Assembly: GCA_964017195.1 (NCBI GenBank)
Contig: OZ024894.1
Coordinates: 2,308,260-2,372,259, forward strand
Reading direction: 5' to 3'
Length of the DNA: 64,000 bases
Source of the DNA: Siderastrea radians
Lineage: Eukaryota; Cnidaria; Anthozoa; Scleractinia; Rhizangiidae
Below, in pieces: positions 1-64,000 of the stretch. Position numbers and translations under genes: made by a program. The notes under the pieces are model-generated. The model was not told the origin of the DNA. It worked only from the letters and a program-made list of their open reading frames with translations, and made no database searches. The number at the start of each line of letters is the position of its first letter. The first letter of the stretch is position 1.

Positions 1-2100
1 AAACTTACCAAAGCTTTAATTTGCATCCTCACTCTGTTTTAACCACACTTTGACGTCACACTGCATAAGACACTTACAATTGCTGTCTATCAGCTACCCG
101 TTCACTACATACAAATGTCCCCTATAAAACGAATGGGTTTGTTTTCTTACATCGTTTCCTTAAAGGCCCTTAGAAGGCTCATTTAGTTGAAGTAGTAATA
201 GAGTCCACGCTCATGAGCGTAAGCTTCATTTTGTCCCTTGGATGCGGGCTCGGTTTAGCAGCTCTCCCTTAACAATGGAGCTAAAATAAGCATTGAGCGG
301 GCCAAAATCATTAGATCACTAACAGTTATAGTAGTTATATGAACGTGATAATTGACACACATGGATTTCAAGGGTTTTAAATGAGGATTTTAATATTTCT
401 TCTTAAGTTGTCTTAAGTTGTAACGTTAAAACCATCGGGACACCGCCATCCGTTGGAAAGCAACCAAAGTCAAAACGTAGGACAAACAAGAATTACAGAA
501 ATCCTTATCGCTTGGCTCTAGGACTGGATTAAAAATTGTCTAATCCTGGTTAGCTTAATCCTGCTTTGAACAACCGGGCCCTGGTTTAATACAACCTCTC
601 CGTTTTTGCAGTAAATCTAACCTAGCTTAAGATATTTTATATATATTTCGGCAAAATCCGTCAGTATTTATAACAATCAGTTGTTGCTGATTTGTCATTA
701 TACCAAAAGACAAGCATGCCTGCGAAATTCTGAAATATTGACTTAATTTATAAACGCTGGTCCAAAGCGAATTTTGCCAGTGAGAATCGCCTGGTAATCA
801 CGCTATTCGGCGAAATCGCTGTCAATTATCTAGTGTTTTCGCTCCGGCGAAAATCGTCAGCCATCGCTGGCGATTACGTTCACCGCAACGAGCATATAAA
901 ATCGCCTAGCGTGTCGCTGCCTTTTGGGAAGCATTTTCAGTTCGTCTGATAATTTGACGGTGTGTACCCGGGCGAGCAGACAGCAAACAGACGAACTATC
1001 CGTCAGACGAACTTAACCGCTTAGTTATCGGACTTTTCGATAAAAAAAAAAAAAATTCGTCTGGATGGGAGATAATAAGTCTGTTTGCCATTATTTATAC
1101 ACAGACGAATTATTAGTTCGTTCCAGGTGGATTATCTAATTTAGTTTCTTATTCAAAAATGTTACAAATACTTAATAAAATTATTCTGACAACTAAGTGT
1201 TTCTATCGAGCAATTAATTTTAAAAAGTGTATTGAAAACTCGTTCATCACAACTTAAGTTGCAGAAACATGGCGAATCACGGTTATCTACACATGTTACA
1301 CTCAATTGCCATGTTATTAACGGAGTTTTCTTTGTCCGTTCTAATAGAGATTTCCGGCGACAAGAGGCAAAGTATTGCTTAGATCAAGTATTTGCCTTTC
1401 GCTGCGAGATGACTGAGGTGCTTGGTTTCAAGTTTTGTGTGTTGTATAGCGTTGTAGTTAAAACTCAGTTTTGTTAAGAATATGTAGACAGCAGATGAAT
1501 TAAAACTTTTCTGGACGTTTTAATATATCTGCATGTTCAACAGTGTAATTTATCTCTTGCATTGGTTGGTTTGAGTGCTTTCCGATAATCTATTTTGGGC
1601 GAATTGCGCTTTGTGATTAATATTTCCAGTGGAGATCCAATGTCCTGATGGCAGCAAGCTTTCTTGGGCTTAAAATTTGAACAAACCTGTTTCCATTATT
1701 TTATACTCACAAGCCAGTTCCCGGCCGCATATGTTAAAATTAAAATATCCACGATAAATCTTGGTGGTTTGCAGAAGGCAAATGTTTGAAAATCGAATTC
1801 GTCGCTTTTCAACCGAAAGTTAAAACAAAAGAAAATCCCTCAGTCTATTAATAATCTGAATTTTTTCAAACGACAGGTTCGACAAAACTTTTTTAATTTT
1901 TAATTTTTCGCACTTGTTAATTTGAATGAAGATGAAAATAAGCGTCTTTTCTGGGCTATTGTATCGGCATTGATAAGTTGTAAGACGTCAAGTCAAAAAC
2001 AAGGGATGTCGCAGTGATAACAGAAGCAGAAATAGAGTTGTTTTGATTCCAGCAGCATTTGTAAAGTTGGCACGTTTAACCAGCCTTAGGCTAGTCTAAA
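1..2100. other. Intergenic, no gene recognised
   Basis: AT-rich DNA without a recognisable coding exon. A fragment at about 520-585 ends in an 'aacaaccgggccc' terminus of the kind seen on a widespread metazoan MITE family (compare the complete element at 9360-9601). At 935-1135 the octamer TTCGTCTG and its complement recur several times around a 14-A run, giving imperfect inverted repeats. Short open frames here (for example at 1232-1477) have no recognisable domain and no splice context. Confidence 0.6.
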
Positions 2101-2104
2101 ATAA

Positions 2105-2241
2105 CAACTGAACGTCATTCCAGCACAAGTCTCCTTTTGCTTCCACGTTTTACTTCCTGGTAAAAGCTCTATAAAAGAAAGCGAAATATCGTTATTAGTT
2201 GAAAGGATCAGGGTCATTCAGTCGCAAGAGCACGGGAAACG
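2105..2241 (+). promoter_or_regulatory. Candidate TATA promoter and 5' UTR exon, copy 1
   Basis: A CTATAAAAG box lies at 2169-2177. About 65 bases later a splice-donor-like ACG|GTAAGT occurs at 2241/2242, consistent with a non-coding first exon of a plus-strand gene. The nearest plus-strand gene is the astacin (first visible exon 6541). The same arrangement recurs at 3598-3724, sharing a 16-base stretch around 'ttttacttcctggtaaaa' and the 'aaaacggtaag' donor region. Assignment to the astacin is inference from position only. Confidence 0.4.
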
Positions 2242-3597
2242 GTAAGTAAAATCTTTGTGTTAACGGCACTGAATTTAGCTCGTCGCTGGATGTTTTCGGT
2301 TCGGCTTTCTTTGCCTGTTTTACGTTTCTAATTAATTAACTCCTGTTTTGCGGTTAGTTTCAGCCCATCGCTTATTCCATAGGTAGTGAGCAAAGGTCTT
2401 TCGACCATACTTTGTTGTTGTAGAGTGGAAAAAGTCATACTTTAAATTCTATTCAAGAACATTTCGCTCTGTTAGATTTCCTCTATTTATTCATCGGAAA
2501 TTTCCGATGAAAAATAAACAAAAATAATATTAGATATAGTTGGCGTGGCATGAGATTTTTTGATCGAGTTGTTGTTCGAGGCTGTAAAAAGAAACACGAT
2601 CGAAGATGCGTCAGTAAAATGTGGAAGTTGAACAAGGTTCAAATATTACTTTTTGGTATTTCGCACGGACAAATTGATAGCAGAGTGAGATTCGTCGAGG
2701 ATTTAACTGAACAAGAAAATGCAAACAGGAAAGCAAGAAACGGCCAGCGGAGGAAAGAAGACACCCAAGCATGCGAGGCGCTTCTCGAGGAGTCAACGAA
2801 GCTTTATTCGATTCTCGTCTGGTGAGACTGACATTCGAAGAATCAGCGAATAGAGGTCTGGTTTCAACTGGTCATTTCATTTAAGAAAAGAAATTGGATT
2901 CAACAGAAAGAAGGATCATACTGAGAAGAAACGCGACAAGAATAACTACTGGGAGCGCACCGAGGCGGAAATAAGGGGTAACCCTAGTACTCTCAGCCTA
3001 CGAAAGCGAGCGATGCACGGTCACGTGGAAACCAAGTGAATAGGAATCTAGAGAGAAGCCAGCGAAATGGAAGATGAGAAACTTGAGGCGTGTCTCCCTC
3101 CAGTAAAGCAAAGCAGAACAGACAATATCGAAGTTTGATTTCTTCAATGAAGCACATGAAAGAGGTGAAAAACACTCTAAAGTGCCGCTTCTGTCGTGAA
3201 AGAAGACAACTTCAGAATTATATTGAAGAAATTAAGAGAATCATTTTGCTCCAACAGGGAAACATTCAAGAACCGGTCGAGAAATTCGCTGATGTCCTCG
3301 TAACGTAAACACAACGATCATAACTCCCTGCCGGAGAACGTGTTGTAAAAAGCCATGGAATAAATTGGAACCCGGTTGCGTTTTCCACACTGTTCGGTTG
3401 TGAAGAGAAAAATCCGAAGACCATGTTGTCAAGAAGTTTCCGCTGGGTGGTGGAAAGCCATCGAAAGAGTCATTCGAAACTCTTCGAGATTGGATAAATG
3501 TAGAATCAAAGTACCAGAGTTGTTAAAAAACTGATTGTCTTCAATTTCATGTGACTCAGTTCTGCATACGTAACCAGTGGGTCGAAAATAACGTCAT
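2242..3597. other. Spacer between the two promoter copies
   Basis: Between the duplicated promoter-like segments lies A/G-rich sequence with short open frames (2550-2825, 3090-3308). None shows a domain, a signal peptide or consistent splice phases. Non-coding or decayed exon sequence is the best description. Confidence 0.4.
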
Positions 3598-3724
3598 TTA
3601 ATCATAGCTCCCCGTTTTATTTCTCCGTTTTACTTCCTGGTAAAAACTAAATGAAAGGAATGAAATTGCGGCCACATGCTCATACGAGTAGATTTGTTCT
3701 GAATTGTAAGCTGCACTGAAAACG
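3598..3724 (+). promoter_or_regulatory. Candidate promoter and 5' UTR exon, copy 2
   Basis: This is a diverged second copy of the 2105-2241 segment: the same Pu/Py core, a degraded TATA region (taaaaactaaatg) and the same donor context 'aaaacg|gtaagc' at 3724/3725. It may be an alternative promoter for the downstream astacin or a relic of tandem duplication. Confidence 0.35.
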
Positions 3725-4532
3725 GTAAGCAAAATCTCCACTTTAATTAGACGGAACCAAACTCGTATCACCCAAATTTATGTCGTCAGATCTTTTCAGT
3801 TTCTTTTTTATCATTTCTACGCCCTTCGGCTGGCTGTTTGATAAAGTCAATCGTATTTATTTAATTGGTTTTGAGGTAATTGGTAAGGTAATTGGTAAGG
3901 TAAGTTCTTGAGGTGAGCTTTGGGATTTTCGGTATCTTGCATCGAAGTTTTCGGGTTTGCGTAAACGTTTTCTTTGGTTTTGTTTTGTTTGCTTTGCATT
4001 TTACTGTGGATTTTCGCTCACACAGCCTGAAAACTGATTTGCGGTTTTCGTCGTCAATTTTCCTCAAATTTGTAGTCCAAGTGGTAATACTATCGTAGTT
4101 TTGTGACTTCTATTGACCATTTAGTAGCTTGGTAATAGCTTTGATGTTACAGTGGCGCAATACAACGAATTAAAGACTCTGCGTGGCTTCCTTTCTCGCG
4201 CTGAGGATGGGCATAAGGCTAAAATTGAAGGAAATATGTTTTCATGCATGGATTTCAGTTGTAGAAATATCTACGAATTCCAAACTAAACATAATAAAAA
4301 TCGACTTGGCTTAGTCATTTTCGCATACAGGTAGTTGCCCTTTCTCAGATATCTGTCTGCTTTGTATTCGACTTATTTTACTTGAGCAAGAGAGTTTGTT
4401 TTAGCAAACGATTCCGTGTTGTTCGTATATACAAATGCGGATGCGTGGCACTCCATTGACAGGCCACTGGCCTCAAGGCACAGCAAAGTTCGAGACCAAA
4501 GGTTCATCTCTGTAACGGTGGTTATTTGCGGT

Positions 4533-4580
4533 CCTTCCTTCCTTCCTTCCTTCCTTCCTTCCTTCCTTCCTTCCTTCCTT
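4533..4580. repeat. (CCTT)n microsatellite
   Basis: Twelve uninterrupted tetranucleotide units, polypyrimidine on the plus strand. Confidence 0.97.
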
Positions 4581-4760
4581 GCTCCCTTTCTTTCCTAAGG
4601 CTTAATTTGCTCAGGCCGGAAAAAGTGTTCTAGGTCACTAAAAATAGTGTTATAAGGGTCTACACGTATTGACGACTGTGATACTGACATGAACTTTATT
4701 ATTTTAGATACAGAAACTGTGACAATGGCGTTGTCATTTTTGTTGATCTTGTTTGTTACT

Positions 4761-5054
4761 GAAATTATGAATATATGAAACTCATATATTTGAACTGCGG
4801 AATGAAGAAATAAGTGTAAAGAAGATCCTCGCAGTTATTAACGCAACTTATGCAGTTGCGTAAAGAAAGCCTGAAAAAATCAGAGCCTAAAAAAATCAAA
4901 GCCTGAAAAAATCAGGCGAATCCCGGCAAGCCTGATTTTTTCAGGCTTTCTTTTCGCAACTGCATAAGTTGCGTTAATAACTGCGAGGATCTTCTTTACA
5001 CTTATTTCTTCATTCCGCAGTTCAAATATATGAGTTTCATATATTCATAATTTC
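4761..5054. repeat. Palindromic repeat, two ~122-bp arms
   Basis: The left arm 4761-4882 is the reverse complement of 4933-5054 with very few mismatches. Both arms end inward on 'gcctgaaaaaatca' or its complement. The arm sequence is the same as the non-tRNA tail of the SINE just downstream (5180-5249), so the palindrome looks like two SINE-tail copies in inverted orientation. Confidence 0.9.
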
Positions 5055-5108
5055 ATCTTCATCTTTCCCGGGTATATTACGAACCAATTTAATGACCAGC
5101 TCCCGGTT

Positions 5109-5249
5109 GGCTTGTTAGCTCAATTGGTTAGAGCGCTGCACCGGTATCGCAGAGGTCAGGGTTCGAATCCCGGCAAGCCTGATTTTTTCAGGCTTTCTTT
5201 TCGCAACTGCATAAGTTGTGTTAATAACTGCGAGGATCTTCTTTACACT
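5109..5249 (+). repeat. tRNA-derived SINE
   Basis: A 71-base tRNA-like head (5109-5179) has an intact A box (TTAGCTCAATTGG) and a perfect B box (GGTTCGAATCC). A 7-bp acceptor stem can be drawn (GGCTTGT with GCAAGCC). The anticodon-arm loop would read GGT and the arm has a mismatch. There is no 3' T-run terminator and the tRNA part runs directly into a tail found again, inverted, at 4761-4882. It is therefore read as a SINE and not as a functional tRNA gene; similar tRNA-headed repeats are common in coral genomes. Confidence 0.85.
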
Positions 5250-6540
5250 TGTTTGTTACTGTTGCCAGTGCTTCGGACAGAAATCCGGATCGTAAGTTAA
5301 CAAAGACTGACGCCCTGAGTTCATGAGGTTTTGTTTGCAAAATGTATGGGGGAATCAAGGTTTCTTAAAAATGGTTTTTGAAAACGGGATAACAAGACAC
5401 ATTTCGGGGTTTAGTTTGGAAAAAAAATATCAAAATATCAGTTGCGGAAAGCTCATTATATTAGTAGTGCAAAATGTTGTTTCCTTATTAATAAGATATA
5501 GAAACTTTGTATTTCGGTGACACCAAAAATGTGTTCTAAGCTGTCAACGTTCAGGGCCTCTGGCGAGTTTACTTGCACGAGACCAAACATTACAAGTCAG
5601 GAAAAATAGAATCGCATGGGAATTACCCCTTTAAGCACTGACATTAAAATGCATTATCTCCTTACTATTCTCCGGGCATACATTTGTCGTGGAGCTAGTA
5701 AGACATTTTATTATTGGTAATCATTTCCTTTATTCTCATCACTTGAACGTTTGAACAAGTAGAAACTGCATTTTCGTCACTGTTAGCGCTTTTCTCTGGA
5801 GTCGCTTTTTTTTGTTTGGCCATTTTCGTTTGGATGTAAAAAAGTGTCTTAATTGCCACAAATACTAAAGACAATACATTTGTAGCGTTTGTATTGGACA
5901 CACTATACATAACGGAGATGTATGTTCGGATTTGTGAGCGGGTTGAATGATTTTGCACCTTAACCAAATTAAGGCTTTCACTTTTCAGTGAAGGCTTTCA
6001 CTTTTGGCGAGTGGAGCGAATGCCTCATTTACGCTATTGCTAATTGAAAGGGATGATGTGATTACACGTCCGCCTTTTTTTGCACACTGTGAGTGAATGG
6101 TTCAGGCTTTTGCTGGCAACAATTAGCTCTTTGGAAATCCTGCCACTGCACTAGTCCCGAACTGCTTGTTTCTACCAGAGCCGGGATATTTTCTTTTTCT
6201 GTGTCGAAAAAACAAAATTCAATGCTCTTAAATCCGGCTTTGCGTGTCACTTACTTGATCGATAATTTTTCGCTTTTGAAAACTGATGTAAAAATCGCTG
6301 ATGGGAGAGGTCTTTGGAGGTCAGTGTCTGCTTACGACGATGATGTAATTATCGGATGCTTTTGGTTCATGTGCTCTATTTCAAAAAGCTTAAATCCTCG
6401 TTAATACCCAAGTTTAGAGAAGAGTACCCAAACCTATACATATTTTTATTAAATAAGAGGTTTATGTCCTTTTCTCTAAGCCTGGGTGACATGATGCAAA
6501 AGGTTTAGCGTATTTATATTTTAAATAAATTTCTTTTCAG
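5250..6540. other. Upstream sequence of the astacin; 5' exons not found
   Basis: The first visible astacin exon begins with two bases completing a codon, so at least one upstream coding exon (signal peptide and start of propeptide) must exist. I looked for a hydrophobic start followed by a phase-1 donor between 3725 and 6540 and found none that is convincing. A frame at 6093-6404 lacks a signal-like N terminus, and its only good donor (6325) is in the wrong phase. Confidence 0.4.
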
Positions 6541-6723
6541 AAAATGCTGGAATTTCGGACCCAAACTTGTTTGAAGGAGATATTATCCTGAATTCTCGCC
6601 AGCGCTTGGCCCTCAAACTTGGGCTTGATCTCGATGGTGGACTGAGAATTAGCCGTGGAGCTACTGCTAAGAGGCGTTTAGTGTGGCCCACAGTTATACC
6701 ATACACTATTCACACCTCACCTG
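6541..6723 (+). CDS. Astacin exon: end of propeptide and start of catalytic domain
   Basis: The acceptor follows a T-rich tract ending 'ttcttttcag'; the donor is CTG|GTAAGTA. It encodes the propeptide zinc-blocking motif L-F-E-G-D-I, a run of basic residues (A-K-R-R) suited to activation cleavage, and the V-I-P-Y-T-I start of the mature domain. It enters with two bases of a split codon and leaves with one base. Confidence 0.9.
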
Positions 6724-8620
6724 GTAAGTAAAAGTACTGAGTAAATAAAGTTGTTATTACATAGGAAATAATTTGCAAACACGACAGAACGAACAATAAC
6801 AAGTTTCTCGTTAGGCCAATAAAACCATGGAAAGTAAAATTAAGGCATGCTCTTCGCTGCCTCATCTTAACCGAGGAACCAAGAACCTATATTAAGGTGG
6901 GGGGGGGGGGGGTGATACTTGCTCATAAGTAAAGTTATAAGGCAAGGTTCTGAAGAGAATAAAAGACTAATTATTTAAGAATTTTGACAGAGGACAAAGT
7001 TTATTCAAACGTCCTGGGAGTATTTAATATATGGAATTGCCAAGCGATCCGAACAAGTAAATGCAAATGTAAATGTAGTTTTGGTTTTGTAGTTGACGAA
7101 TTTTTCGAGCTTGAGCAAACCCCAAACATTTGTGGTCTGATCAGCAGTCAACAATTCTCACAGAATCTTTTTTTTTTTAGCACCTTAAACCTTTTAGGAG
7201 AGATTCGCATTGTCCAGAAACTAACTGCAGATATGGTTAACATACCGAAAACATGTATTGTCAGGCTCCAAAAACGGTTTAATTTTTCTTTTGCGTTCGA
7301 AAATTAAAAGAAGAATAAGCTAAAACCAATGAATGGATAAATGAATGAATGAATGAATGAATGAATGAATGAACTGTTTTGCCCATTGTTATTTTTCTTG
7401 TTCCCTAACGCCGATAGACGTATTCATACAATTGCTTATGCCTCAATAACAAACCGTTAGAAAGGCCAATGATTCACTTCCTTACGAATAACTTGTTTAG
7501 GCATCAAAGATGAAAACGGTGATAATCAGCTGCGATATTCACGGTTCTTCCGCTGGATGCCTAATTTTTTTTAAAACTTTTACTTTAAAAGCTTCAGAAA
7601 GAAGAGCGGTGAAAGCAATTGAAGACGGAATGAGAGACTGGAGCCGCCATACTTGTATCCGTTTCAAGAAGAGGACATGTGAACGGAATTATATTCGTTT
7701 CATCAAAGGAAATGCGTAAGCCTTTAATACTCTCTAACAAGCATCATTATCTAGAAAAAATTTTCATTAAGAGATTTAAAAAATATATAGTAATGTAAAT
7801 ATTTTACAGGGCATTGCATTATTCGTATAACAATAACTCAGCGGCGTACTTTGCTATTTCTAGTTGTAAGTCCTTCATCGGTTGTCGAGGTGGAAGACAA
7901 AATATCCGCTTGGACTATGATTGCTGGACTAAGGGCATTGTGGCTCATGAGATAGGTATGCGCAATGCATGATAATATTACTGCCTGTTAAAGTTTGTTC
8001 ACACCCAGACTGCACTATCCACCATTATTTTCATAGGGAGACTTTCTTTTCAGTGGCCCACTACTTCCGGCCATCTATTACATCCCCCAATGTGTTAACA
8101 AGGCTTGTGGGGTGGGGGTTTGATTGGGAGAGGGGGGTTGCTGCGTGATAATATTTTGAAAAGCCTTAACTTTTAACTGAATGGATATCGGTGAATCGAA
8201 GTACTTTGTAAGATGAGGCGAATCTTATTGGCGGTTTATAAGATGAGGTAAATATGATGCCGCTTTTGTGGGCCTGTGACGTAATCAAAAATGGCCGCCA
8301 TCTTGGATGTTACTTAGACTGCTTGCAGACCGTTTCTCTCTCGTTTGTCTCTCGAAATTAAGCTTGACAACAAGCTGGACACGAAATTAGACGAGAACGG
8401 CGAGAAGGATTGGGAATTAAATACTCGACGGACCTTAAGAGAAAAGACGAACTGCAAGCAGTCTAGATTTTACCCACAATTTATTTCAAAAGCGGCGGAA
8501 ATTGCCTTCATGCTCGACGTAACGAGTATGGTATAATTGAACACGTTGCTGCTGCTGCTTTTTTCACCGCTAAAAGGTGAAAAAATCGCTTTTTGGAGTT
8601 CAACAGAATGTCTTAGACCT

Positions 8621-8661
<41 letters not shown>

Positions 8662-11600
8662 TAATAATAATAATAATAATAATAATGCTACTTACGATGT
8701 CATATCTCGTAACATTAGCAACCATTACTCACCAAACTTTGCCAAATTGTGTCTAAGGGATAAACGTACAGCTCCTGAAAACGGCAGTTGCTAATAAAAA
8801 AAGTCCTCTAGAAAAAAGCCGACTGTTAAGTTGCCTAAGGTCAAGGTCAGCTCGTAGATTTGAAGCGCGCCTCCTTTGTTGTACCCGGATCAACATTTCA
8901 TCAGACAAACCACCTGTCAGAAGGCTAGTATAGGGGCCTATGCCAGTAGGGGGATTTCAGGTGCTCCTTGGTTGAGTGTTTAAGACAAAGGTTTCTTTGT
9001 TCAAAGACTGAAAAGTCAGTTAAAATTACGTCAGCAGAAATCCGCCAAAACTATAGCCCGTGTAACTCGCTCTCAAATATGATAGATCAATGATAGGACA
9101 AAAGAATGCTTACTTTGTTTACACTTGTGTCGTAAATTGACATTCCTACTTAAAAGAGTGCCTTTTTACACAAAACGTAAGGCACTCATATTCTTTTTAC
9201 TCTTTAAAACTAAATAACTGCCAATTGTTACCTCAAAATTGACAAAATTAGATATACATAATTAGAGCGGTTTTCAAATGAGTGTCGTCGAAAACCAAAA
9301 CCAAAGTACTCTCTGTCTAATCACAACAGACGTAAACATTACAATGAACCAGCCAATCAGGCCCCAGTTGTTTAAAGAGCGGATAACTTTATCCACTGGA
9401 TAAGCCGTAATCCAGCAGTTACAAAATGTGGGAAAATCTCTTCATAGCCCTATGATTTATGAAAAGAGCAAAAGTGCATCTATAATCAAGTGACTGGCTT
9501 TGCAAAAATCTGGCCAAATGACTAAGTTGAAGTAAAATTGCTCTGTTGGAAAGCGGCTTATCCACCGGGTAAAGTTATCCAGTCTTTGAACAACTGGGGC
9601 CAGAACTCGAAGGAGCTGCATGTAACCGGCGCCAAGCGCAGGAAAACGCGTCACAACTGGTTTTGGTTTCATTCCTGATTGGTCGAGAAATTGGCTTGGG
9701 TTTTTTTTAACCAACCACTAAGCGAGGTAAAGCAAATCCAAGCAATCGCAACTTACCTTCGACAGTCAATTAAAAACCACTCTTTTTGAGAGGAAGTTAG
9801 ACGTGCTTATTCATTTGAATTTTGTACCGTTTCTTTATTAATGCCGATTAAATCATTTATTGTATTTTTTTATCATTTTCCTTGCAAGCTCATGCCCTTG
9901 GCTTCTATCACGAACAGTCTCGGCCTGACAGAGATAATTTCGTCACTATCAACAAAAAAACATCAGACTAAGTAGGTTTATAATTGGATATTTTCTTGTG
10001 TGTTTTGTTTGTTTTAGGTAGGAGCGCCAACCATTTTGATCCTAATGAATCACCTACATAGGCTTGCCGTTTGTTCTTTCACAGTTCATACACTAGTCAC
10101 TTGCTCTAGAGTTACATTACTAAAGATGGCCGTGGTCGCAGTCATTCAGTTCAGGGTTACTACTGTGAATTAATTAAACCACTGGCATTGAACACCATAG
10201 CAATGATATCAAAGGTGCAATACTCAGTAAGCATTCATTTTTCATCCCAATTTAGTGAAAAGGCACAACTTCAAGCGATACCGTACCTCAAAAATCAATT
10301 CACTGGGAGTTCCTTATGACTATGGCAGCATCATGCATTATGGTAGAAAGGCCTTCTCTGTCAACGGTCTCTCGACTATTGCGCCCAAACAGGCTGGGGT
10401 AGGTATTAAATACAGTTCATTTATGAACAGTTAACCTTAGATTCATTGAAGTTTATTTGCATGCTTCGCTTGCATATCCTCCAAAGTTCGAGTAGGCAGG
10501 TTTCGCCTCCACCCCTCTCTCCCTCCCCCGCCCTTCAGTTTGGGTAGGGCCGGGTTTGCAAACAATTGACCTTATTCAGGGTGCACTCTGACGTGTTTCC
10601 ATAACTCTCAGGATATCAAAGCTATGGCAATAAAATCTAAAAAGTCCAAAGACATCCTCTCTAAGGTCCGCAACAGAGCTGAAACGGAAGTCATATTGGT
10701 TCGCAAATCCACCATAATTTGGACAACTTTATTTCTTCCATTAAAAAACACCAGAGTTTATCCAGAAATATTCAAAAGCCATATAAAAACACTTATATAA
10801 AAATGATATGAACAATTATTAAACGAAAGTTATTTTAAAAACAGAAAGTTCTTGAGCGAAAGTTAAAAATCTTAGTTATGAATTAGAAACCAGGAAAAAT
10901 GTAAATTAAAAAAGTTGATCCCCCTCAAATATGATGTTGCCAACGCAACACCAAAATTCATGAGCGGCTATCTGTGATAAAAAATTGTATCCAGTTAATT
11001 TTCAGGAAATGTTTAAAAGTTTGGTTGCTTTGCTTGTATGTTAAAAAGTGCTACCGAACCGAGTTTTATACCACCATGTTATTGATTATTTGAAACTGCA
11101 ACAGAAGCCTGTTAATCTGGCCTTGAAAATACGCTTGAAAGCTCTAAGTTATTATCGTCATTATTGTGAATTTTATCACTTTTTTTTACTAGGTGACCAT
11201 CGGTCAGAGGAATGGGCCTAGTGATCTTGACTACAAGCAAATGAACTTGTTGTACAAATGCCGTAAGATAACTCTTTTATTTTTTATACTGTAGATATAC
11301 ACACCTATGGCTCCAATTAAGAGCCAGCTTTGATGGATAGCAACGACTTAGTCTTATTTCCAAATGACAATTATACAGATTTACCAAAAATTTATTAGAT
11401 CGGGAATTCAATGCCACATGGAAACCTGGGGGAGGTGGTAGAAAATCAATCTGTTGAATTTCGTGCAATAGGAAGAGTTATCAATATGAGTGTGAAAATA
11501 TCTCTTTACACTGAAGAGATATTTCAGGAGTCTGTGCCCTAAGCTAAAATCTTGATAAGCTAAAGTACCTCCTTTCCGCGGGTAGCAGGGAAAATTACGC

Positions 11601-12504
11601 AGGTTGTGGGCAAATTAAATTGGCACCAGGTAAGGGATGGACTATTAGAAAAGTTATGGGGGCGGAGGGGGGGGGGCGAAGTACAAAAAAAATTCATCCA
11701 AGAGAAAACTGAGAGAAAAAAATTCATGTACACGTACAGCGAGTAGCCCCCCCCCAAAAAAGTTCTTGCATACGGGAAAAATAATATTCCTGTAACCAAG
11801 AAAAAAAATTGTGCAGCTCCAAAATTCCCTACCACCTCCGCCCCATAACTTTTCTAATGGTCCGTCCCTAACTCAGAAGGTGGACGAAGTGTCTCATTGA
11901 CCATAGCCACGACCGGTGAATATTAGGTACTTTCTAGTCCAGTATAATTTACAGAATTAAAAGAATTAACAGTATTAATAGGGATAATTAATGACGTGAT
12001 TAATTGTCTAGAAACAACAAGAAAGCACGAGACACACGCTACAGTATCAACGCGTATGGCCAATACCTTTGCAAGCTCTCTGCCGGGGGCGGAGACATAT
12101 TGATGAGTACATGTCTGAACAAGGACAAACAGCTGGCGCTATCCATGGCTGCCACCGCCCGGGAGATATGGCGTTGCGCATGGGTAAGGTACTGTCCATA
12201 TACTGCAGGGGTTGCGTAGCGTGCCTCATGCTCAGTATCGTTGTCTGGTAATTTCCCCTCGACTGTTTACCTTTGGACTCGGAAAGTTCGTGGAACTTAG
12301 CTGGGTTTTTCTTTCTTTTTCTCAAAAGAAATAGATTGAGCTCAATTTTTCTTTTGAGAAAGAAATACTCGAAGACAGTATGTGTTAAACCTTTTTGCAG
12401 CATGCATAGACATCTCCCGCTACGTTTGTTCCCGTTATTGGTACAGTTGCAGCGATAGACCTTGGATGAAGCCTATCTGCCGAAAGACATGCGGGCTGTG
12501 CTAA
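6541..12504 (+). CDS. Astacin-family metalloprotease with C-terminal ShK domain (5' exons missing, frame break)
   Basis: A secreted zinc endopeptidase of the astacin (M12A) family. Seven exons are visible: 6541-6723, 7592-7715, 7810-7955, 9889-9971, 10256-10398, 11193-11262 and 12401-12504. Phases agree at every junction except after exon 4. Exon 1 has the propeptide aspartate-switch motif (F-E-G-D-I) and a basic activation site before the mature start near V-I-P-Y-T-I. Exons 3 and 4 together carry the zinc motif HExxHxxGxxHE followed by Q-S-R-P-D-R-D; exon 5 has the Met-turn S-I-M-H-Y. The last exon is an ShK domain. Astacin-ShK proteins are known in cnidarians, including nematocyst and mucus metalloproteases. 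Exon 4 is broken: in its reading frame a TAA falls at 9969-9971, just before the donor, and exon 5 needs a frame one base different. The seven-A run at 9954-9960 is the likely site. It could be a pseudogene lesion or a homopolymer sequencing error. Confidence 0.9.
6899..6912. repeat. Poly-G run (14)
   Basis: An uninterrupted G run in the intron after the first visible astacin exon; prone to length error. Confidence 0.9.
7341..7374. repeat. (GAAT)n microsatellite
   Basis: About eight tetranucleotide units in an astacin intron. The same motif recurs at 41966 inside the GPCR. Confidence 0.95.
7592..7715 (+). CDS. Astacin exon: N-terminal subdomain
   Basis: Encodes the helix-rich N-terminal part (R-A-V-K-A-I-E-D-G-M then the conserved H-T-C-I-R-F). 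It enters with two bases completing Ala and leaves with GC before GTAAGC, matching the next exon. The open frame continues upstream of 7592 but that part is intron. Confidence 0.88.
7810..7955 (+). CDS. Astacin exon: start of zinc-binding motif
   Basis: Contains the Cys-rich stretch S-S-C-K-S-F-I-G-C-R-G-G-R-Q and ends in G-I-V-A-H-E-I, the first half of the HExxH motif. The donor is G|GTATGC. The motif is completed in the next exon across a 1.9 kb intron. Confidence 0.9.
8622..8687. repeat. (AAT)n microsatellite
   Basis: About 21 trinucleotide units with one C interruption, in the large intron that splits the zinc motif. Confidence 0.97.
9360..9601. mobile_element. MITE with ~45-bp terminal inverted repeats
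   Basis: The left end 'ggccccagttgtttaaag' matches the complement of the right end 'ctttgaacaactggggcc', and complementarity continues through 'taactttatcca(c/g)tggataagcc'. The terminus resembles GGGCC(C)-GTTGTTCAAAG elements spread widely in metazoans, often placed with ISL2EU/Harbinger. No target duplication is clear. Confidence 0.8.
9889..9971 (+). pseudogene. Astacin exon 4: second half of zinc motif, frame broken at A7 run
   Basis: Encodes H-A-L-G-F-Y-H-E-Q-S-R-P-D-R-D, which supplies the second and third zinc histidines, the Glu after them and the conserved Arg/Asp. After T-I-N the sequence runs into seven A (9954-9960); in the entering frame this gives TAA at 9969-9971 directly before a GTAGGT donor. 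The next exon's conserved frame requires a one-base difference. The catalytic residues upstream are intact, so the lesion is either very recent or a sequencing artefact. Confidence 0.75.
10256..10398 (+). CDS. Astacin exon: Met-turn region
   Basis: Contains H-N-F-K-R-Y, then S-L-G-V-P-Y-D-Y-G-S-I-M-H-Y (Met-turn with the zinc-ligand Tyr) and A-P-K-Q-A-G. The acceptor is 'atttag'; the donor GGG|GTAGGT leaves a complete codon, matching exon 6 at phase 0. Confidence 0.92.
11193..11262 (+). CDS. Astacin exon: end of catalytic domain
   Basis: Encodes V-T-I-G-Q-R then S-D-L-D-Y-K-Q-M-N-L-L-Y-K-C, the canonical end of an astacin domain. It leaves one base before GTAAGA, which is the phase the ShK exon at 12401 needs. 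Confidence 0.92.
11633..11869. mobile_element. MITE, 237 bp, ~38-bp inverted termini
   Basis: 'agggatgga..attagaaaagttatgggggcggagg' at the left pairs with the complement at the right end ('cctccgccccataacttttctaatggtccgtccct'). It lies in the intron before the ShK exon. No coding sequence. Confidence 0.85.
12401..12504 (+). CDS. ShK-domain terminal exon of the astacin
   Basis: After 'ctttttgcag', a 34-codon frame runs to a TAA at 12502-12504. It has six cysteines in ShK (SXC) order, beginning C-x7-C-x6-C and ending P-I-C-R-K-T-C-G-L-C. Its entry phase matches the end of the exon at 11193-11262. In cnidarian astacins this position is regularly occupied by one or more ShK modules. The lysine-tyrosine dyad typical of potassium-channel-blocking ShK peptides is not seen, so a structural or substrate-binding role is more likely than channel block. 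Confidence 0.85.
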
Positions 12505-15355
12505 ACAGCTAAGAGAAAAGGTAAAAATAAATTGAGTTAATTTCTATTTGAAATAATCCGAAGTCAGTGAAAAAATAGGCACTTTCTTCCTTGGTTGGTT
12601 ATCCCGACACCGGAGAGCCTTACAGACACTGAACTAATAGAATAATAATAGAACAATAAGTGATTCCATGTTTGATCAAAAAATCCTCGCTACTTAACCA
12701 GCGGCCTTGAAAGCAAGGTTGAGGCAAACCCTCCTGCCAAAAACATATATACACACATAAAAGTCAAAATAAAATAAAATAAAATAAAAATCAAACAAAT
12801 ACGAAGTTACAACTACAAACGGTACTGTAGAATTTGATCAGATAGTCCTCTATTGATAAGAACCTCACTAATATTCTTATTTCGTCTTCTAATGTTTCTT
12901 CACTTTTTTAGTCGTGTGCAGCTTTCAAGAAGAATATATCAGGAATATGTATTATCAATGATTCACTAGTCACTAAATGAATGATTTAATAAAGCAAGCT
13001 GCATTGAAAACTGACTATTCACTGATAGTTTTTCTATTATTAAATCTATTGTAGTTGGTTCTGCACCCATCGGTGTCTCTGAAAACCGTAGGTGGTGAGC
13101 CGGGGCCGAGGGGTAGGGGGGAGCTAAGTTCGGCAATTTCGATGCGATAACCTTTATTACACATAGTAAATCCCACCAGATAAAACTGAAATAGTCATTA
13201 CAAATTTAAACTTTAAACACATTTGACCACTTTCTATCTATCTGCACTTAATCCACCGATCTAAATCAGATACAACAAGAAAAGATAACGTCATGAACAG
13301 AAAGTCCTTTTTTCCCGCCGCGCAATTACTTCATTTCGCAAGACTGAAGCGGTTTCTTTTCAAATTTGTGAAGTAATATATCAAACACGAGAAAGAGTGT
13401 TTCATCAGGATATCCAAACCCCGAGAAGTGGGTTGAAAAAACGAGGCGCAGCCGAGTTTTTTTGACCGACTTCGAGGTGTTTGGATACCTGATGAAACAC
13501 TCTTTCGAGTTTTTGATATGGCTTCTCAAACCATTCATAAATCTTGGAGAAATTCAAAGCAGAAGTTCGCTAAATTTTATGCTAATTAAGATCCGGTATC
13601 CAAACCACCGTCACGGTAGTGATTTCCTTTGTTTTCTCTTTATGAATTATTAATGAGTTTGAGAAGAGTTTTGAAAGAACTTTCATCAAGTGGGAGGCCA
13701 TTCCACAATTCACAGCACCACTGTAAACAAAGCTTTTCTTAAAATTCTTAGTGCGAGGTTTTAGAACGACCAACTTCATAGTTTACCGTTTCTAGGAACA
13801 TTTCTCTGGCAATATGATATTAGGGTGGGTTCATTTTTCTACAACTGCCAGAATTTAGTTCGGTTTTTTCCTTCAACTTAATCTAAACTGTCCACCAAAG
13901 TCAAAACTGAAAAACAATATCATCCCCAAAGTTTTTTCATCACAATGGACAGCACTGCTATGCAGCTTTCTGCTAGCAAGACTTGAAGATTTTGACATGA
14001 TAGACTCAAGTTAGAACCACCTTGCAAAGCATTATCAACGGCCGCACCACCGAGAAATACAGCTCAATGGCTTTTACTCTTACGGACACACGTCAGGATT
14101 CACCCACAGACGAGACTCAAAGGTTTAACTTAACATATTTTTTTAACATTATTACCACCAGTACCGTTGTAGATAACCATTACCACTAATCAGCTAGTCA
14201 TCTGAATGCATGGTCACGCATTCAGAGCATTTGATGGGCTTAATGTCAAATACTACTTTACAATTCGTAGCGACATGGTATACCTGATCACTGTATACTG
14301 GTAAACAAGGGATGGGATGGGAGTGGGACGCCGCTACTCTATGGAATAGTAGGAAGGCACTTGCCGCCGTACCTCTTTTTGATCCTTGATCCTGGCTATA
14401 TCTGTGACAAAAATGTTTTGGTTTTCCTACCCCATTTAAGACAGAAAGTTTTGTTTCTGACCCAGTCTAAGACAATCACAGTATAGCATTTCAGCTGAAA
14501 TTTATTCCACGGGCAACGTTTTAAAGTAATTTTGCCAAGTTGCGTCGATGCTGAGAGATTTTCTTCTGAAGGGGAGGAAGTTTACATTTATCTGTGATGA
14601 ACGCAGCCAATGCCAAAAGGATACCCCGTCTAAGAGGGGAAGAGAAGAAATACCGAAATTGTATACCCTACGGAGAGCCCTATCTCCCTCCTCCTAGTGG
14701 TTGCTGAATAAGTTCTTAAAATAGGGATATGTAAAACCCTCCACGAATCACTTGAACTTTGCACGACTGAATGAATAACACAAATGACCATTGCACGAAT
14801 CCACAATTCAAGGGTGGTTGTGTGACGCTATTGCTAAAACGGTCTTCATGATCATATATATAAAAGTTTTTTGAAAACTTTCCTTGTGCTCCTATATCCT
14901 TGGAAAACAACACTCATTTATATCAGTTCGTCAATTTGTATGCGTTGAGGATTTTTTCAAGTTTACACGCTCACGACCTTTTTCTATTAGGAGGCTTATT
15001 AAGACCTCAAACGCAGATGCTCGTTTGTGTATAGTAGGCTATCTGTTTACACACTTCTTGCTTTTGTGACATTCCTTTAGCGACCGAACCACTGCCCGTG
15101 TGCAAAATATTTTTTATACACTTAAAAGAGATAGCACTGTCGACACATCGCTACCCGAAAAAGTATCAAATTTGGGTGCATCAACACACCACCATATCAT
15201 TCTCCTCCGTAATGCCCGTTTCGTTTATTCTTATTTATGCATGTTACAGCATTCAACTATCAAAATCATCAAAGCCTTCATTGCAAGAAACAGCCTGAAC
15301 AAGAACGTACACTGCGACACTAAGAAAAGTTTTCCCCGACATTAGAACTTCCTTT
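12505..15355. other. Intergenic, apart from one fold-back element
   Basis: AT-rich sequence downstream of the astacin stop. A fold-back MITE lies at 13377-13520. Open frames such as 13462-13653 and 14716-14913 have no domain and no plausible splicing. Nothing else recognised. Confidence 0.5.
13377..13520. mobile_element. Fold-back MITE, ~145 bp
   Basis: The arms 'atatcaaacacgagaaagag' and 'ctctttcgagtttttgatat' are inverted, and complementarity extends through 'tgtttcatcagg' and 'gtttggatacctgatgaaaca'. It has a short central loop and no coding capacity. Confidence 0.8.
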
Positions 15356-15625
15356 CGCGATAGCCCTACTGCGCAAACGCCGGTGCAAAGGAAGATGAAG
15401 TAAACGGATTTAGGTTAGCACTAAACGCGATTGGAATTGTTTTCGATCACGTCTACACATTTGAAGTTGGATTCTGGACTTTGCTAACTTCAAATAGTGT
15501 TGGCTTTGCCAGCATTCTGAATTTCTAATCCTTTATCCTACACTAGGCCATACTCCGGCTTCCTTTTAGAACCTTATTCTAGACTAGAGAACGATAATCT
15601 CTACCCTATCCCGCTCTTTTAAGTA
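15356..15625. repeat. Dispersed repeat, also at 59300-59460 and 60215-60305
   Basis: The part '...gatttaggttagca...ttgaagttggattctgg' recurs at 59340-59450. The next part, 'atcctttatcctacac(t/c)aggccat' through 'aacgataatctctaccctatcc', recurs at 60222-60303. The two parts are adjacent here but separated by about 800 bp at the other location, so one copy has been interrupted. Confidence 0.75.
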
Positions 15626-15825
15626 AGATAAATATACTTTTTATATACTTCTTGTTGTTATTTGAAGTCAGATAAAAACATGTACAGACATCGTGTAAAC
15701 GACAAAAGCGCTCATCAGTTCGTATACGGCCTAAAAATGTGGTGTCATGTAATCCTCACCGTCCGTTCAGTTGGAAAAACTGTCAAACCTTACAACTCCC
15801 TCCAGGGACATTTGACATTTTTATA

Positions 15826-16005
15826 CAGTGGAACCTCGATTTAACGAAGTGCTACTGAAGTGACTGGGGAATTTGGTTTGTTATATCGAGGGTTCGTTAT
15901 ATCGAGGTACTTTTCCATACATTACACTATTACTGGACTGAAGACTATCGTTCGTTATACCGGGGACTTCGTTATATAGAGGTTCGTGAAATCGAGGTTC
16001 CACTG
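15826..16005. mobile_element. pogo/Tigger-like Tc1-mariner MITE
   Basis: The termini CAGTGGAACCTCGATTTAACGA and ...ATCGAGGTTCCACTG are inverted, flanked on each side by TA (15824-15825 and 16006-16007). CAGTGGAACCTCGAT ends and TA target choice are typical of pogo/Tigger elements. At 180 bp it has no transposase. Confidence 0.93.
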
Positions 16006-16079
16006 TAAACACCAGCTGGGTAAAATCGAAAAAGAAAATTAGCAAACGGGTACTCAGATCAGCATGCACACGTTGATCA

Positions 16080-16720
16080 AGAGAAATAAGCGGGAAACTG
16101 AAACGTTTAATGTGTGCTTTTCAAATATATACGTTCTCAAGGAAATGAAATTGAGTGTGTATCAGGATTTTAGAGCGCAAAATAGCAAAAGTTTTTTATT
16201 TCCTTTCATAAGGTAACAGACCGGTGTGTTTATGCAGTGTGGTTTATAAAAACAACGAAATTTTATGAGGCCGAAAGCGACAAGGCGATGATGCTGATGC
16301 GAGCGCAATACCAATGGCTATATTGCACGTATGTCTGTGGCCTATAACAAACAAAGAAAATTTCCAGCTTTTCTCAACAGTAAGAGAGCAGTACCATATG
16401 CACGTTTAAAAAGGACAAATTCTTTAAGCTTATTAGTTAAATTGTTTTATATTTTTATTGATATTAACGGCAATGTCCATGCTTATACAATCTCAACTTC
16501 CTTACCTGATTCTCTATGCGAGATCTTTCCAAAAAAGCCACATTTTACAAAAGTACAATATTCTTGAGCTTCAAGCTTGTTATTATTGCGGTGATTGTGC
16601 AGTATCAACCGCAATGTGTAAATTTCTAAAATTAGCCTCCACTACCTCAGCCTGATTCTCAGTCCGAGATCCTCCGGTACCACTCCCTCTTCAATTCTTT
16701 CCATTTGTTAACACTCTTCG
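16080..16720 (+). repeat. ~0.7-kb repeat unit, copy 1
   Basis: Recognisable landmarks in order: 'atcaggattttagagcgcaaa', 'tgatgctgatgcgagc', 'tatgtctgtggcctat', 'aaatttctaaaattagcctc', 'tcagtccgagatc'. The same ordered landmarks occur at 28560-29260, and subsets at 26490-26620, 28020-28520, 30530-30700 and 34845-35010. Confidence 0.75.
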
Positions 16721-17039
16721 TTCAGCAAAATGTTTCTGACGTGACGTCACGGTGTCTACTGTACGTCAGAAGCCAATTACGTGGCTTGTTTTGTTATAAC
16801 TAATCGATCAGAAAGTAAACCGTAAAAATGCAATTCACAAAAACGCCATTCAGCAAGATTAATGGCAAGATAGTAAGAAGAAACAGCTTTTTCTTTGCCT
16901 CTCTGGATAACACTGACGCGATTCAGCAGATGAGCAGACACAACTACATAGAAGCAATTTCAAGTACGACTCTTTACGTATTTAGGAAAGGAGAGTTACT
17001 TCAAACGACAACCAGGCGAAGACTGTATCACTAGGCGAA

Positions 17040-17720
17040 ATGGCAAATTTAAACGACCTTAAACGTGATTTAATCCTGTCTTAAACATAAGTTTAGTAAG
17101 TTTAAGTTGCTGTTTAAGCAACTTATACCTAAGTTTAAGTTTTGCTTAAACCAATATTAAAATAACTTAAGGTTCATGTCTAATGTAGGTTTAAGCCCTT
17201 CTTAAATACGCGCTAAACAAATGTTTAGTGTTGTTTAGTAGAGTCATTAAAGGTATTTTAAATATATGTTTCGGGCATGTTTAATTAGAACTTAAACCTG
17301 CATTAGACATGAACCTTAAGTTATTTTAAGGTGGGTTTAAGCCAAAATTAAAATTGGTTGTAGGTTTAAGTCCTAATTAAATACACCCGAAACAAATGTT
17401 TAGTGTCGTTTAATAGAGTCATTAAAGGTATTTTAAATATATGTTTCAGGCATGTTTAATTAGAACTTAAACATGCATTAGTCATGAACCTTACGTTATT
17501 TTAAGGTGGGTTTAAGCCAAAATTAAACTTGGTTGTAGGTTTAAGTCCTAATTAAATACACCCGAAACAAATGTTTAGTGTCGTTTAATAGTCATTAAAG
17601 GTCACGTATTTTTAGTTAAATATTAGTTCTAGTCACGTTTAAGAGCTATATCAAACGACACGAAACATGTGTTTCAGACATTAAAACCTAGACTTAAACT
17701 CGCCAAAATGCGTCTGAAAC
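17040..17720. repeat. TTTAA-rich tandem array, ~175-bp period
   Basis: Successive segments starting near 17186, 17361 and 17535 share 'aaacaaatgtttagtgt(t/c)gttta' and 'gtcattaaaggtattttaaatatatgtttc', giving a period of about 175 bp for roughly 2.5 units. The proximal part (17150-17200) is an inverted copy of a piece of the unit. A related but not identical TTTAA-rich array lies at 25985-26440. Confidence 0.8.
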
Positions 17721-20248
17721 AAGGACCTCAAATCACTGAAGTGAATAAAGTGAGTAAACAAGGTACCATTTATCAACAAATCTTTATTGTCAATTCTCTT
17801 AGCTTCCTCCTTGTCCCATTTAAGTATAAAAATTTAATAATTAAGTGATAAAATACACTCCATTTCTTGTTAATAATCAATACATTCTATCTTTAATTTT
17901 CTTAAACTGCACCATTATACTTTTTTGATCCATGAATTTCTTTAAAAGAAAAAAAACCTCCTTATATTCCAAACCTTATATTCAAATTAAAGTTCAGACA
18001 CATCTTCATTGGGACCGTTCTCTTTTCCTACAAATTCGCTGACCTGAGAGACACGAAGAAAAAAGAATTTTTGCCCTGGGTGGTATGAATGAATGTTTGA
18101 CCTTAGCAAAAAAAAAATCACTCAGTGAAACCGGTACTAGAATGGATGCTCTTTCAGATGACTAGTACCTGCGCCTACAGTTCTACTGTACAAGCTGTTT
18201 TGTTTGGATGCTAATGAATAATGAGTACATTAGCACTTGAAAGGTCATTTGTTGCTCCTAGGCATTGCTACAATGTTATCCAGGACAGATTCCTCTTTCC
18301 TCCAATCTTTAAAATGTAGTTCACCCAAAGGCAAAACATTGGACTCTGTAAAAAGGCCATTGTTTCAAAGCAAATTTTTGCCCTACTTAATTTTTGTTTA
18401 TAGCTGACTTATCCAGATTTACAGTGACTATGATAACTGGGAGTGTTTCTGATCTGCAATAAGGACTTCTTTAAGCCTGTCTTGATGGGTATTGAACTTG
18501 TTGATCCACTTTGTACACGTGTCTGATCTGTTGGAATGAATGAAAGGATAGTATTAAATTTACTCTTACCCATTACAGTAGAAATAATTCCTATAGACAC
18601 TGACCCAGGTAACAGTTAAAATGTGCAGTTACTGTGGACGCTTTTACAAGTCAAACTGGTATATGTGAATTACATTGCTGACTCAACCCATCACAGAACT
18701 TTCCTGTTTTCCCATCACAGAACAATGGGTAACCTTATTTTTGAGAATATATGGAAAATGGACCTAAGCTATTCACAAAATCATATATTTTAGTTACATC
18801 ATCATTTAATAGCATGTCAGGGAAAGTAAACAGTTCATTGCACAATAGAAACCAAAATGGACAGCAAGGTTAGCAATGCACATGGTAGATAAACTTACTA
18901 TCCTACATGACAGTATCAATTAACTAGTCAATAAAAGTGCATTTTATCTAAGTTTTGAACAGTACAGGACAGGGGAATTGCAGCACTACATGAGGGTCTC
19001 CTGTGTGTAATGATGCTATGTTGAGCACAATTTTTAAGCATCAAACACTCATGTAAAAAAAATTACATACAAGTGGGTGTAAAAAAGACACAAATTTTCT
19101 GAAAGTGCAATTTAAAGTTGGAGACAAGCTCATTTCGAGCATGTATCAGTAAATAACACAAGTACAGAGTAGAAGAAGTTATGTAAGAATCAGAATAAAC
19201 TATGTGTCGTGACCCTATTCATACCATAGGTGACAGAGCAGTAGAAGTATAGCATGTGTGATGCTTGACCAGTATTGTGTTTACCATAACCAAAAATTAA
19301 TGCATGAATTATGGAGGTTTATATATGGGTTTTGGTTGTTTAAAGTAAGGCCCTAACACTACAAATGAGAATGTTTCTGATTTTCATAACCAAGACCAGT
19401 TTCTATGGGGTGGGCCTGGGATGATTGGTCCCATACTTAAACCCATCCTGGAGGGCCTGTGGCAGTACTTAGTTCAGCCTCTCTAATTTCAACTAATCGG
19501 GCATGGCTGAATATAGCAGGGGCCAAGGCCCCAGCGAGCCAGCTCTTGGGATCACTGAGACATGCAAGTTTCACTACCATGGCATTGTGACATGCCCAAG
19601 GTTATTTTCCATATGACTGCTCTTTCACAAAATTTTCAAAAATAATGGAAGATAAATGTTGTAAGTTAAGTGAAGGGCCAGGTTCATAATTTAATAAATA
19701 AATGTACTGGCTAATCAAAAATCAAGACTTTATTCCTTCAAAGTTTCTCTGCGCCAAGGACTATGACTGTACTAACACGTACAAGTAACTAGAAATCAGA
19801 GAATATATGGTCATGCTTCAACTGTTCAGCAATCAAGGTTGGCTTAAGGTGAGGTCACCGACATCTAGGAATTTAATGCAATAATAAAACAAAAATCAAG
19901 AAACGCCCAAATTATTGGTCAACTCAAAACATAGCAGAATGCGTGGCAGTTTTTGATGACTATTAATAATTATCAATAACTGCAAGTATCCATAGGACGT
20001 ATTAGGATATTTTGTGTAGCCAATTAGGACGTATTAGGATATTTTGTGTAGCCAATTAAGTTAAATTCATCTAATTGTTTCTGGCCTTTACACTTCATTT
20101 ATAGTGTTATGTTGTTAGTTTGAAAACTTAACAAACAAGTCAAATACCAGATATGGAATTCAGTGCTAGTTTATTTTTAAAAGTCATCATGTGGTCAACT
20201 TTAAAAGTACGATTCCATGTACTGTAACCTTTGATAATATATTGAGGA
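17721..20248. other. AT-rich block, no gene recognised
   Basis: Long AT-rich stretch with many TGT/ACA tracts and only short open frames (for example a minus-strand 63-codon frame at 18409-18600). A short direct duplication of 'ggacgtattaggatattttgtgtagccaatta' occurs at 19995-20060. I see no domain. Confidence 0.5.
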
Positions 20249-20590
20249 TATTACATGGCGGTGCGAAGATATGAATTTTATTTTCGAGGGGTAAAAAACA
20301 ACATTTTACAAGCAAGCGCAGCAAGTGAGTAAAATATTGTTTTTTACCACAAGAAAATAAAATTCAAATCTTCAAGCCACCGTGTAATTTTCTTTTTATC
20401 ACATGGACAAGAGTATTTTTGCACAAATAACAGTGTAAGAGTGGGAAATGCCATCATCGATGTCCTCACTAGTGAGGATATGGAAAATATGCCACTCAAG
20501 TCCGGGATGTAGTTTCGTATGAACTTTACGACTGGTCTATTTTCTACTAAAACACTCTTGCCTATATAATAAAACACAACAGCAGTTGCA
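20249..20590 (-). mobile_element. Non-autonomous repeat, same family as 52495-52757
   Basis: Carries 'catggcggtgcgaagatatgaattttat' at one end, the central palindrome 'tcctcactagtgagga' and 'ctggtctattttctactaaaacactcttg'. The opposite-strand copy at 52495-52757 shares the central palindrome and the flanking blocks in the same order. Confidence 0.75.
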
Positions 20591-20929
20591 CATAATCTAT
20601 GTTCATACCATTTATTGATGTTAAATGTTGTGAGGGAGTGACTCTGCAGGGTGTGTCTTGACATTATTTTTTCTTCTTGAAAGAGTAACCCTTAGGGCAT
20701 GCTGTTTCCAGGTGATGTATTAAGTTGTATTAAAGTTACTGGTTTAATGTGTAAGTAAGGGATGATAAGACTGCAACAACAGGAAGACAAAGAAGCAAAG
20801 GGTGAAACACAAAAGTACATGCAAACTGGTAACCTTTTTGACAAATTAGGGATGTTTGCTCATCTGCTACACCTGTACTTTCAATTATAACATCATTTCT
20901 TTTCTTTGAATACCTAATATTTAGGGCCA

Positions 20930-23290
20930 ATTACATGCGCTGGGCTGGCCCATGATTAGCCCACAGGCGACCCAAGCTCAAAATAAGAATACGATCGAGT
21001 TATATGACCTTCGCTATAAGAGTTTGTATAGGAAATTCACTTTGGTTTTCAAAATGCTAAAATAAAGTTATGAATGTGGAAATAAACTTCAATTACCTTA
21101 ACATGGGATTGTCTTTGTGTCTTGTGTGTAATTTGGGTGGGATTCGTGGCCGTTTTAGGCGAGTTTTTGGTTTGGTGTTGTTTGCGTTGTTGTTTCTCCA
21201 CTTAAAACAAAGGAAGGCGGGTGACTGCAGACGACCGAGTCCAACAAATTGCTCTCGTATCACAATGCAATGCAGAAAATAACCATAAAAACACCACATT
21301 CACAAAGCCACGTAATTTCTGCATCCCACTCAGCCTTCGCGGTGGTCGAACGGCAATTCTGGTCTGAGAAAATTTGAAAAACATTCAGCTATCGGTGATC
21401 TTCCCGTGTGCTGGGCTTTTGGTGTGGACACGGCCGTTGCATTCTGCACTCTCATTGGTCAATTCAAACCACTGGTCATGCGCTAACAAGCAGCCTGCAA
21501 CAGCTGCTAATTTTCTCAGACCAGAATTGCCGTTCGATCGCCGTGAAGGCTGAATGGGATGCAGAAATTATGTGGCTTTATGAATACAGTGTTTTTATGG
21601 CGATTCTCTGCGTTGCGTTGAGATACGAGAGCGATTTGTTGGACACGGTCGTCTGCAGTCACCCGCCTTCCTTCATTTCAACTGGAGAAACAACGACGCG
21701 AACAACACCGAACCAAAAACTCACCTAACACCGACACGAATTATGCCCAAATTACACACAAGACACAAAGACAACCCCATGTTAAGGTAAAGGTAAACAT
21801 TCTTTGCAATATTTCATGTTGATAGGGACATTTCAGTAATATTCAGGGACATACACTGTACATTACATGTTGAAACTGCATACTACTGGCCACATAGTTT
21901 GTGTAGGAAGCCTGTGGACTGTTAAACATACCGAAAGTAAAATTGGGCCAAGCAATTATATGGGAAAATCTCAGCCCAGTTTGCCAGGATCCCAGCAATG
22001 TGATGCCAGAATCCCCGCTAGCCAGGCTGAAAGTTTTCCATGTAAACTGTGTTTACTAGGCCAGGGTGACTTGCAAATGTACATTGAATACCAGGCTGAA
22101 CAGTCACCTTGGCGTGAACCAGCCTGGCTAATCACAGGCGGCCCAAGCTCAAAATAAGAATACGATCGAGTTACATGTATGTGACCTTCGCTATAAGAGT
22201 TTGTATGGGAAATTCACTTTGGTTTTCAAAATGCTAAAATAAAGTTATGAATGTGGAAATTAACAAATCGCTCTCGTATCACAACGCAACGCAGAGAATC
22301 GGCATAAAAACACTGTATTCATAAAGCCACATAATTTCTGCATCCCATTCAGCCTTCACGGCGATCGAACGGCAATTCTGGTCTGAGAAAATTAGCAGCT
22401 GTTGCAGGCTGCTTGTTAGCGCATGACCAGTGGTTTGAATTGACCAATGAGAGTGCAGAATGCAATGGCCGTGTCCACGCCAAAAGCCCAGCACACAGGA
22501 AGATCACCGATAGCTGAATGTTTTTCAAATTTTCTCAGACCAGAATTGCCGTTCGACCACCACGAAGGCTGAGTGGGATGCAGAAATTACGTGGCTTTAT
22601 GAATATGGTGTTTTTATGGTTATTTTCTGCATTGCGTTGTGATACGAGAGCAATTTGTTGGACTCAGTCGTCTGCAGTCACCCGCCTTCCTTTGTTTTAA
22701 GTGGAGAAACAACAACGCAAACAACACCAAACCAAAAACTCGCCTAAAACGGCCACGAATCCCACCCAAATTACACACAAGACACAAAGACAATCCCATG
22801 TTAAGGTAATTGAAGTTTATTTCCACATTCATAACTTTATTTTAGCATTTTGAAAACCAAAGTGAAATTCCCATACAAACTCTTATAGCGAAGGTCATAT
22901 AACTCAATCGTATTCTTATTTTGAGCTTGGGCCGCCTGTGATTAGCCAGGCTGGTTCACGCCAAGGTGACTGTTCAGCCTGGTATTCAATGTACATTTGC
23001 AAGTCACCCTGGCCTAGTAAACACAGTTTACATGGAAACCTTTCAGCCTGGCTAGCTGGGATTCTGCATCACTTTGCTGGGATCTCGGCAAACTGGGCTG
23101 AGATTTTCCCATATAATTGCTTGGTCCAATTTTACTTTCGGTATGTTTAACAGTCCACAGGCTTCCTACACAAACTATGTGGCCAGTAGTATGCAGTTTC
23201 AACATGTAATGTACAGTGTATAGCCCTGAATATTACTGAAATGTCCCTATCAACATGAAATATTGCAAAGAATGTTTACCTTTAAGTTTA
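20930..23290. repeat. Nested inverted-repeat complex, ~2.3 kb
   Basis: The segment 20990-21800 reappears as its complement across 22260-22930. A second unit, 21800-22145, reappears as its complement at 22935-23290. A further partial direct copy ('ggcccaagctcaaaataagaatacgatcgag') sits at 22140-22260. Mirror frames such as 21408-21728 and 22279-22494 encode nearly the same peptide on opposite strands simply because the arms are palindromic. A fold-back or composite transposon is the simplest reading. Confidence 0.85.
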
Positions 23291-34800: not shown

Positions 34801-37800
34801 CTGGAGTGAGAAAACTAGCTCTAAAGTTTTTGAGCTTTTCATATATGTGTAAAAGTTATCAGAGAAATTAAATTGAATGTTTATATCGGGGTGTTAGAGC
34901 GCAAAAAAAAGAGTTTTTCGTCTTCTTTTATAAAGTAACGATCCCATGGACTTGCATGGTGTGCCGTTAGTATGAAGAAAGAAATTGCATTAGGCGCAAA
35001 GTGACAGGAGGATGATGATGTTGAATAATTATTTAGGAATAAATATTACAGATAATTGTTGTAATCTTTGTGAAATGCATTTTCGTACCTTTACAAAGAG
35101 GCCAAGACAAAACCAGGGGCAAAGAAATAGTTTAGCACGTCACAGGACACTGTTTCAGGTCTTTACTAAAATGATAATGTTTGCTTCTATTTTTAGAATG
35201 TCAAAAAGCTCTCGGAATGGAAAGCGGTGCAATCTCTCGATCTGACTCACAAATCAGCGCCTCTTCAGAGTTGAATGCCAATCATTCCGCCATCCAGGGA
35301 AGACTAAACATTCAAGAAACTTCAGGTAAAGCCGGGAGCTTGGGAACCTGGCACTAATGACGTCAATCCATGGCTGCAGGTTGATCTGCGTAATCAGATC
35401 ACTAACGTAACGCGTGTGGCAACGCAAGGACGAAATTATAACAGGCGATGGCCCCCTGGTTCTCACAGTCAGTGGGTAAAAGAATACAAGTTGCAGTACA
35501 GTGACGACGGTGTGAACTTCCAATACTACCGGGAACAAGGACAACCCACAGATGAGGTGAAAATACTTTGTCTGGGAAACGTTTTAACTGATAAACTGGA
35601 ATGTACTAACGATAGTGACAAGGTAACGGAAGAGGTTTAAGACATGGAATCGACTCCCAAGCACAAAGAGAACGCTGGTTTCATCACAGACATTTTGCAA
35701 TGCCGTCCGTAGCATATATCGTTCTTTTTAATGTAATTAACTCAGTTCCTTCTTCCTTCTTTTTAATTGTGTTTATTATATTTTTTCTAGGGGACTAATG
35801 AGGTCCTAGTCAGTTCCGAGGGTATCTGAAGAAAAATATTTCCCAAAAATTCACATTTAATCCGATTTAACGATAATTTATAGCTGCGTGGCCGGATTGC
35901 ATGTAAACGTTTATAATAATAATAATTTATACTAATTAATAATTTATAATAATTTATTGACTTCTAATGATCAAAAGCGCAGTGGAAAGCGTAAAGAAAT
36001 AACTACAGTAGTAAATAAATACATCTTATTCGATGGTTTAACATATAATACGCGCGGATATCCGGCTTGCGAGTTGCGTAGTATTTTTCCGGACCCCAAA
36101 GGGACGAGGAAAAATACGAGCAATGAGCAAAATGTCCTCGCGTATTATATGTTAAGCCATCGAATGAGAGATTTATTATTCCACTTGTAAAAAATCACTT
36201 CCAAATTTGGTTTTTCTAGTCCTTCGGCCAGAAAACCTAGGTTTTGCAGTGCTATACATAAATTTGCTGTGTAATACCGTGGGTTATTTTGTGCGTTCTC
36301 TTGACCTTATATGGTAAAATGGCGCAAGAGTGGAATAATAATGCTAAATACTAGGACCTATAAATGATCATCACATCATAACATATCACAATAATAAGCT
36401 TAGCATTTTCTTTTCTGATTGGTTTAGGAGTTTGATGGGAACGCAGACCGGGACACGGTTGTGTATCATGATTTACATCCACCAGTCAGGGCACGTTACT
36501 TCCGTTTTCGACCAACTGAATGGCATAATTACATTACAATGAGGGTGGAGCTTTATGGCTGTAGAGGTACGTACCCAAGATCTCAGTCTTATTCCGTCAA
36601 TTACTTAGTTATTTTACATCATACCCTTGTTTACCTTCTACCGTTTTTATTTTTTGAGCGCTACACTGAAATAAACACTAACCAGCGAATTTCAGAGGTT
36701 GCTATTTCAACTGGTGCAAGACCGGGAAAGGGGTGCGAGGGATGTTGCGAGGGATCTCCCGTAAAAGCTTTAAAGCTGTGTGGGTATATGCGCACAGAAA
36801 GCAGTAGAATACTAGCTGTTTGTGTCCCATATATAAGGTAGGGCTTCACAAGCGTCCTTACATCTCCTTGAGCCATACAGTAACGCCGACTTCTTATATA
36901 CAGTATAAAAATTATAGGAAATAAATCTTAAACCGTAAATGAAAAATAGCCCGATCCCAAAGGAAGTCCGTTTCAAGTAAGAGTCCATTGAATTGCGCAC
37001 TGGATATATTCAGTGTACGGAACATTTTCAGAGTGGGAAAAGGCTATTTCACGCTAGGCAGCCTTTTCCCAGGCTTCGTGAGACCGCTGAAATGTAAATT
37101 CAATTTTGCCGCGGGAATGGTCCCTTATAATATATTCCATTGTGATACGCTGCTATAAGGTTTCACAAGTTATAGTGCAACTGCATGAGTGTGTTGAAAA
37201 TGCCCTAAATTCCATCGGTCAGGAACGCTTCCTTGAACAAAAAATTTATATCTAATTGATAAGAAAAGGAAAAGGTATTCGAACTTTTTAATGGTACCTT
37301 CGAAAATGGGTCAATAAACAAGTTCTTTTGTTAAACTAACAAGAAATTCGAAATTTTGGTACTGTTGCCGGATTCTAGATATTTACAGAGAGCCGCTCTT
37401 AAGTACATTTGAAGTAATCTAGATCAACATTTTCGTTTGCATTTCAATGTCCCCGAGTATGGTCCAAAAGCGCTTTTCGCTCATCTAATCCTGTCAAAAT
37501 TGTAGCATGTCACTGACTGGCAACAGCCAACCATATCAATGATATGGTCACTTGTTTTGAAATACGTATTTTTAGACTTACGATGTTGTTTGTAACTTTT
37601 TCAGTACAAACCAAGCCTCCAACTCCAGGTCCTTCAGGTGAGCAACAAACTTGAAGAGGAAATCAAATACCCCTTGCGCCCTTTTACCTTCCCCTTACCC
37701 ACCGCAAAAGGCGAGGGTATAAGAGCCAGCACCCCTTGAATATTTGCCAATTTTTCCCTTGGACGCGCATATAACGACATGATGAAAATGGGGAGACTGA

Positions 37801-37817
37801 GGATTTAATCATCATCG

Positions 37818-37865
<48 letters not shown>

Positions 37866-40800
37866 ACAACAACAACAACAACAACAACAACAAAATCATT
37901 TCTTAACAAATTTTGGACGACAGAGGCATGTGAAGCCAGCTATTCGTGAAGGGTGAATAATAGAAAGAACAATAACAGAGAAAACAACTGTTCCTTACAG
38001 ACAGCAATCTGACAAGCACATTTAACGCCGCGGCTAAACGTTCCAATATTGTTGTTAAAACATTTTTTGTGTGACAGTGTTGGATCTAGATGGGCAACTA
38101 AGCGACATTTAACATCACTCCAACATTCAAGGGTGCTTAGTGTTCTAACTTTGTCAAACAAACAAATCGGTTGTACAACAATATGGGAACGTTTATCCGC
38201 AGTAAGCGTGCACCTTCGTCGTCCATCCAGCCATATTCTGCTCAGGTTTCTCTTATACAGTAGCCGTCAGTGAAACCTTTTAACTAATTTCTTTTGCGTG
38301 TTTGTAAAAAATATAATAGTTGAAGTATCTGTAATTTATTCCAGATGGCTCACAGTGCCCAGCGGAAATGTTAGATGGAGTGTCGTGGTCAGTTACTGCA
38401 GGAGGAGGGACGGATGTAAAACCGTGTCCAAAAGGGGCCAGAGGTACGTCACTGACAAGAATATGTAAGGATAGAAGTTGAACATGGTCAAAGGGGTCTC
38501 TAAAACAGAAGCTAAGGGAGTATGAAGCTCCTTTTTTAATTGCAGAAAACCCCATATTATGAGAACAGTTAAAAAACTATAATTTTCTTCTGGCAACAAT
38601 AACAGCTTCTTTTTTGAAAACACACAAAAAAAGAGTACAAGATTGTAACGAGTTTCAATGTTACACTACTCTCTTAGTTTTCATTGACGTCGATTGGTGA
38701 AGCCATATACTTGCACTCATATATTCTTCGCAGGAACGGCGTCTCGGAAATGTGCAAAGAATGGAACGTGGAAAGACATGAACTTCACAGGCTGCAGCTC
38801 CGAACAGTTTATCAAGCTTGCTAACGTGGTGCGTAATATGTACCTAAAACTCTATGTGAGACGGTCGCTTATACTAGGGGTTGAAACCTAGCGTTTGGTA
38901 ATCAATTTTATTTAAACTGGTCCTGACGGAATTGGTCGCACATATACGTAGGAAGATTATCGTGTACAAGCTGGGATAGCTTGCATCGATGGTTATTTGG
39001 TTATTGTTTATGTAACGTTTTCCAATAGATCTGATGATCACACCTTTTCTTTATCTACTCTTTACTTTGACTTAATTCCTTTCACCATTTTGCGTGTTTT
39101 CTTTCAGACGGAAGCAATCATGAGAGGCTTTCCATCGGATCTCAATGCCCAACAAGTTCTAGCACAGTTGGTGAAAGCTTCTCAGCCTGTAACGAACAAT
39201 TCAGTAAGGCCGACACAGATCTACGGAGACGATTTGGTTACAGCAGTGGATATACTTGTTAAAATGGCCAAATGTAATGGCAAACAAGTCAACGTAAGCT
39301 CAACAAAAGATTTTGAAAATTATGCGCAAGTGGCCAGTAATTTGTTGGAATCAACAAACAACAGAACTTGGAAGGAACTAGAAAAAGTAAGTTAATTTTT
39401 CTTTGTCACAGAAAGTTCTACAACGATCAATATCGTCATCATCATCGTCATCGTTTTTCTTTGTTACAGAAAGTTTTTCTATATTCAACATCGTCATCTT
39501 CATCAACATCGTCGTTATCGTCACCATTTTCATTGGCACGATTGTTGTCGTCTACGAGACATCTGTACTTGTTTGGGTACTTTTAAGCTGACTGAAGTTA
39601 TAACCGTTGCGTAAATCCGATGATAACAACGACGACGACGATGGAAATCAAAAGAGGCCATCCGTGGAATCGGTTCAGGAAACATTTAAAAAAGATTAGC
39701 ATTACAAAATTGGCAAAATCCTGCAATCTGACGATATGACATTTTAAAGAAACGAAGAGGGTTAGCGTGAACAAGTGTTCACATTTTGCTCCGTCGTGTT
39801 GAAACGATTCTTGGGTCAGTGTATAGACAACAAATAACAACAGACAGCAAAGCCAGTTTCTAAACAATAATTTTACCTTTTTACTTAAAGGCACTTATTA
39901 GATTATCGACAAAATTCACTAAAATCTGACAATGAGTTCTACATCTATCCATTTCCTTTTAAAATAACCCCATATTATTAAAATAATACTTCAACTGTCT
40001 TGCGTGTTTTATTTGCAGGCTGGTCAAGGTAGGAGTCAAATCTTGGTCAAAGCAATGGATGATTATGGACTAGGAGTCGCTTCCACATTTAATGCGTCGA
40101 CATATTCGAAATTTGTTCAAGCAAAGAACCTGATGATGAGAATTGATCGCTTTCTAGAGGGAATTCCGGTATGAACAAAGTTGGTTTTGGAAATATGCTT
40201 CTTCCTCCTAGGAGATCTCGACTGATGGAAACGTATAAAAAGTAGTATAAGAAGTATAGAAAAGTATTTAAAAAAGGCAAAATCTAAAAAATTGACAAAA
40301 TAATGAAAACCAACGTACGCTCTGTGTACTCTGACTTTCCTTTCTCTTTTTTTTCAGTCGGGATTTAAGGGCCTAAAGGTTGCCTATAACCAAAGTTCCA
40401 TCTTTTTGCCTCATCAAGTGTTCAGTTCATCTCAAGATTCTCGCGTTGTAACTCTGGTTTACCTGACGTTAAACGATGTTTTATCACTTTCAAAAGAAAA
40501 TGAAGATAACCAGACTCTCTCGACCAGTACAGCTATTGTGTCTTCCACTGTTGAGCCCAGGCCCCCAGACGTTCTAAACAAACCTGTCAAGATCGTATTA
40601 CACAACAAAAAGGTGGGTGGTTTTTGGAAAACCTTTCCTCTGGTTTTCAAAAATGTATAAAGATAAATTTATTAGCCCTTTCTCTTCTAGAGTAATAAAC
40701 TAGCGTGCTTCTACATTTTGAGTCTGGACGAAATCAGAAATTGTGACCATTCAAATGAAAGCTACTGAGCAACAGACTTCATTCCAAAATGGCTGCCATA

Positions 40801-42003
40801 GATTTTGTTGTTGGCCAAGTTTGCCAGAAATTAAATCGACAACTTCACTTGAAAAAGCGACATAAAATAAGAAATCTTGGAAAGTTTAGTGTTTTGGTCT
40901 AAAAAACTTGAACGTTCAAGTTTGAGAGAATTGAGATTAGTTCCTTGTCTTGGCTTGCCAATGAAGTAATAATATCTCGTGTATATTTTTATACGGTTCC
41001 CTGGAATGTTAGAGCTAATGTTTGGAGGTAGTTCCTTTTGAGGCTCAAAGGTTATGACTCGTACAGTTTTGAGAGATTTATAGGGGAAACGTGATTTTTG
41101 TCACCCTTCTGGTTTGGACAAAAATAAATCACTGTATTTTCTCATCAAATTAAATTATGACCTTAAAACTTTACACAACTATTCCCTGTGACTTAATCTT
41201 TATATCTCGACTTCATTTTTCAATACTTTCAAGGGGCGTTCTTGATTTTGGTTTAAAGCATTTTTTCAGGTTTACTCCTATCTTGAACGTTTTGAGAGTA
41301 AAGAGTTTAACTTTAGTAAACTCTTAATTAACATCGCATATTTTCCGGCTGAATTCTATTTCTTTATTGTTATTGTTTTTTGATGTCAAGTCGAGCACCC
41401 CTTCAAACTTTACTTTACAAGCAAACTGCGTATTCTGGAGGCCAGGAGAATCCGCGATATGGAACACCAGCGGCTGTAGGCTGGCCCCTGGTGAATCCAA
41501 CGTCACTGTGACGACGTGCGAATGTGATCACCTGACCATCTTCGCAGCACTCATGGATCCATATGGCCCACCTGTAAGTAATCAAAATTATCAATTTCTA
41601 CCTCTTTTCTTCCGGCAACTTGCTCGCCGAGTTGTCTTAATTGACTTTCTTTTCCTCTCTAACCCAAGTTTTGTATGTTGGGATCGTTTTAAACACCTTT
41701 ACGACTGAAATGTCCATAGGCCTCACGATTTTGGTGACATTTTTGTTTTAACAATTTCTCTTCTTGAATTCTTTTTTTCCGTATACAGGACAATAATAAA
41801 GTTCACAAGGAATTCGAAGTTTTGGAAATCATCTCCATTGTTGGCTGTTCCATTTCGCTCCTCGCTGTTCTCATTACCATAGCTGTGACTCTGTTTTTCT
41901 GGAGAGTGCTAAAGAGTCCAAGGGCTAAAGTGCTGCTTACCTTATGTGCTGCCATTGCAGCTACCTGAATGAATGAATGAATGAATGAATGAATGAATGA
42001 ATG

Positions 42004-42038
<35 letters not shown>

Positions 42039-45000
42039 GAAATTAGCTGAAGAAACAGTTTAGCGTTTACATTTAATATTGGAGGCAACGAATATCCAAC
42101 CGTTTTACTTGTTTAGCGATTTCATAATTGTACCCATAACGGTTTAAGCTTGGAGGAGGATTACAAGTTAACGTTTCTACATGATTCTCAGACGGGGTGT
42201 CCTGTAATAGTTGATTTACAGGTTAACGTTTCTCTATTTCTGTGACTCTTAGGCTGGGTGTCCTGTGGTAGCGGCCTTACTGCATTACTTCTTACTAGCC
42301 TTGTTCTCGTGGATGTTGTGCGAGGGAGTGCTACATTACATTTTACTCGTGAAAGTGTTTGGAGGTGGTGCTGAAGAAAAAGTCAAATATTTTTACATAT
42401 TTGGATGGGGTAGGTTAACTCTGTGTTTTGTTTTGTTTTTTTTGGTCTCCAACAATTATCTGTGCATGCTGATACAAGAAAGTAGGCTAACTAGAATTCC
42501 TTAGTAAATTCATACCAAAAGGAAAACCTTTTGATTAATTAGAGAGAAAAGGTAAACGGTTTGTTTATTGCGTACGTCTAATCAACTGTAAACGTGAAAT
42601 GTCTATAATATACGACCCCACTCCAAATCCTGCTGTTTTTAAGTGCACCTAATCCCCCAAATTTTCCCCCGTCAAATAAATTCTGTTATCATTTGGAGCA
42701 TTTCGTCACAAAAAGTTTTTGATTTGGTTTAATCCCTGATTTTCTGTGCGCGGTTGAAGTACGGAAAATCGGACGAAAATAGACATCATTTTGGTTCAGG
42801 GTCGAGCAGTGAGGGCATGGGACTAGTCATCTTGTGACGTCAAATCAAGAACTCGCAGTCTCGCGCTATCTCCATCGGAGCTATATTTCTCTTGAGCTCT
42901 CGAAGATGTACAGCAAACTGTCGACCGTTCGTATTGCTCCGAGACATAGTAACCAAAGAAACGAATCACAAGACGTATCACTACAAAAATACAGCATTTT
43001 TTGACGACGAGCGACCAGAGGCGAAGAGACGAAATTAGTGGATTTTGTAAAGCAATAGCGAGCCGAGCGGCAGCCTTCCAAGCACTCGACACTATGCTCG
43101 ATGCATTTTAAGCAAAGATTTGTTGTTGCAGAAGAAGGTATGAGTGAATGAACAAGTTTAGTATCCGATCAAATGATTCAACGGCCGATTAACCACAGAA
43201 TACCCGCGATACTTGGCTGACCTGATCCGATCAAATGATTCAACGGCCGATTAACCACAGAATACCCGCGGTACTTGGCTGACCTGGGTACTCAACAACT
43301 CATGCGTCTGCAAAGGAGACCATCAAGACATGTAAACTGCATGGGCTATGAAGTCCCATTTTCTCGTACAAATTACCATCAAATGTCATTCGTGCCAAGA
43401 ACTGTTCGTGATTGGAATAGCCTTCCAGATTCCGTGGTTCTGGCACCTAGCCTGGAAGCCTATAAGGACCGGCTGTGGTGCCACTTTGCCAATAGCCACT
43501 GACCATACCCTAAGTTTTTAATTCCCAAGCACCTGCACTGACGCTCACGAGAATCTTAGAAATAGAGAATTTTAGAAATAGCACCTGTACTGATGCTCAC
43601 GAGAATCTTCATTAAGAAGGAGGTGGGTTATCCGAGGAAGAACAAGAAGAAGATACGCGGTACGCAGAAAATTATTACTTTTGCGAATTATTCAAGTTGG
43701 CTACGCGGTAAGCGCTAAATAATTACATGTAAGCGGTGCCCAAAACAGCGAAGGGTCTAAAATTGAAGACCGTATATATAGAAAGTACTCCTTCAGCAGA
43801 ACCGAATGTGCTCTCTCCACAATAACAAACCATTTCCATTATTCCTTATTCTAGTATATGAACGTACCTCGCTATGAGAATTTTATCTTGAGTCATATTA
43901 AATCACTCGAGCATAAAGAAACATTACTGTGCAGAGATCCCTTGTTCATATCCTCCGTTGAAGAAGACGGCAAGCAGTCTGTTTCTGAATTCTTTTATTA
44001 CCATTTTTTGTGCGAAAAAAAGCCAAAAGAAGATCGAAGTGTGAGCGATGAGCGGCTAAGCCTCGAGTCGCGAGTTAAACAAGGGCCGGTTGATTTACAT
44101 AATTTGTACATTTCCGCTCGCGCGTGGGATCTGAGGAGACTGCTCGCACGTTCACGCGAAAAAAATGATTGGTAAGATAATCTCAGTTGAACCAATACTA
44201 ACAAACTCTCGTCAATGTCCTTTAGGAAATAATTGCCTTCCTGATTCACTAGTGTTATAAATTGTTAGTGTTAATGCTGGTTACAGAAATGGACAAGACG
44301 TGAGTAATATCGCAGTTTCCACATTTACTTCTTTGTAAAATAAATAAATGAAGAAAGGAATGCTTTATTAAAATCTCCATTTCTATAAGAGATTCCCTCA
44401 GCTTGAATATAAATCTCAAATGCAAGAAGCGGAGAGCAGGAAAACCAAGACCAAACGTGAAGACCGAACGTGCGAAATAAAATGTAAACACTCACGGGCG
44501 AAGCTCAGCATTCCGGCTTCTTCACGGCCCTCCAAGGCCAATCGTAAGTTGCTTTATTTGCTGTTCCAGTTCTTAGTTTGCTTTTCTTTCCTTTTTGCAT
44601 TGAGCAATTCATTCTTCGTTGGTTAGCGGCTTTTTAGCAGATATGGGCAGGACGGCACTTTCCTCATCCTTTGTCGGTGTACTGTCGACTTCGTGTTCCG
44701 CATCTATCTCGTATTCAGAGCTAAAATTCATCTGCAAATTAGCAGAATCCGCGTAGCTCGTCTCAGTAACTGCTTTGGATTACAACATTGGAATTTTAGT
44801 CCTACTATGACTTTGTTCGAATTAGCTAGAAGGTCAGAAGGCTTTGATCAACAAATAAAGTCAGAGAAACACAGCTAAAAACTAAGCGGCGTGGAATTCT
44901 TGGTTCTTGGTCTGACGTCACAACTATGGCTCGCCCCAGGTTCCTCTTACTCGGACTTGAACCAAATTTTTATTGAATTTAACAGGGCACAAAAATTTAT

Positions 45001-48000
45001 TTAGCCGAAAAAAAATTTTAGGGGTTTGGTGCACTTTAAATAGTCAGGTACACAGGAGCCCAAAATGTGACACCCACGGACATTTTTGTCTGATTTTTGG
45101 CAACATAGCTCTATTTATTAACTCGAGTACGCTGCTTTCGAAAATCATTGTTGCCGAGCTCAATTCTTGGGTTAAGATGGTGTTTTAGGGCATTTAATTA
45201 TGACGTCATTGTCCAAATAAGGAGTTTTCTTTCCTTTAGCAATTTTAAGTTTAATAGATCCAGAAATTCTTTCTTCACGTGACAATTGACCACGCCCTCT
45301 CATATAAAATTTACCTTATCACATGTATAACTTTGATATTTTTTTTAAATCGAATGTGATTCTTGTTTTAATAAAAGTTGCAATTGAAAACATGCAATCC
45401 TTTCAATATCGTCAAAACACGAGTTCTTGGCAATTGGAAAAACGTCCCGTGCCTACCCTAATCAAGGTAAGGTAAAAACGTTTTACAGCTAATTCAAAGG
45501 TGAAAACTAATTGAAAGACAAAGGGTGGATTTATTTGAAGCGTACGCGTTTTGCTGTCGCATTTGCTCGTTGGAATTTTTTTTATTGTTTTGGAGATTAA
45601 AAACAATATTAAATTCCAATGTGAAAACGCCATAATTAGAAGCGGAGTGCGACTGGAAAGAAGGGTGGCGGCATCGTTGGTATCACAAAGACACCCTTTG
45701 CGGTTAGCAGATGGACTTTATCCCACAACCTGCGTTCCTAAATTGCTGCGCAAACATCAGCGATGTTTGACATACACCATGACGACTGCTTGATCCACAA
45801 AGAGAGTGCCAAGGAGAGACAGAAGCAAGATAATGAAGCTGAGAATACCCCACTCGTCAGAGACAAATGGGACACTGCAGAACATTGCCACAAAAGATCT
45901 TGCGACTCCAGAAATTGAACAGTCTCTCGTCCAAGTTCGTTTTCTGGGACAGACCCAGCTTGAAAGATTCGTGGAACGGAGGCTGCTATCTGCAGAAAGA
46001 GAAGAAGAAGAAGAAGAAGAAGAAGAAGAAGAACTTCCTTGACCCAATTTCCAAGAATAATCTGCCTACATTTGAAGTTAAAAGTGCTGCAACTAGCTCC
46101 GAGAAGGGAGAGATTCTGCATGCGGGCCGGAGTATCTTATGTCGTCTAGTGATAGCGTATGATGCGAGGCACGAGGTAAACATGCAAGCCATATTCCAGC
46201 ATGCGCTAACGCAGAAATGAACCCCGCCATGGAAAGTTCAAGCGCCCGGAGTCAGTTACAGTTCAAGGAAATGCTGCCTTGTTCATCGATGGCTTTGCTC
46301 TGGTGGCAGCGATTGGACAACCAGAAAAAGCAAAGACTCTCGGTGGCTTTGTGGACGCTGTGTCACGGAAAGGTTCTGGATACCAGAGGATCGACATGTT
46401 TTTCGATCATTATCGCAGGCACTCCATCAAAGCAACGACAAGAAGTCAACGCCCCAAGAACACGGCGCGGCCTGTGCGCAGAGGTATTGAAGGAAGAGAG
46501 GTTCCGTTGCCGATGAAGTGGCAAGCATATCTGGCACTAGGAGAAAACGAAGCGGACTTAGCACAGTTTTTCTCAGAATAACTTATCGTGCATGCAAGCA
46601 CCTGCTGACACTACACGGTAGTATCTGGCAGTTGTTCAAACGAAGAGGATGTTCTCTGCGCGCATTCAGAAACCGGTGCTTCCGAACCCAGAGGAGACGG
46701 ACTGGACGCTAGCAGAAGATCTACTGGTCCCTGTCTTTATGACACTAGATCCAATCCCGAAGGCTTGTTTGGAGATGGATTCATATCGATGCACCACAGG
46801 CCGTGCGACTCTTCGCTGTAAATGCAGAAAGTCGCATTTCGTATGCACTGGACTGTGTGGATGCACCAAGACCGACGCTAATTGCTGAATCAACCTGCTC
46901 TAAAACGCATTAAAGACGCTTGTATAAACAGCAATATTAGTTCAGTATTTTTGAAAGAGTTAAGTAGATTTATTCGTAATATTTACAATAATGGTTAACA
47001 ATATTATAGACAGATTTAAACCTAAGAGTAAGGAGCAACGTCCTGTTAATTTGATTTCGTAAATACATACATACGTACTTTATTCGTCCGTAAAGGGCTT
47101 TACATGAACTCAACCAAAGTCACCATCATGAGCCCGTGACAGACAAAGTACATTTTGAAATGGCCTAGTTTCAGCAATATACAAAACAAACAATAAAGTT
47201 CTATCTCCAAGTGTAACAACGATGATGCTAATCTCCATTTTCCTACTGTAAAGCTGAAAAAATGGAAAGCTCGATATATGGACATTGTCTAGCCTGCGAA
47301 CGCAGACCTACTTCCGGCTGTCGTTTCCCTCCGCCGAAACGACAGCCGGAAATACGTCTGCGTTCGCAGGCTAGACATTGTCATGACGTAGCTCCTGATG
47401 CTCGCGAGCTCGTAGCTTCAGCGTGGCTTGACGAGAACATTTTTCTTTCTTATTTCAATTGCAACTTTTTATTAAGTAGCGCTTCGACTTAGAGGGAAAA
47501 AGAAATCGGCACAGGAATGCAACGAATGTCGCGCGCGACCGCATCATAATTGGCTTATTCAATTAAAATGCAACGATTTGATTGGTTGAAATTACTTTCT
47601 CTTCGTATTTTCTACGAAAATTGTCGATTGGACGCTCGTAGCGTTCAAGTATGGAACGATCATGTGCCGATCTATTGTTTGGCAGTTTGTCGGGCAATTC
47701 GTATGTGCGCGAAAAAAGTTACGAGGGCTTTGCCGTCGTATCTCTAATTTCATGTCATGTCGGTGGTCACGTACGCAGTGAAAGTAATTTGTATCGGGGA
47801 ATCGAAAAAGCGTCTTGAAGGCATGTTGAGTCTCTTCTCTGTTTTTGGCCGCTTGTTTTTCAGTATCTTGAGCCAGAAGATCTCGTAGTGTGGCGTCTGT
47901 ATGCCTAACTTAGTGGAAAATTGTATTTCAAGGCAGCAAATCGACTGCCTGCCCGCGAGACGCTGAGAACGTCTGCATTTGGGCGACACGGGGAAGCTGT

Positions 48001-51000
48001 ATCAGAAGTGCCGCTAAAATTCTTTACATGGTTAACAGGGATAAACTTGAAGAGGACTTTTATCTCCACAGAGGATTTTCTTAAACTTGTCGCAACAGCA
48101 AAACATCTACATGTACAGCTGTTGAACGTCGAATGCTGTGTGAAATATCTGACCTGGCAATATTCAAAGCGAAAGTGTACCTTGATCGCTTGAGAAGCAT
48201 AAAATACAAGAATCACATTCGCTTTTCAACAAAATGTCAAAACTATACCTGTAATAAGGTGAATTTTATATAAGAGGGCGTGGTCAATTGTCACGTGACT
48301 GCTCGATATTCATAGAAACAGCGTAAAAACTGTCAGCAATTCTTAGAATCATCTTTACAGTAACCAAAAACGCTTTGAAAGAATTTCTGGATATATTAAA
48401 CTTAAAATTGCTAAAAGAAAGAAAACTCCTTATTTGGACAATGACGTCATAATTGAATACCCCCAAACCCCATCTTAACACTAGAATTGAGCTTGGAAAC
48501 AATGATTTTCGAAATCAGCGTACTCAAGTTAGTAAAAAAAGCTATGTTGCCAAAAATCAGACAAAAGTGCCCGCGGGTGTCACATTTTGGGCTCCTGTGT
48601 ACCTGACTGAAAGTAATTAGAATAAAATACAGTGAAAAAAAATACAGCAAAGAAAAAACTACGAGTATGCTGGTTTTCCCAATATTTCGGACAGTCAAGG
48701 TCCAGGAAAACCAATTCTTTGCTTTTTTTTTCTTTTTTCATTATAGTCTATTTTAGTGCAATCAAAAACATGGAAGTTAGCTTTTTGCACGGAAAACTGC
48801 TAGCCGTCAGGGTGGGGCTCAGAACCGTCGATTTCAAGGTGCTCTAATCATTTGGTCATACCTCCTCCTAAAAGTAGTTGCAATGAAAAGAATGCATTCC
48901 TTCTCAGTGGATTTATATCTCTTCTGAGGGGACGGTGGAATGATTTTGTTATTCCTTTTTGATGGCAATTGAGGACGCATTCTCGTCCCCCGAGCCCACG
49001 ATCCTTTTGGTCTGCGCCAAGGATCTCAGGGACCGAAGCAGGAAGTCCACGAATCACGGACTTCCGGCTTTTGTGCGCAGCCTTAGAAATTTGAACAATA
49101 ACGGTTACTATCGGTTACAAAAAGGGGCAGCTATTGCGCTTGCGCGTTACCTGGCCCCTGCCAGAGGTCTCGATCCTTGGCGCAGACCAAAAAGGATCGT
49201 GGGCTCTGGGGACGAGAATGTTGAGGACGGTGTCTCCTTTTGTTACTGCGCATACGTTCTGCGCATCTCGGGATATTCTGGTTTCTTAAGGAATTTGCCC
49301 CTAATACAAAAAATATTTTCCCGCGGCTTATGACTATGTGGAAAAAGCAGATCTTAGCAAGGGCTATCAGGATCCAAAAAGAACTTTGGGGGTAAGCACG
49401 CATTTTTCAGAGATAATTGAGCTTCAATTTTGAAAGAATTTGCCACACATTCTTTGTATTTTAACGCTTTTTTAGAATTATGGTTGCTTAATTATCTCTA
49501 AAAAATGCGTGGTTAACCCCAGTTTTCTTTTTGGATTGCAATAGCCCTTGATAAGATCTGCCTTCTCCCCATAGCCATAACCTTTGCAAAAATACATCTC
49601 TATGAGGAGGCACCTTCCTTAAGTTTAAGTGAAAATTCCTACAATAAAACAACTAGTAATAATGAGCCGTCATATAGTCGCACCTGCATCAACCCATGTT
49701 TTGTATAACTCAAAATCGACAGACAAGTAGAGTTATCGATTAAATCTGTACATGTTTTAACTGCAACTTTCTTTTTCATTTATCACACTTCTCTAGGATT
49801 CCCAGCAATCGTGGTTGCCACATCACTGGCTGTCACTCAAGCAGACGGCTACGGTGACAAAGATGCTTGCTGGCTTGATGTTAAGAGTGGTCTGATTTGG
49901 GCTTTTATTGGACCAGCAATACTCGTTATTTTGGTGAGTGAAACGTTTTCAGACCTATTTTTTAACTTATTACCACGTATGTTCTACCCGTCTGAATACA
50001 GTAAATGAATACACGAATCAACGAATAAGCAAAAACGGATCAGAAATTGGATAAACCAATGAAGGAAAGAACACATAGTAAAGCAACAAACCAAAGAAAA
50101 AACAAATGGATCTATGAATAGGAGATACAATTCCGAGCTTGTGTAGCCAGTGAGGGCGCGGGTAAAATGGTAAAATATAATGGTAAATCAAATTAAACGT
50201 CCTAGTGAGGGCGTAGTCGCCTACTCTCCCGAGCCAGAGGGAAAACGCTATCCACTGGTTGGTATATAGTTAAAGCCGATATCCACGCATGGAACTTTTT
50301 TATGTCAGGTAGTGGTCTGACAAAAAGCAATTAGAGCAACATGTGTCCTTAATAAGAGATTTGGAAAAAAAAATAAAAAAAACTTACAAATGTTATCAAT
50401 TAAAATAGTTTGAAATGAGACAACAAATGTTGAAAAAGGTAATAGGAGGATCAACTGAAAAAGGACAAGTGGTTTGTGTTCACAGGTAAATATTATGGTG
50501 TTCGTTTTGGTGCTGCGACAAATGATGGGAACAGTGTCCATGCGCGACAAGACACAAGTTGAGAAAGTGAAAGCTGGAGTCAAAGCTTCCGCGGTCCTCC
50601 TTCCCTTGCTCGCAATCTCTTGGCTGTTTGGGCTTTTGAGCTTCAATTCAGAAACCATCGCTTTCAAGTACATATTCGCCATCTTTAACTCTCTTCAGGG
50701 ACTGTTGATCTTTGTATTCCATTGCGCGCTAAACAAACAAGTAAGAAGATTTACATAACTGAAAAATTATTTGCTTACGTTAAATTAACTGGAACTTCGC
50801 CTTAAGACGCCCCGATTAGTCACGACAACGTTTTGTTTTTGGCTCGAGATATTTTAGCTTCTAAAGGACGGTTATGACTATGGGGGAAAAAGAACTTAGT
50901 AAGGATTGTTGGAATCTAAAAAGAAAAATGTGGGTAACCACGCATTTTTCAGAGATAAGAATGTATGGCGATTTCGTTCTCTCCAAATTTAAGCTCAATC

Positions 51001-52209
51001 ATCTCTGAAAAATGCGTGGTTACCACCCCCCCAATTTTCTTTTTTGATTCTGATAGCCCTTGCCATGATCTGCTTTATCCACATAGTCATAAGCCGCTCA
51101 AAAGTACCGTTGCATTAGAAGGTAAATTTCTGAAGAAACTCGAATATCTCGGACCAGATCCGAGATGCGCAGAGCGTATGCCCAGTAACTAGAGGAAGCA
51201 TCGTCCTTAAGACCTCGGTCAAACGGCATCAACATCATCCAACATCATTGAATACAGCTTTGTAGTAAGAATTTTTGATGGTAATCATTCAAGCTTTGTT
51301 CAACACAATTCAACTTCATTCAGCGTCATTTAACATCATTCAGAAGGGTGGCCAAACGCCTTCAACATGCCTGAATGTTGAGCGGTGTTGAATGAAAATG
51401 TTGAGTCGCTTTTGCTAGGGCCTTGTCTAGAAATTAAACCAATTATACCCCATTTATCCGACCAACTTTCTTTTCTCATAATGACCTAGGTCTTTGGCTC
51501 CGCAGCTCAAAATTTACCGTCAAACGAACATTTTCGACAGCCAAGCAGGCTACGCTACCCTCGTTAGCTATGCAAGTTCTCATGTTCGACTAGATTTTTT
51601 AATCAGCAATTAAATTTTCTATTGATATTGATCTAGGGGCTGCCTTCACCACTTTGATGTTTAATAGCTTGAATGTCTTTTTCGACCCACTAGATAAATG
51701 TCGCCACAAAACGAGGACGAGACAAAAGCAGCACGGGTTTCGTGTCATCGAGTCCCAGAAGCAGACCATTTTCTAGTCAGAAAACTGAACACGTTGTTCG
51801 TTGGACAGGTAAAGATATTTTACTGTGATCCTTATGTTTCTCAACCCCACGAAGGTCACAAAGGAAGATGGTGCTTCAACATCATAGACCTGGGAATCTT
51901 AATTGGAAATCATCGACTGGAGCTCAACCCGTAGTACACTGAAATGTTGTAAAGTTGTCTTTTCCTCTCTCTTTCCCACATGGGAAGTGTTAATTCTCAT
52001 TATGGTGTAACTTCTCAGTGTCAGCACCGAAGAAGCGATTGAACAGAGCTCAGAGAGACTACGAAATGATGGGCTACGTTACAAGTGAAGGGGACCACGT
52101 CGTGTCAACACCACCGACTACGTCAACGGAGGAACATTTACCGAGTACAATAATAAGCCTCGGAGAGACGCCACAAGCAACAAATGGCTTGCTATCATCA
52201 AAGTGCTAA
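30883..52209 (+). CDS. Adhesion G-protein-coupled receptor: discoidin-HormR-GAIN-GPS-7TM (5' exons missing)
   Basis: A surface receptor of the adhesion GPCR class. Domains in exon order: F5/8 type C (discoidin) 30883-31867; a second, broken discoidin copy 35197-36566; a short Pro-rich linker 37605-37637; HormR 38345-38828; GAIN 39108-40612; GPS 41391-41573; TM1 and the start of TM2 41789-41968; TM3 42253-42409; TM4-5 49797-49933; TM5-7 50486-50740; tail 51694-52209. Splice phases agree throughout except at TM2. The discoidin pair is a phase 1-1 cassette, so either copy can be skipped without shifting frame. The first visible exon begins inside a split codon, so the signal peptide lies upstream and was not identified. 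Two lesions (frameshift in discoidin copy 2; stop and microsatellite in TM2) leave open whether the gene is functional as assembled. The family role is adhesion sensing by GAIN autoproteolysis and a tethered agonist. Confidence 0.9.
32607..32981. mobile_element. MITE present only in duplication copy 1
   Basis: The ends AGGGTGCGTTTTTGGGACTA and ...TAGTCCCAAAAGAATGCGCCCT are inverted, and complementarity continues into 'ttccggaataggaata'. The interior is full of 'ggaat/attcc' motifs. The matching position in the other duplication copy (about 37310-37325) lacks it, so it inserted after the duplication. Confidence 0.85.
33936..34722. mobile_element. PIF/Harbinger-like non-autonomous element, TTA target duplication
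   Basis: It begins GGCCTGGGGCAAACGTTGAA and ends with the complement (..TTCGACGTTTGCCCCAGGCC), with about 25-28 bp of near-perfect inverted repeat. TTA flanks it on both sides (33933-33935, 34723-34725). The 3-bp TWA target and GG-starting ends fit PIF/Harbinger. Subterminal 'gtcgaa' motifs recur. The empty site is visible in the other copy at about 30413-30418. No transposase frame. Confidence 0.88.
35197..36566 (+). pseudogene. Discoidin module 2, frameshifted
   Basis: Exon counterparts 35197-35556 and 36428-36566 match module 1. The first exon has an in-frame six-base insertion (adding two residues after A-I-S) and then one extra G in the run at 35333-35336 relative to module 1, which throws the frame into TAA-TGA at 35354-35359; beyond that, the correct frame resumes open (V-A-T-Q-G-R, L-Q-Y-S-D-D-G). 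A new CAG|GTAAAG donor-like site lies at 35325, just before the lesion. The second exon is intact. Because outer phases are 1-1, skipping both exons leaves the receptor frame unchanged. Confidence 0.85.
36027..36340. mobile_element. Palindromic insertion in duplication copy 2
   Basis: 'attcgatggtttaacatataa' at 36030 pairs with 'ttatatgttaagccatcgaat' at 36146-36166, a hairpin about 140 bp long. Sequence to about 36340 has no counterpart in duplication copy 1, where 'ttgtaaataatgctaaacac' is uninterrupted. Confidence 0.8.
37605..38828 (+). CDS. Linker exon and HormR (hormone receptor) domain of the adhesion GPCR
   Basis: Exon 37605-37637 is a 33-base Pro-rich linker (T-K-P-P-T-P-G-P-S). Exons 38345-38443 and 38734-38828 encode a HormR domain: C-P-A-E at the start, then [23 protein letters not shown] and F-T-G-C. 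The four cysteines and two tryptophans fall where the family has them. HormR commonly precedes GAIN in adhesion GPCRs. Confidence 0.88.
37808..37892. repeat. (CAT)n(CAA)n microsatellite
   Basis: A compound trinucleotide array, CAT units then CAA units, in the intron between the linker and HormR exons. Confidence 0.97.
39108..40612 (+). CDS. GAIN domain, three exons
   Basis: Exons 39108-39386, 40019-40168 and 40358-40612, all phase 0. The first is helical ([12 protein letters not shown]) with N-glycosylation sequons; the third is strand-rich (V-V-T-L-V-Y-L-T-L) and leads through P-V-K-I-V-L-H-N to the GPS exon. The length and order fit subdomains A and B of a GAIN fold. Confidence 0.82.
40613..41390 (+). 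other. Intron between GAIN and GPS exons
   Basis: AT-rich intron, donor AAG|GTGGGT, acceptor 'tgatgtcaag'. No element recognised inside. Confidence 0.7.
41391..41573 (+). CDS. GPS motif exon
   Basis: Encodes the GPCR proteolysis site: C-V-F-W, then W-N-T-S-G-C, then [10 protein letters not shown]. All four cysteines, both tryptophans and the H-L-T triad are present, so autoproteolysis between Leu and Thr is expected. The residues after the cut (T-I-F-A-A-L-M) are a typical tethered agonist. Confidence 0.95.
41789..41968 (+). pseudogene. TM1 and first half of TM2, ending in a microsatellite stop
   Basis: TM1 is clear ([17 protein letters not shown]), followed by the short first intracellular loop L-K-S-P-R-A-K-V and the start of TM2 ([10 protein letters not shown]). 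The frame then meets TGA at 41966-41968, the first unit of a (TGAA)n array. The second half of TM2 and ECL1 expected before the next exon are missing. No donor exists at the break. Confidence 0.85.
41966..42039. repeat. (TGAA)n(TCAA)n microsatellite in the TM2 exon
   Basis: About ten TGAA units followed by about eight TCAA/CAAT units, 74 bp, starting inside the coding exon. Confidence 0.97.
42154..42270 (+). repeat. Partial tandem copy of the TM3 exon acceptor
   Basis: 'ttaacgtttctacatgattctcag|acggggtgtcctgtaatag' (42166-42209) is a diverged copy of 'ttaacgtttctctatttctgtgactcttag|gctgggtgtcctgtggtag' (42223-42272). The upstream copy has an acceptor AG but meets a stop soon after. Confidence 0.75.
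42253..42409 (+). CDS. TM3 exon of the adhesion GPCR
   Basis: Encodes [21 protein letters not shown] followed by L-C-E-G-V and a second intracellular loop ending F-G-W-G. The Cys at its start is the TM3 disulphide cysteine. Donor G|GTAGGT; the one-base overhang matches the exon at 49797 across 7.4 kb. Confidence 0.93.
43160..43520 (+). mobile_element. Non-LTR retrotransposon 3' fragment
   Basis: A frame to a stop at 43500-43502 carries M-R-L-Q-R-R-P, then [18 protein letters not shown] and [11 protein letters not shown]. This is the typical C terminus of CR1/Jockey-group reverse transcriptases. The rest of the polymerase is absent, a 5' truncation usual for LINE insertions. Confidence 0.88.
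43163..43286 (+). repeat. 62-bp tandem duplication
   Basis: Two units, 43163-43224 and 43225-43286, differ by a single base (cgcgatac versus cgcggtac). It lies at the 5' edge of the LINE remnant and is probably part of it. Confidence 0.95.
45650..46888 (+). pseudogene. Decayed transposon ORF, uncharacterised family with Cys-rich C terminus
   Basis: Coding fragments lie in different frames: a region ending [14 protein letters not shown] near 45830; 46250-46581 with [14 protein letters not shown] and [16 protein letters not shown]; and 46780-46888 with a zinc-ribbon-like end, [17 protein letters not shown] have the impression of a repeated ORF family common in coral genomes but cannot name it. 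Several frameshifts and stops separate the parts, so it is not functional. Confidence 0.6.
46003..46032. repeat. (AAG)n microsatellite
   Basis: About ten GAA/AAG units inside the decayed transposon ORF. Confidence 0.95.
47289..47374. mobile_element. 86-bp hairpin MITE with 7-bp target duplication
   Basis: A near-perfect hairpin with ~38-bp arms (ctagcctgcgaacgcagac ... gtctgcgttcgcaggctag) and a tiny loop around 'ccctccg'. ACATTGT flanks it on both sides (47282-47288 and 47375-47381). It inserted into the larger transposon. Confidence 0.93.
48978..49220. mobile_element. 243-bp MITE with perfect 9-bp target duplication
   Basis: It begins CATTCTCGTCCCC and ends GGGGACGAGAATG; inverted termini extend about 47 bp. 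TTGAGGACG occurs directly on each side (48969-48977, 49221-49229). Confidence 0.95.
49242..49600 (+). mobile_element. Paired non-autonomous element, plus-strand copy
   Basis: It begins 'gttactgcgcatacgttctgcgcatctcgg'; its interior is a hairpin built on 'acgcatttttcagagataattgagc' and 'ttaattatctctaaaaaatgcgtgg'. A reverse-complement copy lies at 50860-51192 in the next-but-one GPCR intron. Confidence 0.85.
49797..49933 (+). CDS. TM4 to TM5 exon of the adhesion GPCR
   Basis: [13 protein letters not shown] gives TM4; A-C-W-L-D holds the conserved extracellular-loop-2 cysteine and tryptophan; [14 protein letters not shown] starts TM5. The phases match the neighbours on both sides. Confidence 0.94.
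50486..50740 (+). CDS. TM5 to TM7 exon of the adhesion GPCR
   Basis: The end of TM5 ([11 protein letters not shown]) is followed by the third intracellular loop, TM6 with the class signature S-W-L-F-G-L-L, and TM7 with [14 protein letters not shown]. Phase 0 at both ends; donor CAA|GTAAGA. Confidence 0.95.
50860..51192 (-). mobile_element. Paired non-autonomous element, minus-strand copy
   Basis: The reverse complement of the element at 49242-49600, sharing the hairpin core, the 'gcttatgactatgtgga' segment and the terminal 'gcgcatctcgg...gcgcatacg' blocks. Confidence 0.85.
51205..51425. mobile_element. Probable MITE fragment built on 'caacat' motifs
   Basis: 'cctcggtcaaacggcatcaacatcatccaacatcatt' at the left and 'ttgaatgaaaatgttgagtcgcttttgctagggcctt' at the right are imperfect complements. 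It resembles a common marine-invertebrate repeat rich in 'ttcaacat'. The interior is partly rearranged. Confidence 0.55.
51694..52209 (+). CDS. Cytoplasmic tail of the adhesion GPCR, two exons and stop
   Basis: Exon 51694-51808 follows 'acccactag' and encodes a Ser/Arg-rich stretch ([11 protein letters not shown]). It ends on one base before GTAAAG. Exon 52019-52209 completes that codon and runs S-A-P-K-K-R-L-N-R to a TAA at 52207-52209. The last residues L-L-S-S-K-C do not form a clear PDZ-binding motif. The Ser/Thr-rich tail suits phosphorylation. Confidence 0.82.
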
Positions 52210-52494
52210 CCAAGAAACCTTTCACTGAAAACAAATATTTGCACATGCTCAATTAGGAGATGCAGCCCAAAGCATCTTCCCTGTGAAGTCAATTCCGACC
52301 TAGTTTTCAAGCTTATACGGGGTCCATAGTCTCATTTTTGGACTGTGTTTTTTTGAAGTAGCGCCGCCTTAAATATTCATACTTTTTGAAAGATAAATAC
52401 CCGTTTCTATTTAAAATATATCAGCGTGGCCCTTTGGGAAGAAGCCAAAGCATTTGCTATCAGTAGCAGCCGTGTTAAAAACTATGCAACGTAT

Positions 52495-52757
52495 ACTCGC
52501 TATTATTACATAGACAAGAGTGTTTCAGTGGAAAATAGACCACTTGTTAGTAAAGTTCATAAGAAACGACATCCGGGATTCGAGTGGTGTATTTTCTATA
52601 TCCTCAGTAGTGAGGATATCGATGACGTCATTTCCCGCCTTTACACTGTTATTTGTGCAAAAATAATCTTGTGTATATGATAAAAAGCGCGGGTGAGTGA
52701 AATTTTTTTTTTACTACAAGAAAACGTTCGTACCTTTAAGCCGACATGTAATATCCT
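52495..52757 (+). mobile_element. Non-autonomous repeat, same family as 20249-20590
   Basis: Contains 'gacaagagtgtttcagtggaaaatagaccac', the palindrome 'cctcagtagtgagga' and 'tgtgcaaaaataatcttgtgta', matching the complement of the copy at 20249-20590. Confidence 0.75.
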
Positions 52758-52803
52758 GTATATAGAAAGGGACTATGAAAGCTATATTAAAAGTATTTAA
52801 AAA

Positions 52804-53370
52804 GGATGTTGTAAAAAATACAAAGAAGCAAAAATTAAAATTAGAAAATTACAAACTACAAACTACAAAAAAAAACTGAGAGATTTTTTGTGAGTAAGCC
52901 TGCAAACACCATGTGTACGCAGTTTCTTGAAATCCACTCCCTCTGGTCTAAGAAAGTACACAATGGTTGTTTACCATTTACAACAACTTTCCGGAAATTC
53001 CGGTTGGAAAGTAAATGGTACACGACTTTTCGGGTCATTCCAGTGGAAAATTTCCGGGAGCAACGGAACGTCTGAAAAGGTAGTCCTGTTTTTCCGGACG
53101 GAATGTTCCAAACGGAAATTCGTGTACTACTTGTTCAAACCTAATCTTTGATACCAGTTTCAGGCTCTCGCAGCCATTTTCTGTCCCAACAGCAAACGTC
53201 ACTTTTAAAATGACTTCATAATCTTTTGAAACTTCTTGGCGATTATATTCCGACTCGTTTAACCTGTCTAATGCAGTCGAATTACCCAGGAGCTGAATTT
53301 GTAAGGACGGCGTATCAGTTCAGGAAGAACTTATTTAGAAAATTAATTAGAAAATAGCTGGGTCCCCAGT

Positions 53371-53440
<70 letters not shown>

Positions 53441-54067
53441 TTTATTAAATAGGCAAAACGAGCCGGAATAATCGCCCAGAAGTTTAAAAGATTGTGAAGT
53501 CATTTTAGAAGTGACATTTTCCTTCCCATTGCCGTCATGGTTGTTTAAAGCTCTCTAATTTTGAGACGAAAAATTGCCGCGAGAGCCTGAAGTTGGTATC
53601 AAAGATGAGGTTTGAACAAATGGAACACGAATTTCTGTTCGGAACATTCCGTCGGGAAAAATGGGACTACCTTTTCAGACGTTCTGTTGGTCCCGGAATT
53701 TTTCCACTGGAACGACCCGAAAAGTCGTGTACCATTTACTTTCCAACTGGAATTTCCGTTTGGAACATTCCGTCGGGAAAAATGGGACTACCTTTTCAGA
53801 CGTTCCGTTGCTCCAGTAATTTTTCCTCTGGAACGACCCGAAAAGTCGTGTACCATTTACTTTCCAACCGGAATTTCCGGAAAGTTGTTGTAAATGGTAA
53901 ACAACCATTGTGTACTTTCTTAGACCAGAGGGAGTGGATTTCAAGAAACTGCGTACACATGGTGTTTGCAGGCTTACTCACAAAAAATCTCTCAGTTTTT
54001 TTTTGTAGTTTGTAGTTTGTAATTTTCTAATTTTAATTTTTGCTTCTTTGTATTTTTTACAACATCC
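52804..54067. mobile_element. 1.26-kb fold-back transposon
   Basis: Arms 52804-53250 and 53465-54067 are inverted copies, from 'ggatgttgtaaaaaatacaaag' outermost to 'gaagtcattttagaagtgac' inside. The right arm is longer because of a 121-bp tandem duplication (53641-53761 and 53762-53882). Frames within the arms mirror each other and are not genes. Non-autonomous; the superfamily is unknown. Confidence 0.92.
53376..53440. repeat. (AAT)n microsatellite in the fold-back loop
   Basis: About 21 AAT units in the spacer between the two arms. Confidence 0.97.
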
Positions 54068-54451
54068 GAAAGTTTTTGTAAGTGGTAAACAAACAAGGTA
54101 AACCGTAGCCTTGCTTCCACTCAAAGGCCAGGTCACTAAGCACACAACTGTAAAAGGGACTATTGTTTTGGTACGTTGTATGTACCTGGGCTCATTTTGA
54201 TGGCGTTTAGTAAAAGTGTTGATGAATCAAAATTTAAATAAAGAATATACTACTCTCTCCACTCTCAGGCCGTTCTAGATGATTTAACTTTAGGCAAGTA
54301 CACTCCTGTGCTCTATATATTACAGAAATGATTCGATTTACCACTCGCGGCGCTTATGCTATTTTTGGGATTCAAGGGGGAGCGCTTAATTTGGAGCCAG
54401 GGCGTTTATTTCTTTTCGACATAAACATCCGAGAGTTTCAAAACACTTCAT

Positions 54452-54452
54452 A

Positions 54453-54497
<45 letters not shown>
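54452..54497. repeat. (AAT)n microsatellite
   Basis: About 15 AAT units. Confidence 0.97.
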
Positions 54498-54498
<1 letters not shown>

Positions 54499-54499
54499 G

Positions 54500-56154
54500 C
54501 AAATTAACGTTACAGTTTTAAAGGTTTATTTTTCTATACAGTTTCGATGCCATTACCTTGTTGTGGTGGTTATCGGAAAAGGGGGACTTACCGCAGTTTA
54601 CGCGCTTTTCAAGATAAGGGAACTCCTTGAGACTGAAGGTATATTGGGAAAGGGGCGACTAATGGGAAAACACTCATTCCAAAGCCAGCGCTTGATAGAA
54701 AGGAGGCCCTTAATATATTGCAAGGAGGGCGCTAAATTGAATCATTGCGGCAAGCTATTCCAAGGATTAAATACAATCACTCCATCCTTGTGTATCATAT
54801 TTGACTACATTGAATCACTGAGCTACAAGATGATAAGCATGCTATGGTTTTTCTTTTTCTGCATTTTAACGAAGAAAATAATAAGATTACCAAAAACACT
54901 ATGACTTGGCTGTACTAAAGATAGGTCATAAAATTCGCGTTTGATTCTTGTCACTTGTTGCATACAAATAACATTAACATCTTAATTTCTATCTTTGTCA
55001 AATATGATTGTCAAATACTAACCACAGTGCTGCAATAAGTTTCTAAAAGTAACAGCCACTTTCTTGGTGCCTTCAGGCTCGATCAGTTTAGGAAGTGCAA
55101 GGTATGTTGACATGCACAAATTTGCGTAATTACCTTTGGTATTCGAGGACGGTTCATCCCCACCTTAAACTCTTCTAATTTTTATCAAAATAAAATCCTC
55201 TGGAATTTTTTAATATTATTTTTGAAAATAGTTCGATGTGAAGGTCTTTTTGCCACAATAAAAATAGTAGTTTTTTTGGCATTTGACACGAGATTTTCGA
55301 AAGTTACTTCAGCGATGGAGAATGCAAGTGCTGTCGCGATCGCCGGTTTTCTTCACTAAGATGTTATATATAACTATGTTTCAACATGCAAACACAAGGA
55401 AAATGTCACTGGTAAGAGAAACCTTTCAACTATAGCTTTCCTTGAACGTGTCAGTTTCAATTGGTGGTTCACAAATAAATATTTTTAATATGCCACCTGG
55501 CTAGACTCATCAACGGTCAATTCCTACGCTGGACTAAGTTCTTCATACCACTAACAAGTGTTGTCTGGATAAGTGATCGACACCCTCTTCTAGGCCAAAA
55601 CTTTCTAACTTCTATACCTCATCCTGGACTAAACTGCTGCTTAAAACCATACCCTTCACTGCAGCATTTACGTATAAAGCTTATATATGAGAGTACCTCC
55701 TCCCCCCCCCCACCTCTCAAGGACGTGCAACCACTGCTTCCCTTTAATAAGGCGAAAACATCGTACTTACCTATCTATTGAATGGGATGTATAAGTTAAA
55801 GTGCACGTTCCGTGTTGATTTTTCAAGACAATCCTTTGCTCAGCTGCATCAAAGGTTCCCGAGTTCTCTTACAAATTTAACGAATATATAAGGCGCTAAA
55901 CCTTCACCGGAAGGACAAAATACAACACCAGATAACATTTTATCTACTCTATTAAGCAGCTTTACTTTTTAGAGCTTATTTATATCGATGGGAATTCTCA
56001 GTTCATTTTTCACACAAACCAAACAAACTCTTACATTACGATTAGGCTACCTTGTGGTCAACACAAACCAGTTTGTGAGCGGACTCTGGGAGGCAGATAT
56101 GGAATGTAACTTTTAATCATGAAACCTAAAGCTCTTGTTCCTTCTTTCCGACAG
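54500..56154. other. Upstream of the METTL7-like exon, no coding exon recognised
   Basis: A 113-codon frame at 54563-54904 has no domain. From 55315 to 55860 the sequence is a dispersed repeat (see separate entries). I searched for a methyltransferase SAM-binding motif (E-x-G-x-G-x-G) upstream of the 56155 exon and did not find one. Confidence 0.5.
55313..55860. repeat. Dispersed repeat shared with 29340-29480 and 60300-60690
   Basis: The first part (to ~55470) matches 29340-29480. The second part, 'tagactcatcaacggtcaattcctacgct' through 'agtgttgtctggataagtga', 'aaagcttatatatgagagtacc' and 'gcagctgcatcaaaggttcccgag', matches 60302-60693. Confidence 0.8.
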
Positions 56155-56432
56155 GAAAACCGTGGACATTTCAATACCTTGTCCAACATCTTTTGTCAAA
56201 GTCACGTCTTTTTCCCGTCTTTTTAAACGGATGCTGTTGCAACAGAGAAACGCTGTCCAAGATAGAAGAAGCTGGCTTTGAGATGATGCAGACAGAAAAA
56301 GTATGGCTCGATTGGACCCCAGAAATGTTTTCTGGCGGTACCCTCACTGTTTTGTATGTAAGAATGTTTATGATGCCCGTTATTAGCTCAATGATTGTTG
56401 GGTTTGCAGAAAAGGGAAAATTAGCGGACTAA
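56155..56432 (+). CDS. METTL7-like (TMT1-type) methyltransferase, last exon only
   Basis: After 'cgacag' the frame reads K-P-W-T-F-Q-Y-L-V-Q-H-L, then F-L-N-G-C-C-C-N-R-E-T-L-S-K-I-E-E-A-G-F and P-V-I-S-S-M-I-V-G-F-A-E-K-G-K, to a TAA at 56430-56432. This matches the C-terminal part of METTL7 proteins (D/N-G-C-x-L-T-R-E-T...L-E-x-A-G-F ... I-x-G-x-A-x-K). The family are membrane-associated SAM-dependent thiol methyltransferases of the ER and lipid droplets. The exon enters with two bases of a split codon. An AATAAA occurs at about 56478. No exon with the SAM-binding core was found upstream in the window, so this is either the end of a gene whose other exons I missed or an orphan duplicate. 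Confidence 0.72.
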
Positions 56433-56473
56433 AAACGGACGAGTAAAAGATTGAGCAACTCGAAATAGTCTGT

Positions 56474-56484
56474 AAATAATAATA
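56474..56484 (+). terminator. Polyadenylation signal candidate after the METTL7-like exon
   Basis: AATAATAAAATAAC contains AATAAA about 45 bases after the stop, at an appropriate distance for a short 3' UTR. Confidence 0.45.
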
Positions 56485-58780
56485 AAATAACATATAATAA
56501 TAATTGTTATCATCATCATCATAGACTATTGGTATCTTTAGCATAATTATCGAATATTAAAGCGGGAACATAGAAGTATAAAAGGTATTAATTTATACTA
56601 AGAATTATAAAATTCCTTTTTTAAAAGGGTTTTTTACGTAGAAGTCATTTTCCCCCAACGTTTTATCCTTTTTTCAATCCAAAAATGCTATCATATGATT
56701 ATAGTGCAAGCTCACATAAATCTGAGAAATTTTTTTTGCGATTTTTAAAGTGAACGTAAAGAAAGAGAAGGGGGAGGGAAATGAATGAATTTTAAGAAAA
56801 TTAAAAATTGTAAAGAATTAAAGGTGAGTTAAGATTAAAATCAAAATTTAATAATTAATAGGTGGACACTAAAACAGTCCACAAACAACCCCAAGTGCTC
56901 TTGCGTAGGGGTGGACTGTCTAGGGGTGTGTACAACAATTTAATCCCTCAGTTTATTTATTTCTTAAATCTTGTCAATTCAGGCATATTTCCCCCTTAAA
57001 AACAGGTACTGAGGAACTGTTTCTTATCTCGGATGGCAGAGCATTTCGTAGCACTGGGGCTGCCACCGGGAATGATCTTGTACCGTTTTGAACAGAGCGA
57101 GACATTTGGAAACGGGAGATCGAAAACGAAATGAGCCTAGCCGAGCCGTGCTCGTCTATTTTCAAGTCTATCTTTTTTCAAGCTTTGGCACTTATAAGAT
57201 CTTGTTCAGTTAGGTTAAAGCCAAGTTCAAAATAGCTGTTTTTTTTTTCTATCCAGAGGTTCTTTGCAAGATTAGAGAAATGGATGGGAAATAATGGATA
57301 GGAAAAATAGATCAAAGCCCGTGCGTTTGGGGAAGAAGGGGAGCCTCTGTTCACTTCGTTTCTCAACTCATCCTCCGACTGACTATTAGACCTTAAGAGA
57401 ATATAAAAGAAGCTTCGGCGGAGGAGATACAAACGGCTGTGAAAACAATTTTCTTCTGCTTTTGGTTCCAGGGGCACCCAACGAGAAAATTTTAGCGAAA
57501 GACTTGAAATATCATTTTTATTTTATTTATTATGCTTTCTTAGATTTTTTCAGAGCTTCTTAAAGGCATCTTTGTGTAAGCTAACACAGGTTAATCTGTT
57601 CGGAGTTTTTAGCTGAAAATTTACGCTGCAGAAAATTTTAAGAAACAGAATCCTATCCGCCGAATTTCGGAGCTACTGAACGCTCTCCGAAAATGCTAGC
57701 AGACCTTATCTTACAATCTAAACGACATATTTGTCCCTCCGAAAACAATAGGAATTAACCAGTCTCCTTGTTACGAAAGTCTGAGGATGTTTCCCCCCAA
57801 AAATCTCTAGTTTTAACTGCAGTTAAATCCTAATATCTCAGGCGACTTAGGCCTTCCGAACAGATATTCCCCGAAACGATCCGTTGGCCCGGGGGGCGGG
57901 TACTCCCTTATATGGCCTTAACGGGGACGTGCGGCCCGATAGGGATGGCTTTCAGAGGGTTTTGTCTTGAACGGGGTATCGATTTCACCATTTTTTGTCT
58001 TAAATAGGGTATCGTTACACGACCTTGTGTATTCGTTAATTTACAGAAACTTCGCCACAAGCCGAATTTTTACCAGTTTGCCAATATTCAGTTGATGAAT
58101 AAAACCTGAGCTGATAATGGCTGGATTTCGTACTTCAGGTCGCTTTTTGTAAGAAAATAATATAGAACTGTTAAATTTAGATAACATTAGGTAAACAAAG
58201 ATCTTAAACAGAGCGAAGACGCGTGATTTAACTTACAAACTAGGGACAAAGATAACACAAATAAGGTGTGGCTAACTTAGAGACCATTTTGTACATCAAG
58301 CAGGGCTTATACATTTTTTCCCCTGACTGTACTTAAGACTGTAGTTCTATTTATGTCAATTTAGATCTAGGAACTGCGTTAAAGAGTGCAGTATAAGTGT
58401 TTTGTGCAGGAGCTATATTCATTGTACTCTTTCTTGAGTTGATCATGTTCGTTGTAGAATCATTCAAGAAGAATAGTGAAATTTTGTTTAATTAAGAAAT
58501 CAGTTATTAAAGGTCATTATTTCTTGTATATGTGGAGGTTTAATTAAAACTTTAGTCAGCTATTAAGGTGCGTACTCCAGAAGAATGTAATCTAGTGAAC
58601 GCGCGTACTTGTAAGATCCATACTCTGAGCGTATACTTAATGAACGAAGAAGCGACGTACAAGTGCAAAAACGAAAAAGAAACCATAAAGGATAGAAATG
58701 AACTGTAAATCAAATTTGGGGCACATATCACGGGCACGTATGTCGTTAGATCGGTATCCCCCAGTTCAGTACAGTTGGTT
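56485..58780. other. Intergenic, nothing coding recognised
   Basis: A/T-rich. The block at 57885-58015 ('ggggggcgggtactcccttatatggcc' and 'ggggtatcg') is the end of a common coral repeat with CCCC/GGGG-rich termini. Short frames (56974-57165, 57178-57477 minus) lack domains. Confidence 0.5.
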
Positions 58781-59250
58781 ATTGGTGTTTTAGGTCTGTA
58801 TGAGGGGGAGGGGATGGTCAATGGGCTAATAATCAGAAGTGACTTTTTATCGGAGGGGTAGGTCTGTGTGAGGGGGAGGGGATGGTCAATGGGCTAATAA
58901 TCAGAAGCGACTTTTTATCGGAGGGGTAGGTCTGTGTGAGGGGGAGGGGATGGTCAATGGGCTAATAATCAGAAGTGACTTTTTACCGGAGGGGTAGGTC
59001 TGTGTGAGGGGGAGGGGATGGTCAATGGGCTAATAATCAGAAGTGACTACTTATCGGAGGGGTATTGGTGTTTTAGGTCTGTATGAGGGGGAGAGGATGG
59101 TCAGTGGGCTAATAATCAGAAGTGACTTGTTATCGATGGGGTATTGGTGTTTTAGGTGTGTGTCATGGGGAGGGGAGTGTCAATGGGTTAATAATCAGAA
59201 GTGACTTTTCATCGGAGGGGTATTGGTGTTTTAGGTTTGTGTTCGGGGGG
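58781..59250 (+). repeat. Minisatellite, 68-bp and 79-bp units
   Basis: Unit starts ('gtctgtgtgaggggg' or close) fall at 58794, 58862, 58930, 58998, 59077, 59156 and 59235. The first three spacings are 68 bp; the last three are 79 bp because each unit gains 'attggtgtttt'. The G-rich strand is plus. Confidence 0.95.
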
Positions 59251-59299
59251 GAGGGGGTGGGAGTGGGTATTGCTGTAAGCCTTTCATTTCTAGTGGAAG

Positions 59300-59460
59300 A
59301 GACTAAATCTTCTGCCGGTGCAAAGGCAGATGGCGTAAATGGATTTAGGTTAGCAAATTGTAAAAGTGATCAGAATTGTTTTTGATCGCGTCCACTCATC
59401 TGAAGTTGGATTCTGGGCTTTGCCAATTTCAAATAGTGCTGGCTTTGCCTACGTTGATTT
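59300..59460. repeat. Dispersed repeat shared with 15380-15510
   Basis: 'ggtgcaaaggcagatggcgtaaatggatttaggttagca' and 'ctgaagttggattctggg' match the 15380-15480 block. Confidence 0.75.
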
Positions 59461-60214
59461 GCAGCCGTTAAGGCTTAATGCACAAGTATCCAACCAACCA
59501 ACCAAACAAACAAATAAACCAAGAAAAATTGCTATATAGCCTAGCGAAGGAAAAGAGATGTCGGGTCATTGACACAAAACGAATATCCCCCCCCCCCTTT
59601 CCCAATCCAGACCTTGTTTAAAACTTCCTTTAGCGGCAAAACTACTGCGCATTCGCGCGCTGCTTTTTAGGTGTCCCCAAAACAGATGCAATTGACGCAC
59701 GTTTTGTCAAGAAAAAGAGCTCAATTGACAAATTCGTGAAGAGGAACAGAAACCTAAGAGGTCAACTTTTTGTCGAATTTTTTTGGCTAGACGGGAATGT
59801 GCATGTGTCACTGTTTGTAGCGTCTTGAGAGAGACCTCACCGCTGAAAGTGCATTTCAAATGAATAACTTTTTAAGAACCATACCGGCTGTTTTGTAACA
59901 TGCGACAAGGTATTGCAGTTCAACGATTTAGAATTTCTTTGACAAAACTATTCTTTTAAAAGTCGCCGTAGTTTTCTGTGATAAACTCGTACTACAACAG
60001 TTAGCACGTGCCGTACTTGAGCCAGCATGACCTCTACGTCACTCATCTTGACATCCAGACCTTTTGTTTATACCATAAACAATTTCTTTAAGCATACCCT
60101 GGTCCTTGTTAGTCGCCGCCTAGCAGCTAAATTTAGTTTGACCAGGGTTGGTCCAGGGTTGCACTGGGAGCGGAAAGGGGGGGGGGGGAGGAAGGGAGAG
60201 GAGAAATTTCGACT

Positions 60215-60693
60215 TTCAAATCCTTTATCCTACACCAGGCCATTCTCAGCTTCCTTTTACAAGCTTATTCTAGACTAGACAACGATAATCTCTACCCTAT
60301 CCTAGACTCACCAAGGGTCAATTCCTACGCTACACTAAATTCGTTATACCACTGACAAGTGTTGTCTGGATAAGTGACACCCTGTTATAGGGCAAAACTC
60401 CCTAATTTCTATACCCAGCCATCCTGGACTAAACTGCTGCATAAAACCACACCACACCCTTCACTGTAGCATATACACGTAAAGCTTATATATGAGAGTA
60501 CCCCCCCCCCTCCCCCCACCTCTCAGGGACGTGCGACCACTGCTTCGCTTTAATGAGGCGAAAACATCGCACTTACTTATCTATTGATGTATTTGTTTTA
60601 CATTTGCAGTATTAGGTGATGTTACTGTTAAAGTGCACGTTCCGTGTTGACTTTGACAAGACCTCTACGCAGCTGCATCAAAGGTTCCCGAGT
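60215..60693. repeat. Dispersed repeat shared with 15530-15610 and 55490-55860
   Basis: 60222-60303 matches the second part of the 15356-15625 repeat, and 60302-60693 matches 55498-55860. It ends about 280 bp before the TATA box of the BRICHOS gene. Confidence 0.8.
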
Positions 60694-60971
60694 GAGATCA
60701 TTTAAATATTTAGTAACTGAAAGCGTATTTTAATAGCCCATTTTCATCAGTATTTGAGACACTCTGTGGAGGAATGAAATGGGAGAAAGGCCAAAAAATA
60801 CAACAAGGAATCAAAATTAATCAATCCACAGTGAGATTATAAACCGCGATGAACGCTAAATGAGTAAAATAATCTCTGGATGTCTTACAACAGCGCTGAA
60901 ACGGAAAATTTATAAATAAGTCTCTTAACATTTTGTCATGTATCTCGAAAAACGAAACTCCCTGCAGAAAG

Positions 60972-61004
60972 TATAAAAGGAGTGTCTTTGAGGAGCTTTT
61001 CCCA
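60972..61004 (+). promoter_or_regulatory. TATA box and start region of the BRICHOS gene
   Basis: TATAAAAGG at 60972-60980 is followed about 25-30 bases later by a C/T-rich start region around 'tcccagtc' (61000-61006). The ATG is at 61082, giving a 5' UTR of about 80 bases. A strong TATA promoter fits a tissue-specific or inducible secreted peptide gene. Confidence 0.7.
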
Positions 61005-61081
61005 GTCGGAAGCGAAGGAGACAGACTGAACACAGTGAGATCCTGCTTCAACGAAGAATCGCTTTGCATCTGAGAAAGAAG

Positions 61082-63875
61082 ATGGTAGGTTTAGATTTTT
61101 CAGTGTAGTTATTTTCATGGACAGTTCTGCTCAGATCACTGGTCCAGGCCGTTTGTTTTTCTACTTGAACTTTCTCGCGAAGAGGAAGACCATTTTCCGA
61201 ATGTCTTCCGCCGGAAAAGATAATGGATCTTTATTTTTCCGTTTACCACGGGAATTCCAAACCGGTTTGCTTTGATTGAATTGTTTTTAAAAGCTTAAAA
61301 TGCTCCAACTTCTTAAGGAGAAATATTAAAAACGAATTTACTACAACTACTGCATCTGCGTTTTTGTTTATTTATTTAGAACACCGAAAATGATGTGATC
61401 TGCGGAAACACGAGTGAAATGAAGATGTGACCGTGCGTCAAAGTTGTAATCGCAATTTAACAGTTGTAATCGCAGGTGCTTTAATTAATTGCGATCACAA
61501 CATGTGGTAGTCAGCTTCATTTCATTTGTTTGTATGTTTGATAAATGTTTCGGGTGCAATTTGCTCATTAACAGTCATGTAACAACTTCGGGTTACACAA
61601 TTTGTTGATCATGAGTAATCAGTCTTGTATCTGTTTCGCCAGGATTTCAAGTTGTTCTCTTTGTGTCTTGGTCTGGTGGCCGTCGTGAGGTGTGCTTCCT
61701 CTGTTCCTGAAGAAAAGGTAAAAAATGTGTAATTTTTTAGAGAGCTCTAGTCATTTAAAACTGAAAATAGCCCAGTTGAAAAGCACTCTGAGCATTACAC
61801 TTGTTAAACAATAAGAAACGGTTTTGATCTCCACTCTTCGCACTCCACAGGTTTCGGTGGCAAAATACACAATGAAACTGTCCAAAGACGGCAAGGAATA
61901 TGACGGGGAGATTGAAATTGACACTAAAAAAGGAACAGAGACCTTCCATGTGCCGAAGGCTGCTTCCAACGAAGAGCCAGGAGATGTGGTGTATGATTTC
62001 AAAAGGGTAAGTAGCTCAAACCGGTACCAAGAAATCAGTGACGCTTCAATCGGCCTTTTTGTTTTCGTTCCCAGGGGCGCTGGCACGGTTTCTCATTGTG
62101 GGGTCCTTAAGATGTGTTTCACAAACGGCAATCGGAAGCCCGCTATTATTTCGTGCCACTTCACCACCCTCCGCCGGCCACCTCTTAAGCATACAGTTTT
62201 ATGACGCAAGCAGGGTCTACTGAGTTCTAAAGGGTCGTGTGCAATCTCACAGAATAACCATCCGATCTGTTTGTCTTCTTCCAAAGGGATTGACCTTGAT
62301 TCGGCTACCAGATGTCAAGTCCTGCTTTTTGAGTAATTCGACAGACGATGTTCCTAAACCGGCCGAGTTGGTTAAACTGTTGGTAAGTGAGAGAGTTTGC
62401 TAATAAGTTTAGTGATAACCGTTTCTACGGGAACAGACACAAAGTTGAGTTGATCTTTGTTTGAGATATATTTATTTATTAATTTGTTTCCAGCTTTAAT
62501 TTTTCCCTGCAAAGAGACCATATTCTCGGCTGCGGAATCCGCAATGTTGTTGTAACTTTAATGTCCCTTGTTTTGGTACTTTTTCTTTTATCGAATCCTT
62601 CCGCACCAAGCTGCCTAAGTTCAAGTTGGTTGCTGTAAAGCCTCCAACATTTGCAATCCTGGTTATCAGTCTGGTCTGATTCAGTCCGGTCTGAATCGTG
62701 TATTTGCTATTTTCTCTTTACACTGGCGACTGAAATCGAACTCTCAAGTCACCAGTGTAGTGATAGTAACCATCTGTAGTAGAAGTAATTCACTTTTCAA
62801 ACTCTTCTGTCACAAAACTTTGATCACAAGAACTGCTCAGAACTTAAAGCTGTAAATTCTCAATCTTGACATTCGAAGGTTCCCACTTCCTTTATTAGAT
62901 GTCTCTTTCCACTGTTTAGTGAGTTTTAGAAGCTCATTCTGACAAACTTAACATCTTTATTGTACACTCCTTCTTTAGGAAAACAGTGAGCGCAGTGGTT
63001 TTGAAGTGGAAAGATCTCGATCTGCTATAAATTTAACAGTTGTCGGAGTTCTCCAGGACCGTTCGGAATTGAGCGATGAAATGGCGGAGCTGTGCGCCAA
63101 GCTGCCGATTTATATCGTCGCCGAGGGCGATCTCGATCCAAGTGATGAGGATCAGGTGGCCGTTGAGGCTGAAGATGAAACTGCTTACATAGAAAAACTG
63201 TCTGCAAAACGTACGTAAAAGCAAAGTTTAAACCCTTACCCTTTTTAAAGGTATTAAAATACGCATATTAAAATACGCGTATTAAAATACGCTAATCGCT
63301 TAATCGATATGGTATCTCTTCCAAATAACTTGAACAAAAATTGCATATTTGTGCCTCGAAAATGAACCCAAAACAGTAGATGATCGCAGGATTTCAGTCA
63401 CTCGAAAGCTTCAAGCTTTCCTCTATTTTTGCGTTATGGTTCTGCCAACAATGTCGCAATCATTTTTAGTACCTAGACTTAGCTGCCATCTTTTTCAGCT
63501 GACAAATACAATGTATTTCGGCGACCCTTAAACATACTAAATTGTAATTTTTTTTACGCTTTCGTATACTGGTAGCGCAAAAAAGGCACCGGACCTTCCG
63601 GAATAACTTTCTTTGATTGGTGAGAACTCACGCCATGAGATCGAATCAAAAGTTCGACGTTCTAACCACTATGCATGTATTCAGATATGTGTATTTTTGT
63701 CTCTTCTTTAGGAGTGAAGCGAGGATGGGGAAGAATCCGCATACGCCGCGTGAAGCCAGTTCTCAAATGGGTCTGCAGAAACGTTTGCAAGTATAAATGC
63801 TACAAGTATTGCAACGTCATATGTTATAATGTCTGCAAAAGGCACTGCAGTCGTGTCTGCGGCTATATTGGGTGA
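61082..63875 (+). CDS. BRICHOS-domain precursor of a cationic Cys-rich (antimicrobial-like) peptide, six exons
   Basis: Exons 61082-61084 (ATG only), 61643-61717, 61851-62006, 62287-62382, 62979-63210 and 63712-63875 join in phase to give 241 residues. Residues 2-19 are a signal peptide (L-F-S-L-C-L-G-L-V-A-V-V). The BRICHOS domain spans about 66-160: D-V-V-Y-D-F-K-R-G-L-T before Cys91, and E-L-C-A-K-L-P-I-Y-I-V around Cys149, the two disulphide cysteines. Residues 159-182 are strongly acidic. A furin site R188-V-K-R191 precedes the last 50 residues: 13 Lys/Arg, no Asp/Glu, an N-terminal G-W-G-R-I-R-I-R-R stretch, then eight cysteines at mature positions 18, 22, 26, 30, 34, 38, 42 and 46. BRICHOS precursors of polychaete antimicrobial peptides (arenicin type) have this order, with BRICHOS acting as an intramolecular chaperone. 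Antimicrobial function here is inference. All donors and acceptors are canonical and no lesion is seen. Confidence 0.92.
61643..61717 (+). CDS. BRICHOS gene exon 2: signal peptide
   Basis: Twenty-five codons, phase 0 at both ends. The initiator ATG is alone at the end of exon 1 (ATG|GTAGGT), so this exon supplies the whole hydrophobic core. Cleavage is likely around residues 18-21, C-A-S-S. Confidence 0.9.
61851..62382 (+). CDS. BRICHOS gene exons 3-4: pro-region and first half of BRICHOS
   Basis: Exon 61851-62006 (52 codons) carries a strand-rich linker (Y-T-M-K-L-S, Y-D-G-E-I-E-I-D) and V-V-Y-D-F-K-R. Exon 62287-62382 (32 codons) continues G-L-T-L-I-R-L-P-D-V-K-S-C with the first conserved cysteine. 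Both are phase 0. Confidence 0.9.
62979..63210 (+). CDS. BRICHOS gene exon 5: second half of BRICHOS and acidic linker
   Basis: Encodes the rest of the domain with Cys149 in E-L-C-A-K-L-P-I-Y, then an acidic stretch (E-G-D-L-D-P-S-D-E-D-Q and E-A-E-D-E-T) that can neutralise the basic peptide before processing. It ends with one base, which with the next exon makes the first Arg of the furin site. Confidence 0.92.
63712..63875 (+). CDS. BRICHOS gene exon 6: entire mature cationic peptide
   Basis: Fifty-three codons: V-K-R completing the furin site, then the 50-residue peptide and TGA at 63873-63875. Mature residues 18-46 follow a strict C-x-x-x repeat with eight cysteines; between them are Lys, Arg, Tyr, Asn and Val. 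The C terminus G-Y-I-G ends in glycine, so amidation is possible. It is a self-contained effector exon joined by a phase-1 intron. Confidence 0.93.
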
Positions 63876-64000
63876 ATCTTTCCCTTTTTGGTATTCCTGC
63901 CATTATATATCAAAATGAGGGGCATAAGTGTTTATTTCCAGCTTTAAGAATATGTTGATTGTCAGTTGATTTTTTAAAGGGACTATCTCAGCTATTTCAT
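63876..64000. other. 3' flank of the BRICHOS gene, cut by window end
   Basis: The 3' UTR begins here. No AATAAA is seen before the window ends. Confidence 0.6.

Follow-up and report, generated by a model that had tools for sequence, protein, structure and literature searches.

Structure of the precursor gene

The window, the whole 64,000-nucleotide stretch of DNA analysed here, carries on its forward strand a predicted gene of six exons encoding a 241-residue precursor, in which a leader precedes an acidic pro-region that bears the BRICHOS domain; the frame is open throughout (Table 1). All five introns are GT-AG. Residues 68-155 match PF04089 (BRICHOS) over profile positions 3-90 of 91 (49.9 bits, cut-off 25, E=3.9e-13), and Asp75 (YDF), Cys91 and Cys149, taken by position and motif as the one Asp and two Cys conserved across the BRICHOS superfamily, fall inside this match. 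The pro-region has a pI of 4.6 and a net charge of about -13, and a Pfam profile search returned no collagen match in the precursor. The predicted translation shows a leader, an acidic BRICHOS pro-region, R-V-K-R where exons 5 and 6 meet and a basic tail, and this combination of signal peptide, anionic pro-region, basic site and cationic tail is the architecture of BRICHOS-related antimicrobial peptides. The original prediction missed the precursor of which, as the PF04089 match indicates, it is the predicted end.

Table 1 Features of the predicted BRICHOS precursor gene in the window
Feature	Positions	Strand	Basis or remark
TATA-box-like TATAAAA	60972..60978	+	about 110 bp upstream of start codon; the window has 16 words of this kind
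Exon 1, coding part = ATG alone, then GT donor	61082..61084	+	sequence
Exon 2, signal peptide with LFSLCLGLVAVV as its hydrophobic core	61643..61717	+	leader recognised by eye
Exon 3, acidic linker leading into the BRICHOS domain, conserved Asp75 (YDF)	61851..62006	+	
Exon 4, BRICHOS domain, conserved Cys91	62287..62382	+	
Exon 5, last part of BRICHOS domain (Cys149), then acidic linker and beginning of convertase site; phase-1 end	62979..63210	+	
Exon 6 start, completes R-V-K-R; the intron splits the first Arg codon	63712..63722	+	
Predicted mature peptide (50 residues, C-x3 run of eight Cys)	63723..63872	+	translation
Stop codon TGA	63873..63875	+	

Scored with a rough matrix, the acceptor at 63711 lies at the 99.9th percentile among the window's AGs; of the five donors that of exon 5, at 63211, scores lowest and reaches only the 92nd percentile of the window's GTs. 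After this acceptor one frame stops at once, one gives 27 residues without cysteine and one encodes the cysteine-rich peptide; the last is the frame chosen originally, the one in three that would keep the peptide open, with R-V-K-R at the junction.

The cysteine-rich tail

Exon 6 (63712-63875) encodes, after R-V-K-R, a 50-residue tail with cysteines at 18, 22, 26, 30, 34, 38, 42 and 46, 13 Lys/Arg, one His and no Asp/Glu (computed pI 9.9, net charge about +12.8), so that the cysteine spacing and charge first reported are reproduced exactly by the translation. Given eight cysteines in 50 residues, the chance of one unbroken C-x3 run is 4.1e-8; in a Markov simulation of 60 windows of 64 kb, the longest such run comprised four cysteines in 8 windows, three in 48 and two in 4. 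A microsatellite-like stretch elsewhere in the genome (L005) translates to long C-x3 runs in several frames, and for this reason a repeat control matters for exon 6. Outside the cysteine codon the seven 12-base units agree at 2.90 of 9 bases, against 2.87 for codon-shuffled units (p=0.43), and a simple-repeat artefact was rejected as the source of the run.

All neighbouring cysteines are separated by three residues, with no four-residue turn, a lattice that could pair up as a single hairpin of at least two rungs in nine registers, and they are preceded by a cysteine-free basic arm of 17 residues. The mature peptide has no CC doublet and matched no Pfam family at E<=1, ShK included. In the cysteine-rich part, mean beta propensity exceeds alpha propensity (1.17 vs 0.86). 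AlphaFold2, run on the single sequence without an alignment, models a helical hairpin of residues 6-28 and 32-48 with a turn at 29-31 (mean pLDDT 79.2, about 91 at residues 21-40).

BRICHOS paralogues and their cargos

A genome search found relatives of exon 5 at 17 further places in the 805-Mb genome, and tblastn matched exon 4 at 14 of these and exon 3 at four; all seven spliced paralogue fragments compared with PF04089 match it, six of them above the cut-off. Cargo exons were located at 11 of the 17 places, and C-x3 arms occur in ten of these 11, counts that omit the six places where the cargo is unsettled (L023, L029, L031, L032, L033 and L034), take the L022 cargo from a 3-kb extension and include L030 despite an in-frame TGA in its exon 5, its spacing being read from the translation. 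Five cargos are mirror-symmetric about a central C-x4-C turn, with 3+3 cysteines in L020 and L022 (spacing 3,3,4,3,3), 4+4 in L019 (3,3,3,4,3,3,3) and 5+5 in L018 and L021 (3,3,3,3,4,3,3,3,3); at L018 a weaker acceptor three bases further on could be used instead. The L025-L028 (C14) cluster has the spacing 3,3,14,3,3, or CX3CX3C-X14-CX3CX3C, the L024 cargo is irregular and that of L030 asymmetric. In-frame stops occur at two paralogue places (L030 and L032), the candidate tails of L029 and L033 include a basic site and lack the C-x3 pattern, and no cargo exon was settled for L023 or L031 in the 3 kb of further sequence scanned for each.

At each of the ten junctions compared (the window and nine paralogues, out of 11, L030 being the eleventh), a phase-1 donor, chosen by hand among candidates, joins an exon that opens with a basic convertase-type site. 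The first cysteine follows the first basic site by at most seven residues in the other C-x3 cargos. In 42 C-x3 units from seven peptides (the window, L018-L022 and L030, leaving out L024 and L025-L028), there are four prolines, all at the middle position, and Val/Ile stands at the third position in 26.

Aligned beyond its cysteines against plain shuffles, the window tail resembles those of L018 and L021 clearly (0/1000 shuffles reach the score in each case), that of L019 marginally (24/1000) and that of L020 not at all (130/1000); with shuffles that keep column preferences (L018 15/1000, L021 121/1000) the similarity is weak, and whole-genome searches with exon 6 or the L018 cargo gave no link between the window tail and the paralogue tails. 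The window tail is tied to them because exons 4 and 5 are shared and because of the position of the cargo. The peptide does not stand alone, since the same genome carries BRICHOS paralogues with C-x3 cargos, and these sister genes with mirror-image cysteine ladders of differing length probably represent a family of host-defence peptides.

Comparison with known systems

Antimicrobial peptides of polychaetes provide a precedent for such a precursor (PMC10745061, PMC6265681), and BRICHOS proteins are described with nested cysteines and hairpin clients (PMC9714404, PMC10182729). The polychaete set compared (arenicins, alvinellacin, capitellacin, nicomicins, abarenicin and HfBRI peptides) has in common with the window gene a signal peptide (or membrane anchor), an acidic BRICHOS pro-region, a basic site and a cationic C-terminal peptide. 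Capitellacin and HfBRI-54 form a regularly spaced four-cysteine hairpin, written C-X4-C-X4-C-X4-C (PMC10745061). The polychaete scaffolds, as described, hold none, one or two disulphides, whereas 6, 8 or 10 cysteines stand here in C-x3 arms, and the 17-residue basic arm of the window copy also differs from them. HfBRI-75 and -91, with 11 cysteines, are non-cationic and have been assigned to no class (PMC10745061); the descriptions compared also mention, by name only, cysteine-rich AmIMP1/2 and a 'defensin-like' peptide of Arenicola (PMC10745061, PMC6265681). The coral BRICHOS proteins compared comprise 238 sequences from 15 species and Pocillopora CAH3125467 and XP_058945786.1, these two being predicted to be antimicrobial, and share the BRICHOS precursor; the descriptions compared report neither a cysteine pattern nor the sequence of a tail (PMC12960093, PMC5299404), and these proteins may include orthologues of the window gene. 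Damicornin and AmAMP1 (ShK-related) are also cysteine-rich coral antimicrobials but have six cysteines (PMC11767717), and the window peptide, with eight evenly spaced ones, departs from the ShK-type pattern.

Cnidarian minicollagen cysteine-rich domains share the strict C-x3 register in secreted proteins, with one pattern adopting two folds (PMC4863159), but differ in having six cysteines ending in CC, in flanking a collagen helix and in a conserved proline; the descriptions compared make no mention of BRICHOS (PMC4863159, PMC4195985, PMC4989536). Neither the CC doublet nor nearby Gly-X-Y collagen is present in the window peptide or precursor. The 6-Cys alpha-hairpinins would share equal C-x3 arms, nested disulphides, a defence role and the helical hairpin of the AlphaFold2 model, but are a plant family with a centre of 4-20 residues as against three in the window peptide (PMC11591084, PMC7191063). 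Only by assigning Cys30 or Cys34 to the loop would the window peptide have a centre longer than X3; its model is helical. The original remark that no described antimicrobial or toxin family was recognised is supported in so far as the literature searched, supplements excepted, yielded none with seven C-x3 intervals; C-x3 runs as such occur in two described families that the original prediction overlooked, minicollagen (PMC4863159) and 6-Cys alpha-hairpinins (PMC11591084). The reading as a cationic, cysteine-rich and probably host-defence peptide is supported.

A proposed disulphide-ladder hairpin and its alternatives

We favour, with moderate confidence, a gene whose product follows the BRICHOS route to a secreted host-defence peptide, the cysteine-rich part of the tail being a beta-hairpin with nested disulphides. 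The acidic BRICHOS part would neutralise the basic, aggregation-prone tail in the secretory pathway and keep it as a beta-hairpin during disulphide formation, a furin-like protease would free it at R-V-K-R, and the released peptide would bind and then damage microbial membranes, the 17-residue arm perhaps providing further binding to membrane or wall. Four-residue steps would put every cysteine on one strand face, in a hairpin longer than the two-rung one of tachyplesin (whose spacing we take to be C-x3-C-x4-C-x3-C) and capitellacin. The paralogues would follow this ladder plan with three, four or five cysteines per arm and a four-residue turn; their mirror symmetry favours nested disulphides in a long beta-hairpin, and their equal arms support a ladder because nested rungs need them. 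The topology, expected at first to be unusual, need not be exotic, as such symmetry in the paralogues suggests rungs nested in the manner of tachyplesin and capitellacin. Because the four-residue turn is missing, the window peptide could close in either of two registers: a four-rung ladder (18-46, 22-42, 26-38, 30-34), or one that retains its closest relatives' turn (34-38, 30-42, 26-46) and would leave Cys18 and Cys22 available for links to other molecules.

A helical-hairpin defence or channel-acting peptide, with antiparallel helices, a short turn and inter-helix disulphides, the arrangement of plant alpha-hairpinins and of certain peptides from scorpions and cone snails, is unlikely but is what the AlphaFold2 model would suggest; its likeliest pairs are 18-42, 22-38 and 26-34, leaving Cys30 to the turn and Cys46 to the end. 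Against this, the model rests on one sequence, and single-sequence models favour helices for period-four sequences. The composition of the cysteine part is beta-prone, prolines lie within the arms of L018 and L021, and the middle position taken by all four prolines would suit a hairpin, in which proline is tolerated at non-hydrogen-bonded sites, although the C14 cluster has prolines at the third position, contrary to this argument. In an alpha-helix a four-residue step drifts by 40 degrees per turn, or 160 degrees over a five-cysteine arm, and because of this drift five nested rungs do not fit two straight helices, which makes them implausible there. Foldseek gave no PDB match at E<=0.001, and none of the six chains it listed is an alpha-hairpinin, a result that speaks neither for nor against that family; we know of no BRICHOS precursor for that family. 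Its 6-Cys motif, CX3CX3C-X4-20-CX3CX3C (PMC11591084), is nevertheless one that the C14 paralogues fit, with X14 at the centre. The precursor has the convertase site, and the symmetry of the paralogues speaks for a nested-cysteine hairpin client (PMC9714404), but AlphaFold2 gives helices instead, and the fold may be either.

The alternatives overlap in part (fold versus function), and their probabilities need not total one. Improbable, more so than the helical hairpin, is a minicollagen-like structural cross-linker whose disulphides, swapped between molecules, would build up or harden mucus, cuticle, skeletal matrix or capsule, its positive charge binding acidic glycans or matrix proteins: the turnless lattice with its nine registers would suit it, as would the precedent of minicollagen CX3CX3CX3CX3CC, which has a strict C-x3 register and two folds and polymerises by disulphide exchange (PMC4863159), but the peptide lacks CC and the precursor collagen, the BRICHOS architecture and the paralogues' fixed symmetric turns suggest defined monomers, and none of the literature matches listed combines BRICHOS with minicollagen. 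Slightly less probable again is a secreted stress-response chaperone, with BRICHOS as the working part and the tail as a client without a target of its own. Coral BRICHOS genes rise up to 380-fold under heat and acid stress (PMC5299404), and in Montipora capitata fold changes of 5.94 and 5.40 are given (PMC8590396); the induced genes are, however, not tied to the window gene, and most paralogue tails read vary in cysteine number but keep charge, cysteine lattice and cleavage site, as an effector would. A mis-annotated exon or pseudogene with an unused frame, to which the weak exon-5 donor and the stops in L030 and L032 might point, is very improbable against the six-exon open frame, the BRICHOS match, and the junction and basic site common to the paralogues.

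Implications

Returning to the ladder hairpin, we propose more tentatively, at somewhat less than even confidence, that the genome holds BRICHOS-chaperoned hairpin ladders that vary by whole rungs, and that the window member lost its register with a turn residue. In the best alignment to L018 it is shorter by one turn residue and two rungs, a 27-base difference; because rungs are interchangeable, small in-frame changes would lengthen or shorten a ladder without breaking it, and being one turn residue short would make the window register both perfect and ambiguous. Its covalent form might then be set, as it folds, by the BRICHOS template, or it may be a multi-register cross-linking peptide. This raises the question whether a BRICHOS domain can dictate the disulphide register of a client whose sequence does not. 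With two rungs known and three, four and five predicted, the natural series could show how stability, salt tolerance and membrane activity depend on the length of the ladder. In two corals BRICHOS genes are reported to rank with those most strongly induced by heat and acid, and their role there was left to speculation (PMC5299404); if the present genome is that of a coral, such speculation would become a direct test.

Results

Judged from its sequence, the BRICHOS gene of the window is well-formed: its six exons, separated exclusively by GT-AG introns, encode a precursor of 241 residues made up of a hydrophobic N-terminal leader, an acidic pro-region (pI 4.6, net charge about -13) and a BRICHOS domain at residues 68-155 (profile search, E=3.9e-13) retaining the conserved Asp75, Cys91 and Cys149. 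The phase 1 intron preceding exon 6 interrupts the first Arg codon of a furin-type site, R-V-K-R, directly after which the predicted mature peptide starts, and among the three frames downstream of the exon 6 acceptor, this frame alone keeps the Cys-rich tail open.

Exons of the window gene and Cys spacings of the cargos (Cys-rich tails) at paralogue places
Feature	Position	Strand	Cys spacings
Exon 1	61082-61084	+	
Exon 2	61643-61717	+	
Exon 3	61851-62006	+	
Exon 4	62287-62382	+	
Exon 5	62979-63210	+	
Exon 6	63712-63875	+	
L020, L022			3,3,4,3,3
L019			3,3,3,4,3,3,3
L018, L021			3,3,3,3,4,3,3,3,3
L025-L028			3,3,14,3,3
L030 (in-frame TGA in exon 5)			3,3,3,8,3,3 in C-x3 part
L024			irregular

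Translation of exon 6 matches exactly the 50-residue, eight-Cys peptide of the original prediction, with Cys at every fourth residue from 18 to 46, 13 Lys/Arg and no acidic residue. Given eight Cys among 50 residues, a single unbroken C-x3 run (Cys then three residues, repeated) has a probability of 4.1e-8, and none longer than four Cys arose in 60 simulated windows. A microsatellite origin was rejected by a sequence test of the exon 6 run, an exclusion worth stating because a repeat at locus L005 of the same genome yields long C-x3 runs. To judge from their translations, L005 (C1:42073765 region) and perhaps L016:3703 hold microsatellite-like stretches encoding C-x3 repeats of the CLSV/CMYV type, which could mislead scans seeking this pattern.

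No second copy of the gene was found by tblastn in the 64-kb window. The segment 60302-60693, just upstream of the TATA region, recurs 4.8 kb further upstream at 55501-55864 (79% over 400 columns), and 60211-60302 also matches 15519-15611 at 90%. Elsewhere, adhesion-GPCR-like genes have exons within 30864-41708, with F5/8 type C, GAIN and GPS domains, and a similar GAIN-type exon lies about 36 kb past the window end (L009:5454-5773, minus strand). A 318-bp inverted repeat (52804-53121 and 53750-54067, 97% complementary, 628 bp between) possibly represents a mobile element or a fold-back repeat.

Across the assembly (804.8 Mb, 439 contigs), exon 5 matched 17 further places on contigs C5, C8, C9, C13 and C14, 14 of them at E<=1e-3; exon 4 was recognisable by tblastn within about 1.5 kb upstream at 14 places and exon 3 at four. 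All seven spliced paralogue fragments matched BRICHOS, six above the cut-off. At 11 of the 17 places, to which all cargo counts refer, the exon 5 match is followed by a cargo exon that encodes a basic site and a tail rich in Cys, the other six being without settled cargo. The C-x3 register therefore marks a family, not the window peptide alone. Mirror-image arms flank four residues in five of the 11 cargos (turns GGWV, SGLV, GWGG, SGWS and SGWS).

Four nearly identical BRICHOS genes on C14 (L025-L028) carry the 6-Cys cargo CX3CX3C-X14-CX3CX3C; the exon-5 stretches of L026 (C14:7568145-7568285) and L027 (C14:7634975-7635115), about 67 kb apart, are identical, so the duplication looks recent. 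The cargo from L024:2085 onward (C8:12006709 region) has seven Cys including a CC doublet, and the cargo exon is thus not tied to the C-x3 lattice. In the C13 cluster, L030 (C13:18424803-18424937) and L032 (C13:18530627-18530752) have in-frame stops in exon 5 and are probably decayed copies or assembly errors.

When gaps carried no cost, the best fit of the window tail to L018 placed a single nine-residue gap in Cys34-Cys38, at the L018 turn (score 109; neighbouring placements, 108); against L021, gaps of nine residues and one residue at the same place scored 103 and 101. With gap costs included, the best gap was nine residues for L018 and one for L021, both at Cys34-Cys38, and one residue for L019 (Cys30-Cys34) and L020 (Cys26-Cys30), with lower scores. 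As a one-residue offset at a relative's four-residue turn is forced by Cys spacing, the contribution of these scores is to single out the best-fitting turn, which is the one found in L018/L021.

Discussion

All five other symmetric short-turn members have a four-residue turn, so the simpler explanation is that the window gene lost a turn residue; the tree built from exon 5 leaves this gene unplaced among its paralogues, and hence we infer the direction of change. The resulting lattice admits more than one hairpin register: pairing of all eight Cys is confined to the register whose paired positions sum to 64 (i+j=64), and i+j=72 preserves the relatives' turn, leaving Cys18 and Cys22 over. A BRICHOS domain holding its client as a hairpin, as in AlphaFold2 models discussed in sections of PMC10182729, could choose between the two.

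Nested disulphides would need equal arms around a turn, which the paralogue symmetry fits. Where two antiparallel strands form a sheet, Cys spaced four residues apart all lie on the same face, at the non-hydrogen-bonded sites where cross-strand disulphides usually occur, and tachyplesin and capitellacin show such an arrangement with two rungs. C-x3 units counted in seven peptides (window, L018-L022 and L030) have Val/Ile at the third position in 26 of 42 and Lys/Arg at the first in 18 of 42, with all four prolines in the middle. The structure prediction proposed as a check gave another picture: AlphaFold2 without an alignment returned a helical hairpin whose local confidence was good, and the C14 peptides, contrary to the pattern above, have prolines at the third position. 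Each four-residue step along an alpha-helix drifts by a computed 40 degrees, so five rungs would not align. With arm symmetry, composition and drift set against the AlphaFold2 model and the C14 prolines, the beta ladder has better odds than the helical hairpin, without certainty.

The precursor shares its architecture with polychaete BRICHOS-related antimicrobial peptides, whose cargo is known to vary widely (PMC10745061, PMC6265681); more generally, BRICHOS proteins have a convertase site and, at the C-terminus, a region whose nested Cys are consistent with a hairpin (PMC9714404). BRICHOS genes are numerous in corals, where stress strongly induces some of them (PMC5299404, PMC8590396), and two predicted BRICHOS antimicrobial peptides are reported from settling Pocillopora, their sequences absent from the text available (PMC12960093). 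A 2026 review of beta-hairpin peptides gives four disulphides for hepcidins and three for theta-defensins, and neither its available portions (PMC13001179) nor those of the other literature examined describe C-x3 ladders that go beyond two rungs.

The searches of the open literature, made in part with C-x3 patterns spelled out, yielded no account of the eight-Cys form; strict C-x3 runs as such are present, outside BRICHOS, in minicollagen domains and 6-Cys alpha-hairpinins. The product of the window gene is probably a BRICHOS-type host-defence peptide, and its predicted, unusual disulphide lattice would, going by the cargo sequences, be common to most paralogue cargos found.
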